Assembly (NCBI RefSeq): GCF_000515415.1
Contig: NZ_KI911783.1
Location: 7,675,831 to 7,739,830 of the forward strand
Origin: Bradyrhizobium sp. WSM1417
Lineage (GTDB): Bacteria > Pseudomonadota > Alphaproteobacteria > Rhizobiales > Xanthobacteraceae
Length of the DNA stretch: 64,000 nt
Direction: 5' to 3'
Shown: piece after piece, positions 1-64,000 of the stretch
Layout: each line of letters begins with the position of its first letter
Position numbering within the stretch: the first letter of the stretch is position 1
The notes under the pieces: generated by a model
The model's database searches: none
What the model was told of the DNA's origin: nothing
What the model saw: the letters and a program-made list of their open reading frames with translations, nothing else
Program-made: the position numbers and the translations under genes

Positions 1-2
1 CT

Positions 3-461
3 TCCGCCGGCGAGGTCCGCCCGGTGTGGACGGAAATCGACTGGCCTTTCGGCGCGGATCCCTGGGGGAAAGGGAAGGCGTTTCGCTGCAAGGCCGAGGA
101 TTGCGGCGGCGAGGTCCAGCTCTACGTTCGCCCCAAGCTCGGCTTTTGCAATTGCGCCACCGGCGTTGCCGACGACGGCGACCTCGAACAGATGGGCGAC
201 CTGGCGCTGATTGGGAGGGCAACGCCGACGGCTGCCGGCCGAGAGATCGTCGTCGGTCCGATGCGCGGCCGCAGCCGGGCATATCGCGTTGAGGGGAACC
301 CGAAGGCCGCGCTCTCACTCGCCTTCAATCAACGCTGCGACATGGTGGCCGCGACGGCTTTGCTCGCACCGGGCGCGACCGCGTCACTGGAGCCGGCGGT
401 GCTGTCATTCCTCAATAGCGACCGCATGCTGAAATGGGCTGAGATCGCGCTTGGGTTATGA
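3..461 (+). CDS. Hypothetical protein, 5' end outside the window
   Basis: The frame is open from the first bases of the window and ends at TGA 459-461, so the start lies upstream. About 152 residues are visible. The first visible residues (SAGEVRPVW) look like the end of a signal peptide, which suggests an exported protein; this is an inference. There are four cysteines in the first third, arranged C-x5-C and then C-x-C, which could form disulfides or bind metal. I do not recognise the family. A GTG at 24 could also start a shorter product. It is convergent with the next gene, 44 bases away. Confidence 0.55.
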   Translation, partial: SAGEVRPVWTEIDWPFGADPWGKGKAFRCKAEDCGGEVQLYVRPKLGFCNCATGVADDGDLEQMGDLALIGRATPTAAGREIVVGPMRGRSRAYRVEGNPKAALSLAFNQRCDMVAATALLAPGATASLEPAVLSFLNSDRMLKWAEIALGL

Positions 462-505
462 CTCAAAGCAATAGCTGAATTAAAGCGACAATCTCGGCAC
501 GCGCC

Positions 506-1024
506 TTACCGCGCGGCCCTCAGGCCAATCTCCTCCAGCCGCGTCGCGAACCAGCGCGACAGCGGCTGATCGAGCACGCCGCTGACATAGACCTCCGAGA
601 TCGTCACGTGGTCCTTGTCCAGCACCAGCAGCACGCCGATCCAGAAGGCGAACCAGACATGCGCGTCGGTCAGCGCCATCAGCTTGTGCTGGTCGTGATC
701 GAGCGCGGTGTGATTGCTCGCCTTGCGGATCTCCACGGTCAGCAAATTGTTCGGGATCTCGCGCTGATGCACGACGACATCAGGATAGATCGACTTGCCC
801 AGGTGATCGTCGGTCGAGATGATGGTGCCGTGCGGCAGATGCAGCGTACGCTCGCCGAGCCGGTCGTAGTTGCAGTCGACCGACCAGCCGGAGAATTGCT
901 TCTCCAGATACACGGCGAAGCGGTGCGTGATGGCACGCTCGCCGATGTCCTTCGCGAACAGGAAGGCTTCGTGGGCGTAGAAGTCCCGGAGCGCCGCGAT
1001 CACCTTGTTCAGCTCGGTCTGCAT
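506..1024 (-). CDS. Conserved hypothetical protein, possible PD-(D/E)xK nuclease-like fold
   Basis: 172 residues from ATG at 1024. A TTG seven codons earlier would also fit, but ATG is preferred. The middle of the protein reads YPDVVVHQRE, then LLTVEIRKASN. An acidic residue after a hydrophobic strand, followed by a strand ending E-x-(R/K)-K, is the usual layout of a PD-(D/E)xK nuclease core. Here the second motif is E-I-R-K rather than E-x-K, so the match is imperfect. The N-terminal part is helical and charged. No restriction-modification or phage genes adjoin it. It lies alone, convergent with the preceding gene. Function unknown; the nuclease idea is inference. Confidence 0.6.
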   Translation of the reverse strand: MQTELNKVIAALRDFYAHEAFLFAKDIGERAITHRFAVYLEKQFSGWSVDCNYDRLGERTLHLPHGTIISTDDHLGKSIYPDVVVHQREIPNNLLTVEIRKASNHTALDHDQHKLMALTDAHVWFAFWIGVLLVLDKDHVTISEVYVSGVLDQPLSRWFATRLEEIGLRAAR

Positions 1025-1071
1025 TTTGGCCCCGGCCCATTTCAACCTTATGCGTCCCGACCGGTCTCTCG

Positions 1072-1260
1072 CTCCCTCGCCCCGTTCTTACGGGGAGAGG
1101 GTGGGGTGAGGGGCCGTCTCCGCGAGTTTGGTTGGAATGATAGGTCGAACGCGCGCGGCGTGCGAGTCGGATGGTTTTTTGCGTAGGTTAACAGCTTGCC
1201 TTGCCCCTCACCCGGATTGCTACGCAATCCGACCTCTCCCCGCAGAAGAGCGGGGAGAGG
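1072..1260. repeat. Paired palindromic intergenic repeats (family A)
   Basis: Two GC-rich stem-loops face each other. The first (1072-1113) reads CTCCCTCGCCCC then GGGGAGAGGGTGGGGTGAGG. The second (1201-1260) holds CCCCTCACCCGGATTGC and CCTCTCCCCG...CGGGGAGAGG. Related copies lie at 15060-15201, 30806-30946, 27115-27145 and 57385-57420. They are non-coding, sit between genes, and can form long hairpins in RNA on either strand. Confidence 0.8.
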
Positions 1261-1267
1261 TTGAACC

Positions 1268-2815
1268 TTACATCTGGACTTCGATCAGCCGCGGTCCGGG
1301 CTCGGCGACGGCCTCGGCCAGCGCCTTGTTGAACTCGTCCGCGTTGGTGACGGCGCGGCCGGGCACGCCCATGCCCTTGGCCAGCGCCACGAAATCCAGC
1401 GTCGGCCGGTCGAGGCGAAGCATGTCGTTGGCGCGCTGGCCGGGCTCACCGGCGCCGACATTGTCGAACTCGCCGCGCAGGATCTGGTAGATGCGATTGG
1501 CGAACACGATGGTGACGATGTTGAGATTCTCGCGGGCCTGCGTCCACAGCGACTGGATCGTGTACATTGCGCTGCCGTCGCCGACCATGCAGATCACCTT
1601 GCGGTCCGGGCAGGCGATCGCAGCGCCGATCGAGAGTGGCGTCGAGAAGCCGATCGAGCCGCCCATGTTCTGGAGCCAGTCGTGCGGCGCGGCTGCCGCC
1701 GTCGGCGGGAAGAAGGCGCGCCCGGTGGTGAGGGATTCGTCGACCAGGATCGCATTCTCAGGAATCGCATAGGCGATCGACTGCGCGATCGAGGCGTGGG
1801 TCAGTGCGCCGGTCGGCTTGAGCAGCTCGGCCGCGGCCTGCGGCTTGACGTCCTTCGCGCTGGCCTTGACCGCGCCGGCGAGCGCTTCCAGTGCTGCGAC
1901 CGAATTCTCACCCCAGGAGGTCATGCGATGCACGTCGCAGCCCTCGGGCTTGAGGATGCTCGGCTTGTTCGGATAGGCGAAGAAGGCCACGGGATCGTCG
2001 GACTCGACCAGCACGATATGGCGGAACCTCGCCAGCATTTGCAGCGCGTTGTCGATCACGTAATGGATGCGATCGATCGAGAAGCGGCCGCGGCCGCGCG
2101 CCATCCTGGGACGGAAGGTCGGGCCCATCACGGTGCAGCCGGTCTTGGCGGCGATACGCTCGGCCAGCGCCAGGCCCTGCTCGCTCAGCGCACTGCCGGT
2201 CATCAGCAGCAACGTGCCCTCGCCGTCGCCGTGCAGGATCTTTGCGGCCTGCTCGACCGCCTGCGGCGAATAGCTCGCGCGCTGCTGCTCGGCCGGAACC
2301 TCGGCGATGCCGTCCGCTTCGTTCCAGGCGGTGTCGGCGGGCAGGATCAGGGTCGCGATCTGCGGCGGCGCGCTCTTGGCGGCGGCGATCGCCGCGGCAC
2401 CGTCGGCGGCGACCGATTTGGAGTCCGGCGAGGTCCGGACCCAGGACGACATCGGCCGGGCCAGGCCCTCGATGTCGGAGGTCAGCGGCGCGTTATAGCC
2501 GATGTGGTAGACGGCGTGCTGGCCGACGATGTTGACGATGCCGGAATTCGCCTTCTTGGCGTTGTGCAGATTGGCAAGGCCGTTGGCGAGGCCGGGACCG
2601 AGATGCAGCAGCGTCGAGGCCGGCGTGCCCTTCATGCGGAAATAACCGTCGGCGGCGCCGGTCACCACGCCTTCGAACAGGCCGAGCACGCAACGCATGC
2701 CGGGCACGCGGTCGAGCGCTGCGACAAAATGCATCTCTGAGGTGCCGGGGTTGGAGAAGCAGACGTCGACCCCGCCCTTGACCATCGTCCGCACCAGACT
2801 TTCCGCACCGTTCAT
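1268..2815 (-). CDS. Thiamine-diphosphate-dependent enzyme, acetolactate synthase/decarboxylase type
   Basis: 515 residues. It has the three-domain ThDP layout. The N-terminal PYR domain has the NPGTSEMHF loop and a catalytic-type Glu near residue 48 (LGLFEGV). A central domain follows. The C-terminal PP domain has the GDGSAMYTIQSLW ThDP/Mg motif. It resembles proteins often labelled acetolactate synthase large subunit, but it is shorter than typical IlvB and has no regulatory subunit next to it, so a 2-keto acid decarboxylase or carboligase role is equally likely. ATG at 2815 is preceded by a GGGAG ribosome site. It stands alone between a repeat and a divergent L,D-transpeptidase gene. A second ThDP enzyme lies at 21087-22709. 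Confidence 0.8.
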   Translation of the reverse strand: MNGAESLVRTMVKGGVDVCFSNPGTSEMHFVAALDRVPGMRCVLGLFEGVVTGAADGYFRMKGTPASTLLHLGPGLANGLANLHNAKKANSGIVNIVGQHAVYHIGYNAPLTSDIEGLARPMSSWVRTSPDSKSVAADGAAAIAAAKSAPPQIATLILPADTAWNEADGIAEVPAEQQRASYSPQAVEQAAKILHGDGEGTLLLMTGSALSEQGLALAERIAAKTGCTVMGPTFRPRMARGRGRFSIDRIHYVIDNALQMLARFRHIVLVESDDPVAFFAYPNKPSILKPEGCDVHRMTSWGENSVAALEALAGAVKASAKDVKPQAAAELLKPTGALTHASIAQSIAYAIPENAILVDESLTTGRAFFPPTAAAAPHDWLQNMGGSIGFSTPLSIGAAIACPDRKVICMVGDGSAMYTIQSLWTQARENLNIVTIVFANRIYQILRGEFDNVGAGEPGQRANDMLRLDRPTLDFVALAKGMGVPGRAVTNADEFNKALAEAVAEPGPRLIEVQM

Positions 2816-3072
2816 CCGTCAGCTCCCGCAACCGGCAATGTTCCAACAATCCGTCCGATCAATCATTGTTCGCTCGTCTCGTCAAAGCAATAGCCGGCAT
2901 CGCCGCCCTGCGATGCGCCCGTTTGGCTAATGCTTTCCGGCAAATTGGCATGGTTGCCGATTTGGTAACGCCATTCATTAAGGATGCCTCCCTCACGGTG
3001 CCGTGGCTTGCGGAAAGCTCGCAAATATGGCCTGTGACTTCGGTTGAATCGATTTTTTTGCTGGGGGAAACA

Positions 3073-3651
3073 ATGATCCGGTTTTTTGCCGCGCCGATTG
3101 CCGCCATAGCACTGCTGTCGGCGACCGCCGGCGGCGCCTTCGCCGAGGAGTTCGACTCCCGCGACATCATGGGCGGCGGCCCGAATTTCTTCCGCGGCGG
3201 CTCGAGCCCGGTTCCCCGCACCACCGTCATTTACAACGGCAATTACGCCCCCGGCACGATCGTGGTGAACACCTCGGAGCGCCGGCTCTATCTGGTGCTC
3301 CAGAACGGTCAGGCCCTGCGTTACAGCATCGGCGTCGGCCGCGACGGCTTCCGCTGGGGCGGCGTGCACAGGATCACCGCAAAGAAGGAATGGCCGGACT
3401 GGACGCCGCCGTCGCAGATGCTGGCCCGCCGGCCGGACCTGCCGCGTCACATGAAGGGCGGCGTCGAGAATCCGCTCGGCGCGCGCGCGATGTATCTGGG
3501 CTCGACGCTCTACCGCATCCACGGCTCCAACGAGCCGGAGACGATCGGCCAGGCGGTATCCTCGGGCTGCTTCCGCATGACCAACGACGACGTCACCGAC
3601 CTCTACGGCCGCGTCGGCGTCGGCACCACCGTGGTCGTGCTGAACAACTAG
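3073..3651 (+). CDS. L,D-transpeptidase (YkuD/ErfK family), exported
   Basis: 192 residues. The ATG at 3073 follows a strong GGGGG ribosome site. It gives a clean signal peptide (MIRFFAAPIAAIALLSATAG, cleaved near GAFA-EE), so the upstream in-frame extension is not needed. The YkuD domain starts near residue 57 (IVVNTSERRLYLV) and ends with the catalytic HGSN (His150) and SSGCFRM (Cys166) motifs. Enzymes of this family make 3-3 peptidoglycan cross-links or attach envelope proteins to the wall in the periplasm. It is followed on the same strand by a DUF2927 gene, also predicted exported. Confidence 0.9.
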   Translation: MIRFFAAPIAAIALLSATAGGAFAEEFDSRDIMGGGPNFFRGGSSPVPRTTVIYNGNYAPGTIVVNTSERRLYLVLQNGQALRYSIGVGRDGFRWGGVHRITAKKEWPDWTPPSQMLARRPDLPRHMKGGVENPLGARAMYLGSTLYRIHGSNEPETIGQAVSSGCFRMTNDDVTDLYGRVGVGTTVVVLNN

Positions 3652-3720
3652 CAGGAACCGGCGGGCGCGTGGATATGCGGTCTTGTGCGTCGGTTCCGAA
3701 TACGGCAGCGTCTCCTGGCA

Positions 3721-4536
3721 ATGAGCGCATTGGCCCCGCCTTCGTCCGGCTTTCGCATCGCCCTGCTGGCGCTCGCCACCTTCGCGTTCGTCCCTGACAC
3801 CGCTACCATCGCCCTCGCGGGCGAATTGCCCGCGATCGCCTCGCGCCAGCGCGCCGAGAAGAAGAGCTTTACCGACGGCGAGATCGTCGATGGCTTTCTC
3901 AAGACGGCGTTCGGCGCCGAATATCATCTCGCCGGCCGCGTCGACCGCATCCGCAAGTTCGACGGGCCGGTGCGCGTGTTCGCCGAGAGTGACCGCGCCG
4001 ACCGCAAGGCGCAGCTCGCGAAAGTCGTAACCGACATCGGCAAGCGCGTGCAGCATCTCGACATCGCCATGATCGAGAGCAGCGAAGCGGCGAATGTGCG
4101 GGTGAAGCTCGTGCGCGACCGCGATCTGTTCCGCACCATCTCGAGCTTCTACGGTGCGGAGAAGGCCCGCGAGATCCGCACCTCGCTCGATCCGCAATGC
4201 CTGTCCGGCTTTCGCAAGAACGACAATTTCGAGATCGAGCATTCCGACGTCATTCTCACCGTCGACAACGGCGATTTCACCTTCCTCGACTGCGCCTATG
4301 AGGAGCTGCTGCAATCGCTCGGCCCGATCAACGACACCGCGAGCGTGCCCTGGACCATGTTCAACGACAACGTCTCGATGGGCTATTTCGACGTCTACGA
4401 CCAGTACATCCTCAATTTGCTCTACGATCCCCGCATCAAGGCCGGCATGACCGTGGCTGAGGTCAAGGCCGCGCTGCCCGACGTGCTCACCGATGTACGC
4501 GTTTGGGTGAGGCGCGTGAACGATCTGAAGGAATAG
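3721..4536 (+). CDS. DUF2927 family protein, exported
   Basis: 271 residues from ATG 3721; a GTG at 3685 would add 12 residues. The N-terminus has a hydrophobic segment (FRIALLALATFAFV) ending near ALAGE, which fits a signal peptide. The body matches the DUF2927 pattern as I know it, including a C-terminal LDCAYEELLQSLGPINDT stretch that follows a Cys-containing segment. DUF2927 proteins are common in alphaproteobacteria and their role is unknown. It follows the L,D-transpeptidase gene by 69 bases and may be cotranscribed with it. It is convergent with the methyltransferase gene, with a small hairpin between them. Confidence 0.75.
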   Translation: MSALAPPSSGFRIALLALATFAFVPDTATIALAGELPAIASRQRAEKKSFTDGEIVDGFLKTAFGAEYHLAGRVDRIRKFDGPVRVFAESDRADRKAQLAKVVTDIGKRVQHLDIAMIESSEAANVRVKLVRDRDLFRTISSFYGAEKAREIRTSLDPQCLSGFRKNDNFEIEHSDVILTVDNGDFTFLDCAYEELLQSLGPINDTASVPWTMFNDNVSMGYFDVYDQYILNLLYDPRIKAGMTVAEVKAALPDVLTDVRVWVRRVNDLKE

Positions 4537-4542
4537 AGGCGC

Positions 4543-4565
4543 TCTTCCCCCACAAGGGAGAAGAG
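4543..4565. terminator. Hairpin between convergent genes, terminator-like
   Basis: CTCTTCCCCC, a 3-base loop, then GGGAGAAGAG form a stem between the DUF2927 and methyltransferase stop codons. The sequence also resembles the half-palindrome found at 9551-9577. There is no clear U-tract, so a termination role is tentative. Confidence 0.4.
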
Positions 4566-4572
4566 AAAACAG

Positions 4573-5379
4573 TCACACCTTCTTCGCCTTCGACATCAAA
4601 AATTGCTGGCGCATCACGTTGTTGCTTCCGTCGAAATATTCGGAGATCAGCGCCTCGAACTCGCTGCGAAAACTCCGCAGCTTGTCCGGCTCGTCCTTGT
4701 ACTGGGCAATGAGCTTGATCAAAGGCCCGATCGTCGCTTCCATGGTGCGGCGGAAATGCTGCGGGCTGAGTGCGGACGGCGTCATGATGTCCATGTCGAA
4801 GGCGATATCCTTCGCTTTCCCCGCGAGACGTTCGGCGACGATCTTGGGATCGCCCCACGACACCGGTGATGCCACGCCCTCGGGCGGCGGCAGATGGCGG
4901 CCGATCAGTGCGAACATCCGTCCGACATAGAGATGCGGCGGCCAGGTAGAGAAGGCGATGGTGCCGCCCGGCTTCAGCACGCGCAGCATCTCGCCGATGG
5001 CGACCTCGGGACGCGGCGCGAACATGTGGCCGAACTGGCTGAGCACCACGTCGAACTCGTTGTCGCCATAGGGCAGGCTTTCGGCGTCGCCTTCGGCCAA
5101 GTCGACATCGAGGTTCGCCAGCTGCGCGTGCTCGCGGGCGCGTTCGATCAGGACCGGCGACAGGTCGAGGCCCCTGACCTTCGCACCGCGGCGTGCCGCC
5201 GTGATCGCGGCGACGCCGGTGCCGCATCCGACGTCGAGCAGCCTTTGGCCGGTCGCGACCCCGGCGAAGCTGACGAGCTTGGCGGCCGAGGGTGTCGTGA
5301 ACACTTCCATCGGCGTGAACAGCGACCAGGCTTCCTTCTGGACTGCCTTGAAACCAGCAAACGGGTCTTGGTCGGCCAT
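4573..5379 (-). CDS. Class I SAM-dependent methyltransferase (UbiE/COQ5-like)
   Basis: 268 residues from ATG 5379 (MADQDPF), which follows a GGGAGAG ribosome site. The in-frame sequence upstream is not needed. Motif I is LLDVGCGTGVAAI, followed by an acidic strand end (VRGLDLSP), then motif II (GDAESLPYGDNEFDVV) and motif III (LRVLKPGGTIAFSTW). These bind S-adenosylmethionine. The methyl acceptor cannot be told from sequence; small hydrophobic molecules are usual for this group. The gene is convergent with DUF2927 and downstream of the threonine-synthase-like gene on the same strand, 101 bases away. Confidence 0.85.
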   Translation of the reverse strand: MADQDPFAGFKAVQKEAWSLFTPMEVFTTPSAAKLVSFAGVATGQRLLDVGCGTGVAAITAARRGAKVRGLDLSPVLIERAREHAQLANLDVDLAEGDAESLPYGDNEFDVVLSQFGHMFAPRPEVAIGEMLRVLKPGGTIAFSTWPPHLYVGRMFALIGRHLPPPEGVASPVSWGDPKIVAERLAGKAKDIAFDMDIMTPSALSPQHFRRTMEATIGPLIKLIAQYKDEPDKLRSFRSEFEALISEYFDGSNNVMRQQFLMSKAKKV

Positions 5380-5480
5380 GGAACTCTCCCTTCGCTCGAT
5401 GTCGGCCTTCATGAGGCTGACGACAGATGCCAAAGGTTCAACGCGGTCCCATGACGGCGACGGCTTCGCCTCGTCGCGTC

Positions 5481-6608
5481 CTATTGCACCAGATCGGCAA
5501 CGATGGTCGCGGCCTTGAGGCCGGTGCCGGTGAGGACCGCGACCGTGGTCTCGTTCGCCTTGATGGCACCGGTGGCGGATAGTTTGTCCAGCGCGGCGGC
5601 AGCACTGGCGCTGGTCGGCTCGGCGAACAGGCCCTGCCGCGCAAGGCGCCGCAGCGCGGCGACGATCTCATCCTCGGTGAGTGCGACGGTGCCGCCGCCG
5701 CTCTCGCGCAACGCGCCGATGATCTCGCGCAGACGCAGCGGATGCTTGATCGCGGTGCCTTCGGCGATGGTCTTGTTCACCTCGCGCGCGACAGGCGTGT
5801 CGAGGCCCGCCTTGAAGCTCGCATCGATCGGCGAGCAATTGAGCGGCTGTGCCGCAAACAGGCGCGGCAGCCTGGTGATCTGACCGGCTTTCAACAGCTC
5901 ACGGAAACCAAAGGCGCAACCCAAAAGGCTGCTGCCGGCGCCGACCGGGACGATGACGTTGTCGGGGGCGCGGAAGCCGAGATCTTCCCAGATCTCATAG
6001 GCGAGCGACTTGGTGCCTTCGAGGAAGAACGGTTGCCAGTTGTGGCTGGCATAGAAGGTCTGGCTCGACTGCCGGATGGCCTCGGCCTCCGATTCCTCGC
6101 GCGGGCCCTCGACCAGCTGCACCGCGGCGCCATAGGCGCGGACCTGCGCGATCTTGGCCGGTGACGTCGATGCAGGCGCGAGGATCTTCACGCGCATGCC
6201 GCCGGCGGCACCTAACCCCGCCATCGACGAGCCGCCATTGCCGGACGAGTCCTCCAGAATGGCCTCGACGCCGATCTGACGAAGGAAGGACAGCATTACG
6301 GCGGAGCCCCGGTCCTTGAAGCTGCCGGTCGGGTTGAACCATTCGAGCTTGAAGAACGGGCGCAGCTCGCCCCAGGCCTGCTGCACCAGCGGCGTGCAGC
6401 CTTCGCCGAGCGTGATCGGAGTCTTGATCTCGACCGGCAGCGCCGCCCGGTAGCGCCAGAGCGAGCGCGCCCGGCCGTCGATGTCCTCGCGCGACATCCC
6501 TGCCCCCGGCGTCACCAGCAGCGGCGTGCGCTCATCCGAGCACCAGCGCGGCTGGTCCAGCGGATAGAGGTTACCGTTGCGAGGGTCGATGTAGGCGGCG
6601 GCGGACAT
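5481..6608 (-). CDS. Threonine synthase-like PLP-dependent enzyme
   Basis: 375 residues from ATG 6608. It is a fold-type II PLP enzyme. The PLP lysine lies in TGSFKDRGSAVML. A GNGGSSMAGLGAAGG segment looks like the substrate/phosphate loop, and VPVGAGSSLLG is a second glycine-rich loop. At about 375 residues it fits the shorter threonine synthase-type branch rather than the approximately 470-residue E. coli-like ThrC, so it may act on another hydroxy-amino acid. It is divergent from the URC cluster with 387 bases between the starts, so the two units could share regulatory DNA. Specificity is not resolved. Confidence 0.75.
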   Translation of the reverse strand: MSAAAYIDPRNGNLYPLDQPRWCSDERTPLLVTPGAGMSREDIDGRARSLWRYRAALPVEIKTPITLGEGCTPLVQQAWGELRPFFKLEWFNPTGSFKDRGSAVMLSFLRQIGVEAILEDSSGNGGSSMAGLGAAGGMRVKILAPASTSPAKIAQVRAYGAAVQLVEGPREESEAEAIRQSSQTFYASHNWQPFFLEGTKSLAYEIWEDLGFRAPDNVIVPVGAGSSLLGCAFGFRELLKAGQITRLPRLFAAQPLNCSPIDASFKAGLDTPVAREVNKTIAEGTAIKHPLRLREIIGALRESGGGTVALTEDEIVAALRRLARQGLFAEPTSASAAAALDKLSATGAIKANETTVAVLTGTGLKAATIVADLVQ

Positions 6609-6868
6609 GGCGGTCTCCAAGGAAGGCGATAGGGCAAAGGCGATCCGTACGTTGGGTTTGATGACACGTTTTGTCCGGAAACTCGACGCCCGCCACGCAA
6701 GCCGTGCGGCGCCTCTTGAAAACTCGAAAACCATAATTACTTCATCAGCTTACACCGATGGCGACGAGCTCCGCCAGTGCAGTGGCGTGGCATTCGGGCA
6801 AGCGCTGCCGGGTCGCGGGACGACGGGAATTTGGCCGCGAGCCGCCCTGCCCTGCGCAGCACGATTAA

Positions 6869-6896
6869 CTTGTCTGTCGCGACTGCCCGCTACAAT
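6869..6896 (+). promoter_or_regulatory. Candidate promoter of the urc cluster
   Basis: CTTGTC at 6869-6874 and TACAAT at 6891-6896 are separated by 16 bases, close to the rhizobial housekeeping pattern (CTTGAC/CTATAT-like). This places transcription start near 6903 and gives a leader of about 92 bases before the urc1 ATG at 6996. The rest of the intergenic stretch (6609-6868) shows nothing else I can name. Confidence 0.45.
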
Positions 6897-6911
6897 ATGT
6901 TGGATTGAGCT

Positions 6912-6942
6912 CGCGCCGCCGGTGTTCCGCATCGGCAGCGCG
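6912..6942 (+). other. First leader hairpin upstream of urc1
   Basis: CGCGC pairs with GCGCG, then after one C-A mismatch GCCG pairs with CGGC. The loop is 11 bases (GTGTTCCGCAT). It begins about ten bases after the predicted transcription start and ends three bases before the terminator-like hairpin. Confidence 0.5.
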
Positions 6943-6945
6943 ACG

Positions 6946-6983
6946 AGCCAAGGCCCGTCCGAGCGGCGGGCCGTTGGCTTTTT
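6946..6983 (+). terminator. Intrinsic-terminator-like hairpin in the urc1 leader
   Basis: AGCCAA/TTGGCT and GGCCCG/CGGGCC form a 12-bp stem with a single bulged G and a 9-base loop. Five T residues (6979-6983) follow at once. The urc1 ribosome site GGGAG starts at 6984 and ATG at 6996. No plus-strand gene lies upstream before position 4536, so the site does not terminate a known gene. An attenuator for urc1, or the end of a short RNA, are the obvious readings. Confidence 0.6.
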
Positions 6984-6995
6984 GGGAGTTTGGTC

Positions 6996-8252
6996 ATGAG
7001 CCGCGCGAACCGTACCGACCACATCCGCCTCACCTCCCATCCGGAGCCGGGCCGGACAGCCGCATTCCCGATCCACTGGGGCGCCGCCGATGCACGCGCC
7101 CGCGGACCGATCATCGGCACGGTGTCGCGCGCCGGGGATCGCAACGTGATCGGCAGCCATGGCGGCTCCTATGCGATGTACCGCGCGCTCGCGGTGTCCG
7201 CCGGCGCGCTCGATCCGATCCGGCGTCCTGACCTCACCAACACCTTTCCGGCCGCGACCATCGGCCCGTTCCCGCAGTGGAGCGATCCCGCCAAGATCGT
7301 CGCGCTCGATCCCTGGGGGCATCTCGTCGCCGAGAATTTCGGCAAGGACATCGCCGAGGGCATCGACATCAGGCCGAGCATCGCGGTGACGCGTGCGCGG
7401 CTGGACCTGCCGGAGATCCGCGAGGCGCTCGCGGCCAAGCGCCTGCGCGCCGACGGCGACGTCGTGCACGCCAATGGCAGCGTGTCGGTGGTGAAGATCG
7501 CGATCGATCCGGTCTGGTATCTGCCGGGCCTTGCGGAGCGCTTCGCGACCAATGAGACCGAGCTGCGGCGCACGCTATTCGAGCAGACCGCCGGCATGTT
7601 CCCCGAGCTGGTGACCCGGCCGGACATGAAGGTGTTTCTGCCGCCGATCGGCGGCACCACCGTCTACATGTTCGGCGACGTCACCAAGTTGCCGGACCAT
7701 CGCACCAAGATCACCTGCCGCGTGCATGACGAGTGCAACGGCTCCGACGTGTTCGGCTCCGACATCTGCACCTGCCGCCCCTACCTCATTCACGGCATCG
7801 AGGAATCCGCGCGTGGCGCGCAGGAGGGCGGGCTCGGGCTCGTGATCTACAACCGCAAGGAAGGCCGCGCGCTCGGCGAGGTCACCAAATTCCTGGTCTA
7901 CAATGCGCGCAAGCGCCAGGAGGACGGCGATGCCGCCGCCGCCTATTTCGAGCGCACCGAATGCGTTGCCGGCGTCCAGGACGCGCGCTTCCAGCAATTG
8001 ATGCCCGACACCATTCATTGGCTGGGCCTGAAGCGCATCGACCGCTTCCTGTCGATGAGCGACATGAAGCATGACGCGCTGACCTCGCAGGGCATCGACA
8101 TCGTCGAGCGCGTGCCGATCCCGCCCGAGCTCATTCCCGCCGACGCCTATGTCGAGATCGCCGCGAAAAAGGCCGCCGGCTATTACTCCACCGACATCGC
8201 GCCGGAGAAGGACGTCGACGGCGTGGTCGGGCGTTCGCTGGAAAAATACTGA
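6996..8252 (+). CDS. urc1: GTP cyclohydrolase II-like protein Urc1 of the URC uracil-degradation pathway
   Basis: 418 residues from ATG 6996, with GGGAG seven bases upstream. The C-terminal half is a RibA-type domain. The zinc ligands Cys247-x10-Cys258-x-Cys260 keep the exact RibA spacing. QDARF (Asp329, Arg331) matches the catalytic D-x-R of RibA. NRKEGRALGE replaces the usual EGRGIGL loop. The N-terminal 200 residues are not a DHBP synthase domain. This long RibA-like form next to DUF1688 and a UPRT homologue is the arrangement of yeast URC1/URC4/URC6, which degrade uracil without the reductive route. No riboflavin genes are nearby, so flavin synthesis is unlikely. The gene ends 7 bases before the next one. 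Confidence 0.85.
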   Translation: MSRANRTDHIRLTSHPEPGRTAAFPIHWGAADARARGPIIGTVSRAGDRNVIGSHGGSYAMYRALAVSAGALDPIRRPDLTNTFPAATIGPFPQWSDPAKIVALDPWGHLVAENFGKDIAEGIDIRPSIAVTRARLDLPEIREALAAKRLRADGDVVHANGSVSVVKIAIDPVWYLPGLAERFATNETELRRTLFEQTAGMFPELVTRPDMKVFLPPIGGTTVYMFGDVTKLPDHRTKITCRVHDECNGSDVFGSDICTCRPYLIHGIEESARGAQEGGLGLVIYNRKEGRALGEVTKFLVYNARKRQEDGDAAAAYFERTECVAGVQDARFQQLMPDTIHWLGLKRIDRFLSMSDMKHDALTSQGIDIVERVPIPPELIPADAYVEIAAKKAAGYYSTDIAPEKDVDGVVGRSLEKY

Positions 8253-8259
8253 TCGATTG

Positions 8260-9498
8260 ATGGCAGACGCTCTGGAATTGCAGGCCCGTTCGCTGCTCAG
8301 CGCAGCAGCGGTTCGCGCGCGTGCCGGCGAGATGTTCGAGATCGGCCTGAACGGCGGGCTGACGCATTTCACGATCGATCTCGATCGCATGGATGGCGTT
8401 GCCGACGCCGTGCTCGCGGTGACGCGCGAGGCCTATCCGACGCTGGAGATTCCGTTCCATGCGCGCTGGCGGCATTTCGTGCTCGGCGGTGTCGACCGTT
8501 GGGCGCGGCTTGCGGATTCGGCGTCGTGGACCGATCGCGCGGCGCGAGCGCGGGCGGAGTTCGACCTTGCCATCGTCAGCGTGCTGCTCGATGCCGGCGC
8601 GGGGGCGGCGTGGCGATATCGCGACGCCGTGACGGGACAGAGCATCGGCCGATCCGAAGGACTCGCGATTGCAAGCCTCGACATGTTCGCGAGCGGTCTT
8701 TTCTCCCGCGATCCCCGCGCACCTTTCAGGGCCGATGCCGACGTGCTCGCGCACCTGCCGCTCGCCGCGCTCACATCCGCTTTTCAGGTGAGCGATGCCA
8801 ATCCGCTGCTCGGGCTCGAGGGGCGGATCGATCTGCTGCGACGCCTGGGCAAGCTGGTGACGGAGCGCGCGGACGTGTTCGGCGCGCACGATACGCCGCG
8901 GCCGGGCGGGTTGTTCGATCACATCGCGGCACAGGCCAAGGGCGGCGCGATTCCCGCGCCCGCGATTCTCTCGGCGGTGCTGAACCAGCTCGGACCGATC
9001 TGGCCATCGCGGCTCGAGCTTGCCGGGATTCCGCTCGGCGATTGCTGGCGCCATCCGGCGATCAAGGCCAGCGATGCGACCGCGGGCCTCGTGCCCCTGC
9101 ACAAGCTGTCGCAATGGCTGAGCTATTCGCTGATCGAGCCGCTCCAGCGTGCCGGGTTTGACGTCACCGACATCGACGGCCTGACCGGGCTTGCCGAATA
9201 CCGCAATGGCGGCCTGTTCGTCGATCACGAGCTGCTGCGCCTGCGCGACGCCGCTGACGCTGAGCGTGCGCATGCGGTGGACTCCCTGCTCGTCGTCGAG
9301 TGGCGCGCGCTGACCGTGGCGCTGCTGGACCGGCTCGCCGAACTGGTCCGCGCCAAACTCGGCCGCACTCCTGAGACATTGCCGCTCGCCAGCATTCTGG
9401 AAGGCGGCACCTGGGCCGCGGGCCGCGCCATCGCCTTCGCGCGCCGCCCCGACGGTTCGCCGCCGCTCAAGGTGATCAGCGACGGCACGGTGTTCTAG
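8260..9498 (+). CDS. urc4: DUF1688 family protein, Urc4 homologue
   Basis: 412 residues from ATG 8260, seven bases after urc1 stops, so the two are almost surely cotranscribed. The N-terminus ([19 protein letters not shown], then [11 protein letters not shown]) and the [13 protein letters not shown] segment fit DUF1688 as I know it. The family is found in fungi (URC4) and in bacteria beside RibA-like and UPRT genes. It is required for uracil catabolism in Lachancea kluyveri, but its chemistry is not settled. It has no signal peptide or membrane span, so it is cytosolic. The C-terminal [15 protein letters not shown] stretch is glycine-rich and may bind substrate; that is inference. Confidence 0.85.
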
Positions 9499-9524
9499 TC
9501 TCTCGTTCGAGTTCGCGGAAACAG

Positions 9525-9577
9525 ACCCCTCATCCGGCGCTTCGCGCCACCTTCTCCCACAAGGGGAGAAGGGAGAA
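9525..9577. repeat. Palindromic intergenic repeat (family D)
   Basis: CCCTCATCCGGCGCTTCGCG followed by CTTCTCCCACAAGGGGAGAAG, a hairpin between urc4 and the upp-like gene. A degenerate half copy is at 4543-4565. It may stabilise or partly terminate the urc1-urc4 message before the third gene. Confidence 0.65.
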
Positions 9578-9593
9578 AGCAAGAGCACCCGTC

Positions 9594-10223
9594 ATGCAAG
9601 GCGTCACGATCGTCGATCATCCGCTGGTGCAGCACAAGCTGACCCTGGTGCGGGACAAATCGATCTCGACCAAATCGTTTCGGGAGCTGATCAAGGAGAT
9701 CGGCATGCTGCTGTGCTACGAGGTGACGCGCGACCTGCCGCTCGCCGATACCGTCATCGAAACGCCGCTGGCGACGATGCATTCGGCCAAGATCGCGGGC
9801 AAGAAGCTGGTCTTCGTACCGATGCTGCGCGCCGGCACCACCTTCGTCGACGGCATGATGGATCTGGTGCCGACCGCGCGCGTCGCACATATCGGCCTCT
9901 ATCGTGAGCCGCACAGCTTTGCGGCGGTCGAGTACTTCTTCAAATCCCCATCCGATCTCGGCGAACGCCTGGCGATCGTGGTCACGCCGGTGGTTGCGAC
10001 CGCCAATACGGCTGTGGCCGCGATCGATCGGCTGAAGGAGCGCGGCGCCAAGGACATTCGCCTCGCCTGCCTGATCGCCGCCCCCGAAGGGCTCGAACGG
10101 CTGCGCGGACTGCATCCGGACGTCCCGATCTGGACGGCCGCGGTCGACGAAGGTCTCGACGAGAACGGTTTCATTTTGCCGGGCCTTGGCGACGCCGGCG
10201 ACCGCGCCTACGGGACGAGATAG
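9594..10223 (+). CDS. Uracil phosphoribosyltransferase-like protein (Urc6) with altered PRPP loop
   Basis: 209 residues, the normal UPRT length. Most UPRT signatures are present: [14 protein letters not shown] (73-88), [12 protein letters not shown], and the uracil-binding C-terminus [18 protein letters not shown]. The PRPP-binding loop, normally DPMLATGGS, reads TPVVATANT at 131-139. The acidic residue and both glycines are gone. This could weaken PRPP binding or signal another ribosyl donor. In the yeast URC pathway, Urc6 is a UPRT homologue (FUR1), so the position after urc1-urc4 fits that role. It follows urc4 by 95 bases containing a repeat. It may be cotranscribed with urc4 or have its own promoter. 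Confidence 0.8.
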
Positions 10224-10301
10224 GCGCCGGCCTGCAAACCGCGTCACGTTAGGAACAGCTTCGCCCGCGCAAGGTTTTCCTGCTCTACGATGGAGAGTAC
10301 G

Positions 10302-10514
10302 ATGACCTATCAGGATGACGACCGCAGGGTAGACAGAGCACGCCGCAACAGCCCGGTGGGCTGGGCGATCGGCGCGATCTTCGTGATCGCCGTGGTCGCG
10401 GCCGTCTTCTTCTACAATGGACGCGACGTCGGTCCGCAGACCACGACCACCAGCCCGAACAACGCGCCGAGCGTCACCACGGGCTCAACCAATCCGGCCG
10501 CCCCGGCAAAGTGA
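10302..10514 (+). CDS. Small single-span membrane protein
   Basis: 70 residues from ATG 10302, with a GGAGAG ribosome site starting at 10292. An ATG at 10290 is upstream of that site and is less likely. A short charged N-terminus (DDDRRVDRARR) is followed by one transmembrane helix (VGWAIGAIFVIAVVAAVFFY) and a Thr/Ser/Pro-rich tail. The topology is probably N-in with the tail in the periplasm. I do not recognise a family. It is convergent with the DUF305 gene, 16 bases away. Confidence 0.65.
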   Translation: MTYQDDDRRVDRARRNSPVGWAIGAIFVIAVVAAVFFYNGRDVGPQTTTTSPNNAPSVTTGSTNPAAPAK

Positions 10515-10530
10515 TACGAGGGCCGCTCCG

Positions 10531-11022
10531 TCAGGTCGGCGGCCGCGGCGGCAGATCCTTCGCGTCCGCGGGCGCGGGCTTCTCCTTGAGGTCGGCGATC
10601 AACCGTTCCATTTCGCCGATCTCCCGCACCTGGGCTTCGATGATGTCGTCGGCCAGCTTGCGGACTCGGGGATCCCTGATGTGCGCGCGCTCGCTCGTGA
10701 GAACCGCGATGGAATGATGCGGGATCATCGCCTGCATATAGGCAACGTCGGTCACGGTCTGCTGGCTACGAACGAGCCAGAGCGAAACCGCAAACACGAT
10801 AGCGCTGGCAGCCAGAATGGCGACGTTCGCCGTACGGTTCCTGTACATGCCCCACATGAAAGCGAGCATCACGGCGGCCATGACGGCGCCCATCAGCAAC
10901 GCCATCCACGTCCGGGTCTGGCTATACCAGACGTGATCCAGAGCGAAGGTGTTGAGATACATCAGACCGAACATGATCACGGTGGAAGCCGCGATCATCG
11001 TGACGAAACGACCGTAAGCCAT
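10531..11022 (-). CDS. DUF305 domain membrane protein
   Basis: 163 residues from ATG 11022 (MAYGRFVTM), with GGGAAG just upstream. The longer in-frame N-terminus is low-complexity and unlikely. Three hydrophobic helices fill the first 100 residues (near 5-25, 38-58 and 66-86). The DUF305 motif YMQAMIPHHSIAVL follows, then a helical tail (DDIIEAQVREIGEMERLIADL). The HH pair is the hallmark of the family and may bind copper or another metal; that role is suggested for relatives and not shown here. The C-terminal domain would face the periplasm. It stands downstream of the M48 peptidase gene on the same strand, with 101 bases between. Confidence 0.8.
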   Translation of the reverse strand: MAYGRFVTMIAASTVIMFGLMYLNTFALDHVWYSQTRTWMALLMGAVMAAVMLAFMWGMYRNRTANVAILAASAIVFAVSLWLVRSQQTVTDVAYMQAMIPHHSIAVLTSERAHIRDPRVRKLADDIIEAQVREIGEMERLIADLKEKPAPADAKDLPPRPPT

Positions 11023-11123
11023 GAGGAACTTCCCGCTGTTTATGGGAGATAACCACTCTCCGAGGGATCGTTCCTCGCCGACGGGTGATTTGTCGCGGGG
11101 CCGACGCCTCGGCGGCAAGAGAT

Positions 11124-12230
11124 TCAGATCTTGCCGCTGCCGCAGATCCCCTTCAGCGCCTGCCACTCCGCATCCGTCAGCAGCGGCGGGCCGCTGGCGG
11201 GGCGATCCTCCTTCGTCATGCGCGCGAGCCGGCCCTCCGTCAGCGGATGGCTCGCCAGGATCGACGTGAGGCCGCCGCCTTCCTTGCCGGTGATGCGGAA
11301 CATCAATTCGGCCGCAGGCTTCGGCGAGCGGCCGAGCTTGTGCATGATCTCGATGGCAAAACTATCCGCAGCGGTCTCGGCCTCACGCGAATAGGAGGCC
11401 TCGACCACGCTGCGCGAGGCGAAGATCACGGCGCTCGAGCCGGTGACGTCGCCGAACAACAGGCCGATCAGAAACGAGGTGCCACCGTTATAGATGAGGC
11501 CGCGCATGTTGTCGTAATGCTTGAGGTGACCGAGCTCGTGAGCGAGGATGCCGGCAAGCTCGTCCGGGCTTTCGGCCTTCTCGAGCATACCTTTCAGCAC
11601 GAACACCTTGCCACCGGGCAGCGCGAACGCATTCGGCACCGGGGTCGGCAGCACGCCCGCGGTCATGGAATCGTCATCGAGGCCGGCGGCATCGCGCAGC
11701 CGATTGACGAGTTTGAGGAAGGCTGCCTTCCCCGCCGCATCCTCGCACGCATTGCGGCCGAAGATGGTCTTCACCTGAACCTCCGACGCATCGCCGATGC
11801 GCCGCTCGATTGGTTTCGGGACCAGCGGCGCGAGGCGGTCGGCAGCGAGCGGCACGCCGAACAGCACGACGCAGACGATGGAGACGGTGGCAGCCATCGA
11901 CCAGCCGACGATTTTTGCGACGCCACGGCGCGAGGTCTGGTGGTCGTCGAGCCGCATGCAGCGGGCAGTCACGTCTGAGGCGAGCAAAGCGTCGCGGATT
12001 TCCAGCCGCGCCAGCGGCGGCGCGGAAGCGCAGGCGAGCCGCAAAATGCCGGGCGGGCTATCGGCGCGGCGGATGTCGGCATAGGCCCAGCGAACGGGCG
12101 CACCCTCTTCGAGGATCTCGAGCGCGTCACTGAGCGTCAGCGTCACCTGCCGCCTGCGGCTCGACACGCCGTCGAAGAAGATGGTCGGCTTTGCGGATTG
12201 CGCCGGGGCCTCAGCGAATACGTCACTCAC
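11124..12230 (-). CDS. M48 family membrane-associated zinc metallopeptidase
   Basis: 368 residues. Residues 1-105 form a cytosolic N-terminal region. One transmembrane helix follows (VGWSMAATVSIVCVVLFGVP, 108-128). The peptidase domain has the HELGH zinc site at 231-235 and a downstream EAETAADSFA segment supplying the third ligand. PNAFALPGGKVFV before the zinc site is typical of the M48/Oma1/BepA branch. Such enzymes degrade misfolded envelope proteins. The start is 3 bases after the DUF898 stop, so the two form an operon. The DUF898 protein, also in the membrane, may be a partner; that is inference from linkage. Confidence 0.85.
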   Translation of the reverse strand: MSDVFAEAPAQSAKPTIFFDGVSSRRRQVTLTLSDALEILEEGAPVRWAYADIRRADSPPGILRLACASAPPLARLEIRDALLASDVTARCMRLDDHQTSRRGVAKIVGWSMAATVSIVCVVLFGVPLAADRLAPLVPKPIERRIGDASEVQVKTIFGRNACEDAAGKAAFLKLVNRLRDAAGLDDDSMTAGVLPTPVPNAFALPGGKVFVLKGMLEKAESPDELAGILAHELGHLKHYDNMRGLIYNGGTSFLIGLLFGDVTGSSAVIFASRSVVEASYSREAETAADSFAIEIMHKLGRSPKPAAELMFRITGKEGGGLTSILASHPLTEGRLARMTKEDRPASGPPLLTDAEWQALKGICGSGKI

Positions 12231-12233
12231 AGC

Positions 12234-13379
12234 TCAGAATCCCGCGACATCGAGTCCATCGGCAAAGCCTTCGCCGAGCGCGCTGGCAAGCTCGGCGCTG
12301 CCGCGCACATCCGCGGCGGCGGCGATGTTGTGCACATCGACGGTTTCCAGCACCTTGGCCCAGAGATCGCGCTGGAGATAGACCCGCATGACGATGTTGA
12401 GGGCCAGGGCGAGTGCGAGGTAGCCGACGACCATCATCACCAATGTCGGGATGCTCTTGCCGGCATTGCCGGGCCCCAACGCCTGCTCGACCGAAAGACC
12501 ACTCAGCGTGACCACGAGCATGGTTGCTCCGCCGATATAGGCGGCGAAGATGGCCGAGAGCAGCGTCCACCAGCCGATCACCTTCCAGTACAGGCCGTAG
12601 AATGCGTTGTGCGGCAGTTGCGAGGACAGGCTGACGTCGCCGATGCGGATGCCGTCGAGCCACCAGCGCCACTCGCGCGCCTTGAACTCGGCATAGAAGA
12701 ACGGCGCGAGCGGAAAGATCACCATTGCAATCGGGCTCAGCAGCCACAGCCACCAGGCGCGCTTGAAGAAGGTCCAGCCGTCGGCTTTGAAATCGCCGCT
12801 CAAATCGCCGTAATGAGTGTGCCGCATCTTGTAGCGTTCGAGCGAGGCCTCGCGCCACGGCAATGCGAGCCCGAGCGTCAGGAACACCAGCAAGCCCCAC
12901 AGCATGGCGCGGAACGAATAGGCCCAGCCCGATCCGTCCATCCAGAACCGCACGCCGCGCCAGACCGTGCGCGTCAGGCGATAACGCCGCGCGCGAAAGA
13001 TCGCAAACTGGCCGAAGGCATAGAAGCTGATGAACAGCGGCGTCGAGGCAAAGCCCTGCCAGCGCTCGAACTCGATACCGACAAGGAAGTAAGCGAGGTA
13101 GATCGGCACCAGGATCGCGAGCGCGAACAGGAAGCCGACCAGGAGCTCCTTGGCCCGCCCGGTATATTCGGCGGCGTCGCCATCAACCGCGGTGTTCGCC
13201 CACAGATGACGGCGGATGTCGGTGACGAGCCAGAACCGGTAGAAGCCGAAGGTGACGAGCTCGAGCATGGCACCCTTGGTGACCAATTTGCGAAACTCGG
13301 TACGGTTGCCGGTGAAATCGACCCCCGTGGGCGGCAGCGGCGGGGGTAAGGGTTCGGAGCCGATGGGGGCCCATTGCAT
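12234..13379 (-). CDS. DUF898 (YjgN-like) multi-pass membrane protein
   Basis: 381 residues from ATG 13379; a TTG at 13424 is less likely. There are several membrane helices, for example LLVGFLFALAILVPIYLAYFL and LLSAIFAAYIGGATMLVVTL. The pattern of repeated F/Y-rich helices with GAMLELVTFGFYRFW and YRLTRTVWRGVRFWMDG segments is characteristic of DUF898. The function of the family is unknown. It is the first gene of a tight pair with the M48 peptidase gene, a common neighbour arrangement. Translation of the second gene may be coupled to this one. Confidence 0.75.
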   Translation of the reverse strand: MQWAPIGSEPLPPPLPPTGVDFTGNRTEFRKLVTKGAMLELVTFGFYRFWLVTDIRRHLWANTAVDGDAAEYTGRAKELLVGFLFALAILVPIYLAYFLVGIEFERWQGFASTPLFISFYAFGQFAIFRARRYRLTRTVWRGVRFWMDGSGWAYSFRAMLWGLLVFLTLGLALPWREASLERYKMRHTHYGDLSGDFKADGWTFFKRAWWLWLLSPIAMVIFPLAPFFYAEFKAREWRWWLDGIRIGDVSLSSQLPHNAFYGLYWKVIGWWTLLSAIFAAYIGGATMLVVTLSGLSVEQALGPGNAGKSIPTLVMMVVGYLALALALNIVMRVYLQRDLWAKVLETVDVHNIAAAADVRGSAELASALGEGFADGLDVAGF

Positions 13380-13570
13380 GTCGTTCACGGCGGCAACCTC
13401 GGGATGCGGACCTGGTTCGATCAAACTATAGATCAGAGATTAGTCGATCCCCAAGATGGGCGGGTTCGATTTAGCTCGATTCCGGTCGATTTCTGGCACG
13501 ATTCCACGGCCGAGGGCGTGCGCGAGATCACGTTCGCGAATGTCCCGTAGATGGGGTAACGGGCCGGCTC

Positions 13571-13650
13571 CGGATGGAGCGCAGCGCAATCCGGGACAGC
13601 GGCAGTGGCGCCCCGAACCCCGGATTACGCTTATGCTCCATCCAGGCTAC
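13571..13650. repeat. Inverted repeat (family E)
   Basis: CGGATGGAGCGCAGCGCAAT and, about 35 bases later, CCCGGATTACGCTTATGCTC plus CATCC form a long imperfect stem. It sits in the 393-base gap between DUF898 and the first P450 gene. I see nothing else in that gap, apart from the GGGAGAG ribosome site before 13773. Confidence 0.7.
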
Positions 13651-13772
13651 TGGCGAGACCGTGTGGCAAAACTCGCCCTTGCTCCGGCGCAGACAACCGG
13701 CTGTAATTGCAAATCAAATACCGCAGCGCAGAATTCAACGAGAACGCGCGGTTCATGTCAGGGAGAGCGGTC

Positions 13773-15038
13773 ATGCATGGGACCATCGAAAGCGCGGCGA
13801 AGCTCGACGCGTTACGCGCACGCGCAACGTCACTGCCGCTGGAGCAGTTCGATCCGGGCGACCCCGAGCTGTTCAGGACCGATACGTTCTGGCCCTATTT
13901 CGATCGCCTGCGTCGCGAAGATCCCGTGCACTATTGCAAGGACTCGATGTTCGGCCCGTATTGGTCCGTGACGCGCTACAACGACATCATGGAGATCGAG
14001 ACCAATCATTCGGTGTTCTCCTCAGCCTCCTCGCTCGGCGGCATCACCATCCGCGACATCGATCCGGAACTGCGCCGCGAGAGCTTCATCTCGATGGACC
14101 CACCGCGCCACGCGGCGCAGCGCAAGACCGTGGCGCCGATGTTCACGCCGACCCATCTGGACAACCTCGCGCTGAGCATCCGCAAGCGTTCGGCCGAGTG
14201 CCTGGACAATCTGCCGCGTGGCGAGGTGTTCGACTGGGTCGACCGCGTCTCGATCGAGCTCACCACGCAGATGCTCGCCGTGCTGTTCGACTTTCCCTGG
14301 GAGGATCGCCGCAAGCTGACGCGCTGGTCGGACATCGCGACCACCATTCCCGGACCCGACGGCCTCGTCGCCACCGAAGACGAGCGTCAAGCCGAGCTGA
14401 CGGAATGCGCCGGCTATTTCACGCGATTGTGGAAGGAACGGATCGAGCAGCCGCCCAAGAGCGACCTGTTGTCGATGATGGCGCACGGTGCCGCGACGCG
14501 CGACATGGACGCGAAGAACTTCCTCGGCAATCTGATCCTTCTGATCGTCGGCGGCAACGACACCACCCGCAACACCATGTCCGGTTCGCTCGACGCGCTG
14601 AGCCAGCATCCGGAGCAATATCGCAAGCTGCGCGAAAACCCCGCGCTGCTCGACAGCTTCGTGCCGGAAGTGATCCGCTGGCAGACACCGCTGGCCCATA
14701 TGCGGCGCACCGCGCTTGCGGACTTCGAGTTCCGCGGCAAGCAGATCAAGAAAGGTGACAAGGTCGTGATGTGGTACGTCTCGGGCAACCGCGACGCCGA
14801 CGCGATCGAAAAGCCCTACGAATTCATCATTGACCGCGCGCGGCCGCGCACGCATCTCTCGTTCGGTTTCGGCATCCACCGCTGCGTCGGCTTGCGGCTT
14901 GCCGAACTCCAGCTCAAGATCATCTGGGAAGAAATCCTCAAGCGATTCGACCATATCGAGGTGGTCGGCGAACCCAAGCGGGTCTATTCGAGCTTCGTGA
15001 AGGGTCTCGAAAGCTTGCCGGTGAAGATCGCGGCGTGA
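13773..15038 (+). CDS. Cytochrome P450, CYP153-like (first copy)
   Basis: 421 residues from ATG 13773, which follows GGGAGAG; an ATG at 13755 is upstream of that site. The I-helix is LLIVGGNDTTRNTMSGS, a pattern I associate with CYP153 alkane/fatty-acid omega-hydroxylases. The ExxR motif is EVIRW and the haem loop is FGFGIHRCVG. There is no membrane anchor, as expected for a soluble bacterial class I P450 that needs a separate ferredoxin and reductase. No ferredoxin gene is adjacent. It is very similar along its length to the next gene, so the pair is a tandem duplication. The substrate is not determined. Confidence 0.9.
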   Translation: MHGTIESAAKLDALRARATSLPLEQFDPGDPELFRTDTFWPYFDRLRREDPVHYCKDSMFGPYWSVTRYNDIMEIETNHSVFSSASSLGGITIRDIDPELRRESFISMDPPRHAAQRKTVAPMFTPTHLDNLALSIRKRSAECLDNLPRGEVFDWVDRVSIELTTQMLAVLFDFPWEDRRKLTRWSDIATTIPGPDGLVATEDERQAELTECAGYFTRLWKERIEQPPKSDLLSMMAHGAATRDMDAKNFLGNLILLIVGGNDTTRNTMSGSLDALSQHPEQYRKLRENPALLDSFVPEVIRWQTPLAHMRRTALADFEFRGKQIKKGDKVVMWYVSGNRDADAIEKPYEFIIDRARPRTHLSFGFGIHRCVGLRLAELQLKIIWEEILKRFDHIEVVGEPKRVYSSFVKGLESLPVKIAA

Positions 15039-15059
15039 TGTGGCATACGCCGGTGCTTC

Positions 15060-15201
15060 TCTCCCTCGCCCCGCTTGCGGGGAGAGGGTGGGGTGAGGGG
15101 GAATCTCCACGAGGACGGTGACCGCCGACTCGTGGAGACTCCCCCTCACCCGGATCGCATCTAGCGATGCGATCCGACCTCTCCCCGCAAGCGGGGCGAG
15201 G
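15060..15201. repeat. Paired palindromic repeats (family A) between the P450 genes
   Basis: CTCCCTCGCCCCGCTTGCGG...GGGTGGGGTGAGGGGGA and, inverted, TCCCCCTCACCCGGATCGCA...CCTCTCCCCGCAAGCGGGG. The central spacer also has a short inverted pair (TCTCCACGAG/CTCGTGGAGA). The whole 142-base unit can fold on itself and fills most of the space between the two P450 genes. Confidence 0.8.
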
Positions 15202-15244
15202 TGAACTGCGTCTCGGCGTCCGATTCAAACACTGGAGAACCACC

Positions 15245-16519
15245 ATGAACATCCAAGCGCCGGTTCAAGTGGACAAGGCCGAACGCATGCGCAGGGCTCG
15301 CGAAGAGGCCTATGCGACCCCGCTGGCGCAGTTCCACCCGGGCGCGCCCAGACTGTTCCAGGACGACACCTTGTGGCCGTGGTTCGAACGGCTGCGCAAG
15401 GAAGAGCCGGTGCATTACTGCACCAACGCGCCGATCGAACCGTACTGGTCGGTGGTGAAGTACGACGACATCATGCATGTCGACACCAACCACGGCCTGT
15501 TCTCCTCTGACTCGACGCTCGGCGGCATCGGGATCCGCGACGTGCCGGAAGGTTACGACTGGCCGAGCTTCATCGCCATGGACCAGCCGCGTCATTCGTC
15601 GCAGCGCAAGACGGTGTCGCCGATGTTCACGCCGACTCATCTGGACGAACTGGCAAAACTGATCCGCCAGCGTTCGCAGACCGTACTAGACAATCTGCCG
15701 CGCAACGAGACCTTCAATTTCGTCGAGCGCGTCTCGATCGAGTTGACGACGCAGATGCTGGCCACCCTGTTCGACTTCCCCTGGGAGGAACGGCGCAAGC
15801 TGACGCGCTGGTCCGATGTCGCGACCGCGCTGCCCAAGAGCGGCATCGTGGCCTCGGCCGAAGAGCGCCGCCGCGAGATGGACGAATGCTACGCCTACAT
15901 GTCCAAGCTCTGGAACGAGCGCGTCAATTCCGCGCCGCGCAACGATCTGCTGTCGCTGATGGCGCACAACGACGCCACGCGGTTCATGGATCCCGACAAT
16001 CTCATGGGCAACATCATCCTGCTCATCGTCGGCGGCAACGACACCACGCGCAATACCATGACGGGCTCGGTGCTGGCGCTGAACGAGAACCCGGAGCAGT
16101 ACGACAGGCTGCGCGCCAACCCGGAACTGATCGATTCCATGGTGCCCGAAGTGATCCGCTGGCAGACCCCGCTCGCGCATATGCGGCGCACCGCGCTGCA
16201 GGACACCGAAGTTGGCGGCAAGCACATCAAGAAGGGCGACCGCGTCGTGATGTGGTACGTCTCCGGCAACCGCGACGAGGAGATGTTCGAGAGGCCGAAC
16301 GAGTTCATCATCGATCGGCCGCGGCCGCGCACCCACCTCTCCTTCGGCTTCGGCATCCACCGCTGCGTCGGCATGCGCCTCGCCGAGCTCCAGCTCAAGA
16401 TCGTCTGGGAAGAGATGCTGAAGCGCTTCGACCGCATCGAGGTGGTCGGCGAGCCCAAGCGGATCTATTCGAGCTTCATCAAGGGATACGAGTCGTTGCC
16501 GGTGAGAATCCCGGGGTAG
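15245..16519 (+). CDS. Cytochrome P450, CYP153-like (second copy)
   Basis: 424 residues from ATG 15245. It has the same key motifs as its neighbour: LLIVGGNDTTRNTMTGS (I-helix), EVIRW (ExxR) and FGFGIHRCVG (haem loop). Long blocks are near-identical, for example TPLAHMRRTAL and KKGDRVVMWYVSGNRD. The N-terminal 40 residues and the B-C region differ more, and there the substrate pocket may differ. The two genes share strand and are separated by 206 bases with a repeat. Either one transcript or two are possible. Confidence 0.9.
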   Translation: MNIQAPVQVDKAERMRRAREEAYATPLAQFHPGAPRLFQDDTLWPWFERLRKEEPVHYCTNAPIEPYWSVVKYDDIMHVDTNHGLFSSDSTLGGIGIRDVPEGYDWPSFIAMDQPRHSSQRKTVSPMFTPTHLDELAKLIRQRSQTVLDNLPRNETFNFVERVSIELTTQMLATLFDFPWEERRKLTRWSDVATALPKSGIVASAEERRREMDECYAYMSKLWNERVNSAPRNDLLSLMAHNDATRFMDPDNLMGNIILLIVGGNDTTRNTMTGSVLALNENPEQYDRLRANPELIDSMVPEVIRWQTPLAHMRRTALQDTEVGGKHIKKGDRVVMWYVSGNRDEEMFERPNEFIIDRPRPRTHLSFGFGIHRCVGMRLAELQLKIVWEEMLKRFDRIEVVGEPKRIYSSFIKGYESLPVRIPG

Positions 16520-16529
16520 GCTCATCCTC

Positions 16530-16619
16530 CGTCATTGCGAGGAGCCCTTGCGACGAAGCAATCCAGACTTGTAACCGCGGAGGGATTCCTGGATTGCTTC
16601 GCTGCGCTCGCAATGACGA
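16530..16619. repeat. Inverted repeat (family B)
   Basis: CGTCATTGCGAGGAGCCCTT...GAAGCAATCCAG faces GGATTGCTTCGCTGCGCTCG CAATGACG. Other copies: 20958-21044, 38144-38224 and 57253-57340. All are intergenic and able to fold into a long hairpin. Confidence 0.85.
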
Positions 16620-16743
16620 GGTTTTGGCGGCACGTGCGCGCCAAACTGGCGACGCACCTCCCCGGCTATAAAATTCCGGCATGACAGCTCGCGCCAGATG
16701 CGAAGGCGAGATCGCGCGCGACTGGTCTACGACACCGGCACAT

Positions 16744-17664
16744 CTAACTCAACTTGATGTCCCACACGCCGTCCTTGCGGCAGGCGGCGACCTCCTCGCG
16801 CAGGAGGGCGGTGACGGCAACCGAGGCCGTCGAGACCGGACGGTCGATCGGAGAGGCGAATATGAGCTCGCGCGTCATCGGCTTCGAGACGAGAGCGGTT
16901 TCCAGCCGCCCGTCCGCGACCTCGCCGCGGACGGATGATGGCGGCAGCAGCGCGAAGCCGAGGCCTTCCTCGACGAGGCTCGTGAGCACGCGGAACGAAT
17001 CCGCTTCGAGCTGGACGTTGAGCTTGATCTTGCGTTGCGCCGCCGCGTGCTCGATCAGCGCACGGAGGCCGTGGGAATGACTGGGCAGCACCAACCGTTG
17101 CCGCAGCAGCCAGCCGACATCGACGCTCTTCTTGCGCGCGAGGCCGCAGCCGCGCGGACCCACCGCGACGATGTTGTCGCGACCGAGGCTCTCCACGTTG
17201 AGATGCAGATCGGCGGAGCGGCCGTAGAGGATGGCGAGATCCATCTCGCCGCGATGCAGCCATTCGACGAGATGGCCGCTGTAGCTCTCGACGATGCGCA
17301 GCGAAATGCCGGGAAACTTTTCGACGCAGCGCCGCGCGAAGCGCGCCGACAGCACGCAGCTCACGGTCGGGACCAGGCCGAGCACGACCTGGCCGGACGG
17401 CGGCCCCTTGGACGACTGGATGTCGTCGCGGATCTGGTCGATCTGCCGCACGATGCCGGAGGTGCGCGCCAGCAAGAGGCGGCCGGCATCCGTGAGCACC
17501 ATGCCGCGGCCGTTACGGGTGAACAATTCGGTGCGCAGCTCGTGTTCCAGCAGCTTGATCTGCCGGGAGAGCGCCGGCTGCGCCACGCGCAACGTGTCGG
17601 ACGCCTTGGAGAGGCTGCCGAGCTCCGCCACGCAACTGAAGGTCCTGAGCTGACGGAAATCCAT
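16744..17664 (-). CDS. LysR-family transcriptional regulator
   Basis: 306 residues from ATG 17664 (MDFRQLRTF). The winged helix-turn-helix covers residues 1-60, with LGSLSKASDTLRVAQPALSRQIKLLE as the DNA-reading part. A periplasmic-binding-like effector domain follows (from about 90). It resembles the CbbR/NAC-type branch. It is divergent from the acyl-CoA dehydrogenase gene at 17789, and a T-N11-A box lies between them, so it probably controls that acyl-CoA operon and itself. The effector is unknown, but a CoA-pathway intermediate or its free acid is likely. Confidence 0.9.
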   Translation of the reverse strand: MDFRQLRTFSCVAELGSLSKASDTLRVAQPALSRQIKLLEHELRTELFTRNGRGMVLTDAGRLLLARTSGIVRQIDQIRDDIQSSKGPPSGQVVLGLVPTVSCVLSARFARRCVEKFPGISLRIVESYSGHLVEWLHRGEMDLAILYGRSADLHLNVESLGRDNIVAVGPRGCGLARKKSVDVGWLLRQRLVLPSHSHGLRALIEHAAAQRKIKLNVQLEADSFRVLTSLVEEGLGFALLPPSSVRGEVADGRLETALVSKPMTRELIFASPIDRPVSTASVAVTALLREEVAACRKDGVWDIKLS

Positions 17665-17695
17665 GCTTGCCAATCCTGGAAGGCTACTCCATACG

Positions 17696-17714
17696 CTATA
17701 GCAAATGCGCATAG
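17696..17714. promoter_or_regulatory. LysR-type operator, CTAT-N11-ATAG
   Basis: CTATAGCAAATGCGCATAG is a near-perfect LysR box (T-N11-A with matching CTAT/ATAG arms). It lies 32 bases from the regulator start and 74 from the acyl-CoA dehydrogenase start. The position suits both autoregulation and activation of the divergent operon. Confidence 0.6.
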
Positions 17715-17788
17715 GGGGCTGGCATTGTTTTCACAACGCCAGAGGATCGGCCGGCGTTATCCTAACTGCCGCACATACGGGAAACCCC

Positions 17789-18958
17789 ATGAGTGAAGAA
17801 CACCACACCGAAGATCACGCCGACATCCGCGAGGCCGTTGCAAAGCTGTGCGCGCAGTTTCCCGGCGAATACTGGCGCAAGCTCGACCGTGAGATGGCCT
17901 ACCCCAAGGCCTTCGTCGAGGCGCTGACCGAGGCCGGTTATCTCTCGGTGCTGATCCCCGAGGAATATGGCGGCGCAGGCCTGAAGCTTTCTGCGGCCGC
18001 GGCGATCCTCGAAGAGATCCAGCGCGCGGGCTGCAACGGCGGCGGCTGCCACGCCCAGATGTACACGATGGGCACCGTGCTGCGGCACGGCAATGACGAG
18101 CAGAAGGCAAAATATCTTCCGAAGGTGGCGAGCGGCGAATTGCGGCTGCAGGCCTTCGGCGTCACCGAGCCGACCAGCGGCACCGACACCACCTCGCTGA
18201 AGACCTTCGCCCGCAAGGACGGCAATGCCGGCTACGTCGTCAACGGCCAGAAAATCTGGACCAGCCGCGCCGAGCATTCCGACCTGATGCTCCTGCTGGC
18301 GCGCACCACGCCGAAGGACCAGGTCAAGAAGCGCACCGACGGTCTTTCCGTGTTCATTGTCGACATGCGCGAGGCCAAGAACAACGGCCTCGAGATCCGC
18401 CCGATCCGCACCATGATGAACCACGCCACCACCGAAGTGTTCTTCACCGACATGAAGGTGCCGGCGGAAAATCTGATCGGCGAGGAAGGCAAGGGCTTTC
18501 GCTACATCCTCTCCGGCATGAATGCCGAACGGATCCTGATCGCGGCCGAATGCGTCGGCGATGCCAAATGGTTCATCGCCAAGGCCACCAACTACGCCAA
18601 GGAGCGCAGCGTTTTCGGCCGGCCGATCGGCCAGAATCAAGGCATCCAGTTCCCGATCGCCAAAGCCTATGCGGCGATGCGTGCGGCCGAATTGATGGTG
18701 AAGGAAGCCACGCGCAAATACGAGGCCGGGCTCGACTGCGGCGCGGAGGCCAACATGGCAAAAATGCTCGCGGCCGATGCATCGTGGGAAGCGGCGAATG
18801 CCTGCGTCCAGACCCATGGCGGCTTTGGATTTGCCGAGGAGTACGACGTCGAGCGCAAATTCCGCGAGACGCGGCTCTATCAGGTGGCGCCGATCTCGAC
18901 CAACCTCGTGCTGTCCTTCATCGCCGAGCATGTGCTCGGCATGCCCCGCTCGTACTGA
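17789..18958 (+). CDS. Acyl-CoA dehydrogenase
   Basis: 389 residues from ATG 17789. FAD- and substrate-binding motifs are present: AFGVTEPTSGTDTTSLKT, GQKIWTSRAEHSDLMLLLAR and FGRPIGQNQGIQFPIA. The usual MCAD-type YEGT glutamate is replaced by LYQVAPIS. Instead NAERILIAAE offers a glutamate at the isovaleryl-CoA dehydrogenase position, so a branched or unusual acyl-CoA substrate is possible. This is motif-based inference. It heads a same-strand run with a CoA-transferase gene 10 bases downstream and a hydratase-like gene after that. The LysR gene is divergent. Confidence 0.9.
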   Translation: MSEEHHTEDHADIREAVAKLCAQFPGEYWRKLDREMAYPKAFVEALTEAGYLSVLIPEEYGGAGLKLSAAAAILEEIQRAGCNGGGCHAQMYTMGTVLRHGNDEQKAKYLPKVASGELRLQAFGVTEPTSGTDTTSLKTFARKDGNAGYVVNGQKIWTSRAEHSDLMLLLARTTPKDQVKKRTDGLSVFIVDMREAKNNGLEIRPIRTMMNHATTEVFFTDMKVPAENLIGEEGKGFRYILSGMNAERILIAAECVGDAKWFIAKATNYAKERSVFGRPIGQNQGIQFPIAKAYAAMRAAELMVKEATRKYEAGLDCGAEANMAKMLAADASWEAANACVQTHGGFGFAEEYDVERKFRETRLYQVAPISTNLVLSFIAEHVLGMPRSY

Positions 18959-18968
18959 GGCAGCCATC

Positions 18969-20072
18969 ATGGGAGCTCTTGACGGGATCAGGGTGATTGC
19001 GGTCGAGCAGGCGGTGGCGGCCCCGTTCTGCTCGTCGCGGCTGGCGGATGCCGGCGCGGAAGTCATCAAGATCGAGCGGCCCGAAGGCGATTTCGCCCGC
19101 GGCTATGACGCGGCCGCCAAGGGCCAGAGCAGCTATTTCGTGTGGCTGAACCGCGGCAAGCAATCGGCGGTGGTCGATCTCGCCACCAAGGAAGGCTGCG
19201 CTGAGCTGGAAAAACTGATCGCGAGCGCCGACGTGCTGATCCAGAATCTCAAGCCGGGCTCGATGGACAAGCTCGGCTTTTCGCGCGAGCGGCTGCTGAA
19301 GGATTATCCCAGGCTGATCTCGTGCACGATCACCGGCTATGGCGACGACGGCCCCTATGCGCACCGCAAGGCCTATGATCTGCTGATCCAGGCCGAGAGC
19401 GGCCTTGCCTCGATCACCGGCAATCCCGACGGTGCCTCACGGGTCGGCATGTCGATCGTCGACGTCGCGACCGGCGCGACCGCGCATGCGGCGATTTTGG
19501 AAGCCCTGATCGGACGCGGGCGTACCGGCAAGGGCGCCGACATCCGCATCTCCATGTTCGACGTGATGGCGGACTGGTGTACCGTGCCGCTGCTCAACTC
19601 GGAAGCCGGCAATCCGCCCAAGCGCATGGGGCTGCGCCATCCCTCGATCGCACCCTATGGCGTGTTCACGTCCAGCGACGGCAAGGACATCCTGATCTCG
19701 ATCCAGAGCGAGCGCGAGTGGAAGACGCTCTGCGCAAAGGTGCTGGACCAGCCGGATCTGCCTGCCGATCCGCGCGTTGCCAACATGGTCGAGCGCGTGC
19801 GCAACCGCGATTTCACCGACAAGACGGTCGCGGATGCCTTCGCCAAGATGACGCGCGACGAGCTGCTCAAGCGGCTGTCCGATGCCGACATCGCCTTTGC
19901 CGAGGTCAACACCATGGCAGACCTCGCCAAGCATCCGCATCTGCGCCGCATCGAGGTCGACACACCGCAGGGGCCCGTCAGCTATCCCGCGCCGGCGCCG
20001 ATCATTGTCGGCGAAACGCGCAGCTATGGTGCCGTGCCGGCGATCGGCGAAAGACCGGCCAAAAAATCGTAA
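18969..20072 (+). CDS. CaiB/BaiF family CoA-transferase (class III)
   Basis: 367 residues. The class III signature is clear: LDGIRVIAVEQAVAAPFCSS at the N-terminus, ADAGAEVIKIERPEGDFAR, then KAYDLLIQAESG, whose Asp is the expected catalytic residue. ISMFDVMADW and MGLRHPSIAPYGVF follow. These enzymes move CoA between carboxylic acids. It starts 10 bases after the acyl-CoA dehydrogenase stop and is followed after 18 bases by a hot-dog hydratase-like gene. Together they suggest activation, oxidation and hydration of one carboxylic acid. The acid is not identified. Confidence 0.9.
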   Translation: MGALDGIRVIAVEQAVAAPFCSSRLADAGAEVIKIERPEGDFARGYDAAAKGQSSYFVWLNRGKQSAVVDLATKEGCAELEKLIASADVLIQNLKPGSMDKLGFSRERLLKDYPRLISCTITGYGDDGPYAHRKAYDLLIQAESGLASITGNPDGASRVGMSIVDVATGATAHAAILEALIGRGRTGKGADIRISMFDVMADWCTVPLLNSEAGNPPKRMGLRHPSIAPYGVFTSSDGKDILISIQSEREWKTLCAKVLDQPDLPADPRVANMVERVRNRDFTDKTVADAFAKMTRDELLKRLSDADIAFAEVNTMADLAKHPHLRRIEVDTPQGPVSYPAPAPIIVGETRSYGAVPAIGERPAKKS

Positions 20073-20090
20073 CAACAAGAGCGAGGCATC

Positions 20091-20939
20091 ATGACCGAGA
20101 AGCTCGACATCGATCATCTCAGGCAATGGATCGGCCGCAGCGAAGAGGCCACCGACACCGTCACTGCGCAGCTCGTGAAGAGTTTGCGCGCGACGCTGTT
20201 CCAGGAGGTCGGTTCGCCCAAGGCCGGCGATGCGGCGCCGTTTACGGTGCATTGGTGCCTGGCCCAGCCGGTGTTTCCGATGTCGATGCTCGGCCCTGAC
20301 GGCCACCCCACCCGCGGCGGCTTCCTGCCGCCCGTGCCGCTGCCGCGCCGGATGTGGGCCGGCGGCGAGATCGAGTTCCTGCAGCCGCTACGCGTCGGCG
20401 ATGAATCGACGCGGACCTCGCGCATCGCGAACGTGCAGGTGAAGACCGGCTCGACCGGCACGCTGTGCTTCGTCTCGGTCGAGCACAGCATCTCTTGCCC
20501 ACGCGGCGTCGCCATCCGCGAGCGGCAGGACATCGTCTATCGCGAGATGACGACGACGCCCGCGCCGGCAAAGGCCCCGCCTCCGCCGCCCAAGGCGCAG
20601 CATCGCGAGACGCATGTCTCCGATCCCGTGCTGCTGTTTCGATATTCCGCGCTGACCTTCAACGGTCACCGCATCCATTACGACCGCGACTACGTCACCA
20701 AGGTCGAGGGCTATCCGGGCCTGATCTTCCACGGGCCGTTGCAGGCGGCGCTGATCATCGAGATGGCGGCGAAGCTGCACGGCGGCAAGGCGCCGAAGAA
20801 GTTTTCGTATCGCGGGGTGCAGCCGCTGTTCGAGGGCTCGGAGTTCTCCATCAACGCCAACGAGACCGCTGATGGCATGGAGCTGTGGACCGCGAACGCG
20901 GAAGGGCAGCCGACGATGAAGGGGACGGCGGTGTGGTGA
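20091..20939 (+). CDS. Double hot-dog acyl-CoA hydratase/dehydratase (MaoC/HTD2-like)
   Basis: 282 residues. The N-terminal hot-dog half (residues 1-150) includes GGFLPPVPLPRRMWAGGEIE. A Pro/Ala-rich linker (PAPAKAPPPPPKAQ) follows. The C-terminal MaoC-like half carries FRYSALTFNGHRIHYDRDYV, with a hydratase His/Asp-type dyad, and GLIFHGPLQAALI. This layout matches mesaconyl-CoA/itaconyl-CoA hydratase-like and HTD2 proteins. With the CoA-transferase and dehydrogenase upstream, hydration of an unsaturated acyl-CoA is the likely step. It is the third gene of the run and ends 147 bases before the next. Confidence 0.8.
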   Translation: MTEKLDIDHLRQWIGRSEEATDTVTAQLVKSLRATLFQEVGSPKAGDAAPFTVHWCLAQPVFPMSMLGPDGHPTRGGFLPPVPLPRRMWAGGEIEFLQPLRVGDESTRTSRIANVQVKTGSTGTLCFVSVEHSISCPRGVAIRERQDIVYREMTTTPAPAKAPPPPPKAQHRETHVSDPVLLFRYSALTFNGHRIHYDRDYVTKVEGYPGLIFHGPLQAALIIEMAAKLHGGKAPKKFSYRGVQPLFEGSEFSINANETADGMELWTANAEGQPTMKGTAVW

Positions 20940-20957
20940 CACACTGCTGCTTCTTCT

Positions 20958-21044
20958 CGTCATTGCGAGCGTAGCGAAGCAATCCAGAATCCCTCCGCAG
21001 TGGCAGTCTGGATTGCTTCGTCGCAAGGGCTCCTCGCAATGACG
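20958..21044. repeat. Inverted repeat (family B)
   Basis: CGTCATTGCGAGCGTAGCGA-AGCAATCCAG faces CTGGATTGCTTCGTCGCAAG-GGCTCCTCGCAATGACG. It lies between the hydratase-like and benzoylformate-decarboxylase-like genes and could separate their transcripts. Confidence 0.85.
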
Positions 21045-21086
21045 GGTGGGGCTGATAGCGCCAACAAACATCAGGGAACGGAAACC

Positions 21087-22709
21087 ATGGCGAAGAACGG
21101 CAAGACCGGCAGCAAATCCGTCACCGTCAAGCAGGCGACGCTCGACCTGCTGCGCTCCTTCGGCATCAGACGCGTGTTCGGCAATCCCGGCTCGACCGAG
21201 CTGCCGTTCCTGAGCGACTGGCCCGACGACATCGACTACGTTCTGGCGCTTCAGGAGGCCTCCGCGGTCGGCATGGCCGACGGCTATGCGCAGGCGACGC
21301 GCAATGCCGGCTTCGTCAATCTGCATTCGGCCGCCGGCGTCGGCAATGCGCTCGGCAACATCTATACCGCGCATCGCAACCAGACGCCGCTGGTGATCAC
21401 CGCGGGCCAGCAGGCGCGCTCGATCCTGCCGTTGCAGGCGTTCCTCTATGCGGAGCGTGCATCCGAATTCCCGCGGCCTTATGTGAAGTACAGCGTGGAG
21501 CCGGCGCGGCCCGAAGACGTGCCGGCCGCGATCGCACGCGCCTATTACACCGCGATGCAGCCGCCATGCGGGCCGACTTTCGTCTCGATTCCGGTCGACG
21601 ATTGGGCGCATGCGACAGCTCCCGTCGAAGCCCGCAAGGTCAGTCGCGAGATAGCGCCTGAGGCTGACGCGATGAAGGCGCTGGTCACCGCGCTCGGTTC
21701 AGCCAAGCACCCTGCCCTTGTCGTCGGCCCCGGCGTCGATCGCGCCGGCGCGGTCGATCTGATGGTGCGCGTGGCCGAGAAAGCCAGGGCCAGCGTCTGG
21801 GTCAGCCCGTTTTCGGCGCGCTGCTCGTTCCCGGAACGCCATCCCCAATTCGCGGGCTTCCTGCATGCCTCGCCGGCGCAATTGTCGGACGCGCTGCGCG
21901 AGCACGACCTCGTCGTCGTGATCGGCGCGCCCGTGTTCACCTTCCACGTCGAAGGCCACGCCGCCATCTTCGACGGCGGTGCGACGATCTTCCAGATCAC
22001 GGATGACCCGGACGCCGCAGCGGTGACGCCGGTCGGAACCAGTATCATCGCGACGATGAAGCCGGCGCTCGCAATGCTGCTCGAGCTCTTGCCGGAGAGC
22101 AAGCGCGCGGCACCGAAGGGGCGAACGCTGCCGCCGGCACCGCAGGCCGCCGATCCGCTCCCGGTCGAATTCCTGCTGCATTCGCTGTCGCAGGCGATGC
22201 CCGGCGGCGCGTCGCTGGTCGAGGAAATTCCCTCGCACCGGCCGGCGATGCAAAAGTTCATGCCGATGCGCGGCCAGGACAGTTTTTACACCATGGCGAG
22301 CGGCGGGCTCGGCTACTCGCTGCCGGCCGCGGTCGGCATGGCGCTCGGCAAGCCGAACAGCCGCACGGTGTGCCTGATCGGCGACGGCTCGGCGATGTAT
22401 TCGATCCAGGCACTGTGGACCGCCGCGCAGCGCAAGCTGCCGCTCACCATCGTCGTCATCAACAATTCCGGCTACGGCGCGATGCGCTCGTTCAGCCAGG
22501 TGATGCAGGTGAGGAACGTGCCGGGACTGGAGCTGCCGGGGATCGATTTCGTCCGGCTCGCCGAGGGCATGGGTTGCCATGCGGTGCGGGTGAGCAAGGC
22601 AGCTGAGCTGGGCGAAGCGCTCGAGCGCGGGATGGCATTCGACGGGACCAGCCTCGTCGAGGTGATCGTGGATTCGGCGGTGCCGGTGCTGTACGGGCAG
22701 AAGCATTAG
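21087..22709 (+). CDS. mdlC: Benzoylformate decarboxylase-like ThDP enzyme
   Basis: 540 residues from ATG 21087. NPGSTELPFL (Ser36), the ThDP-activating Glu57 (LALQEAS) and NLHSAAGVGNALG (His80) line up with Ser26, Glu47 and His70 of benzoylformate decarboxylase. GAPVFTFH supplies a later histidine like His281. The PP domain has GDGSAMYSIQALWTAAQ. The enzyme probably decarboxylates an aryl- or alkyl-2-oxo acid to an aldehyde. The substrate in this organism is unknown. It may form part of the LysR-linked group, but a repeat separates it from the upstream genes. The symbol marks family resemblance only. Confidence 0.85.
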   Translation: MAKNGKTGSKSVTVKQATLDLLRSFGIRRVFGNPGSTELPFLSDWPDDIDYVLALQEASAVGMADGYAQATRNAGFVNLHSAAGVGNALGNIYTAHRNQTPLVITAGQQARSILPLQAFLYAERASEFPRPYVKYSVEPARPEDVPAAIARAYYTAMQPPCGPTFVSIPVDDWAHATAPVEARKVSREIAPEADAMKALVTALGSAKHPALVVGPGVDRAGAVDLMVRVAEKARASVWVSPFSARCSFPERHPQFAGFLHASPAQLSDALREHDLVVVIGAPVFTFHVEGHAAIFDGGATIFQITDDPDAAAVTPVGTSIIATMKPALAMLLELLPESKRAAPKGRTLPPAPQAADPLPVEFLLHSLSQAMPGGASLVEEIPSHRPAMQKFMPMRGQDSFYTMASGGLGYSLPAAVGMALGKPNSRTVCLIGDGSAMYSIQALWTAAQRKLPLTIVVINNSGYGAMRSFSQVMQVRNVPGLELPGIDFVRLAEGMGCHAVRVSKAAELGEALERGMAFDGTSLVEVIVDSAVPVLYGQKH

Positions 22710-22729
22710 GAGCGCACGTAGCTTCATGC

Positions 22730-22858
22730 CGTCGTCCTGGCGAAAGCCAGGACCCACTACCCCAAGAAGTAATTTGGCGAAGACTTGTCGTTCGGTACTG
22801 CTACTACGGCAAGATCGGTAGACCTCGCGGTATGGGTCCTGGCCTTCGCCAGGACGAC
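22730..22858. repeat. Composite inverted repeat (family C)
   Basis: GTCGTCCTGGCGAAAGCCAG-GACCCA at one end and ATGGGTCCTGGCCTTCGCCA-GGACGAC at the other, with an inner TTGGCGAAGAC. Copies: 28776-28910, 48866-48987 and 59949-60077, plus a minimal form at 43239-43265. It lies between convergent genes. Confidence 0.85.
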
Positions 22859-22884
22859 ACCGGAGGTCATGGCGCGCCTCTTCC

Positions 22885-23679
22885 CTACCTCCCGAACTCG
22901 TCGCGCATCCTGGCCTGGATCTTGGCCATGCCGCCGATCCAGCGGTCGTAATTCTCGGTCTTCTTGCGCACGTAGCCGAGCACCTGCGGGTGCGGCAGGA
23001 TCAGGAACGTCTCCTGCGCGAGGCCGGCGAGCACGTCCTCGGCGACCTGCTCAGGCGAGAGATCACCGTCGCCGGATTGCGGGCCCTTGGGGATCGAACG
23101 CAGCATGTTGGTGTCGACGCCCTGGGGGCAGAGGATCGAGACGCGGATGTTGTGCGCCTTGTGCGAGATCGCGAGATTTTCGGCAAAGCCGACCGCGGCA
23201 TGTTTGGTGGTGGAATAAGCGGGGCTACCGACCTGCGACAGCAGGCCCGCGGCCGAGATGGTGTTGAGGAAATAGCCGCCGCCGCGCGCCTTCATGCGCG
23301 GGATCAGATGCCGCGCCGCATAGACATGCGCCATGACGTGGATAGCCCAGCTGCGCTGCCACGGCTCGTCGGAGGCGCCGCCGGCATTGACCGACATCGG
23401 GTCGAAGCCGCCGCCGATGCCGGCATTGGAGCAGAACAATTCGATCGGGCCGAACTGCCGCTCGGTCTCCTCGATGACGTGGGCAATATCCTTTTCCTGC
23501 GCGACATCGCATTTGAAGGCCGCGCCATCCACCGTGGCTGCAACCGCCCGCGCATTGTCCGCGTCCATGTCGGCGACGACGACCTTGGCCGCACCGGCCT
23601 TGTGAAAGGCCTCGCACAGCGCCTTGCCGATGCCGTTGGCGCCGCCCGTGACGACCACGACCTTGCCGGTCACCTGCAT
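22885..23679 (-). CDS. Short-chain dehydrogenase/reductase
   Basis: 264 residues. The Rossmann motif is VVVTGGANGIGKAL, with VVADMD at the end of the second strand suggesting NAD rather than NADP. NAGIG is the stabilising motif. The catalytic set is Ser in NTISAAGLLS, then YSTTK. The C-terminal 60 residues (LAQETFLILPHPQVLGYVRKK) are characteristic of a group that acts on bulky substrates, and the substrate is unknown. It is convergent with the ThDP enzyme and separated from it by a repeat. It is probably cytosolic. Confidence 0.9.
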   Translation of the reverse strand: MQVTGKVVVVTGGANGIGKALCEAFHKAGAAKVVVADMDADNARAVAATVDGAAFKCDVAQEKDIAHVIEETERQFGPIELFCSNAGIGGGFDPMSVNAGGASDEPWQRSWAIHVMAHVYAARHLIPRMKARGGGYFLNTISAAGLLSQVGSPAYSTTKHAAVGFAENLAISHKAHNIRVSILCPQGVDTNMLRSIPKGPQSGDGDLSPEQVAEDVLAGLAQETFLILPHPQVLGYVRKKTENYDRWIGGMAKIQARMRDEFGR

Positions 23680-23735
23680 GCGACGTCTCCTCTTGTCTTA
23701 TACCGTTTTGGCTTATTCCGCTTCGCGGAGCTTGC

Positions 23736-24431
23736 TCAGCTCAACACGAGATCGAGCACCGCGGTATAATGGCACGCCGCGCCGGCCAAGACAAAGCCGT
23801 GCCAGATCGCATTCTGGAAGCGCAGCCGCCGCCAGGCATGGAAGATCACGCCAAAGCTGTAGAGCAGTCCGCCCGCAAGGATGAAGCCCAGCACCAGCGC
23901 GGGCAGCGCCTTGACCACGGAATCGTAGAGCATGATGCCGCTCCAGCCCATGGCGAGGTAGATGCCGACCGCGACGCGGTCGAACCGGCCGGGATAGAGA
24001 AGTTTCAGCACGATGCCCAGGATCGCCACACACCAGACACCAGTGAGCAACACCAGCGCGAAGCCGCTGTCCTTCACCTCCAGGATGAACGGCGTGTAGG
24101 TCGCCGCGATCAGGAGGTAGATCGCCGAATGGTCGAATCGCCGCAACAGCCATTTGGCCGGCGAGATCGGCCAGAGATTATAGGTCGCCGACAACACCAG
24201 CATCGAGAGCAGGCCGGCGACGTAGATCGAGACCCCGACGATGTCGGTTGCGTCGGCATAGAGCACCGTCAGTACCACCAGCACGGTCGCAGCGACGATG
24301 CCGCAGAGCACGCCGATCGCGTGGATCACGCCGTCGGCGATCAGCTCGGCGCGGTCGTAATGCCAGCCGATCGCGTCGGCGGCTGCGTGGACGGAGGAGG
24401 ATGCGAGCTGTTTCAGTTGGAAGACGGTCAT
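23736..24431 (-). CDS. Hemolysin III / PAQR-family membrane protein
   Basis: 231 residues from ATG 24431. Seven hydrophobic helices fit the Hly-III/PAQR topology. Family marks are RAELIADGVIHAIGVL near the N-terminus, ATYNLWPISPAKWLLRRFDHSAIYLLIAATYTP in the middle and GVIFHAWRRLRFQNAIWHGFVLAGAACHY at the end. The conserved histidines may bind zinc, as in PAQR relatives. The name does not imply haemolysis. It follows the SDR gene on the same strand direction, at 56 bases, and precedes the divergent ycjX gene. Confidence 0.85.
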   Translation of the reverse strand: MTVFQLKQLASSSVHAAADAIGWHYDRAELIADGVIHAIGVLCGIVAATVLVVLTVLYADATDIVGVSIYVAGLLSMLVLSATYNLWPISPAKWLLRRFDHSAIYLLIAATYTPFILEVKDSGFALVLLTGVWCVAILGIVLKLLYPGRFDRVAVGIYLAMGWSGIMLYDSVVKALPALVLGFILAGGLLYSFGVIFHAWRRLRFQNAIWHGFVLAGAACHYTAVLDLVLS

Positions 24432-24615
24432 GGCAATCCGCAAGGTGAGACAATACCCTCTTGTATGGGTGTTTTGGGATCGGCGCGTCGTTCAAACGGG
24501 TGATTTGCCGACAAAGACGGTGGAAGTATGAAGCTTGATTTTCCTCAGGCAGTTGCCACTTTTGTGACTAGTCCTTTTTACGTATCCGCCCTCGCCCGAG
24601 ATTCCCAACGTTCAT

Positions 24616-26085
24616 ATGGCATTTAGTTTCCAGGATATGGTCGAAGAAGCGCGCCTGTCGGCGAGGGCGCTGATCGACTATGGCGAGCACTTCTTCAATC
24701 CGACCGTGCGGCTCGGGGTCACCGGCCTGTCGCGGGCCGGTAAGACGGTGTTCATCACCGCGCTGATCCACGGTCTGACGCGCGGTGGTCGGTTTCCGGT
24801 ATTCGAGGCCTATTCATCCGGGCGGATCGCGCGGGCGCATCTGGCGCCGCAGCCGGACGACGCCGTGCCGCGCTTTGCCTATGAGAGCCATCTGCGCGCG
24901 CTGATCGAGGAGCGGCGCTGGCCGAGCTCGACCGTCGACATCAGCGAGCTCAGGCTCGTCATCGACTACCAGCGCCCGAACGGCGCCGACCGCACGCTGA
25001 CGCTCGACATCGTCGACTATCCCGGCGAGTGGCTGCTTGACCTGCCGCTGCTTCAGAAGAGTTTTGAGCAATGGTCGGCCGAAAGTCTCGCGCTGTCGCG
25101 CGAGGCGCCGCGCGTCCATCTTGCCGCGGACTGGCACGCGCATCTCGCAACCCTCAAGCCCGAGGCGCGCGAGGACGAGCAGGCGACGCTCACGGCCGCA
25201 AAGCTGTTCAGGGGCTATCTGCAAGGCTGCCGCGACGAGCGGTTTGCGATGAGCCTGCTGCCGCCCGGCCGCTTCCTGATGCCGGGCAATCTCGCCGACA
25301 CACCGGCGCTGACCTTTGCGCCGCTTGACGTGCCCGCGGGCGGCCAGGCGCCGGAGGGATCACTGTGGGCGATGATGGTACGCCGCTACGAGGCCTACAA
25401 GGACGTCGTGGTGCGGCCGTTCTTCCGGGATCATTTTGCCCGGCTCGATCGCCAGATCGTGCTGGCCGACGCGCTCGCCGCGTTCAACGCCGGCCCCGAA
25501 GCGCTGCACGATCTCGAAGCCGCGCTCGCGGGCATTCTCGACTGCTTCAACATCGGCCGCAGCACGATCCTCTCCGGCCTGTTCCGGCCGCGGATCGACC
25601 GCGTGCTGTTCGCGGCGACCAAGGCGGATCATCTGCATCATTCCAGCCATGACCGGCTCGAGGCCGTGCTGCGCCGCGCGGTGACCCGCGCCGTTGCCCG
25701 CGCGGAAACGACCGGGGCGGAGATCGACGTCGTCGCGCTCGCCGCCGTCCGCGCCACGCGCGAGGCGCAGGTCGCGCATGGCCGTGACAAATTGCCGTCG
25801 ATCTTGGGAACGCCGGCCGCCGGCGAAAGCGCCGGCGGCGAGTTCTTCGACGGCAACACCGAGGTGGCAACCTTTCCGGGCGACCTGCCGCTGGATCCCG
25901 AGCCGCTGTTCAACGGCACCGACGCGTTCCGCGGGCTCTCGACCGAGGCCGCCGGGAAGAGCGATTTTCGCTTCCTGCGTTTCCGTCCGCCAAAGCTCGA
26001 ACGCGAGGGGGCCGACCAGCCGGCGCTGCCCCACATCCGCCTCGACCGTGCCTTGCAGTTCCTGATCGGAGACAAATTGTCATGA
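24616..26085 (+). CDS. ycjX: YcjX-like P-loop ATPase/GTPase
   Basis: 489 residues. The Walker A motif GLSRAGKT is at 37-44. A DIVDYPGEWLLDLPLL segment acts as the Walker B/switch region. The remainder matches the YcjX family (DUF463). It overlaps ycjF by 4 bases (ATGA), so the two are translationally coupled, as in other proteobacteria. In enterobacteria the pair belongs to the phage-shock/cell-envelope stress group; no psp genes are visible here. The partner YcjF is a membrane protein, so YcjX may dock there. Confidence 0.85.
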   Translation: MAFSFQDMVEEARLSARALIDYGEHFFNPTVRLGVTGLSRAGKTVFITALIHGLTRGGRFPVFEAYSSGRIARAHLAPQPDDAVPRFAYESHLRALIEERRWPSSTVDISELRLVIDYQRPNGADRTLTLDIVDYPGEWLLDLPLLQKSFEQWSAESLALSREAPRVHLAADWHAHLATLKPEAREDEQATLTAAKLFRGYLQGCRDERFAMSLLPPGRFLMPGNLADTPALTFAPLDVPAGGQAPEGSLWAMMVRRYEAYKDVVVRPFFRDHFARLDRQIVLADALAAFNAGPEALHDLEAALAGILDCFNIGRSTILSGLFRPRIDRVLFAATKADHLHHSSHDRLEAVLRRAVTRAVARAETTGAEIDVVALAAVRATREAQVAHGRDKLPSILGTPAAGESAGGEFFDGNTEVATFPGDLPLDPEPLFNGTDAFRGLSTEAAGKSDFRFLRFRPPKLEREGADQPALPHIRLDRALQFLIGDKLS

Positions 26086-27107
26086 ACGACCGATCAAAGT
26101 CACGGCGACCGGCGACGTTCCGGCTCGACGACCCCGGCGTCGTCGTTACCGGGGCCGACGAGACGACCCGGCTCGGCCGCACCACCATCCAGATCACGCC
26201 GGAGCCGGATCCGGCGAATTTGCCGGTGCCGATCGCAGCGACGCTTCCGACGCGACGCGGCTTTCCCTGGGGCACATTGTTCTGGTCCGGCGTTGCCGGG
26301 CTGACGCTGCTCGGGGTCGGACTCGGCGTCGTCCGTCTGATCGAGGATCTGTTCGCGCGCAGCGAAAGCCTCGGCTTCGTCGGACTGGCGCTTGCCTTCG
26401 TCACAGCACTTGCGCTCGCGGTGGTGACCGGACGCGAGGCGTTCGGGCTGGCGCGGCTGGCAACCATCGAAAAACTGCATCAGCGCGCGGCCGCCGTCCT
26501 TGCCAGCGACGACCGCAAGGAGAGCCGAATCATCGTGCAGGATCTGCTCAAGATTGCACATCAGAACCCGCAGCTCGCGCGCGCCCGTGCCGCACTGGAG
26601 AGCCACGCCGGGGAGATTATCGACGGCGCCGACATGATCCGGCTCGCCGAGCGCGAATTGATGTCGCCGCTGGACATCGAGGCGCGGCGGCTGGTGTCGT
26701 CAGCCGCGCAGAAGGTCTCGATCGTGACAGCGGTTTCGCCGCGCGCGCTGATCGACGTGTTGTTCGTGTTCGTGGCGTCGCTGCGCCTGATCCGCCAGCT
26801 CGCTTTTCTCTATGGCGGGCGTCCCGGCGCGCTCGGCATGATCCGCCTGCTCCGCCACGTCATCGCCCATCTCGCCATTACCGGCGGCATGGCCGCGAGT
26901 GACAGCCTGGTGCAGCAGATGCTCGGCCACGGCATTGCGGCGAAGCTGTCGCAGCGGCTGGGCGAAGGCATGCTGAATGGATTGCTGACGGCGCGGCTGG
27001 GCCTCGCCGCGATCGACGTCACACGGCCGCTGCCGTTCGCGGCACTGCCGCCGCCGAAGCTGTCGGATCTCGCCACGGATCTGCTGCGGAAGAAGGAAGA
27101 GGAGTGA
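26082..27107 (+). CDS. ycjF: YcjF-like membrane protein (DUF697/TIGR01620)
   Basis: 341 residues. A charged N-terminus is followed by two transmembrane helices (GTLFWSGVAGLTLLGVGLGVV and FVGLALAFVTALALAVVT), then a helical DUF697-like domain (VSSAAQKVSIVTAVSPRALIDVLFVFVASLRLI). It is coupled to ycjX by a 4-base overlap. Its last 408 bases are overlapped on the other strand by the run-on frame of the GT39 gene. The coding sequence itself looks intact. Confidence 0.85.
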   Translation: MNDRSKSRRPATFRLDDPGVVVTGADETTRLGRTTIQITPEPDPANLPVPIAATLPTRRGFPWGTLFWSGVAGLTLLGVGLGVVRLIEDLFARSESLGFVGLALAFVTALALAVVTGREAFGLARLATIEKLHQRAAAVLASDDRKESRIIVQDLLKIAHQNPQLARARAALESHAGEIIDGADMIRLAERELMSPLDIEARRLVSSAAQKVSIVTAVSPRALIDVLFVFVASLRLIRQLAFLYGGRPGALGMIRLLRHVIAHLAITGGMAASDSLVQQMLGHGIAAKLSQRLGEGMLNGLLTARLGLAAIDVTRPLPFAALPPPKLSDLATDLLRKKEEE

Positions 27108-28679
27108 TCTTTCGCCTCTCCCCGCACGCGGGGAGAGGGAGAGGGCCAGCACGCGCCACTGGAACAGCGGCGAGTTCGTCGGCGGCGACAGCTCCGGCGT
27201 CCAGCCTGAGAGCTTCTCCAGCACATAATTGTCCATCACGAGACCCCGCCAGCGGCGCTCGACTTGACCGAGCGGCTCGCGCTTGGCGGGGATGTTCTCC
27301 CACAGCGATGAGCGGTCGTCCGGTTCTCGCCCAACATAAATGCCGGCGTGGCCCTTGATCCGGTCTAGGCCGGGATCACGAAAGTCCTGGAAGCGGCCGC
27401 GCTCGTTGATCTCGATCACGGGCACGCGGCCCCTAAACAGCCAGCGCATCATGGCATAGGTGCGGTAGTCCGTCGTGGCGATCCAGGTCGCGCCGGTCTC
27501 GTCCAATGCGGCCTGTGCGCGCGCGGCGACCTGCTCGTAGCCGGACTCGGCACCGATCGGATCAATCTTGCCGAGAAAATTCCAAGGCGCGGCGACGTAA
27601 TAGAGGAACACGATGACAACAAAAGCGATGCCCGAGACCACCGCCGTGTTGGCCCAGAACAGCGACGCCCTGATCATCCGCGCCGATCTTCCTTCGCCCG
27701 ACAACATGGTGAGGTTGACAGCGGCGGCGGCGAAACCGACCGGCCACATGAACATCGGCCAGGTGTCGCCGACGCGGAGGGTCAGGGATTTCGCGAGAAA
27801 ATAGAGAAACGGCACCAGGACCGCGGTCGACAACAAAATCGCGACCGGCTCGCGCGTGCGATAGCCGCGCCACGCCGTCATCACCACCCCCGTCAGCACC
27901 ACCGGCAGCATGACGAAGCCGACCAGACCGAATTGGAGGCCGATGTAATCGCCGAAGGTGCGGAGCGAGATGCCGTAGCTGGTGGTGGCGCGCACGCCCT
28001 GGAAGCGGATCGCGGCCCAGTCGTGTTGCACGTTCCAGATCAGGACAGGCGAGAATACGGCGATTGCGATCAGGATCGCGAAATACGGATAGGGGCTGCG
28101 CAGCCAGCGCCAGCGCCAATCCGGCACCAGCAGAAAGGCGGCAACCGCCGGCGCGAACATGATCACGGTGAATTTCGACAGCATCGCCAGCCCGGCGAAC
28201 AGGCCGGCCGCGAGCCACCAGCGGCCATCGCCGCCCTGCGCAAGCCGCACCAGGCACCACATCATCGCCACCGCAAACGGGATCATGGCGACATCGGGCG
28301 CGACCTTGGCCATCAGCAGGCCGTAATAGAGCGCGGCCTCCGGCATCAGCACCGCGAGCACGACGGCGCGCACATCATGGGTGAGGCGGCGGACGATATC
28401 GGCGAGCAGGAGCTGCGTCACCAGCATCGCGACGATGCCGCCGAAGCGCACACCGAGCGGGGTGTCGCCGAAGATCGCGGTGCCGAACCGGATCAGCCAG
28501 GCGATCCCGGGGGGATGATCCAGGAAGCTGAGCGCCGTCTCCTGCGACCAGGTCCAGTAATAGGCCTCGTCCGTGCGCAGCTCGATGGCCGAGGCGTAGG
28601 CGATGCGCAGCAGCGTCATCGCGGCGATGATCGCCGCGGCCATGACGAACGGCCGGCGCGCCGCGCCAGCGGGGGGCAT
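26700..28679 (-). CDS. Glycosyltransferase family 39-like (ArnT-type) membrane protein with antisense run-on tail
   Basis: 659 residues from ATG 28679 (MPPAGAARRPF). The first 370 residues hold about ten transmembrane helices and the ELRTDEAYYWTWSQ motif, whose acidic pair is typical of GT39/GT83 enzymes. A soluble part follows (YEQVAARAQAALDETGATWI to VLEKLSGWTPEL). These enzymes transfer sugars from polyprenyl carriers in the periplasm. The normal C-terminus appears to end near PLFQWRVLA. From there the frame enters the family A repeat (27145-27115) and continues antisense to ycjF for about 137 codons. That tail has no hydrophobic pattern and looks non-native. An upstream GTG start near 28703 is possible. 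Confidence 0.8.
   Translation of the reverse strand: MPPAGAARRPFVMAAAIIAAMTLLRIAYASAIELRTDEAYYWTWSQETALSFLDHPPGIAWLIRFGTAIFGDTPLGVRFGGIVAMLVTQLLLADIVRRLTHDVRAVVLAVLMPEAALYYGLLMAKVAPDVAMIPFAVAMMWCLVRLAQGGDGRWWLAAGLFAGLAMLSKFTVIMFAPAVAAFLLVPDWRWRWLRSPYPYFAILIAIAVFSPVLIWNVQHDWAAIRFQGVRATTSYGISLRTFGDYIGLQFGLVGFVMLPVVLTGVVMTAWRGYRTREPVAILLSTAVLVPFLYFLAKSLTLRVGDTWPMFMWPVGFAAAAVNLTMLSGEGRSARMIRASLFWANTAVVSGIAFVVIVFLYYVAAPWNFLGKIDPIGAESGYEQVAARAQAALDETGATWIATTDYRTYAMMRWLFRGRVPVIEINERGRFQDFRDPGLDRIKGHAGIYVGREPDDRSSLWENIPAKREPLGQVERRWRGLVMDNYVLEKLSGWTPELSPPTNSPLFQWRVLALSLSPRAGRGERSLLFLLPQQIRGEIRQLRRRQCRERQRPCDVDRGEAQPRRQQSIQHAFAQPLRQLRRNAVAEHLLHQAVTRGHAAGNGEMGDDVAEQADHAERAGTPAIEKSELADQAQRRHEHEQHVDQRARRNRCHDRDLLRG
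27115..27145. repeat. Partial family A repeat at the GT39 3' end
   Basis: CCTCTCCCCGCACGCGGGGAGAGGG is a single hairpin just after the ycjF stop. On the minus strand it lies in frame with the GT39 gene and encodes LSLSPRAGRGE, the translation typical of family A copies. No stop codon follows in that frame until 26700. Confidence 0.75.
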
Positions 28680-28775
28680 CGTGATGTCGGGAGCTGTCGT
28701 CACGGCGGCGCTTTTCGCCAACCTGGGAGGGGGAGTCAATGTTGGGGGGACCGAAGCTGGGACCGCATACACCGC

Positions 28776-28910
28776 TGTCGTCCCGGGGCGCGACGCAGTC
28801 GCGAGCCCGGGACCCATAACCACAGGAAGGGGTTCGGCGCGAGCTGATAACCACGAGCCGTCGCCAAACTTTGCCCTGTGGTTATGGGTCCCGGCCTTCG
28901 CCGGGACGAC
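28776..28910. repeat. Composite inverted repeat (family C)
   Basis: GTCGTCCCGGGGCGCGACG ... GGGACCCATAACCAC faces GTGGTTATGGGTCCCGGCCT-TCGCCGGGACGAC, with an inner CGTCGCCAAAC. It fills much of the 384-base gap between the GT39 gene and the cyclase. I see no further gene in the gap. Confidence 0.85.
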
Positions 28911-29063
28911 AGCGGAGGGGATTGGCGGGCACGGCGCTCAAGTGCGCTTTTGCCTACCCTACGATTTCGTAACCTTGCCGCGGATGTGATCCCGCAAGCT
29001 GGCCATCCCCGGAATTAAACGCGACGCTGGCTGTTCTCCTTCATGAACTGATACAACAGAATC

Positions 29064-30797
29064 ATGGCCGCAACCGCATCCTCACGATTTTCCGAGCTTT
29101 CCCGCGCCATCAGCGTGCGCCAGGTGCGGCTGGTTTGCGGCGTCATCCTGTTCGCTTATGTGGTCAGCCATTTCCTCAACCATGCGCTCGGCAACATCTC
29201 GGTCGATGCCATGGAGATCGGGGTCTACTACCACACGCTGTTCTGGCAGTTCCTGCCGGTTGCGATCACGTTCTACACGGCGGCGCTCACGCATATGGGG
29301 CTCGGCATCTACGCATTGTATCTGCGCCGGCAGTTCCGCTGGCGGACGGTCGAGCCGCTGCAGCTCGTGCTGGGCTTGAGCATCCCCGCGCTGGTCATGG
29401 GGCATGTGATCGGCGTGCGGCTCGGGCAGACGCTGTACGGGCACCAGAAACTCTATCCGCAGGAACTCTATCTGTTCTTCGTCGCGTCGAATCGTATCTG
29501 GACGATGACGATCCTGCTTCTCATCGCCTGGGTGCACGGCTGCATCGGCATCTATTTCTGGCTTCGCCTCAAACCGTTCTTCACGCGCGCGGCGCCCTAT
29601 CTGCTCGCGGCGGCCGTGCTGATCCCGACGCTGTCGCTGCTGGGCGTCTACCAGGGTGGCCGCAGCGTCGAGATCGAGGCCGACGACGGGGAATGGCGGA
29701 CGCATAATCTCACGCGGCGCCAGGTCGGCACGGCTGCCGAGGCCACGACGCTCGACCGCATCACCGGCGGCCTCACCGCCGGTTATCTCGGATTGCTCGC
29801 CTTGGCGCTGGCCGCACGCGGCGTGCGGGCCTTGCGCGAACGACGCGGTGGCATGATCGCGCTGTCCTACGGCAACGGCAAGACGGTGCGCGTCCCCAAG
29901 GGCCTCTCCGTGCTGGAAGCGAGCCTGCGCCACAATGTGCCGCATGCCAGCGTCTGCGGCGGCCGCGCCCGCTGCTCGACCTGTCGCATCCGCATCATCG
30001 GCGATCATGACGCCCTGCCCGAGCCGTCGCAGCGCGAGGCGTTCGTGCTCACCCGCGTCGGCACCAGCGACCCCTCGATCAGGCTCGCCTGCCAGCTGCG
30101 GCCGACGTCGGATCTCTCCTTCTTCCAGCTCTTCACCGCGCATACTCTGACGGCGAGCACACGGGCCTCGACGCCCGCCAGAATCGGCCAGGAGCGCTAT
30201 CTCGTCAGCCTGTTCGTGGACATGCGCGGCTCGACGCAGCTGGCCGAGAAGCGGCTGCCGTTCGACACCGTGTTCATCGTCAACCGCTTCCTCGGCGCCG
30301 TCTCGCAGGCCGTGATCGAGAATGGCGGCCAGCCGAACCAGTTCGTCGGCGACGGCATGCTGGCGCTGTTCGGGTTGAGCGCCGATCCGCAAGAGGCCTG
30401 CCGGCAGTCGCTGAAGGCCGCCGCCGGTATCGCCAGGCAAATCGACGATCTCAACGAGCTCCTGAGCCACGATCTGCGCCAGCCGATCCGCTTCGGCATC
30501 GGCATCCACGGCGGCGAGGTCATCATCGGCGACATCGGTTATCGCGATCACATCGTGTTCACGGCGCTGGGCGACGCCGTCAACGTCGCGGCCCGCCTCC
30601 AGGACATGACCAAGACACTGGCCTGCGAAGCGATCGTCTCGGAGGAAGTCCGCCGCACCGCGGGCCTTGCCGACGATGCGCTGCCGCAGCAGGAGGTCGC
30701 GATCCGCGGCCGCGACGAACCGATGGCCGTGCGCGTTGTCGCGGACGCCAGGGCGCTGTCGGTGCTGGTTGATCAGGGCGAACGCGTCGCGGCGTGA
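29064..30797 (+). CDS. Adenylate cyclase with haem-b-type membrane anchor and [2Fe-2S] domain
   Basis: 577 residues in three parts. Residues 20-255 hold six or seven membrane helices with histidines at 36, 40, 57, 77, 114, 127 and 158, resembling the anchor of diheme succinate:quinone oxidoreductases. Residues 263-350 form a ferredoxin domain with Cys298-x5-Cys304-x2-Cys307-x35-Cys343, the adrenodoxin spacing. Residues 378-560 are a class III cyclase domain with Asp386 (LFVDMRGST) and Asp430 (FVGDGMLALFG) as metal ligands. The Sinorhizobium meliloti enzyme CyaC is known as a redox-regulated cyclase with a diheme anchor. This protein probably makes cAMP in response to quinone or redox state. 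It is monocistronic. Confidence 0.88.
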   Translation: MAATASSRFSELSRAISVRQVRLVCGVILFAYVVSHFLNHALGNISVDAMEIGVYYHTLFWQFLPVAITFYTAALTHMGLGIYALYLRRQFRWRTVEPLQLVLGLSIPALVMGHVIGVRLGQTLYGHQKLYPQELYLFFVASNRIWTMTILLLIAWVHGCIGIYFWLRLKPFFTRAAPYLLAAAVLIPTLSLLGVYQGGRSVEIEADDGEWRTHNLTRRQVGTAAEATTLDRITGGLTAGYLGLLALALAARGVRALRERRGGMIALSYGNGKTVRVPKGLSVLEASLRHNVPHASVCGGRARCSTCRIRIIGDHDALPEPSQREAFVLTRVGTSDPSIRLACQLRPTSDLSFFQLFTAHTLTASTRASTPARIGQERYLVSLFVDMRGSTQLAEKRLPFDTVFIVNRFLGAVSQAVIENGGQPNQFVGDGMLALFGLSADPQEACRQSLKAAAGIARQIDDLNELLSHDLRQPIRFGIGIHGGEVIIGDIGYRDHIVFTALGDAVNVAARLQDMTKTLACEAIVSEEVRRTAGLADDALPQQEVAIRGRDEPMAVRVVADARALSVLVDQGERVAA

Positions 30798-30805
30798 TTT
30801 CTTTA

Positions 30806-30946
30806 CCTCTCCCCGCTTGCGGGGAGAGGTCGGAATTCGCGCATAGCGCGGATTCCGGGTGAGGGGGTACAGGTCTCGCGGCAGTCGCACGTGTGGAGAG
30901 AGGCCCCTCACCCCAACCCTCTCCCCGTAAGAACGGGGCGAGGGAG
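30806..30946. repeat. Paired palindromic repeats (family A)
   Basis: CCTCTCCCCGCTTGCGGGGA-GAGG at the left and CCCCTCACCCCAACCCTCTC ... GGGGCGAGGGAG at the right face each other. The rest of the gap to sorA (30947-31129) has a weak TTGACT-N17-ACACAT promoter-like pair starting at 31044 and no gene. Confidence 0.8.
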
Positions 30947-31129
30947 CGTACCTTCACCGCGGCGACGGCCCAGCTCAATCTCGTCACCGCGTAACACCGG
31001 CTTGCTGCAACGCAGCGGCATGGGCCTGCTGCGAAAGCACGAATTGACTTCAACCGAGTCGTTGCGACACATGAGTGCGAGATCGCGGTGATGACCGTGA
31101 TCCACCGAAAAGCTCCGGGAGGAGACCAC

Positions 31130-32329
31130 ATGTTCGATCGACGCGACCTGCTCAAAGGAGCGGGCCTTGCCGCTGTTGCGACTGCACTGAACTCGACCAA
31201 AGCGCTGGCACTCGACACCGTCGCCCTGCCCTTCGCCAATGGCGAACGTCCCTTGGTGAAATATCCGCAGAAGCGGCCGATGATCGGCCTGACCAGCCGC
31301 CCGCCGCAGCTCGAAACGCCGTTCGCGGTATTCAACGACGGCCCGATCACGCCGAATAACGCGTTCTTCGTGCGCTATCACCTGTCCGACCTGCCCTACA
31401 GTCTCGACCCCGACAAGTTCACGCTCGAGGTCAAGGGCAAGGTCGACAAGCCGCTCAAGCTGTCGCTGAAGGACATAAGGAAGATGAAGGCGACCGAGAT
31501 CGTCGCCGTCAACCAGTGCTCCGGCAACAGCCGCGGCTTCCTGGATCCGCGCGTGGCCGGGGGCCAGCTCGCCAACGGTGCGATGGGCAATGCGCGCTGG
31601 CGCGGCGTGCCGCTGAAGGCGGTGCTAGCGATGGCGGGCGTGCAGAGCGGCGCCAAGCAGGTCACCTTCAACGGCATGGACGGTCCGGTCAGCGACAAGA
31701 CGCCCGATTTCGTCAAGGCGCTCGATATCGATCACGCGAGCGACGGCGAGGTGATGCTGGCCTATGGCATGAACGGCGAGGACCTGCCGTTCCTCAACGG
31801 CTTTCCGCTGCGCCTGATCGTGCCCGGCTATTTCGGCACCTATTGGGTCAAGCACGTCAACGAGATCACCGTCATCGACAATGTCTATGACGGCTTCTGG
31901 ATGAAGTCGGCCTACCGCATTCCGGACACGCCGAACAATGCGGTCGAGCCGGGCACCGCACCGAAGGCGACGATCCCGATCAACCGCTTCACCATCCGTT
32001 CCTTCATCACCAGCGTCCCCGACGGAGCCAAGCTGAAAGCAGGCGGCACGACGCTGCGCGGCATCGCCTTCGACGGCGGCAAGGGCATCAAGGAGGTCGC
32101 GGTCTCCACCGACGGCGGCAAAACCTGGACCAACGCCAGGCTCGGCAAGGACCTCGGCAAATACTCGTTCCGTGAATGGACGCTGCCGGTGAAGCTCGCG
32201 GCGGGCTCGCACGAGCTCAAGGTGCGCGCCACCGGCAATGGCGGCGAAACCCAGCCGGATACGCCGCGCTGGAATCCGGCGGGTTATCTACGCAACGTCG
32301 TCGAAACCGTCCGCGTCACCGTGGCTTGA
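31130..32329 (+). CDS. sorA: Sulfite dehydrogenase molybdenum subunit SorA
   Basis: 399 residues from ATG 31130, which follows a strong GGAGGA site. The N-terminus FDRRDLLKGAGLAAVA is a twin-arginine signal, so the folded protein goes to the periplasm. The sulfite-oxidase fold follows. Cys130 in AVNQCSGNSRGF is the expected molybdenum ligand, and GFPLRLIVPGYFGTYWVKH belongs to the cofactor domain. The C-terminal dimerisation domain includes IKEVAVSTDGGKTW. It oxidises sulfite to sulfate and passes electrons to the cytochrome subunit, whose gene starts 11 bases downstream. The twin genes match the sorAB arrangement. Confidence 0.92.
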   Translation: MFDRRDLLKGAGLAAVATALNSTKALALDTVALPFANGERPLVKYPQKRPMIGLTSRPPQLETPFAVFNDGPITPNNAFFVRYHLSDLPYSLDPDKFTLEVKGKVDKPLKLSLKDIRKMKATEIVAVNQCSGNSRGFLDPRVAGGQLANGAMGNARWRGVPLKAVLAMAGVQSGAKQVTFNGMDGPVSDKTPDFVKALDIDHASDGEVMLAYGMNGEDLPFLNGFPLRLIVPGYFGTYWVKHVNEITVIDNVYDGFWMKSAYRIPDTPNNAVEPGTAPKATIPINRFTIRSFITSVPDGAKLKAGGTTLRGIAFDGGKGIKEVAVSTDGGKTWTNARLGKDLGKYSFREWTLPVKLAAGSHELKVRATGNGGETQPDTPRWNPAGYLRNVVETVRVTVA

Positions 32330-32340
32330 GGGGAATGATC

Positions 32341-32649
32341 ATGCAGCGCACCGTTTTCCTCACCATCACGCTCGCCCTCGCCGCCGTGGTGGGTTCTGCA
32401 CTTGCAGCACCGGTCAATTACAAGACCCCCGATGAGGTCGCGGCGTTCAAGCCCGGGCCCAATCTTGAAGTCGTGCAGGGCAATTGCAGCGCCTGCCACT
32501 CCGCCGACTACATCAACACGCAGCCGCCGATGAAGGACAAGAAAGGTTTCTGGCAGGCCGAGGTCACCAAGATGATCAAGGTCTATGGCGCCCCGATCGA
32601 CGATGCCGATGTCGGCAAGATCGTCGATTATCTGGCCACGACTTATTGA
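32341..32649 (+). CDS. sorB: Sulfite dehydrogenase cytochrome c subunit SorB
   Basis: 102 residues from ATG 32341, which is spaced about six bases after the GAGGGG site; an ATG at 32335 is too close to it. A signal peptide (to ALAAP) is followed by a single haem c site, Cys49-Ser-Ala-Cys52-His53, with Met64 (QPPMKDKKG) as the likely axial ligand. The protein would sit with SorA in the periplasm and hand electrons to the respiratory chain. It is small for the family but complete. Confidence 0.9.
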   Translation: MQRTVFLTITLALAAVVGSALAAPVNYKTPDEVAAFKPGPNLEVVQGNCSACHSADYINTQPPMKDKKGFWQAEVTKMIKVYGAPIDDADVGKIVDYLATTY

Positions 32650-32857
32650 CGGATGGCGCGCGGCGCGCGGACCAAGTGACCGCGAAACGGGCAAATCCGG
32701 CAAAAACGCCGCGAAGTTGAGCGGAATTCGGCGAAAGGCCGATGTGGTTTGAGCTACCAAGCCAGCCACATTCCGCGTATCGTATTAGGACCGAACCGGC
32801 CGGTTGGCGGGGACTGGCGGTTCGCGATCTCGGAGGAAGACCCGCGGAGAAGTCGTG

Positions 32858-33058
32858 ATGGCTAAAGGTACGGTCAAGTGGTTCAACCCGACGAAGGGTT
32901 ATGGATTTATCCAGCCTGCGTCGGGCGGCAAGGATGTGTTCGTGCATATCTCGGCAGTGCAGAAAGCCGGTCTGTCGTCCCTGAACGAAGGACAGACGGT
33001 GGAATATGAAGAGATCGCAAACCGAGGCAAAAGCTCCGCAGAGAACCTCAAAGTATAA
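32858..33058 (+). CDS. Cold-shock domain protein (CspA family)
   Basis: 66 residues from ATG 32858, with a GGAG site about nine bases upstream. RNP1 is KGYGFIQP and RNP2 is VFVHISAV, both intact. It has the standard one-domain size and binds single-stranded nucleic acid, melting RNA structure in the cytosol. The 208-base gap before it probably includes its leader, as csp genes often have long untranslated leaders, but I do not identify a defined thermosensor. A palindrome follows the stop. Confidence 0.92.
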
Positions 33059-33077
33059 GCCCGCCGGCTGTTGCTAC

Positions 33078-33097
33078 CTCCCGGATCGATCCGGGAG
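33078..33097. terminator. Perfect 20-base palindrome after the cold-shock gene
   Basis: CTCCCGGATCGATCCGGGAG is its own reverse complement. It lies 20 bases after the csp stop and can form a hairpin in RNA. No U-tract follows, so it may be a processing or stability element, or a Rho-linked end, rather than an intrinsic terminator. Confidence 0.4.
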
Positions 33098-33227
33098 CCG
33101 GGCCAAGAAATTTCAGAAGACGGTCAGTGCATTCGACGACAGGCGTTGCGATTGCACACGGAAAACTATTTGCCCGCGAAGACCGCCCGTTCAACGCCAC
33201 AGCAATGACAATCGCGACGGCACTTCG

Positions 33228-33689
33228 TTAGTCCACCGGCAATGGTGCGTCGCGCTTGATCTCTTCCATCACCGCATAGGTTCGCGTTTCGCGCACGCCC
33301 GGCATCGACAGCAAGGTCTCGCCGAGGAAACGTCGATACGCGGTCATGTCTGCCAGCCGCGCCTTCACAAGATAGTCGAAGCCGCCGGCAACCATGTGAC
33401 ACTCCAGCACTTCGGGCGCGAGCTTCACCGCGCGGGCAAAACGCTCGAAATTGTCGGGCGTGGTCTTGTCGAGCAGCACTTCGACGAACACCAGGAGCCC
33501 AAGGCCGAGCCGGTGCGGGTTGAGCCGCGCGCCATAGCCTTCGATAAAGCCCTCTCGCTGCAAACGCTTCAGCCGTTCGCCAATCGAGGTCGGCGACAGC
33601 CCAATGCGTTCCGCGAGCTCGACATTGGCGATTCGCCCATCCTGCTGCAAAATCGAGAGGATTTTCCGGTCTGTTCGATCTAATTCCAT
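33228..33689 (-). CDS. putR: Lrp/AsnC-family regulator, PutR-like
   Basis: 153 residues. An N-terminal winged helix-turn-helix (LDRTDRKILSILQQDGRIANVELAERIGLS) is followed by an Lrp ligand domain that ends SMPGVRETRTYAVMEEIKRD. It is divergent from putA with 114 bases between the starts. In alphaproteobacteria the regulator placed here is PutR, which activates putA in response to proline. The role is drawn from position and family. Confidence 0.88.
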   Translation of the reverse strand: MELDRTDRKILSILQQDGRIANVELAERIGLSPTSIGERLKRLQREGFIEGYGARLNPHRLGLGLLVFVEVLLDKTTPDNFERFARAVKLAPEVLECHMVAGGFDYLVKARLADMTAYRRFLGETLLSMPGVRETRTYAVMEEIKRDAPLPVD

Positions 33690-33803
33690 ACTTTATGAGG
33701 CCAAATGGGTGCGAGGCTTCATTTCCTAAGCCAGATCAGCTAAATTGTCTATCGAGCTAAGGTAACGCCGGCATTATCCTGGATCGGAGCCACAGGACAC
33801 GCC
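33690..33803. promoter_or_regulatory. Shared putR/putA control region
   Basis: The 114 bases between the divergent starts are AT-richer than their surroundings. They hold short Lrp-type A/T runs (TAAATTGTC, ATCAGC, TAAGGTAAC). No single operator can be named with certainty. Confidence 0.35.
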
Positions 33804-36803
33804 ATGCCGAACATTCCGCCTCCCTTCTCCGCCGCCTACGCGCCCGATGATGCCGATATCGCCGCGCGCCTTTTGCCGTCTGCGCATCTCGGCCCCCCGC
33901 AGGAGGCGCGGATCGATCGCACCGCGACGCGGCTGATCGAAGCCATCCGCAAGCGCGACGACCGGCTTGGCGGTGTAGAGGACATGCTGCGGGAGTTCGC
34001 ACTCTCGACCAAGGAAGGGCTGGCCTTGATGGTGCTGGCCGAGGCGCTGCTCCGCGTACCGGACGCGCGCACCGCCGACCAGTTCATCGAGGACAAGCTC
34101 GGCGAGGGCGACTTCATCCATCACGAGACCAAGTCCACCGCATTCCTGGTCAACGCCTCGGCCTGGGCGCTGGGCCTCTCGGCGCGGGTGATCCAGCCCG
34201 GCGAGACGCCCGACGGCACCATCGGCCGTCTCGTGAAGCGGCTGGGCGCACCCGCCGTGCGCACCGCCACGCGCCAGGCGATGCGGCTGATGGGCAATCA
34301 TTTCGTACTGGGGGAGACCATCGCGCAGGCCCTGGAGCGAGCCCGGCCGCGCTCCGGCGAGAGGGCGCGCTATTCCTTCGACATGCTCGGCGAAGGCGCC
34401 CGCACCGCCACTGACGCCAGGCGCTATTTCGACGCCTATGCCAGTGCCATCGAGACGATCGGCAAGGCGGCGGGTCACCATCCCCTGCCCGACCGGCCCG
34501 GCATCTCCGTCAAGCTCTCGGCGCTGCATCCGCGCTTCGAGGCGATCAGTCGCGACCGCGTGATGAGCGAACTGGTGCCGCAATTGCTGGACCTGGCGCA
34601 ACGCGCCAAGGCCCATGACCTCAACTTCACCGTCGATGCCGAGGAAGCCGACCGGCTGGAATTGTCCCTCGACGTGATCGCGGCAACGCTCGCCGATCCC
34701 TCGCTTGCCGGTTGGGACGGATTTGGCCTCGCGATCCAGGCCTACCAGAAGCGCGCCGGCGACGTGATCGACTATGTCGACGCGCTCGCCCGCGCGCATG
34801 ACCGCAAGCTGATGGTGCGGCTGGTCAAGGGCGCCTATTGGGACACCGAGATCAAGCGCGCGCAGGAGCGCGGGCTCGACGGCTACCCCGTGTTCACCCG
34901 CAAGGCGATGACGGATCTGAACTACGTCGCCTGCGCTCAAAAGCTGTTGAGTCTGCGGCCGCGGATCTTCCCGCAATTCGCCACGCACAACGCGCTGAGC
35001 GTCGCGACCGTGCTAGAGCTTGCCGGCGCGAACGGCGGCTTCGAATTCCAGCGCCTGCATGGCATGGGCGAGGCGCTCTACGAGCAGCTCGCCAAGGATC
35101 ACCCCGAGATCGCCTACCGCACCTACGCCCCGGTCGGCAGCCATCGCGACCTGCTCGCTTATCTGGTGCGGCGACTGTTGGAGAACGGTGCCAACTCCTC
35201 CTTCGTGGCACAGGCGTCCGATTACCGCGTGCCGGTTACGGCGCTGTTGCAACGCCCGGCGGATGCCATCGTCCGGCCGCAGCAGGCGTCCCATCCGAAA
35301 ATTCCGCTGCCGGGCGATCTGTTCGCGCCGGAACGGCGCAATTCGCGCGGCGTCGAATTCGGCGCGCGCGCCGCGCTCGACCGGTTGCTGACGGATGTCA
35401 AAGCCGAGACGATCGACCTCAAGCCGATCGCCGACGCGACGCCCGATCAGGCCAATGCGGCAGTGGCTGCAGCGCGCGCCGGCTTTGCCGCCTGGAGCCG
35501 GACACCCGCAGCCGCGCGCGCGGCGGCGCTGGAGCAGGCCGCGCATCTTCTGGAGAACCGCGCGCCCCATTTCATCGCGCTGCTGCAACGCGAGGGCGGC
35601 AAGACGCTCGACGATGCGCTGTCGGAGCTGCGCGAGGCCGCCGACTTCTGCCGCTATTATGCCGCGCAAGGCCGCAAGCTGTTCGGCAACGATGTGGCGA
35701 TGCCGGGCCCGACTGGCGAGAGCAACGCGCTGGCCATGCGCGGCCGCGGCGTCTTCGTGGCGATCTCGCCATGGAATTTTCCGTTGGCGATCTTCCTCGG
35801 CCAGATCACGGCCGCGCTGATGGCCGGCAACAGCGTGGTGGCCAAGCCCGCGGAGCAGACCCCGCGCATTGCGGTCGAGGCAGTGCGGCTGCTGCACGAG
35901 GCCGGCATCCCCGCAAGCGCGCTGCACCTCGTCGCCGGCGACGGCCGCATCGGCGCCGCGCTGACGGCGCACCCCGATATCGCGGGCGTCGTTTTCACCG
36001 GCTCGACCGAGGTCGCGCGCAGCATCAATCGGGCGCTGGCGGCCAAGGACGGGCCGATCGTGCCGCTGATCGCGGAGACCGGCGGCATCAACACCATGAT
36101 CGCGGATGCGACCGCGTTGCCCGAGCAGGTCGCGGACGACGTCGTCACCTCGGCGTTTCGTTCCGCCGGCCAGCGCTGCTCGGCGCTGCGGCTGCTGTTC
36201 GTGCAGGAGGACGTCGCCGACCGCATGATCGAGATGATCGCGGGCGCGGCGCGCGAGTTGAAGATCGGCGACCCCAGCGACGTCGCGACCCATATCGGTC
36301 CGGTGATCGATATCGAGGCCAAGCAGCGCCTCGATGCGCACATCGCACGAATGAAGGGAGAGGCGCGGCTGCATTTCGCCGGCACCGCGCCGGAAGGCTG
36401 CTTCGTCGCGCCGCATATTTTCGAGCTTGGCGATGCTGGCCAGTTGACCGAGGAGGTGTTCGGCCCGATCCTCCACGTCGTGCGCTACCCTGCCGAAAAT
36501 CTCGAACGCGTCCTGCAAGCCATCGAGCGCACCGGCTACGGGCTGACGCTCGGCATCCATTCCCGCATCGACGATACCATCGAGGCGATCGTCGACCGCG
36601 TCCAGATCGGCAACATCTACGTCAACCGCAACATGATCGGCGCCGTGGTCGGCGTGCAACCGTTCGGCGGCAACGGCCTCTCCGGAACCGGCCCGAAAGC
36701 CGGCGGCCCGCACTACCTCGCGCGCTTTGCGACCGAGCAGACAGTGACGATCAACACCGCAGCAGCCGGCGGCAACGCTGCCCTGCTCGCAGGGGATGAG
36801 TGA
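33804..36803 (+). CDS. putA: Bifunctional proline dehydrogenase / P5C dehydrogenase PutA
   Basis: 999 residues, the length of the Bradyrhizobium PutA whose structure is known. It lacks the N-terminal ribbon-helix-helix DNA-binding domain of E. coli PutA, which explains the separate regulator. The proline dehydrogenase barrel spans roughly 180-480 (ISVKLSALHPRFE, LMVRLVKGAYWDTE). The aldehyde dehydrogenase part spans roughly 530-980, with the catalytic Cys in SAGQRCSALR, the Glu in IAETGGIN and the NAD site near FVAISPWNFPLAIF. It converts proline to glutamate, channelling the intermediate internally. Electrons pass from FAD to quinone. Confidence 0.97.
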   Translation: MPNIPPPFSAAYAPDDADIAARLLPSAHLGPPQEARIDRTATRLIEAIRKRDDRLGGVEDMLREFALSTKEGLALMVLAEALLRVPDARTADQFIEDKLGEGDFIHHETKSTAFLVNASAWALGLSARVIQPGETPDGTIGRLVKRLGAPAVRTATRQAMRLMGNHFVLGETIAQALERARPRSGERARYSFDMLGEGARTATDARRYFDAYASAIETIGKAAGHHPLPDRPGISVKLSALHPRFEAISRDRVMSELVPQLLDLAQRAKAHDLNFTVDAEEADRLELSLDVIAATLADPSLAGWDGFGLAIQAYQKRAGDVIDYVDALARAHDRKLMVRLVKGAYWDTEIKRAQERGLDGYPVFTRKAMTDLNYVACAQKLLSLRPRIFPQFATHNALSVATVLELAGANGGFEFQRLHGMGEALYEQLAKDHPEIAYRTYAPVGSHRDLLAYLVRRLLENGANSSFVAQASDYRVPVTALLQRPADAIVRPQQASHPKIPLPGDLFAPERRNSRGVEFGARAALDRLLTDVKAETIDLKPIADATPDQANAAVAAARAGFAAWSRTPAAARAAALEQAAHLLENRAPHFIALLQREGGKTLDDALSELREAADFCRYYAAQGRKLFGNDVAMPGPTGESNALAMRGRGVFVAISPWNFPLAIFLGQITAALMAGNSVVAKPAEQTPRIAVEAVRLLHEAGIPASALHLVAGDGRIGAALTAHPDIAGVVFTGSTEVARSINRALAAKDGPIVPLIAETGGINTMIADATALPEQVADDVVTSAFRSAGQRCSALRLLFVQEDVADRMIEMIAGAARELKIGDPSDVATHIGPVIDIEAKQRLDAHIARMKGEARLHFAGTAPEGCFVAPHIFELGDAGQLTEEVFGPILHVVRYPAENLERVLQAIERTGYGLTLGIHSRIDDTIEAIVDRVQIGNIYVNRNMIGAVVGVQPFGGNGLSGTGPKAGGPHYLARFATEQTVTINTAAAGGNAALLAGDE

Positions 36804-36917
36804 GCCGCGGCGAGGAGCGTTGCATCCCGCCGAAACATCGGTCTAATGCTGCCCGCGACGTGGCCCTCGCCAATTCCAGCGCGCGGGAAACAACACGAGC
36901 AAGGGAGCGATTCCGCG

Positions 36918-38123
36918 ATGGAAAAGGGCATTTTTGCAGGGCTCAAGGTGCTGGATTGCGCGAGTTTCATCGCAGCACCAGCGGCCGCGACCGTGCTGTC
37001 GGATTTCGGTGCCGATGTCGTCAAGATCGAGCCGCCGGGCGCAGGCGATCCCTACCGCAATCTGCCCAACATTCCGGGCTATCCGACCAGCGAGCACAAT
37101 TTCGCCTGGCTGTTGGAAGCGCGCAACAAGAAGAGCATCGCGCTCGACCTCGCAAAGCCGGAAGCGCAGGCCGTGCTCTACAAGCTGGTGGAAGAGGCCG
37201 ACGTCTTCATCACCAACATGCCGCCGCCGGTGCGCGCCAAGCTCGGCATTACCTACGACCACCTCGCCCATCTCAATGATCGCCTGATCTACGCCTCCTT
37301 CACCGGCTATGGCGAAAAGGGCGAAGAGGCCAACAAGCCCGGCTTCGACAGCAACGCCTATTGGGCGCGCTCCGGCCTGATGGACCTCGTCCGCGCCGAC
37401 ACCGACACGACGCCGGCTCGCTCGGTCGCCGGCATGGGCGACCATCCCTGCGCCATGGCATTCTACGGTGCCATCGTCACCGCGCTGTACCAGCGCGAGA
37501 AGACCGGCAAGGGCTCGCATGTCGCCTCCAATTTGATGGCGAACGGCGTATGGGCTGCGAGCGTGCTGGCGCAGGCCAAGCTCTGCGGCGCCAAGTTCGC
37601 CGAGCGGCGGCCGCGCGAGCGCGCGTTGAACGCGGTCGCCAACCACTACCAGTGCAAGGACGGCCGCTGGCTGATCCTGTCGCTGCTGAGCGAGGAGAAG
37701 CAGTTTCCGACACTGGCCAGGTGTCTCGGCCGCGAGGACCTCATCACCGATCCGCGTTTCGCCACCAAACCCGACCGTCACGCCCGCTCGGTCGAACTGA
37801 TCAAGATCTTTGACGAGACCTTTGCGACCAAGGATCTCGCCGAATGGCGCAAGATCCTCGACGGCAACGGACTCGTGTTCGGTATCGTCGGCATCCTGGA
37901 CGACATCCCGAACGACAAGCAGATGCTCGACAACGAGGTTCTGGTGCCGTTCGAGAACGACACCATGCTCACCATCTCCAGCCCGATCTGGATCGACGGC
38001 GCCAAGAAAGTGCAGCCGCGCAAGCCGCCCGGCGTCGGCGAGCACAGTGACGAGATTTTGCGCGGCGCGGGATACGACGACGCCGCGATCAAGCAGCTGC
38101 GGTCGCAGGGGGCGGTGGGGTAG
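36918..38123 (+). CDS. CaiB/BaiF family CoA-transferase
   Basis: 401 residues from ATG 36918, preceded by AAGGGAGC. Class III features: FAGLKVLDCASFIAAPAAAT, FGADVVKIEPPGAGDPYR, and NAYWARSGLMDLV in place of the usual YD-x3-Q-A-x-SG. The Asp that forms the acyl adduct may thus be in a slightly different setting (KPGFDSNAYWARSG). It stands between putA and a GST-like gene with no other acyl-CoA gene beside it, so the acid it activates cannot be named. Confidence 0.85.
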   Translation: MEKGIFAGLKVLDCASFIAAPAAATVLSDFGADVVKIEPPGAGDPYRNLPNIPGYPTSEHNFAWLLEARNKKSIALDLAKPEAQAVLYKLVEEADVFITNMPPPVRAKLGITYDHLAHLNDRLIYASFTGYGEKGEEANKPGFDSNAYWARSGLMDLVRADTDTTPARSVAGMGDHPCAMAFYGAIVTALYQREKTGKGSHVASNLMANGVWAASVLAQAKLCGAKFAERRPRERALNAVANHYQCKDGRWLILSLLSEEKQFPTLARCLGREDLITDPRFATKPDRHARSVELIKIFDETFATKDLAEWRKILDGNGLVFGIVGILDDIPNDKQMLDNEVLVPFENDTMLTISSPIWIDGAKKVQPRKPPGVGEHSDEILRGAGYDDAAIKQLRSQGAVG

Positions 38124-38143
38124 GCAATACGCTGCCACACCCC

Positions 38144-38224
38144 CGTCATTGCGAGCGCAGCGAAGCAATCCAGAATCCCGCCGCGGACGCATTGCTGGAT
38201 TGCTTCGCTACGCTCGCAATGACG
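38144..38224. repeat. Inverted repeat (family B)
   Basis: CGTCATTGCGAGCGCAGCGA-AGCAATCCAG faces CTGGATTGCTTCGCTACGCT-CGCAATGACG. It separates the CoA-transferase and GST-like genes. Confidence 0.85.
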
Positions 38225-38273
38225 ATGTCAGGAGATCGCGGTATAATAGTCGGGAAAGTAATCGCGAGGTCCC

Positions 38274-38921
38274 ATGCCCAGTTACCGCCTGCACTACTTC
38301 CCCGAATCCGGCAACAGCTACAAGCTGGCGCTGATGCTGACGCTTTGCGGCGAGAGTTTCGAGCCGGTCTGGACCGACTTTGGCGGCGGCGTCACGCGCA
38401 CGCCGGAATGGCGCAAGAGCGTGAACGAGATGGGCGAAATTCCCGTGCTCGAAGTCGACGGTGTGAAGATGACGCAGACTGCGCCTCTCCTGCTCAAGCT
38501 TGCCGAGCAGTACGGGCGTTTCGGTGCCGACACGGCGGAGGAAAAGTTCGAGCTGCTGCGCTGGCTGTTCTGGGACAACCACAAACTCACCGGCTACATG
38601 GCGACCTACCGCTTCATGCGCGCCTTCACGCAAAGCAACGATCCGCAGGTGCTGAAACACTTTCGCAGGCGGCTCGAAGATTTTCTCGGCATTCTCGACG
38701 GCCATCTCCAGCACAACGAATTCGCGATCGGCACCAGGCCGACCGTCGCCGATATCTCGATGATGGCCTATCTGCACTATCCGAGCGACGAGCACGGCTT
38801 CGACTTCGCGGAAAGCTATCCCGCCATCCACGCCTGGCTTGGCCGCATGGCCGCTCTGCCCGGGTGGAAGCCGGCCTACGAGCTGCTGCCCGGCAAGCGG
38901 ATGACGAACTACGCGAAGTGA
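38274..38921 (+). CDS. Glutathione S-transferase family protein
   Basis: 215 residues from ATG 38274. A thioredoxin-like N-terminal domain (SYRLHYFPESGNSYKLALML, with NEMGEIPVLEVDG and the QTAPLLLKLAEQYG glutathione-binding turn) is followed by an all-helical domain (residues 90-215, with ADISMMAYLHYPS). Ser or Tyr near the N-terminus could activate glutathione. The substrate is unknown. It is convergent with the small membrane protein gene that follows. Confidence 0.85.
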   Translation: MPSYRLHYFPESGNSYKLALMLTLCGESFEPVWTDFGGGVTRTPEWRKSVNEMGEIPVLEVDGVKMTQTAPLLLKLAEQYGRFGADTAEEKFELLRWLFWDNHKLTGYMATYRFMRAFTQSNDPQVLKHFRRRLEDFLGILDGHLQHNEFAIGTRPTVADISMMAYLHYPSDEHGFDFAESYPAIHAWLGRMAALPGWKPAYELLPGKRMTNYAK

Positions 38922-38930
38922 GCGTGCCGT

Positions 38931-39095
38931 CTACTTCAGCGCCAGCCAGCCGAGCGTGAGCAGGATTCCGCCGATGATGACGACGACCGTGACCGCCCAG
39001 GTGCTGACGCGGATGCTGCCGGTGACCTGCTTGGCCTCTTCATTCTGCGCGATCTCGCGATTGCGCTCCTTGTTGGCTTCGCTGGAGTCCGTCAT
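38931..39095 (-). CDS. Small single-span membrane protein, 54 residues
   Basis: An ATG at 39095 opens a 54-codon frame ending TAG at 38931-38933. The product has a charged N-terminus (TDSSEANKERNREIAQNEEA), then one hydrophobic helix (STWAVTVVVIIGGILLTLGW) ending LALK. The composition and the nine-base gap to the convergent GST gene support it as real. I do not recognise a family. Confidence 0.55.
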   Translation of the reverse strand: MTDSSEANKERNREIAQNEEAKQVTGSIRVSTWAVTVVVIIGGILLTLGWLALK

Positions 39096-39119
39096 GGGTC
39101 ATCCAAATCGCTTGTGGGC

Positions 39120-40670
39120 TTAACGCGTCTTGATGAAGCACATGCCGATGCGGCGCGAGGCCGCGGCAGCCTGACAGGTCAATCCTTTAGCACAGCTCCA
39201 TGACGTAAAACTCCTGTCGGCCGATCCCGATCCCGCATTTTCCAGGGAACAATGCGCGCCCCAGCCGTCCTGATATTCGGTCCCGGCCAGCTCAGTGCTG
39301 CCGCGGGTCTGCGGCCGGCTGGCAAATCCGCGTGAGAAATCAGGGCGTTTGCCTGCGGCCATCGCGGTCACGATGTCGCGGCGGCGGACCTGGTCGCCAA
39401 GAAAATGCGGCGAGGCCGGCACGATGGTCGCATTGGACGGCTTGTCCGCAAGCCAATCGACGCCCGGAAAATGAAAGCCGCCGATGCCGCGGGTCTGGTG
39501 GCACCCGGCGCAGGTGACGTCATTGAGGCGGCGCTGGAAGCCCGCGACCGAGCGGACGTTCTGCATGTCGATGCCACGCGCCGCCGCCTGCTTCAGCGCA
39601 CCAACCACGTCGTTGTCGGAGAAGACCGGCTCGCCTTGCCCCTCTCCGTTGCCCTCCCCTTGCATCATCCCGAACTCCGGCTGCAACGGAGAAGCATCAA
39701 GGCCGGCTGGCGTCGGCACGATTGCAGCCTTGGCCAGGAATTTTTCGGGGATCAGCACCGTGCCGCGATCGAAGTCGCGAAGATGATCGGGCGCGAGCAG
39801 CCAATCCCTGAAGTCGCGCCGGAGATCATCGTCGGCGAGAATACGGTCGCGGTCGATCTGGTTCTCCAGCGTCGACTCCGCGAACGTCTTCGAGGCGGCG
39901 TCGTACTTGAACACCTTGAGCAGATAGTCGGAGCGGAAATCGTGCAGCGCCGATTTCGCCGCAACCGAGATCTGAATGTTGGTCTCGATGCGATCGAGCA
40001 TCGCATCGTAAGGGAAGAAGTCGCTGCCGATCAGCCCCTGCCAGTCGCCATTGCCGAGCCAGCGTCGCGCCACCTCGGCGCAGGTGATCGGCGAGCCGCT
40101 CGCATCCGTCTGCCGCGCATCGCGCGCTTTCATTACCAGATTGAACGTCATCGGCAGCCGTGTGGCTGTCCTGCCGCTATCCGGCTTGGTCTCGAAACGC
40201 GCGAGACGATAGATCAGCCTGATCTCGCCGCAAGACTCTTCCGAGACATAGGCCCGGTCCATGCGGTTGACGATGCCGGCCAGCACGAAACGGGTGTCGC
40301 GGGATTTCAGATTGGCGCGATCGAACAATTGTACGTCGAGGCCCTCGCCGACGCCGATGGTCTCGGTCGGATATGCCGCCTTCTGCCGCGCGACGTAGCG
40401 GTCGATCTCGGCGTCGATTGCGGGACGAATGTCCTTGAGCTGCGACAACTCCGAGAACATCAGATCGGTCGTCAGCGGAAGGCTCGCGTTCCGCTCCGGC
40501 CACAACAGGCGCGAGATCGTGAATGCGTCGTGCTGGTCGAGCTCGCGCAGGAGATCGGGATCGGTGATCGCCGTGCCGCGTGCCAGTTGCGCGTTCTCTG
40601 CGGCCAACAACGACAGGACGCCGCCGAAAAATACGGCGGCGGCAACGAGAATTCGCAAGGCGCGGCTCAT
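39120..40670 (-). CDS. Exported haem-c-binding protein of unknown family
   Basis: 516 residues. An N-terminal hydrophobic segment (LRILVAAAVFFGGVLSLLAAE) looks like a signal peptide. A single haem c site, CAGCH (NDVTCAGCHQTRGIGGFHFPG), lies near residue 385. The preceding 300 residues (GIVNRMDRAYVSEESCGEIRLIYRL, MTFNLVMKARD, WLGNGDWQGLIG) are not a known cytochrome fold to me. There are four or more further cysteines at the C-terminus. It is probably periplasmic. It lies between the 54-residue membrane protein gene and the coiled-coil protein gene. Confidence 0.65.
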   Translation of the reverse strand: MSRALRILVAAAVFFGGVLSLLAAENAQLARGTAITDPDLLRELDQHDAFTISRLLWPERNASLPLTTDLMFSELSQLKDIRPAIDAEIDRYVARQKAAYPTETIGVGEGLDVQLFDRANLKSRDTRFVLAGIVNRMDRAYVSEESCGEIRLIYRLARFETKPDSGRTATRLPMTFNLVMKARDARQTDASGSPITCAEVARRWLGNGDWQGLIGSDFFPYDAMLDRIETNIQISVAAKSALHDFRSDYLLKVFKYDAASKTFAESTLENQIDRDRILADDDLRRDFRDWLLAPDHLRDFDRGTVLIPEKFLAKAAIVPTPAGLDASPLQPEFGMMQGEGNGEGQGEPVFSDNDVVGALKQAAARGIDMQNVRSVAGFQRRLNDVTCAGCHQTRGIGGFHFPGVDWLADKPSNATIVPASPHFLGDQVRRRDIVTAMAAGKRPDFSRGFASRPQTRGSTELAGTEYQDGWGAHCSLENAGSGSADRSFTSWSCAKGLTCQAAAASRRIGMCFIKTR

Positions 40671-40764
40671 GCCTCAGGTAACACCGCGCAGGGACGACTA
40701 TTCAAGCAAAAAGGCGCTTCACCTGGTGGTGAAGCGCCTCTTCGAAAGTCGGATGATGAGCGGC

Positions 40765-41730
40765 TCAGCGCGCGACGATCAGCCCTTTGCTGGTGACGAC
40801 CACCCACCGGCCGTCCTGACGGCGGATCGCATCGACACGGCCGACGCCCGGGATGGGGTCACCGGCATAAACCTCGTAGAGGCCACCGCGGCCCTCGACC
40901 AGTGCGCCGCCGTTGGAGACGTCGCGCAGCACCCAGCCTTCGACCGTCGGCAGCCGGCCGACCTCGGTCTTGGGTACAGCGGGAGCCGGCGCGGCTGCGG
41001 GGGTGGCAACCTGGGCCGGTGCGATCGAGCCGGTGGTCTCACGGGCGGGCACGGCGGCTGCGGCCTGTGCGGGCGCCGCCGGCGGGGTGGCGCGGAGCTT
41101 GTCGACGGTCTCCGACAGCTTCGCGATTTTGGCCATCGGCTCGGCCTGCGCCTTCTCGAGCTTGTCGAGGCGGTCGTTGGTCCGGTTGAACTGGCCAAGG
41201 CCGGTCTTGGAGGTATGCTCGGCGTTGGCCTTGAGCGCGACGACATCGGCATCGATCCGGGCGACCGAGGATTCCAGCGCGCTGGTGTCGGCAACCTGTG
41301 CCGGCGCGGGGCTGGCGAAGTGCATCATCCCTGCGGTCGCCAGCGCGCCGCTGATGGCGCCGACGCTGGCCGCAATCGCCACCACTGCGGCCATCGCCGA
41401 CAGGCGGCGCTTGCCGCCGGTCTCGCGTGGCTCGTCCGCCTTCACATGCGGCGCAAACGCCTCACGGTCCCAGGACCGCTCCGCGGGTGCCATGACAATG
41501 AGCTTGCCGGGCTTCGGCTCGGACTTGGTCTCGGCTTTGGCTTCGAACTTCGGCACCTCGATCCGCGGCGGCTCAATCTTGACCGGATCAGGCTTCGGCG
41601 GCGTCTCGTGGTCGGGGGCAATCGAGGGGGCCTCGACGCCGGCAGCAGCCTCGATGGCCCGCGGCACGGTCGCTGCGGCTTCGACGACGCCAGTATCCTG
41701 GGCGGCCTGCTCGGGCATTGGTTCGCTCAC
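40765..41730 (-). CDS. Membrane protein with coiled coil and conserved C-terminal domain
   Basis: 321 residues. A Pro/Lys/Glu-rich cytosolic part (1-105) is followed by one transmembrane helix (LSAMAAVVAIAASVGAISGALATAG, about 110-135). A coiled-coil stretch follows (ADVVALKANAEHTSKTGLGQFNRTNDRLDKLEKAQ, about 160-215) and an Ala/Pro-rich linker. A compact C-terminal domain (VEGWVLRDVSNGGALVEGRGGLYEVYAGD ... WVVVTSKGLIVAR) ends it. The family is frequent in Bradyrhizobium-like genomes, to my recollection, but has no assigned role. It is divergent from the cNMP-domain gene. Confidence 0.7.
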   Translation of the reverse strand: MSEPMPEQAAQDTGVVEAAATVPRAIEAAAGVEAPSIAPDHETPPKPDPVKIEPPRIEVPKFEAKAETKSEPKPGKLIVMAPAERSWDREAFAPHVKADEPRETGGKRRLSAMAAVVAIAASVGAISGALATAGMMHFASPAPAQVADTSALESSVARIDADVVALKANAEHTSKTGLGQFNRTNDRLDKLEKAQAEPMAKIAKLSETVDKLRATPPAAPAQAAAAVPARETTGSIAPAQVATPAAAPAPAVPKTEVGRLPTVEGWVLRDVSNGGALVEGRGGLYEVYAGDPIPGVGRVDAIRRQDGRWVVVTSKGLIVAR

Positions 41731-41758
41731 GGCTCAAATACTCCAGTCTCGGTTGACC

Positions 41759-41813
41759 TTTTGGTAACTTTCATTGCTTGCGAATTCCTTACCTGCGGAC
41801 CCGCTTACCAAAA
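41759..41813. other. Nine-base inverted repeat in the divergent intergenic region
   Basis: TTTTGGTAA at 41759-41767 and TTACCAAAA at 41805-41813 are exact inverted copies, 37 bases apart. They lie between the divergent genes at 41730 and 42008 and could be half-sites of one regulator. No family is assigned. Confidence 0.35.
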
Positions 41814-42007
41814 TTTTAGGAACTCATCCGGGGCCGAATTGGGCCGGCAAAGTGGAACCGGTGTGACGGCGTGCAACAAATCGTCAGCCGATGCTGCCCT
41901 GCGGTAGGGCACGCTCCTGCCAGAACAGGCTGTTTGCCCGCCCCTGTTACCCCGCTAACATGACTGCCTGTCAGTCAGAACGGCTGCAGAGGCCCTTGGG
42001 GGGTGTC

Positions 42008-42379
42008 ATGACGATCGAGAAGTGCATCAACGAGTTTGGCGTCGATGACATCATCTTCGAGGAAGGCTCGACCGGCCGCGAGCTGTACGTTGTCCTCGAC
42101 GGGGAGGTCGAGATCGCCAAGTTCAGCGGCGCCAGCAAGACCAGCATCATCAAACTCGGCAAGGGCGAATTCTTCGGCGAGATGGCCGTGATCGACGGCT
42201 CGGCACGTTCGGCGACCGCCATCGCGGCGGCGCCGAACACCAAGGTGATGAGAGTCAACCACGCCCGCTTCGTCTATCTCGTCAGCCAGCAGCCGGCGTT
42301 TGCGCTGATGGTGATGGACGCGCTATCGAAGCGCCTGCGCGCCGCCAACGCGGTCAGCTACCGGGCGGCCCAATCATGA
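42008..42379 (+). CDS. Stand-alone cyclic-nucleotide-binding domain protein
   Basis: 123 residues from ATG 42008, preceded by a long G-run ribosome site. It is a single cNMP-binding beta-barrel with a phosphate-binding-cassette-like stretch (GKGEFFGEMAVIDGSARSATAIA) that keeps the FGE and the RSA of cAMP-binding proteins. No helix-turn-helix follows, so it is not a classic CRP. It overlaps the next gene by four bases (ATGA). The coupling suggests that the two proteins act together, perhaps with cAMP controlling the hydrolase. Confidence 0.8.
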   Translation: MTIEKCINEFGVDDIIFEEGSTGRELYVVLDGEVEIAKFSGASKTSIIKLGKGEFFGEMAVIDGSARSATAIAAAPNTKVMRVNHARFVYLVSQQPAFALMVMDALSKRLRAANAVSYRAAQS

Positions 42380-43188
42380 GCGACGGCAAGCCGACGGCCT
42401 TTCCGGTCCTGATGAAGAACGACACCTGCTCGCTGATTCAGGCGGCGGACGACGTCTACCAGATCCGTTTCTCCAATCGCGCCGCCAACGTCTATCTCGT
42501 GCGCGGCTCGGCGCGGACCATCCTGATCGATACCGGGCTGTCCTCGAACTATGCGGCGATGGTCGAATGCCTGAACTTTGTCGGCTGCCCGCCGGAGAAG
42601 ATCGACATGGTGGTGCTCAGCCACGAGCATCTCGACCACATCGGCGCGGCCTGGCACTTCAACGAGCGCCGCACCTTCGTCGCCGCCCATCGCCTCGCCG
42701 CCAACAAGATCATGCTGCGCGACGACTTCTCGATGCTGCGAAAGATGTTCAACGAGCCGAACGTACCTGTTAACATCGACATCTGGCTCGAAGAGGGCAA
42801 TCTGATCGACCTCGGCAATTTCCGTCTCAACGTGATGCACACGCCCGGCCACACCTCGGCCTGCATCACGCTGTTCGACCAGGACAAGGGGCTGTTGTTC
42901 GCCGCCGATACGCTCATGCCCGGCGGCGTGATGGGCGGCGTGTTCGGCTCGGGCAGCATCGCCGACTACATCGAATCGCTGGAGCGGCTTAAAGGATTGA
43001 ACGCGAAGATCCTGCTATCAGGCCACGGCCGGCTGTCGGACACGCCGCAGGAAGACGTGCGCATCGCCATCGCGCGGTCGCACGGCTTGCTGGAGGACAC
43101 CGCACAATTGTTCGACGCACTGGATGCGCGCTCGAACTTCGAGCCGATCATGCAGTCGGTGCGGGATCTGAACAAGCTGGACGATTAG
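42376..43188 (+). CDS. Metallo-beta-lactamase fold hydrolase
   Basis: 270 residues. The metal site is clear: HEHLDH (His83, His85, Asp87, His88), with HTPGHTSACITLF supplying the next His and SGHGRLS a later one. The family covers thiolesterases, phosphodiesterases and others, and the substrate is not known. It follows the cNMP-domain gene with a four-base overlap. Whether it acts on a cyclic nucleotide is an open question worth testing. Confidence 0.85.
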   Translation: MSDGKPTAFPVLMKNDTCSLIQAADDVYQIRFSNRAANVYLVRGSARTILIDTGLSSNYAAMVECLNFVGCPPEKIDMVVLSHEHLDHIGAAWHFNERRTFVAAHRLAANKIMLRDDFSMLRKMFNEPNVPVNIDIWLEEGNLIDLGNFRLNVMHTPGHTSACITLFDQDKGLLFAADTLMPGGVMGGVFGSGSIADYIESLERLKGLNAKILLSGHGRLSDTPQEDVRIAIARSHGLLEDTAQLFDALDARSNFEPIMQSVRDLNKLDD

Positions 43189-43238
43189 GGGGGCGTGCGG
43201 GCGTTGGTCCGCAAGGCAAAGCACCGATGTCCCCACAA

Positions 43239-43265
43239 CGTCGTCCTGGCGAAAGCCAGGACGAC
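43239..43265. repeat. Minimal family C hairpin
   Basis: CGTCGTCCTGGC-GAAA-GCCAGGAC-GAC, a perfect hairpin of about 12 bp, the core unit of the larger family C repeats. It lies just after the hydrolase gene and could act as a terminator or stability element. Confidence 0.6.
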
Positions 43266-43297
43266 AGCGGGACTCCATCACCGCCTGCTTGTAGCGG

Positions 43298-43795
43298 CTA
43301 CATCACCACCGGCGCATCCGGGAGCTCGTTCGCATGCGGGCCCCGCGGCGGGAAATGCCTTGCCAGCTCCCGGGACACCGCCTCGATGCCGCCGATCACG
43401 CCGCGCTCGAATTGCCCCAACCTGAACTCCGCCTCCATCGCGCGGCAGATGCTCTCCCAGCCCTCGGCGCCAACCTTCGCATCAATACCGCGATCGGCGA
43501 TGATCTCGACATCGCGGTCGGCGAGCAGGAGATAGATCAGGACGCCGTTGTTGTGCGCGGTGTCCCAGATGCGCAGTTGCGCGAACACGTCGAGCGCGCG
43601 CTCCCGCGCCGGCTGGTTGCGAAACAGCGGCCCGCCGTCGAGCGCGCCTTCGACCACGAAGCGCACCTGGCCGGAATGGCTGGCTTCGCCGCGCTTGATC
43701 GCCTGCTCGATGCGGTCGAGCACGTCTTTCGGGAACACCTGCTTGGCACGCCAATGATGCTGAAGCAGATGCCGGGTGATGCGCCTGATGCTCAT
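43298..43795 (-). CDS. TPM-domain protein (second, soluble)
   Basis: 165 residues from ATG 43795, two bases after the upstream gene's stop. The N-terminus has MSIRRITRHLLQHHWRAKQV and the body has FPKDVLDRIEQAIKRGEASH, IWDTAHNNGVLIYLLLADRDVEIIADRGID and GIEAVSRELARHF. This is the C-terminal TPM-type domain found with YgcG proteins. It has no signal or membrane span. It sits tightly after the larger TPM gene, so the two are cotranscribed with lemA. Confidence 0.8.
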   Translation of the reverse strand: MSIRRITRHLLQHHWRAKQVFPKDVLDRIEQAIKRGEASHSGQVRFVVEGALDGGPLFRNQPARERALDVFAQLRIWDTAHNNGVLIYLLLADRDVEIIADRGIDAKVGAEGWESICRAMEAEFRLGQFERGVIGGIEAVSRELARHFPPRGPHANELPDAPVVM

Positions 43796-43797
43796 GA

Positions 43798-44688
43798 CTA
43801 CCAGCTCCCCGAGGCGCCGCCGCCGCCAAAACTGCCGCCACCGCCGCTGAAGCCGCCGCTCGACGACGATCCGCTGCTCCAGCCGCCGGATGACGAGCCG
43901 CTCGACCACGAGCGGCCGCGCGAGGATCCCGTGCCCGATCCCGCCCCAAACAGATCGGCGATAAACGTCAGGACAGCGCCGAGCACACCGACGCCCAGTC
44001 CAATGGCCGCGGAGCCGATCACGAACCAGGCGAGGGCACCAACGATCGCTCCGGTTATCCCCGAACCGAACAGCCGCCCGAACATCGAGCGCAGGATGCC
44101 GCCGATGACCAGCGGGCCGAACAGCAGGAAGTAGAAAAGCGGCTCGACGTCGTTCCAATCGCCGAAGTTCACGCTGCGCGATGGCGTCGGCAACGGCTCG
44201 CCGTCCATGACGCGGATCATGCGATCGACGCCCGCCGTGATGCCGCCGGCGAAATCGCCACTCCTGAACTTCGGCGTGATGGCTTCGTCGATGATGCGCC
44301 GCGACGTGACGTCGGTGAGCGCACCCTCGAGGCCGTAGCCGACCTCGATGCGAAGGTGTCGGTCGTTCTTGGCCACCACGAGGATGGCGCCGTCGTCGAC
44401 CTTCTTGCGTCCGATCTTCCAGGCCTCCGCAACGCGGATCGCGAACTGCTCGATGGTCTCCGGATCCGTCGTCGGCACGATCAGGACGGCGATCTGGCTG
44501 CCTTTGCGCGTCTCGAAGTCCTGCAGCTTTTGCGACAGCGCGGCGATGTCGCCGCTGGAGAGCGTGCCGGTCTGATCGACCACGCGGCCGGTGAGCTGGG
44601 GTATGGCGACATCGGCTGAGGCGGGAAGCGCAAAGGTGAACAGGAGCGCGACCGCGATGGCAACACGCCACCACACAGTCGCTGTCAT
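43798..44688 (-). CDS. TPM-domain membrane protein (YgcG-like)
   Basis: 296 residues from ATG 44688. A signal peptide (WWRVAIAVALLFTFALPASAD) is followed by the TPM domain (LTGRVVDQTGTLSSGDIAAL to YGLEGALTDVTSRRIIDEAIT, residues 30-150). Two hydrophobic helices follow, then a Ser/Gly-rich tail (GSSRGRSWSSG). YgcG-type proteins occur beside LemA in many bacteria. The start region overlaps an intergenic repeat, so the true start is less certain. It lies downstream of lemA, 138 bases away. Confidence 0.8.
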   Translation of the reverse strand: MTATVWWRVAIAVALLFTFALPASADVAIPQLTGRVVDQTGTLSSGDIAALSQKLQDFETRKGSQIAVLIVPTTDPETIEQFAIRVAEAWKIGRKKVDDGAILVVAKNDRHLRIEVGYGLEGALTDVTSRRIIDEAITPKFRSGDFAGGITAGVDRMIRVMDGEPLPTPSRSVNFGDWNDVEPLFYFLLFGPLVIGGILRSMFGRLFGSGITGAIVGALAWFVIGSAAIGLGVGVLGAVLTFIADLFGAGSGTGSSRGRSWSSGSSSGGWSSGSSSSGGFSGGGGSFGGGGASGSW

Positions 44689-44785
44689 CGCCCGGCTCGA
44701 CCGGGCGATCCAGTATTCCAGAGACGCCAGCGGGATATGGTGAAGCCGCGGCGTACTGGATTCCCCGCTTTCGCGGGGAATGACA
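44687..44785. repeat. Repeat cluster (family F) at the lemA-tpm junction
   Basis: ATCGCCCGG CTCGA CCGGGCGAT (44687-44709) is a hairpin that includes the TPM start codon. TTCCCCGCTTTCGCGGGGAA (44761-44780) is a second hairpin. Both are GC-rich palindromes like others in the window. Confidence 0.6.
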
Positions 44786-44826
44786 GTGGTGGGTGGGGCT
44801 GCGCGCATGCGCAAAATAGCGCGCAC

Positions 44827-45435
44827 TTACTTGGACGGCGCCGGCGCCGGATTGAAATCGACCTTCGGTGCGGTCGAGATTTCCTTCTCGTTTCCGACCG
44901 AGAAGTTCGGCTTCTCCTTGTACCCGAACATCATCGCAGTGACGTTGCTCGGGAATGAGCGGATGGTGACGTTGTAGTCCTGCACCGCCTTGATGTAGCG
45001 GTTGCGCGCCACCGTGATGCGGTTCTCGGTGCCCTCGAGCTGCGACATCAAATCCTTGAACAGCGCATCCGACTTGAGCTGCGGGTAGTTCTCGGTGACC
45101 ACGAGAAGCCGCGACAGCGCGCCGGAGAGCTCGCCCTGGGCCGCCTGGAATTTCTGGAATGCGGCGGGATCGTTCAGCACCTCGGGCGTCGCCTGGATGC
45201 TGCCGACCTTGGCGCGGGCATTGGTGACGCCGAGCAGCACGTCCTTCTCCTGCTGCGCAAAACCCTTCACCGAGTTGACGAGGTTGGGCACGAGATCGGC
45301 GCGGCGCTGATACTGGTTCACCACCTCGGACCAGTTGGCCTTGATCTGCTCGTCCTCGCTCTGGATCGCGTTATAGCCGCAATTGGTGAGGCTCAACGAG
45401 GCCAGCGCCGCCAGCACGGTCAGGATCTTGCGCAT
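44827..45435 (-). CDS. LemA-family lipoprotein
   Basis: 202 residues from ATG 45435, with GGGAGAAA upstream. A lipobox LTNCGYN indicates lipidation at Cys. The LemA body follows (NWSEVVNQYQRRADLVPNLVNSVKGFAQQEKDVLL), with the typical VPNLVN motif and long helices. LemA proteins are membrane-anchored helical proteins of uncertain function. It heads a same-strand group with two TPM-domain genes. Confidence 0.88.
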   Translation of the reverse strand: MRKILTVLAALASLSLTNCGYNAIQSEDEQIKANWSEVVNQYQRRADLVPNLVNSVKGFAQQEKDVLLGVTNARAKVGSIQATPEVLNDPAAFQKFQAAQGELSGALSRLLVVTENYPQLKSDALFKDLMSQLEGTENRITVARNRYIKAVQDYNVTIRSFPSNVTAMMFGYKEKPNFSVGNEKEISTAPKVDFNPAPAPSK

Positions 45436-45619
45436 CAAATTTCTCCCGGTGGAATCGGGCGCAAGCTACCAGATTGCATGCGCGAGATGCCAGACATCTT
45501 GCGTCCGGGCCGAGGCCTGTGAAAAGCAGCCGATGTACGCAAGCCTCTTGCTTAATCCCGGCCGTAATAGTCAACTTGAGGGAACGATAATACCGGCTCG
45601 GGAACGCCAGGGGAACGCG

Positions 45620-46474
45620 ATGAGTTCGTTCGAAACCATCCTCGTGGAGAGGCCGGAGCCGGCGATTGCCCGGATCGTGATGAACCGGCCCGATGCGCGC
45701 AACGCGCAGAACCTGCAAATGACCTACGATCTCAACGCCGCCTTCGATGAGGCGGTGCAGGACGACGCGGTCAAGGTGATCATTCTCGCCGGCAACGGTC
45801 CGCACTTCTCCTCGGGCCATGACCTGCGGGCCGGCAGCAAGAATGAAGCGGGCGTGGATTTTCCGCCGATCGGAAATTGGGGCGGCTTCGCCGAACCAAA
45901 CGCGCATGGCCGCTTCGCGCGCGAGCAGGAGATCTATCTCCAGATCACGCGGCGCTGGCGCAACCTCGCCAAGCCGACCATTGCGGAGGTTCACGGCAAG
46001 TGCATCGCCGGCGGCCTGATGCTGGCCTGGGCCTGCGATCTCATCGTCGCCAGCGACGATGCGCAGTTCTGCGATCCCGTGGTCACCATGGGTGTCTGCG
46101 GCGTCGAATGGTTCGTGCATCCCTGGGAGCTCGGCCCGCGCAAGGCCAAGGAATTTCTGTTCACCGCAGACAGCTGGAGCGCGCAGGAGGCGCACCAGCT
46201 CGGCATGGTCAACCGGGTTGTGCCGCGCGCCGAGCTCTCATCGCAGGTGCTGGAGCTGGCACGCCGGATCGCATCAAAGCCGTCCTTTGCGCTGAAGCTG
46301 ACCAAGGAGGCGGTGAATCGTTCGGTTGACGTGATGGGCCAACCGGCCGCAATCGACCAGGCCTTTGCGCTGCATCAGCTCTGTCACGCGCATAATCTTC
46401 AGGAATTCGGCATGGTGGTCGATCCATCCGGCCTGCATCCTTCCGTGCGCAAGCCGTCGGCAGCCGCGGAGTAG
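45620..46474 (+). CDS. Enoyl-CoA hydratase/isomerase family protein
   Basis: 284 residues from ATG 45620. The crotonase fold has ILAGNGPHFSSGHDL (oxyanion loop) and KCIAGGLMLAWACDLIVASDDAQF. The usual catalytic Glu of the second loop falls in CDPVVTMGVCGVEWF, which is unlike the standard GLxPGxG(G/D). This leaves open a lyase- or isomerase-type reaction. The C-terminus has a helical LTKEAVNRSVD stretch. It ends 5 bases before the first acyl-CoA dehydrogenase gene, so it is in an operon with the two that follow. Confidence 0.85.
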   Translation: MSSFETILVERPEPAIARIVMNRPDARNAQNLQMTYDLNAAFDEAVQDDAVKVIILAGNGPHFSSGHDLRAGSKNEAGVDFPPIGNWGGFAEPNAHGRFAREQEIYLQITRRWRNLAKPTIAEVHGKCIAGGLMLAWACDLIVASDDAQFCDPVVTMGVCGVEWFVHPWELGPRKAKEFLFTADSWSAQEAHQLGMVNRVVPRAELSSQVLELARRIASKPSFALKLTKEAVNRSVDVMGQPAAIDQAFALHQLCHAHNLQEFGMVVDPSGLHPSVRKPSAAAE

Positions 46475-46479
46475 ACGGG

Positions 46480-47628
46480 ATGGATCTCAATCTCACCGAT
46501 GAGCAACGGCTGCTGCGCGAAAGCGCGGAGCGCTTCGTGGCCGAAAGCTACGATGCCGCTCACCGCCGCAAGATGGCGGACGATCCGCTCGGCTTCAGCC
46601 CGGCGGTGTGGAAACAATTCGCCGAGCTCGGCTGGCTGGCGTTGCCGATCGCCGAGGAGTTTGGCGGGCTCGGCGGCAGCGCGGTCGAGATCGGCATTTT
46701 GATGGAAGCGTTCGGCCGCGGGCTGGTGTCGGAGCCGTACATCGCAACAATCGTGCTTGGCGCTGCGTTGATCGAGCGATGCGGCAGCACGGCGCAGAAA
46801 CAGGCAATCCTGCCGAAGATCGCGGATGGATCGTTGAAGCTCGCGCTCGCGCATTCCGAGCGCGCGGCACGGTTCGATCTTGCCAAGGTCGCAACCACCG
46901 CCCACAAGACGGCGCAAGGCTGGCGCCTGGCCGGCAGCAAGATTGCCGTGCTCGACGGCCATGCCGCCGACGAGATCATCGTCTCCGCGCATATCCATGA
47001 TCATCAGGGGCCATCGGCGCGGATCGGCCTGTTCCTGGTGCCGGCGACGACGCCGCGTGTTGCGATCTCCGACTACGAGCGCCTCGGCGGCGGGCGCGCC
47101 TGCAACGTCGCGCTGTCGGACGTGCAATTGTCGGAGGATGCCTTGCTCGGCAACGGGCATGACGCGCTGGCGGCCATCGAATGGGCTGTTGACCGCGCCA
47201 TGGCTGCACTCGGCGCCGAGGCCGTCGGCATCATGCAGGTGCTGCTGGACACCACGCTGGAGTACACAAAAATCCGAAAGCAATTCGGCCGGCCGCTCTC
47301 GGCGAACCAGGTGATCCGCCACCGCCTGGCCGACATGGCAGTGCAGGTCGACGAAGCCCGCTCGATGGCGCTGCGCGCCGCGCTGAAGGTCGGCGCCGAT
47401 CCGGTCGAGCGCGCGCGGGCGGCGTCGGGCGCGAAGGCGAAGATCGGCAGATCTGCGCGCTTCGTCGGCGAGCAGTCGATCCAGCTTCACGGCGGCATGG
47501 GCGTCACCGAGGAGCTCGAGGTCGGCGCTTATTTCAAGCGGCTGGTCGCGTTCGACACCCTGTTCGGCGGCAGCGCGCACCACTATGGCCGCCACGCCCG
47601 GCTTGGCCGCAGCACCGTGCCGGCCTGA
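46480..47628 (+). CDS. Acyl-CoA dehydrogenase, small-subunit type
   Basis: 382 residues. It has the acyl-CoA dehydrogenase fold (LGWLALPIAEEFGGLGG, EYTKIRKQFGRPLSANQVI, HGGMGVTEELEVGAYFKRL). The YEGT-type base is absent: the C-terminus reads LFGGSAHHYGR. The isovaleryl-type position reads VDRAMAALGA, with Asp in place of Glu. It therefore looks like the non-catalytic partner of the following large subunit. It resembles the PimD-like small subunit of pimeloyl-CoA dehydrogenase of Rhodopseudomonas, to my recollection. It starts 5 bases after the enoyl-CoA hydratase stop. Confidence 0.85.
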   Translation: MDLNLTDEQRLLRESAERFVAESYDAAHRRKMADDPLGFSPAVWKQFAELGWLALPIAEEFGGLGGSAVEIGILMEAFGRGLVSEPYIATIVLGAALIERCGSTAQKQAILPKIADGSLKLALAHSERAARFDLAKVATTAHKTAQGWRLAGSKIAVLDGHAADEIIVSAHIHDHQGPSARIGLFLVPATTPRVAISDYERLGGGRACNVALSDVQLSEDALLGNGHDALAAIEWAVDRAMAALGAEAVGIMQVLLDTTLEYTKIRKQFGRPLSANQVIRHRLADMAVQVDEARSMALRAALKVGADPVERARAASGAKAKIGRSARFVGEQSIQLHGGMGVTEELEVGAYFKRLVAFDTLFGGSAHHYGRHARLGRSTVPA

Positions 47629-47643
47629 CACTGGGAGAGCATC

Positions 47644-48840
47644 ATGGACCTGTCGTTCAATGCCGAGGAGCGCGCCTTCCAGGATGAGGTGCGCGGCTTC
47701 ATTGCCAGAAATCTCACCGAGGAGATGAAGCGCGCGACCGCGCTGACGCCATCGGTGTTCTCCGACCCCGATATCGGCATGGCCTGGCAGCGCACGCTGC
47801 ACAAGCAGGGCTGGGGCGCGCCGGGCTGGCCGGTCGAGCATGGCGGTCCGGACTGGACGCCGGCGCAGCGCTGGATCTTCGAGACCGAAAGTGCGCGGGC
47901 CGGCGTGCCCAATGTCAACGTGATGGGCGTTAAGATGGTCGGCCCCGTCATCATCGGTTTCGGCTCGGCGGAGCAGAAGAACTTCTACCTGCCGCGCATT
48001 CTCTCCGGCGAGGACTATTGGTGCCAGGGCTATTCCGAGCCGGGCTCCGGCTCCGATCTCTCCTCGCTGAAGACGCGCGCAGTGCGCGATGGCGACGACT
48101 ACATCATCAACGGCACCAAGATCTGGACCACGCATGCCCACCACGCCAACCGCATGTTCGCGCTGGTGCGCACCAGCGACGGCCCGCGGCAGCAAGATGG
48201 CATCAGCTTCATCCTGATCGACATGAAGACGCCGGGCATCACGACGCGCCCGATCCTCACCATCGGCGGCGACCACGAGGTCAACCAGGTATTCTTCGAC
48301 GACGTCCGCGTTCCCATGGCCAACCGCGTCGGCGAGGAAGGCAAGGGCTGGACCTACGGCAAGTACCTGCTCGAGTTCGAGCGCGGCTCCGGCATCGCGT
48401 CGGCAAAATTGCGCGAGGGGCTGAAGGCGGTCGCGGAGCTGGCTGAGTCCGACCTGACGGGGCGCGCGATTGACTGTCCCGACATCGCGACGCGCATCTC
48501 CGAGGTCGAGGTCGATATCGACGCGCTGGAGATGACCGAGCTGCGCGTGCTGTCGGCACTGCAGACCGGACAGAACCCCGGCGCGGTCTCGTCGATCCTG
48601 AAGCTGCGCAACAGCGAGATCCGCCAGGCTGTGACCCGGCTTGGTGTTGACGTGATCGGCCATGACGCCCTCGCGGTCGAGCCGATGCGTCCGCTTTACA
48701 GGCTCAACCATGAGCCGCCCATGCCGGAGGAGATGCTGACGGTGATGCCGGAATATCTCAACGGGCGGGCGTATACGATCTTCGGCGGCACCTCGGAAAT
48801 TCAGCGCGATATTATCGCGAAAATGATGCTGGGGATCTGA
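47644..48840 (+). CDS. Acyl-CoA dehydrogenase, large-subunit type
   Basis: 398 residues. FAD-binding motifs are intact (WCQGYSEPGSGSDLSSLKT, NGTKIWTTHAHHANRMF, YTIFGGTSEIQRDIIAKM). The MCAD-type base is replaced by Gly (FGGT). The isovaleryl-CoA dehydrogenase position is LLEFERGSGIA, with Glu present. This subunit is the likely catalytic half of a heteromeric enzyme (PimC-like). Its gene starts 15 bases after the small subunit gene ends. Substrate class: medium or dicarboxyl acyl-CoA by homology; not proven. Confidence 0.87.
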   Translation: MDLSFNAEERAFQDEVRGFIARNLTEEMKRATALTPSVFSDPDIGMAWQRTLHKQGWGAPGWPVEHGGPDWTPAQRWIFETESARAGVPNVNVMGVKMVGPVIIGFGSAEQKNFYLPRILSGEDYWCQGYSEPGSGSDLSSLKTRAVRDGDDYIINGTKIWTTHAHHANRMFALVRTSDGPRQQDGISFILIDMKTPGITTRPILTIGGDHEVNQVFFDDVRVPMANRVGEEGKGWTYGKYLLEFERGSGIASAKLREGLKAVAELAESDLTGRAIDCPDIATRISEVEVDIDALEMTELRVLSALQTGQNPGAVSSILKLRNSEIRQAVTRLGVDVIGHDALAVEPMRPLYRLNHEPPMPEEMLTVMPEYLNGRAYTIFGGTSEIQRDIIAKMMLGI

Positions 48841-48865
48841 GGGGCACTGGCGCTACATTCTCCGC

Positions 48866-48987
48866 CGTCGTCCCGGCGCAGGCCGGGACCCATACGCCGT
48901 GACGAAGTTGTAGCGCGAAGCTGGTAACTACCCGTCTTCGCCAAATTTGAATCGGTGGTTATGGGTCCCGGCCTCCGCCGGGACGAC
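48866..48987. repeat. Composite inverted repeat (family C)
   Basis: CGTCGTCCCGGCGCAGGCCG-GGACCCAT and GTGGTTATGGGTCCCGGCCT-CCGCCGGGACGAC at the ends, with inner TCTTCGCCAAA. It separates convergent genes (acyl-CoA dehydrogenase and the molybdenum enzyme). Confidence 0.85.
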
Positions 48988-49019
48988 AATTGAGATTGCT
49001 GCGAGGGCGTAAGCTAGAA

Positions 49020-51344
49020 CTAGCTCGCCACCTTCGCGTTCTTGATCGCCTGCCAGATCTTCTGCGGAGTCAGGGGCGTGTTGAGCTGGGTGATGCCGAG
49101 CTCGGCGAGCGCATCCATCACGCCGTTGGTGACGCAGGGGGGACCGCCGATGGCACCGGATTCGCCGCAGCCCTTGGCCCCCAGCGGATTGGTGCGACAG
49201 GGCGCGGAATCGTCCAGCGTCACCACGATCGGCGGAACGTCGTCGGCGCGCGGGATGCAATAGTCCTGGTAGCTCGCGGTGAGCAGCTGGCCATCGGAAT
49301 CATAGGACACGCCCTCGTACAGCGCCTGGCCGATACCCTGCGCCACGCCGCCATGGATTTGCCCCGTCACCAGCATCGGGTTGACGGCGACACCGACGTC
49401 GTCGACGGTGGTGTAGCGCACGACCTTGGACACGCCGGTCTCCGGATCGATCTCGACCTCGCAGATATGCGTGCCGTTCGGCCAGCTCGGACCATCCACC
49501 TCGCCTTCGGAATCGACGCTGAGCTTTGCGCCGCCTTCTTTCTCGGCAAGGTCGAACAGGCTGATGCGGCGGTCGGTGCCGACCACGGTGAGCACGCCGC
49601 CCTGGTATTCGATGTCCTCGATCGAGGTCTCTAGCACGTTCGCCGCCTTCTCGCGCGCCTTCTGGATCAGATCGTTGGAGGAGACCGCGACCGCCGTGCC
49701 GCCGACGAACAGCGAACGCGATCCGACGCTGCCAAAGCCCGTCGCCAGATCGGTGTCGCCCTGGACCACGTCGATCTTGTCCATGGGGATGCCGAGCGTG
49801 TCGGAGATCATCTGGGTGTAGGTGGTCTGCAGCCCCTGCCCCATCGCCATGGTGCCGGAATGCAGCACGACGCGGCCTTCCGACGTCGCGTGCAGGCTGA
49901 CCTTTTCGGTGTGGGCGCGGCCGCCGGTCCATTCGATATAGGAAGTGAGCCCGCGGCCATAGAGCAGGCCCTTCTTCTTCGCCGCCTTCTTGCGCGCGGC
50001 AAAGCCATCCCAATCCGCAAGCTTCACGGCACGGTCGAGCATGTGCGCGAAGGCGCCGGAATCGTAAACCTGGCCCGCAGCGTTGGTGTACGGCAGTTGC
50101 GCCGGCTTGATGTAATTCGCTTTCCGGATCGCGCGCGGATCCATGCCGATTTTTCGTGCAGCCGCGTCGAACAGGCGCTCGACGATGAACACGGCCTCCG
50201 GACGGCCCGCACCGCGATAGGCGCCGACCGGCGCAGTGTGGGTCATCACCGACTTCACCTCGAAATGCACCAGCGGCAGATCATAGACGCCGGTCTGCAC
50301 GAACGGCCCCAGCACCAGCGGGATGATATTGCCTGCACCTGACGAGTAAGCTCCGGTGCAGCCGATCGAGCTGACGCGATAGGCCAGCACCTTGCCCTTC
50401 TCGTCGAGCGCGAAGGAAGCGGTCGAGGTCAGATCGCGGCCGTGGGTGCCGCCGACGAATTCGTCGGTGCGGTCGCCGCGCCAGCGGATCTTCCTGTTCA
50501 GCTTGGTTGCGGCATAGGCGACGATGCCGTCCTCGGGATAGAGATTGGTCTTCTGGCCAAAGCCGCCGCCGATATCGCCGACCAGGACGCGCACGCTGTC
50601 CTTCGGACGCTTCAGCACGGCCTCGGCCAGGACGTCCCGGGTCGAGGCGGGCGTCTGCGATTGCACATGCAGCAGAAGGCGGCCGGACGTCTTGTCGATC
50701 TCGGCAATGGTCGAGCGCGGCTCCATGGCCGACGGCACCAGCCGCTGGCTGACGAGGTCGAGCTCGACGGTATGCGTCGCCCTGGCAAAAGCCTCGTCCA
50801 CCTTGGCAGCATCGCCGTAAGCCATCGCGCCGACGATGTTGTCGGGCGCCTCCGGCCACACCAATGGCGCGCCGGGCTTGACCGCCTCGACCGGATCGAC
50901 CACCGCCGGCTGCACGTCATATTCGACCACGATCGCTTCGGCTGCGCTCTGCGCATCGGCTCGCGAGGAAGCCACCACTGCGGCCACGGCCTCGCCGGCG
51001 TAGCGCACGATGTCGTGCGCCAGCAGGCGGCGTGGCGGCACCGTCATCGGCTTGCCGTCAGGGCGCTTGAAGATGCTCAGCGTCGGGATGACGCCGATGT
51101 CGTCCTTGACGAGGTCGGCGCCGGTGTAGACCGCGGTCACGCCGGGCATCGCAGTGGCGGCGCCGGTGTCGATCGAGACGATCTTCGCGTGGGCATGCGG
51201 CGAGCGCAGCAGGTACAACCACAGCGCGCCATCTTCGGGCTTGTCGTCGATGAACTGCCCCTTCCCGGTGAGCAGTCGCTGGTCTTCCAAACGCTTGACG
51301 GGCTGCCCCGCTCCGAAACGCAAATTGCCGGGAAGAATGTTCAT
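49020..51344 (-). CDS. Xanthine dehydrogenase family molybdopterin-binding subunit (form II CoxL-like)
   Basis: 774 residues. The ald_Xan_dh N-terminal domain (RLEDQRLLTGKGQFIDD) is followed by the large cofactor-binding domain. GGGFGQKTNLYPED is the first molybdopterin motif. AYRGAGRPE is the form II active-site loop, not the CO-oxidising AYRCSFR. The GAKGCGESGAIGGPP segment near the C-terminus carries the catalytic Glu. The medium (FAD) and small ([2Fe-2S]) subunits usually needed are not in the neighbourhood. Its substrate is unknown. It is a stand-alone gene between a repeat and the DHDPS-family gene. Confidence 0.9.
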   Translation of the reverse strand: MNILPGNLRFGAGQPVKRLEDQRLLTGKGQFIDDKPEDGALWLYLLRSPHAHAKIVSIDTGAATAMPGVTAVYTGADLVKDDIGVIPTLSIFKRPDGKPMTVPPRRLLAHDIVRYAGEAVAAVVASSRADAQSAAEAIVVEYDVQPAVVDPVEAVKPGAPLVWPEAPDNIVGAMAYGDAAKVDEAFARATHTVELDLVSQRLVPSAMEPRSTIAEIDKTSGRLLLHVQSQTPASTRDVLAEAVLKRPKDSVRVLVGDIGGGFGQKTNLYPEDGIVAYAATKLNRKIRWRGDRTDEFVGGTHGRDLTSTASFALDEKGKVLAYRVSSIGCTGAYSSGAGNIIPLVLGPFVQTGVYDLPLVHFEVKSVMTHTAPVGAYRGAGRPEAVFIVERLFDAAARKIGMDPRAIRKANYIKPAQLPYTNAAGQVYDSGAFAHMLDRAVKLADWDGFAARKKAAKKKGLLYGRGLTSYIEWTGGRAHTEKVSLHATSEGRVVLHSGTMAMGQGLQTTYTQMISDTLGIPMDKIDVVQGDTDLATGFGSVGSRSLFVGGTAVAVSSNDLIQKAREKAANVLETSIEDIEYQGGVLTVVGTDRRISLFDLAEKEGGAKLSVDSEGEVDGPSWPNGTHICEVEIDPETGVSKVVRYTTVDDVGVAVNPMLVTGQIHGGVAQGIGQALYEGVSYDSDGQLLTASYQDYCIPRADDVPPIVVTLDDSAPCRTNPLGAKGCGESGAIGGPPCVTNGVMDALAELGITQLNTPLTPQKIWQAIKNAKVAS

Positions 51345-51485
51345 TCCGTGGGGTCCCTTAATCTCAAAAGCGGCCGCCTTTTAGCGGATCGAGGCATGCG
51401 AGGCCAGCCGCGGTTTTGGGCGGTATATCCACGATTTCGTCATGCCGGGCATAGGCGAGCGGAGGCGAAGCCGTCCTATGGACGC

Positions 51486-52361
51486 CTAGCCTAGCTCCCG
51501 CAGGGCCGCTTCCACGATCTTGCGCGCATCGGCGGTGAGTGCGGCCTGCGGCGGGACGGGATCACCGACGTCGTAGCCCTGGAAGGCCAATCCGGCCTTG
51601 ATGCAAGCCGCCAGGTTGAAGCGGGCAAAAGCCTCGTTGATGCGCCACAGCCTGCGCTGGAGCGCCATCGCCTCGTCCCAGCGGCCGGCCTTGCAGAGGT
51701 CGTAGAGCGCGACGCTCTGGCGCGGAATGATGCACGCCGGGCCCGCCATCCAGCCGAGCCCGCCGATCAGCATCACGGCGGCCGGGATATGGGCGGAGGC
51801 CGAGAACACCCGCAAGGCATCGCCGCAGCGGTTCATGATCGAGAGCAGCCGGCCGGTGTTGGTCGAGGCGTCCTTGATGTAACCGATGCGCGGATGTTCG
51901 GCGAGACGCGCGATGACATCGAGGGTGAGATCGGAGCGCTGGAATTGCGGATTGGTGTAGATGACAACGGGGATGTCCACGGCATCGGCGATGGCACGGA
52001 AATAGGATTCGATTTGGGCATCAGCAAGCGGGAAATACGCTTCCAGGATCGCCAGAATGCCGTCGGCGCCGAGCTCCTGATACGCTATCGCCTGCGCCAC
52101 CGCGTCAGCCGTCGAGGTGGAGGCAACGCCCGCAACAACAGGCACACGTCCCCTCGCCGCCTCGATCGTGGTCTGCACGACCGCTGTGCGTTGGGCGGCA
52201 TTGAGATAGGCGAACTCGCCGGTCGAACCGAGCGGGGTCAGACCGTGGACACCGGCGCCGATTAGATCGTCGCAGAGTTTTGCGAGGACATTGGTGCGCA
52301 CCGTACCGTCGCTATCGGCGGGCGAGACGAGATATGGAAAGACGCCGTGGAATTCGGACAT
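51486..52361 (-). CDS. Dihydrodipicolinate synthase/N-acetylneuraminate lyase family protein
   Basis: 291 residues. It is a TIM barrel with the family GSTGE motif (residues 45-49), Tyr135 (VIYTNP) and the Schiff-base Lys163 (YIKDAST). These match pyruvate-dependent aldolases. Its biosynthetic role as DapA is unlikely, as it stands by itself and lacks lysine-pathway neighbours; a sugar-acid or 2-keto acid aldolase is more probable. It is upstream of, and co-directional with, the molybdenum enzyme gene. The intergenic stretch between them includes GCCGGGCATAGGCGAGC repeat-like sequence. Confidence 0.85.
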
Positions 52362-52419
52362 GTCGGACCTGATCGCGGAATACTGGTTCGACCGGTCTTA
52401 GCAACGCCGGCGCAGGCGA

Positions 52420-53383
52420 TCAAACCCTGATCAGCCGCACCCGTGTGCCCCAGGGATCAACCGCCTCCACGCCATTCGCCAGCGCCGTGACTTTCGCGCC
52501 GCCCTTGCGCAGGCGCTCGTCCTGCGCGGCAAGCAGCTCCGGCTTCTCCGTCACCAGCGAGAACCAGGCGAGCCCTGTTGCCTGATCGTCGCGTTGGCCG
52601 GCACCCTGGCTCTGCCAGACGTTCATGCCGAGGTGATGATGGTAGCGGCCCGACGACAGGAACGCGGCACCGTTGCGGCTGCGGGTCGGGTCCAGGCCGA
52701 TGGCACCGTGGTAGAAGCGCTCGGCCTGCGAGGTCGCCGACGCGCAGATGCATGTGGCCGATGCGCAGACCGTCCGGCGCCTTGGCATAATCAGGCACGC
52801 GCGTATTGGTCAGCGACAGCAGGTCGGGAATGTTGAGCTCGTCGGCCGCCATCTTCACGCTGCCCTCGCTCCACTGCCATTGCGAGGGATCGCGGTCGGC
52901 ATAGACCTCGATGCCGTTGCCTTCGGGATCGTCGAGATAGACGGATTCGCTGACGAGATGATCGGCAAAGCCCGAAAGCGGCACGCGATGCGAAGCGGCT
53001 GCCACCAGCCAGCGCGCCAAGTCCTTGCGCGTCGGCATCAGGAAGGCGGTGTGGTAGAGGCCGGCGGCGTTGCGCGGCTCGATTGTGGCATCGGGACGGG
53101 CCTCCAGCACCAGCAGCGAGATGCCGGCCGTGCCGAGGCTAGCGGCAGTTGCCGAGCGCTCCATCACGGTAAGGCCGATCACGTCGCGATAGTAGTCGGC
53201 GACCTTGTCGAGATTCTTCACCCGGAGGGTCACCATCCCGACCCGCATCGGCGTGCGGCTGGCATAGGTCGGCCCATCGCCCTCTGGTGCGCCCTCAGCG
53301 CGCGCCGCGCCCGCAGCCGCCATTGCAAGCGAGCTGGCGCCGGCGAGTTGAAGCAGGGTGCGGCGGGTGAGGTCGATGGTCAT
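52420..53383 (-). pseudogene. Frameshifted VOC-family (catechol dioxygenase-like) gene
   Basis: The first part (from ATG 53383) encodes a twin-arginine-like leader (DLTRRTLLQLAGASSLAMAA) and a VOC domain (MRVGMVTLRVKNLDKVADYY, LDDPEGNGIEVYADRDPSQW). At about 52735 the frame breaks in GHMHLRVGDL. A shifted frame then continues the second VOC domain (QAERFYHGAIGLDP, FLSSGRYHHHLGMNVWQ, then WGTRVRLIRV) to the stop at 52420. One extra base, or two missing, explains the break. The second frame has no start of its own. Together the halves make an intact two-domain protein of about 320 residues. It is either a pseudogene or a sequencing error. Confidence 0.8.
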
Positions 53384-53584
53384 CAATCAGGGCTCGTAAA
53401 AAGGCTTGAGGTCGTACGGCACAAGGTAGAGCCGATTGCTACACGTTCCCGTGAGCGGCTCCCAATCACATGTTCGTCGGCAGTGGTCTTATCAATCAGC
53501 TTCCCTGCTCATTTCCTGGCCATGCGGCCAGTTACGCGATCGCCCGCGACATCCCAGATTGAGGACAGCTTACAGGAGCCCGCC

Positions 53585-54451
53585 ATGACCGACTCAACTC
53601 CCCTGACTTCGCTGTCGTCCGCGCTCGCGGACGTGGTGTCCCGCACCGCGCCGTCCGTCGTCGCCGTGCATTCGCATCGCTCCCGCGCCACCGGCTTCGT
53701 CTGGAAGCCCGGCCTGATCGTCACCGCCGACGAGGCGCTGGCCGATGAGGGGGACGTCGAGATCGGCGTCTCCGACGGCAGCACCGCAGCCGCCACGATT
53801 GCAGGCCGCGACCATACGACGGATATCGCCCTGCTGCGCGTCGATACGGCGCTGACCCCGGTCAAGCTGGCCACAATTGTCCCGCCCCTCGGCGCGTTGT
53901 CGATCGTCGTCGCCACCAACCGCGATGCCCCGAGCGCCGCGCTCGCAATGGTATCGGCCTCCGGCAAGAGCTGGCGCTCGCTGCGCGGCGGCGACATCGA
54001 CGCGCGGATCGAGCTCGACGTCCGCTTGCGCTCCAGCCAGCAGGGCGGCCTCGCGCTCGATGCATCGGGCGAAGCCTTCGGCATGGCCGTACTCGGCCCG
54101 AGGCGCGTGCTGGTGATCCCGACGGCCACGATCGAGCGGGTCGCGGCACAGTTAGAGGCCCGCGGCCACATCGCACGCGGCTATCTCGGCCTCGGGCTGC
54201 AGCCGGTCCGGCTCGACGACGGTGTCGGCGCGATGGTGATGAATGTCGACAAGGCCGGCCCTTCGGCGACGGCCGGCATCCGCCAGGGTGACGTCATCGT
54301 CGCCGTCAACGACCAGAAACTGTCCGGCGTACGCGCGCTGTCGCGTACGCTGGGTCCGGCGAGTGTCGGCACCGTGGTCGATGTCGCGGCGCGCCGCGGC
54401 GGCGAGCCGGTCAGCTTCAAGGTCACGATCGGCGAGAGGCCGGCGGCGTGA
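53585..54451 (+). CDS. HtrA/DegP-like PDZ protein lacking catalytic His and Ser
   Basis: 288 residues from ATG 53585. The trypsin-like part keeps HtrA landmarks: ATGFVWKPGLIVTADEAL, then DHTTDIALLRV, then SSQQGGLALDASGEAFGMAV. The family His (TNNHVV) is Glu (TADEAL) and the Ser (GNSGG) is Gln (SQQGG); the Asp remains. A PDZ domain follows (GYLGLGLQPVRL to DQKLSGVRALSRTLG). There is no signal peptide or anchor, so it may be cytosolic, unlike usual HtrA. It is translationally coupled by overlap (GTGA) to a LuxR-type regulator gene. It probably binds peptides or proteins rather than cutting them; this is inference. Confidence 0.85.
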   Translation: MTDSTPLTSLSSALADVVSRTAPSVVAVHSHRSRATGFVWKPGLIVTADEALADEGDVEIGVSDGSTAAATIAGRDHTTDIALLRVDTALTPVKLATIVPPLGALSIVVATNRDAPSAALAMVSASGKSWRSLRGGDIDARIELDVRLRSSQQGGLALDASGEAFGMAVLGPRRVLVIPTATIERVAAQLEARGHIARGYLGLGLQPVRLDDGVGAMVMNVDKAGPSATAGIRQGDVIVAVNDQKLSGVRALSRTLGPASVGTVVDVAARRGGEPVSFKVTIGERPAA

Positions 54452-54819
54452 GCGAGGACATCGCGCCCGAGATCGTTCTGGCTTTGGAGATCGACGATCC
54501 CGCCCTCGCCGATCGCCTGGCTGCTCTGCTCGGCAATATCGCCGGGCTTCGCCTCGCCGAACCCGGGGAAAAGGCCGCCGCGACGATTGTCACCCGCGAT
54601 CCGCGCATCATGCCTGAGGACATCGCGCTGACGCAGCGCGAGCTCGATGTGCTGGCGTTGATGGCGGAAGGTGGCTCCAACAAGATGATCGCGCGTCAGC
54701 TCGGCATTTCCGTCCACACAGTGAAATTCCATGTCGGCTCGCTGCTCGATAAGCTCGATGCCACCGGCCGCACCGATGCGGTGGCACATGCGGCACGGCG
54801 CGGCGTGATCGAGCTCTAG
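54448..54819 (+). CDS. Short LuxR-type HTH regulator with vestigial N-terminus
   Basis: 123 residues from GTG 54448, which overlaps the end of the pseudo-HtrA gene. The C-terminal half is a full LuxR helix-turn-helix (LTQRELDVLALMAEGGSNKMIARQLGISVHTVKFHVGSLL). The N-terminal 55 residues (EIVLALEIDDPALADRLAALL) look like the start of a receiver domain, but the phosphorylated Asp and later strands are missing. It could be an eroded response regulator, activated by the adjacent PDZ protein instead of phosphorylation. The stop overlaps the stop of the convergent kinase gene. Confidence 0.8.
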   Translation: MSEDIAPEIVLALEIDDPALADRLAALLGNIAGLRLAEPGEKAAATIVTRDPRIMPEDIALTQRELDVLALMAEGGSNKMIARQLGISVHTVKFHVGSLLDKLDATGRTDAVAHAARRGVIEL

Positions 54820-55889
54820 GGCGGGTGCGGCGGGAAGCTGAGCTGGACCGTCAGGCCCGGCGCGTTGTCGTGCAGGGCAATCTCGGCGCCATGGAGGCGA
54901 GCGACCGCGGCAACCAAGCTTAAACCAAGGCCGTTACCCGGGGTATAGCGGCTCTGTTCGAGCCGGTAGAAGCGTTTGAACACCTGATCGCGCTGATCCG
55001 CCGGAATGCCCGGACCGTCGTCGACGATCGCGATCACTGCCCCCTCATTGGCACTGCGGCAGGTGACGGTCACCTGCCCGCCCTTGCAGCCGTGCTTGAT
55101 CGCGTTATCGACGAGATTGGCGATGGCGTCGAACAGCAGGTCGCGATCGCCAATAATCGCCACCTCGCGGTCGCCGCCCAGGCTGAGCCGCGTCGCAACC
55201 TGTTCGGCGGCGGCATCGTAGAGCTCGACGACCTCGCCGGCAATTTCGGCGAGGTTGAGGGTGCGAAACGCGCTGCGCCGGGCGCGGGTCTCGATCTCCG
55301 AGATGCGGGTGATGGAGGCAAACATGCCGAGCACCGCGTCGAGATCGGCGATAGTGTCACCAATCAGCGCCGCGTCGGCCTCGCCGTTGCGCGAGGCGTG
55401 ATAAGCTTTTTCCAGCCGACCCCGCATGCGCGTCAGCGGCGTGCGCAGATCATGGGCGACGTTGTCGCTAACCTGCTTGACCTCGCCCATCAAAGTCTCG
55501 ATGCGGTCGAGCATCTGGTTGAGGTTTTCGGCGACGCGGTCCCACTCGTCGTGACTGCCGCGCAAGGGAATGCGCTGGTCGAGGCCCGACATCATGATGG
55601 CGCGGCTGGTGGCGTTGATCTCCTCGATCCGCCCGACCGTGCGGCGCGTCACCAGCACCGCGGCGAGCCCGGCGAGCACCAGCATCAGCACGGCGACAGC
55701 GGCCATTGCGAGCTCGATCATCGCGGTGAAGCCGCTGTGATCGCCGGCATCGCCGACACGGTTCTGCACATAGGCGATCGTGCCGAAATAGACATAGGCC
55801 ATGATCGCCGCGACGATCAGCCCGAACGCCGCGATCGCGATCAGCGCAAGGCGGAAGGTGGAGGAGCGGAGCGTTTTAGCCAGGAGCAC
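54816..55889 (-). CDS. Sensor histidine kinase
   Basis: 357 residues from GTG 55889. Two transmembrane helices (about 12-38 and 58-82) enclose a very short periplasmic loop. A HAMP domain follows (TRRTVGRIEEINATSRAIM), then the phosphorylated His146 (NVAHDLRTPLTRMRG) and an HATPase_c domain with N box (LFDAIANLVDNAIKHG), G1 (IVDDGPGIP) and G2 (GNGLGLSLV). The start lies 14 bases inside the response regulator gene, so the two are cotranslated. The signal is unknown; the short loop suggests membrane or intracellular sensing. Confidence 0.92.
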   Translation of the reverse strand: MLLAKTLRSSTFRLALIAIAAFGLIVAAIMAYVYFGTIAYVQNRVGDAGDHSGFTAMIELAMAAVAVLMLVLAGLAAVLVTRRTVGRIEEINATSRAIMMSGLDQRIPLRGSHDEWDRVAENLNQMLDRIETLMGEVKQVSDNVAHDLRTPLTRMRGRLEKAYHASRNGEADAALIGDTIADLDAVLGMFASITRISEIETRARRSAFRTLNLAEIAGEVVELYDAAAEQVATRLSLGGDREVAIIGDRDLLFDAIANLVDNAIKHGCKGGQVTVTCRSANEGAVIAIVDDGPGIPADQRDQVFKRFYRLEQSRYTPGNGLGLSLVAAVARLHGAEIALHDNAPGLTVQLSFPPHPP

Positions 55890-56568
55890 GGAGACAATAT
55901 CCGATGCCGCGGATGGTGTGGATCAGCGGATAGGCCTGGGCGTCATCGACCTTGCGGCGGACGCGACCGACGTAGACGTCGATGATATTGGTGGAGGGAT
56001 CGAAGTGCAGATCCCAGACATGCTGGAGCAGCATCGCACGCGAGACGACGCGCCCCTCGTTGCGGACGAGATATTCGAGCAGCTGGAATTCCCGCGGCAA
56101 CAGCGGAATCTTCCGGCCGCGGCGGCTCGCGCTCCGCGCGATCAGGTCGATGGCGAGATCGCCGACCCGCAGGATCGTCTCCTTGGCAACGGTGTCGCTG
56201 CGCCGGCCGAGTGCCTCCAGCCGCGCCAGCAATTCGGTGAAGGAGAACGGCTTGACCAGATAATCGTCGCCGCCGGCGCGCAAGCCGCGCACGCGGTCGT
56301 CGACCTCGCCGAGCGCGGAAATGATCAGGAACGGCGCGGCGATGCCGTCGTGGCGCAACTGGCGCATCACGGTGATGCCGTCGATGTCGGGCAGCATGCG
56401 GTCGATGGTGATCACGGCATAGTCGCGCGCGGCGCCGTGGCTGAGGGCTTCGCGCCCCGTGGCGGCGAGATCGACGTCGTAGCCAGAAATCGTCAGCTCC
56501 TCGACGAGCTGGCCTGCGGTTTCCGCATCGTCCTCGACGACCAGAATGCGGCGGTGAGCTCCGGACAT
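55876..56568 (-). CDS. OmpR-family response regulator
   Basis: 230 residues. The receiver domain has the acidic pocket (VVEDD, residues 11-14), phosphoacceptor Asp56 (VITIDRMLPDIDG) and Lys in DDYLVKPFSF. The C-terminal winged helix has LLPREFQLLEYLVRNEGRVVSR and the VDVYVGRVRRKV-like recognition segment (IIDVYVGRVRRKVDD). It precedes the kinase gene with a 14-base overlap. The targets are unknown. It may control the convergent pseudo-HtrA/LuxR operon, which is inference. Confidence 0.93.
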   Translation of the reverse strand: MSGAHRRILVVEDDAETAGQLVEELTISGYDVDLAATGREALSHGAARDYAVITIDRMLPDIDGITVMRQLRHDGIAAPFLIISALGEVDDRVRGLRAGGDDYLVKPFSFTELLARLEALGRRSDTVAKETILRVGDLAIDLIARSASRRGRKIPLLPREFQLLEYLVRNEGRVVSRAMLLQHVWDLHFDPSTNIIDVYVGRVRRKVDDAQAYPLIHTIRGIGYCLRAPG

Positions 56569-56665
56569 GACAAACTCCGCGCGACGATCGCCACCAGACT
56601 ATCCCGTTCCGGGGCTGAGCGGAACCGCCCGATGACGATCGCGACAATGGTGCGGTACGGCGATG

Positions 56666-57115
56666 CTAGTACCAAGAGTCTCCGCACACATTGACCCATT
56701 GCCACCCGTAGGGCGTCAAGCTCCTGCGCCAGCAGCCGTCATTGTAGCCGGCATAGTAATAAGGCGCACCGAAGACGGGGAAACGACGGAAGTGAAGGTG
56801 GTGGAAGGCATGATGGCCGTGCCAGCCGGCACCCGCAAAGCGCGGTCCGATCGCGCCATGCGCAAAGCGCGGTCCACCGAAGCCTGCTCCGCCAACATGG
56901 GCAAAGCGCGCACCGCCCATGCCGCCCACATGCATGCCGCCGAAGCCACCGGCGTGCATGCCGCCGCCGAAATGCCCACCACCGCCGAAATGTCCGCCGC
57001 CACCGAAGCCACCATGTCCACCACCGCCACCACCTCTGGCAAGCACAGGCGAAGCGAGCGCCATCACCGCTGCGATCGTCACCGCGGTGAGGCCTTTGAG
57101 AATCCTGTTGTCCAT
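56666..57115 (-). CDS. Gly/His-rich exported protein
   Basis: 149 residues from ATG 57115, with GGAGGA upstream. A signal peptide (LKGLTAVTIAAVMALASPVLA) is followed by a low-complexity region, GGGGGGHGGFGGGGHFGGGG, with about 15 His. The C-terminus has Tyr/Trp-rich segments (APYYYAGYNDGCWRRSLTPYGWQW) and two Cys. Rhizobial genomes have such proteins of unknown role; metal binding or a surface/wall role is possible. It lies alone, downstream of the family A and B repeats. Confidence 0.75.
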   Translation of the reverse strand: MDNRILKGLTAVTIAAVMALASPVLARGGGGGGHGGFGGGGHFGGGGHFGGGMHAGGFGGMHVGGMGGARFAHVGGAGFGGPRFAHGAIGPRFAGAGWHGHHAFHHLHFRRFPVFGAPYYYAGYNDGCWRRSLTPYGWQWVNVCGDSWY

Positions 57116-57252
57116 CGAAGCGTCCTCCGTGCTGCACGGCGATACCTGCCGCGCGAGGAGGCTCAGATGAGAGGAAGGGACTGGCAGCTTCAACTTACAA
57201 ACGCGCCAGATTCTGACGCGGGAGTTAGGGAGACGGACCCGCGCTCTCGCCC

Positions 57253-57340
57253 CGTCATTGCGAGGAGCCCTTGCGACGAAGCAATCCAGAGTGTTGCCTT
57301 GGAGGCAGTCTGGATTGCTTCGCTTCGCTCGCAATGACGA
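57253..57340. repeat. Inverted repeat (family B)
   Basis: CGTCATTGCGAGGAGCCCTT-GCGACGAAGCAATCCAG faces CTGGATTGCTTCGCTTCGCT-CGCAATGACGA. The gap 57116-57428 holds only this and the family A unit; I see no gene there. Confidence 0.85.
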
Positions 57341-57384
57341 CATGGATAGAACTCTCCAATTGTGGAGCAGCTCAACCGTAGGGG

Positions 57385-57420
57385 CGATCCGACCTCTCCC
57401 CGCAGAAGAGCGGAGAGAGG
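57385..57420. repeat. Partial family A repeat
   Basis: CGATCCGACCTCTCCCCGC-AGAAGAGCGGAGAGAGG, the second half of the family A unit only. It adjoins the tex stop codon and could act as its 3' hairpin. Confidence 0.65.
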
Positions 57421-57428
57421 GTTAGAAG

Positions 57429-59765
<2,337 letters not shown>

Positions 59766-59948
59766 GCGAGAACCCCTCTATCCAAGCACGCATCGCGGAG
59801 GCGAACCACCGGCTGCGGGACGCCGCTTATGGACCAATCGGGGTTGATTCATCAAGGTGCGGCGGACGACCGTCGACAAGGGATTTTTTGTTGAGCCGAT
59901 GCGATCTCGCCACAATCATGGGAGCGACGTAGACGGCGCACATATCCC

Positions 59949-60077
59949 CGTCGTCCTGGCGAAAGCCAGGACCCATACCGCGTGATTCATCGATTATGGG
60001 CGGCAGGCGTACCGAACGACGAGTCTTCGCCAAACTCACCCCTGGGGTAATGGGTCCTGGCTTTCGCCAGGACGACG
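59949..60077. repeat. Composite inverted repeat (family C)
   Basis: CGTCGTCCTGGCGAAAGCCA-GGACCCAT and TGGGTCCTGGCTTTCGCCAG-GACGACG flank an inner TCTTCGCCAAAC. It fills part of the 397-base gap between the divergent tex and amidohydrolase genes. Nothing else is identified there, so promoters of both genes must sit near its edges. Confidence 0.85.
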
Positions 60078-60162
60078 AGGAGGATGCCTCGACACCTTGA
60101 CAGACACCCTCGTTCAACGGCTGTTTTGTCCGCCGGGCTCCTGAACCCATGTGAGGACTATC

Positions 60163-61275
60163 ATGCGGACGACATCGGTCGGCGTCTTCAAGGTCGCGAC
60201 CAAAGGCCCGGGCGACGTCTCGGGATTGATGAGCATGATCGGCTCCGGCGCGATCGATCCGGCATCGATCCTGGCGATCCTCGGCAAGACCGAAGGCAAT
60301 GGCGGCGTCAACGACTTTACCCGGGAATATGCCGTTGCCGCGCTGTGCACGGCGCTGGCGCCGCAACTCGGCCTGTCGGCGCAGGAGGTCGAGCAACGCA
60401 TCGCTTTCGTGATGTCCGGTGGCACCGAGGGTGTGCTGAGCCCGCATATCACCGTGTTCACGCGCCGGGACGTCCAGCAGCGCCCGGCAGGCATCTCCGG
60501 CAAGCGCCTGAGCATCGGCATGGCGCACACGCGGGATTTTCTCCCTGAAGAGCTCGGCCGCTCCGCTCAGATCACGGCGACAGCCGACGCCGTGCAGGCC
60601 GCGATGGCGGATGCCGGCATCGCCGATCCCACCGACGTCCACTTCGTGCAGATCAAGTGCCCGCTGCTCACCAGCGATCGCGTCGAGGCGGCGAATGCGC
60701 GCGGCCACAAGACGGTGACGACCAGCGCCTACAGCTCGATGGCCTATTCGCGCGGCGCTTCCGCGCTCGGGGTCGCGGTCGCCCTCGGGGAGATCGCAAC
60801 CGACATTCGCGACGACGACGTGCTGCGACGCTACGATCTGTTCTCGAACGTCGCCTCGACCTCGTCCGGAATCGAGCTGATGCACAACGTGGTCATCGTG
60901 CTCGGCAACGCGATGTCCTCGACGAGCGAATTCGAGATCGGGCATGCCGTGATGGGCGATGCGATCGACGCTGCCGCGGTGCTTGCGGCGCTGGAGAGCG
61001 TCGGGCTCGGTGCCGCGCCGCAGACGACGACCGGCCGCGAGCTCGTCAACATCTTCGCCAAGGCCGAGGCCTCGCCTGATGGCAGCGTGCGCGGCTTCCG
61101 CCACACCATGCTGGAAGATACCGATATCAGCTCGACACGCCACGCCCGGGCTGCCGTCGGCGGCCTGATTGCCGGCCTCGCCGGCACCGCTGCGGTCTAT
61201 GTCTCCGGCGGCGCCGAGCACCAGGGCCCCGCGGGCGGCGGGCCGGTCGCGGTGATCGCAAAGCTCTCGAATTGA
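60163..61275 (+). CDS. Ring-opening amidohydrolase (cyanuric acid amidohydrolase/barbiturase family)
   Basis: 370 residues from ATG 60163, with GAGG a few bases upstream. All three Lys/Ser pairs of the family are visible: Lys42 (ILGKTEGNGG) and Ser85 (VMSGGTEG); Lys165 (QIKCPLL) and Ser200 (RGASALG); Lys300 (IFAKAEAS) and Ser348 (YVSGGAEHQGPAGGG). The threefold internal symmetry is also evident. Members open cyanuric acid or barbituric acid rings. Which ring it accepts is not decided by these motifs. An amidase gene follows at 126 bases, which fits a two-step hydrolysis. Confidence 0.9.
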   Translation: MRTTSVGVFKVATKGPGDVSGLMSMIGSGAIDPASILAILGKTEGNGGVNDFTREYAVAALCTALAPQLGLSAQEVEQRIAFVMSGGTEGVLSPHITVFTRRDVQQRPAGISGKRLSIGMAHTRDFLPEELGRSAQITATADAVQAAMADAGIADPTDVHFVQIKCPLLTSDRVEAANARGHKTVTTSAYSSMAYSRGASALGVAVALGEIATDIRDDDVLRRYDLFSNVASTSSGIELMHNVVIVLGNAMSSTSEFEIGHAVMGDAIDAAAVLAALESVGLGAAPQTTTGRELVNIFAKAEASPDGSVRGFRHTMLEDTDISSTRHARAAVGGLIAGLAGTAAVYVSGGAEHQGPAGGGPVAVIAKLSN

Positions 61276-61400
61276 TGCGTCCGCATGCAATGCGGGATTA
61301 CCTCTCCATCCGGCGCAACCCTGCCCTTCGCGCCGCCTCGGTTGATTAAAGTGTTCCTGTGCGAAACTAAGGTGGCGCCGCACGAAGAGGTTTGGATCGC

Positions 61401-62870
61401 ATGACTTTTCCGATGAGCTGGAACGAATGGGCGCAGCACGATGGCGTGGGGCTGGCCGCGCGCGTCCGCAAGGGCGAGCTCACGGCAAAGGAGTTGGCGC
61501 GGCAGGCTGCCGCGGGCGTCGCCAAGGTCAACCCGGCACTGTCGGGCGTGGTCGAGTTGTTCGATGACGTGATCGCCGATCCGGCCAAGGACGGCGCCAA
61601 TCTCGCCGGCCCGTTCGCCGGCCTGCCCTTCCTGATGAAGGACCTCGGCCCGACCATGAAGGGCCGGCTCCAGGAGATGGGCTCGCTGTTGATGCGCGGC
61701 AATCGCGCCGGCGCCGATACGTTCCTGACCGGCAAATTCCGCCAGGCCGGACTGAACCTGATCGGACGCACCACGACGCCGGAATTCGGCGTCTGCAGTT
61801 CGGCCGACAATCCGGCCGTCTATGTCACGCGCAATCCCTGGGACACCGACTACACCACCTGCGGCTCGTCGGCGGGAAGCGCCGCGATCGTGGCCGCCGG
61901 CGTGGTGCCGATCGCACACGCGACTGACGGCGGCGGCTCGATCCGCATTCCCGCCGGCGTCAACGGCAATATCGGGCTGAAAGTCTCGCGCGGCGTGTTC
62001 TCGCTCGCACCGCACATGTCCGATCTCACCGGCCTTGTCTCGATCCAGGGCTGCCAGTCGCGCTCGGTGCGCGACACCGCCGCCTTCGTCGATCACGCAA
62101 GGGGAGCGGCGCCCGGCGAGTTCATGCCGTTCTGGACCACGGCGCAGCCATATTCCGAGATGATCAAGCGCGATCCGTCAAAACTTCGCATCGCGCTGTC
62201 GCACAGCTGGGGCGACTACACCGCGACGCCCGAGATCGCCGCCGAGCTGGCGAAGGCCGGCCGCTTCCTCGAAGGCCTCGGCCATCACGTCGACTACGCA
62301 TTGCCCGAGCTCGACTTCCGCGCCGCGTTCCAGGCGCAGACCACCTGCTACATCTCGAATTTTGCCGTGGTGATCTCCAACATGCTCGCCGCGCGCGGGC
62401 TGGAAAAGCCGCCGGAAGATCTGATCGAGCCGATGAATATCCGGATCTGGGAAGCCGGCCGGCATACGAGCTTCGCCGAGCGGGCGAAGATGCAAGGCGT
62501 GTTCAACACGACCTCGCGCGCATTCGGCGCCTTCTTCGAGCAGTGGGACGTGATCCTGACGCCGATCACGGCGCTGCCGACGCCGAAGGTCGGCACGAGG
62601 GAATATCTCACCACCTCCGACAATCCTGACGTGCTCGACTGGTTCGGCAATCTCTGGCGCTTCTTCGCCTTCACGCCGCTCGCCAATCTCTGCGGCATGC
62701 CGGCGATCTCGATGCCGATGGCCACGCAGGATCACGGCCTGCCGCTCGGCATCCAGGCGATTGCGAAACAGGCCAATGACGGCCTCCTGCTGCAACTCGC
62801 CGCCCAGATCGAGCGCGCGCTCGACGGCAAGTGGAACGACGGCAGGAAGCCGAAGGTGCATGTGAGCTGA
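61401..62870 (+). CDS. Amidase signature enzyme
   Basis: 489 residues from ATG 61401; GAAGAGG lies about ten bases upstream. The catalytic set is complete: Lys80 (FLMKDLG), the cis-Ser region (TTCGSSAGSAA, Ser156) and the nucleophile Ser180 (DGGGSIRIPAG). The usual GGSSGGS reads CGSSAGS. It resembles amidases acting on carboxamides or ureido acids. The position after the ring-opening enzyme suggests it hydrolyses the opened product, for example biuret- or ureidomalonate-like. This is inference from linkage. Confidence 0.88.
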   Translation: MTFPMSWNEWAQHDGVGLAARVRKGELTAKELARQAAAGVAKVNPALSGVVELFDDVIADPAKDGANLAGPFAGLPFLMKDLGPTMKGRLQEMGSLLMRGNRAGADTFLTGKFRQAGLNLIGRTTTPEFGVCSSADNPAVYVTRNPWDTDYTTCGSSAGSAAIVAAGVVPIAHATDGGGSIRIPAGVNGNIGLKVSRGVFSLAPHMSDLTGLVSIQGCQSRSVRDTAAFVDHARGAAPGEFMPFWTTAQPYSEMIKRDPSKLRIALSHSWGDYTATPEIAAELAKAGRFLEGLGHHVDYALPELDFRAAFQAQTTCYISNFAVVISNMLAARGLEKPPEDLIEPMNIRIWEAGRHTSFAERAKMQGVFNTTSRAFGAFFEQWDVILTPITALPTPKVGTREYLTTSDNPDVLDWFGNLWRFFAFTPLANLCGMPAISMPMATQDHGLPLGIQAIAKQANDGLLLQLAAQIERALDGKWNDGRKPKVHVS

Positions 62871-62908
62871 GCGAGTTGATCGCATTAACTTGCGATCCGC
62901 TAACTGCC

Positions 62909-63229
62909 TCAGTTCTTCACCGTCGGGATCTCCTCCGGCCGGGGCTGCTGCTGGCCCTGCTGGTACATTGCCAGTGCCTTGTCGAGCGCTTCGCGCAGCG
63001 CCAGCGCGGCGGCCACGCTGCAGCGCAGATGCGCGGTCTGGACCACGTCGACCCTGACGGCGGCGCCGACCGGCATCAACAGGTTTGCGGCAAGTTCGAT
63101 CTGAATCGCGCCGTTGTGGTGGCCGAAGCAGGATGCACCGTCGAAATAGATGATCGGCGCCCGCTCCGAGCTCGAGGTCGAAATGATGACAGGCCCCTGG
63201 CTGGTGGCGGGCGTTTCGGGATCGGCCAT
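62909..63229 (-). CDS. Small conserved hypothetical protein
   Basis: 106 residues from ATG 63229, with AAGGAG directly upstream. The core is IIYFDGASCFGHHNGAIQIE, followed by LMPVGAAVRVDVVQTAHLRCSVAAALALREALDKAL. It looks like an all-beta strand set and one long helix, broadly like DUF3467-type proteins, which is a weak guess. There is no signal or membrane span. It is convergent with the amidase gene, 38 bases away, and divergent from the thioesterase gene. Confidence 0.65.
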   Translation of the reverse strand: MADPETPATSQGPVIISTSSSERAPIIYFDGASCFGHHNGAIQIELAANLLMPVGAAVRVDVVQTAHLRCSVAAALALREALDKALAMYQQGQQQPRPEEIPTVKN

Positions 63230-63379
63230 GGGCACTCCTTGCGGCTAGTCGAACGAACGGGGCGCCCACCATCGTTGCTTCGGCCCGCCCTGTCGAGGCC
63301 AAACCGCCGCCGGCACGCCTGCCGTGGGACGCGCATCCGGGGTTTTGCGCCGCGCCCGCCACTGGTCTAGAACGTCGTC

Positions 63380-64000
63380 ATGTCCAGCTCACCGACCACA
63401 CTTTCGTTCGAGGACCTCGCCGAGGCGATCAAGGGCCGCCGCTCCGATTACGGCCATATCAGCGGGCTCCAGCTCGACCGGTTCGCGCCTCGCGAGGCCT
63501 GGTCCAGCCTGCCCTACCGTCCGGTCTTCGTCGGCGACACCGAGACCGGCGTCCTGCATGGCGGGGTCGTCACCGCGATGCTCGACGAGAGCTGCGGCAT
63601 GGCGGTGCAGCTCGCGCTTGACGGCACGAGCGCCATCGCGACGCTCGATCTGCGCATCGACTATCAGAAGCCGGCGACGCCCGGCCTCGCCATCAAGGCG
63701 CATTCGGTCTGCTACCGCACCACACGTTCGATCGCCTTCGTGCGCTCCACCGCCTATCAGGAGTCCGAGGACGATCCTGTCGCAACCGCGACAGCATGCT
63801 TCATGATCGGCGCCAACCGAACCAACATGCTCGCGGATCGCAGGATGGATTCGCCCGGCATCCCGTCGCTGGAGGCGCCGGACGATCCGGAAGGCCCGTT
63901 CGCCAACAGCCCGTTCGCGCGCTGCCTCGGCATTCGCGTCAACGATGACGACACACTGACGATGCCGTTCTCGCCAAAAATCATCGGCAATCCGATCCTG
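63380..64000 (+). CDS. Thioesterase, PaaI-type hot-dog protein, 3' end outside the window
   Basis: 207 codons from ATG 63380 to the window edge, no stop. The first hot-dog domain has the PaaI motif HGGVVTAMLDESCG (about residues 60-73) and YQKPATPGLAIKAHSV. From about residue 165 a second hot-dog-like segment begins (ANSPFARCLGIRVNDDDTLTMPFSPKIIGNPIL). So the protein is a double hot-dog, or a fusion of two thioesterases. It probably hydrolyses acyl-CoA thioesters in the cytosol. The start has no strong ribosome site; the frame is clear. Confidence 0.8.
   Translation, partial: MSSSPTTLSFEDLAEAIKGRRSDYGHISGLQLDRFAPREAWSSLPYRPVFVGDTETGVLHGGVVTAMLDESCGMAVQLALDGTSAIATLDLRIDYQKPATPGLAIKAHSVCYRTTRSIAFVRSTAYQESEDDPVATATACFMIGANRTNMLADRRMDSPGIPSLEAPDDPEGPFANSPFARCLGIRVNDDDTLTMPFSPKIIGNPIL

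Follow-up and report, generated by a model that had tools for sequence, protein, structure and literature searches.

The locus raises two questions: whether three adjacent genes of Bradyrhizobium sp. WSM1417 encode a bacterial version of the URC route of uracil breakdown, and whether each protein does what its family name suggests. URC is one of four routes of uracil breakdown listed in an excerpt of PMC12507026. In yeast, Urc1 and Urc6 are said to yield ribosylurea and 3-hydroxypropionate through uncharacterised steps, and Urc4 releases urea from ribosylurea (excerpt of PMC7530994). In S. pombe, urg1-urg2-urg3, encoding a GTP cyclohydrolase II family protein, a UPRT-like protein and a DUF1688 protein, are clustered and uracil-induced (excerpt of PMC2174524).

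We analysed a window of 64,000 nucleotides, for which a sequence-only reading had placed urc1, urc4 and urc6 in this order on one strand. All three lie where it had placed them, as consecutive plus-strand genes, encoding proteins of 418, 412 and 209 amino acids, respectively. Urc1 translation starts at ATG 6996 and stops at 8250-8252, and urc4 runs from ATG 8260 to a stop at 9498. The intervening seven bases (8253-8259) match the tight spacing noted earlier. The urc4-urc6 gap is 95 bases long; we rejected it as a dispersed repeat, as it is single-copy within the window. The features of the locus, including those of the leader discussed below, are:

6869..6874, plus strand: predicted -35 element CTTGTC, 16-base spacer to the -10 element
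6891..6896, plus strand: predicted -10 element TACAAT, RNA start inferred near 6903
6911..6943, plus strand: leader hairpin P1; its loop varies and its stem shows paired changes
6946..6983, plus strand: leader hairpin P2 with its core at 6952-6972 and TTTTT after it; resembles a terminator, candidate attenuator
6984..6988, plus strand: GGGAG, likely urc1 ribosome-binding site, as read from the sequence
6996..8252, plus strand: urc1, GTP-cyclohydrolase-II-fold protein with a GTP_CH_N domain, probably of UTP-cyclohydrolase type
8260..9498, plus strand: urc4, DUF1688, URC4/urg3 family
9594..10223, plus strand: urc6, uracil phosphoribosyltransferase (UPRT) paralogue with an altered PRPP loop (T131) and T83, V133, N191 and F193

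The three genes form one conserved set

Each protein matches the family expected for its place in the cluster: Urc1 matches PF12471 (265 bits, residues 9-197) and PF00925 (46.1 bits), Urc4 matches PF07958/DUF1688 (488.7 bits) and Urc6 matches PF14681 (238.4 bits). The order urc1-urc4-urc6 recurs in 108 of 117 loci, and PF12471 and PF07958 occur in the identical 26 of 398 genomes of the phylum. Five loci have urc4 with no called urc1 adjoining it, one of which (L120) has urc1 by tblastn. Because family matches, gene order and co-occurrence agree, we read the genes as one URC-type set, bearing out the earlier assignment; the functions assigned to them are predictions from homology and context. 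A sequence search found no solved structural relative of Urc4.

These families tie the locus to two eukaryotic systems, both likened to it by family name. The Lachancea kluyveri URC pathway shares the Urc1, Urc4 and Urc6 families (excerpt of PMC7530994), but here they are encoded in a bacterial operon with a leader, and Urc6 of the Bradyrhizobium clade lacks the aspartate of the PRPP loop. The eukaryotic S. pombe urg cluster likewise has all three families side by side (excerpt of PMC2174524), whereas the bacterial genes are co-directional and share one leader. The Rut pathway also degrades uracil, and a RutR-like regulator, scoring 201.8 bits against a RutR cut-off of 368, lies near the cluster in locus L066 (and, by cluster membership, in L067). 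In contrast, all nine RutA family matches in the WSM1417 genome fall below the RutA cut-off, and we rejected a Rut pathway there on this ground. The same genome encodes two dihydropyrimidinase-like proteins, so another uracil route is possible.

Urc1 is probably of UTP-cyclohydrolase type

The sequence-only reading had described Urc1 as a RibA-like protein with all zinc and catalytic residues and no DHBP domain, and this description holds: the family search reported no DHBP domain, and C247, C258, C260, E289, R291, Y302, D329 and R331 align with the corresponding RibA residues. We take the three cysteines to match zinc ligands of RibA and the remaining five to match its catalytic residues; all these positions are invariant across 18 Urc1 proteins. 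Urc1 nevertheless differs from RibA in carrying the additional GTP_CH_N domain, and its match to the RibA structure 2bz0 reaches 44.3 bits. By comparison, it matches PDB entries 7ej3 and 7eev over its full length (residues 8-415, 576.6 bits). A 2021 paper by Zhang et al. in ACS Catal is reportedly titled on 'UTP cyclohydrolase', and we presume that 7ej3 and 7eev are its solved examples. Urc1 is thus probably a UTP-cyclohydrolase-type enzyme. Its chemistry had been called unsettled; that title suggests that it is less open than claimed.

Could the cluster instead serve riboflavin synthesis, or some purpose remote from pyrimidines? It is very unlikely that Urc1 is the organism's riboflavin-pathway GTP cyclohydrolase II, whether as its sole role or as a second job. 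The intact residues would allow it, the one further PF00925 protein that we found in this genome has neither the zinc cysteines nor the EGR motif in its RibA half, and both NCBIfam NF005536, which Urc1 matches at 746.8 bits, and the PDB entries 7ej3 and 7eev bear the name 'GTP cyclohydrolase II'. However, Urc1 scores far below the RibA cut-offs (48 versus 205.85 bits for TIGR00505; 57.4 versus 148 for NF001591), so the check for a true RibA, proposed earlier as a refuter, did not turn one up, and Urc1 is accompanied by Urc4 in 26 of 26 genomes. Moreover, we searched 20 Bradyrhizobium genomes without urc genes, and in 18 of them both Urc1 and a RibA of canonical score are missing; Urc1 is therefore not the general riboflavin supplier. 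This weakens a riboflavin role, although a given single strain might still use Urc1 in this way. We found no archaeal-type GTP cyclohydrolase III in the WSM1417 genome. That the three genes serve a non-pyrimidine purpose is extremely unlikely. The Bradyrhizobium genes upstream of the cluster, a PLP enzyme and a methyltransferase, say nothing of pyrimidines, and neither do the neighbours in most other loci (for example, glycyl-tRNA synthetase in Bosea, 2-keto-3-deoxy-galactonokinase and an aminopeptidase). Yet nucleoside and cytosine genes lie close by in several lineages: phosphopentomutase (12 loci), thymidine phosphorylase (8), purine-nucleoside phosphorylase (5), adenosine deaminase (4) and cytidine deaminase (3), where one member was scanned per cluster and counts are loci holding that cluster, plus a cytosine deaminase in L066. 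Induction of the S. pombe counterparts by uracil, as given in the excerpt of PMC2174524, also speaks for pyrimidines.

Urc6 of the Bradyrhizobium clade has a remodelled active site

Upon aligning Urc6 with the Upp-type UPRT 1i5e, we found a gap-free match (residues 4-209) in which the uracil loop GLGDAGD, R79 and R104 are kept, whereas T131 replaces D131, T83 replaces G83, V133 replaces M133, N191 replaces H191 and F193 replaces Y193. Asp131 of 1i5e is the PRPP-loop aspartate, which presumably binds PRPP. Among 103 distinct urc-cluster rows, position 131 is Asp in 42, Thr, Ser, Ala or Val in 58, Asn in 2 and His in 1. All 58 of the T/S/A/V131 rows carry T83 together with V/I133, and all 42 of the D131 rows carry M133 together with G/S/A83. 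The protein is conserved in the clade despite the loss of Asp131, although in 3 of 13 pairs Urc1 is the more constrained of the two. Residues of the PRPP, pyrophosphate and uracil loops are changed jointly in a conserved UPRT paralogue. The third gene had been called UPRT-like; its family score sustains the name, but the missing aspartate means that UPRT activity should not be assumed in the clade. Every named entry among the 120 database entries nearest to Urc6 is called UPRT, and the joint loop changes in so named and conserved a protein make Urc6 one to be assayed.

A terminator-like hairpin precedes urc1

An earlier claim of a built-in leader element, made without coordinates, can now be given a position. 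Between the predicted promoter and urc1 lies a GC-rich hairpin (P2, 6946-6979) followed by a U run (TTTTT, 6979-6983), its core ending 23 bases before the urc1 ATG. In 40 of 40 leaders that have a -10 box at that distance, the corresponding -35 stretch is present, separated from the box by 16 bases; a generic sigma-70 scan reported no promoter at the predicted -10 element. The P2 core occurs in 69 of 113 urc1 leaders, and 25 of the 113 have no such hairpin. In one Urc6 clade, the leader with P2 is present in 58 of the 62 rows; the 58 rows with T/S/A/V131 described above belong to this clade. The core pattern occurs once in the 8.05-Mb genome. Searching 150 genomes of the order with a P2 model gave no match in 88; the same-genus matches listed come from four genomes, one each at 53-58 bits, and all four adjoin urc1 by position. 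In other genomes of the order, scores reach at most 34.4 bits among the matches listed. The list extends to E 0.01 with 64 further matches, of which one, in G157, lies on a different contig from urc.

Folding of 6890-7010 is better than that of shuffled sequences without being extreme (z -2.51; 3 of 200 shuffles as good). In 37 distinct leaders, P1 shows five pairs and 24 cells in which both sides changed; 0 of 500 shuffles reached this cell count and 110 of 500 the pair count, and two of five measures of leader covariation were no better than shuffles. The P2 core stem is invariant and hence gives no covariation support. No Rfam family reached its gathering score in 6600-10500; of three sub-threshold matches, RF02883 BcKCsr2 (6879-6985; 18.4 versus 40 bits, E 0.55) overlaps the leader. 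Inspection of 23 leader folds by eye revealed no obvious classical antiterminator pairing upstream of P2. We regard the hairpin as a specific candidate control element.

How the hairpin acts and what Urc6 does can each be read in another way. Instead of acting as an attenuator, P2 might be a hairpin that stabilises the 5' end or a palindromic DNA operator, a real possibility if not the one we favour. An invariant core is what a protein site would be expected to show, but the core measures 21 or 22 bases depending on the locus, several other lineages place sequence-unrelated hairpins followed by T runs near the same position, and the paired changes in P1 are of the RNA type. Rather doubtful is the idea that Urc6 of the clade is still a working UPRT that tolerates its loop changes. 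It exceeds the Upp-type cut-off (TIGR01091, 248.7 versus 208.35) and retains the uracil loop and both arginines; against this, residues 131, 83 and 133 co-vary across the urc-cluster rows (58 versus 42), loci L087, L126 and L151 bear an additional upp with D131 adjoining urc1, and WSM1417, the one genome checked, retains a separate canonical Upp beside Urc6. A more specific proposal, which we hold to be improbable, is that Urc6 became a UPRT-derived sensor of UMP, UTP or a route intermediate that would lack PRPP chemistry and control read-through of the urc leader terminator. PyrR is a UPRT-related attenuation protein, and the pairing of a UPRT-family protein with a leader terminator recurs here, a likeness as an idea only. 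We saw no charge shift towards RNA binding in Urc6: its median net charge is not raised (-3.0 without D131, versus -2.0 in D131 Urc6 rows and -0.9 in Upp rows).

A model for the operon

Taken together, the locus is likely a URC-type uracil-catabolic operon with a proposed ring-opening step, a candidate attenuator leader and, in this clade, a possibly repurposed Urc6. The separate housekeeping Upp would convert uracil to UMP, which would then be made into UTP. Urc1, a putative zinc enzyme of the GTP-cyclohydrolase-II fold, would open the pyrimidine ring. RibA excises C8 of GTP; the simplest cut by Urc1 would remove the C4-C5-C6 carbon bridge between the two ring nitrogens, leaving a ribosyl-urea nucleotide, from which Urc4 may next release urea. 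The operon would be driven by its own promoter, followed by a leader some 90 bases long that ends with the terminator-like P2, a putative attenuator that would permit more read-through when the pyrimidine pool is high. Clade Urc6 may no longer be an ordinary PRPP-using transferase and may instead act on, or sense, a ribosyl-phosphate compound of the route.

Several URC steps in yeast were described as uncharacterised in 2020 (excerpt of PMC7530994), and a compact bacterial operon would offer clean genetics for Urc4. Its leader hairpin makes the proposed control testable. For Bradyrhizobium Urc6, the joint loop changes mean that the UPRT name alone is insufficient to assign function; if the sensor proposal were true, the PyrR principle would have been invented independently a second time, for breakdown rather than synthesis.

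The urc genes and their distribution

The sequence-only reading had proposed a pyrimidine degradation cluster of the URC type, with three genes in order on one strand and 7 bases between the first two. Both the arrangement and the spacing held:

6996-8252, + strand: urc1, with GTP_CH_N (PF12471, 265 bits) and GTP cyclohydrolase II (PF00925, 46.1 bits) domains
8260-9498, + strand: urc4, DUF1688 (PF07958, 488.7 bits)
9594-10223, + strand: urc6, UPRTase (PF14681, 238.4 bits)

When the earliest in-frame start is taken, urc1 and urc4 lie within 20 bases of each other in 88 of 112 loci. The urc4-urc6 gap (window 9500-9590) contains a palindromic stretch with the look of a dispersed repeat; a 19-base probe from it is single-copy in the window.

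With a simple gene caller, the order urc1-urc4-urc6 is kept in 108 of 117 loci, some of which repeat one genome. Among the exceptions (L-numbers denote loci), urc6 is elsewhere and divergent in L057 and L168 and absent within 13 kb in L060; L099 meets a contig end; and urc1 of L120 was missed by the gene caller but is present by tblastn. In L130, L144, L152 and L162, urc4 has no adjoining urc1, which may be placed elsewhere in the genome. These four belong to Enterovirga and a Rhizobiales bacterium, and urc6 accompanies urc4 in three of them. Within the genus, 114 of 146 genomes carry DUF1688. In the phylum sample, DUF1688 and PF12471 are each present in 26 of 398 genomes; the two lists are identical and no genome has one alone, a count inflated by shared ancestry.

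Urc1 and the riboflavin pathway

In Urc1 the three zinc cysteines and the catalytic residues of RibA type are intact, and none of them varies across 18 Urc1 proteins. It matches PDB entries 7ej3/7eev with 576.6 bits over residues 8-415, versus 44.3 bits for RibA (2bz0). The PDB names 7ej3/7eev 'GTP cyclohydrolase II'; we infer that they belong to the 2021 paper on 'UTP cyclohydrolase' (Zhang et al.). By analogy with the removal of C8 from GTP, Urc1 would cut C4-C5-C6 from between two ring nitrogens.

Could Urc1 instead be the GTP cyclohydrolase II of riboflavin synthesis? In its own genome, the one further PF00925 match lies in a RibB-type protein (L183:2952-4250; C1 near 3.225 Mb), whose RibB half is over the cut-off (TIGR00506) and whose RibA half has neither zinc cysteines nor EGR. 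We surveyed 40 genomes of Bradyrhizobium in two sets of 20, one from the 32 that lack DUF1688 and one from the 114 that carry it, taking a PF00925 match of 178-207 bits as canonical RibA. Four genomes (G009, G019, G025, G045) have such a match and 36 of the 40 do not. Because 18 of the 20 urc-lacking genomes (five of the 20 being <96% complete) have neither Urc1 nor a canonical match, Urc1 is not the general RibA of these bacteria, and we regard a riboflavin role as very unlikely. Among 30 PF00925 loci fetched, 26 encode RibB-type proteins without the zinc motif and four have it; genomes G002 and G005 carry extra matches of 75 bits. The first riboflavin enzyme of most searched Bradyrhizobium genomes is not evident.

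A conserved leader precedes urc1

Two hairpins lie upstream of urc1: P1 (6911-6943) and P2 (6946-6983; core 6952-6972, then TTTTT), the latter a candidate attenuator. A promoter is predicted in 40 leaders: at the appropriate distance they carry TACA(A/C/T)TAT, preceded in 40/40 by a CTTGT(C/T)-type -35 element with a 16-base spacer. The P2 core pattern has a single match in the 8.05-Mb genome (reversed control: 0) and is present in 69 of 113 urc1 leaders.

For P1, analysed jointly with P2 in 37 distinct leaders, 93.5% of cells are paired and both sides changed in 24. The covariation score is 0.108 versus 0.083 in shuffles (0/500 reach it) and at most 0.040 in slid versions, though kinship among sequences can beat shuffles without structure. 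Neither the number of double-change pairs (110/500 shuffles reach it) nor that of further pair types (219/500) exceeds shuffles. The P2 core itself is invariant in these leaders and thus shows no covariation; six of its eight pairs are also constant across 32 leaders drawn more widely. On a crude terminator score, 64 of 69 core leaders are matched by 0-2 of 20 shuffles and the other five by 3-11, so the P2 hairpin taken alone exceeds chance only moderately, and its conservation makes the better case.

A hairpin with at least three T in six bases precedes urc1 in 88 of 113 loci. In these loci it also precedes 76 of 669 other genes whose upstream stretch is free, among them 51 of 410 divergent genes, and of 294 control gene families 29 have it in most members; rows in this comparison are not independent. 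Several Bosea, Methylobacterium, Microvirga and Caulobacter loci have a hairpin near the same place, with other sequences. The Brevundimonas-type loci (L061, L063, L146, L150, L154, L159) resemble one another by eye in a different leader, where two possible hairpins immediately precede urc1 without a T run. At 6977-6990 of the window, GGCTTT has two possible partners, P2 or the GGGAG region; two pairs of the GGGAG-region helix in RNAalifold read G-U for 24 rows and G-C for 13.

A remodelled Urc6

Asp131 of UPRT functions in PRPP binding. Urc6 aligns without gaps to UPRT 1i5e (residues 4-209) and places T131 against D131. A quick tree (107 rows, SH-aLRT support only) separates 103 urc-cluster proteins from four Upp-type rows (support 100). 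Within it, a 62-row clade (support 98) takes in every one of the 58 rows that have the P2 core and encloses a 58-row subclade (support 93) without D131. Both clades persist when the changed loops are left out (support 98 and 71). The fewest D/non-D changes at 131 is three, two of them outside the 58-row clade (N in L069/L169, H in L170).

Position 131 is D in 42 of the 103 rows and T, S, A or V in 58. Leaving out the three N/H131 rows, every D131 row has M133 and G/S/A83, and every T/S/A/V131 row has T83 and V/I133. Without exception, the 120 nearest proteins in the database carry T83, T/A131 and V133. Urc6 is not decaying, because its median pN/pS against the window is 0.166 over 13 hand-picked loci (urc1 0.206, urc4 0.359; by simple counting, with several dS values close to 1 or higher); it exceeds that of urc1 in three of the 13 (L086, L121, L122). 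The own genome encodes a separate canonical Upp, 60% identical to Urc6. In L087, L126 and L151, an extra, divergent upp with D131 adjoins urc1, in addition to a D131-less urc6 retained after urc4.

That Urc6 acts as a sensor on the leader is a long shot, because four rows have the P2 core yet keep D131 (L148, L128, L062, L138), four lack D131 yet have no core (L126, L087, L088, L151), and Urc6 of D131-less rows is not more basic.

Genomic context and overall reading

For other uracil routes, RutA has no match over the cut-off in the own genome, and two dihydropyrimidinase-like proteins exceed that of TIGR02033; dihydropyrimidine dehydrogenase was not seen among the 8 frames scanned of the 28 listed around the dihydropyrimidinases (both included in the 8).

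A set of genes serving something other than pyrimidines would fit the many unrelated neighbours, such as glycyl-tRNA synthetase in Bosea and an aminopeptidase and sugar kinase in Microvirga-type loci; neighbours in Bradyrhizobium itself are uninformative. Scanning one member per cluster also placed nucleoside genes near urc in part of the loci: phosphopentomutase (12 loci), thymidine phosphorylase (8), purine-nucleoside phosphorylase (5), adenosine deaminase (4) and cytidine deaminase (3). In L066, urc6 is directly followed on the same strand by a RutR-like TetR regulator (201.8 bits, under the 368 cut-off) and then cytosine deaminase (823.1 versus 438 bits). L067 has a regulator of the same cluster (only the L066 member was scanned), and both loci are without the P2 core. 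We hold a role outside pyrimidines to be highly improbable.

The three genes very probably form an operon of the URC type and of an ordinary kind. Our confidence in this was slightly lowered because most neighbours elsewhere are unrelated, and that in the riboflavin and non-pyrimidine alternatives rose marginally. This operon has two oddities, both testable: a terminator-like leader of its own and a remodelled Urc6.
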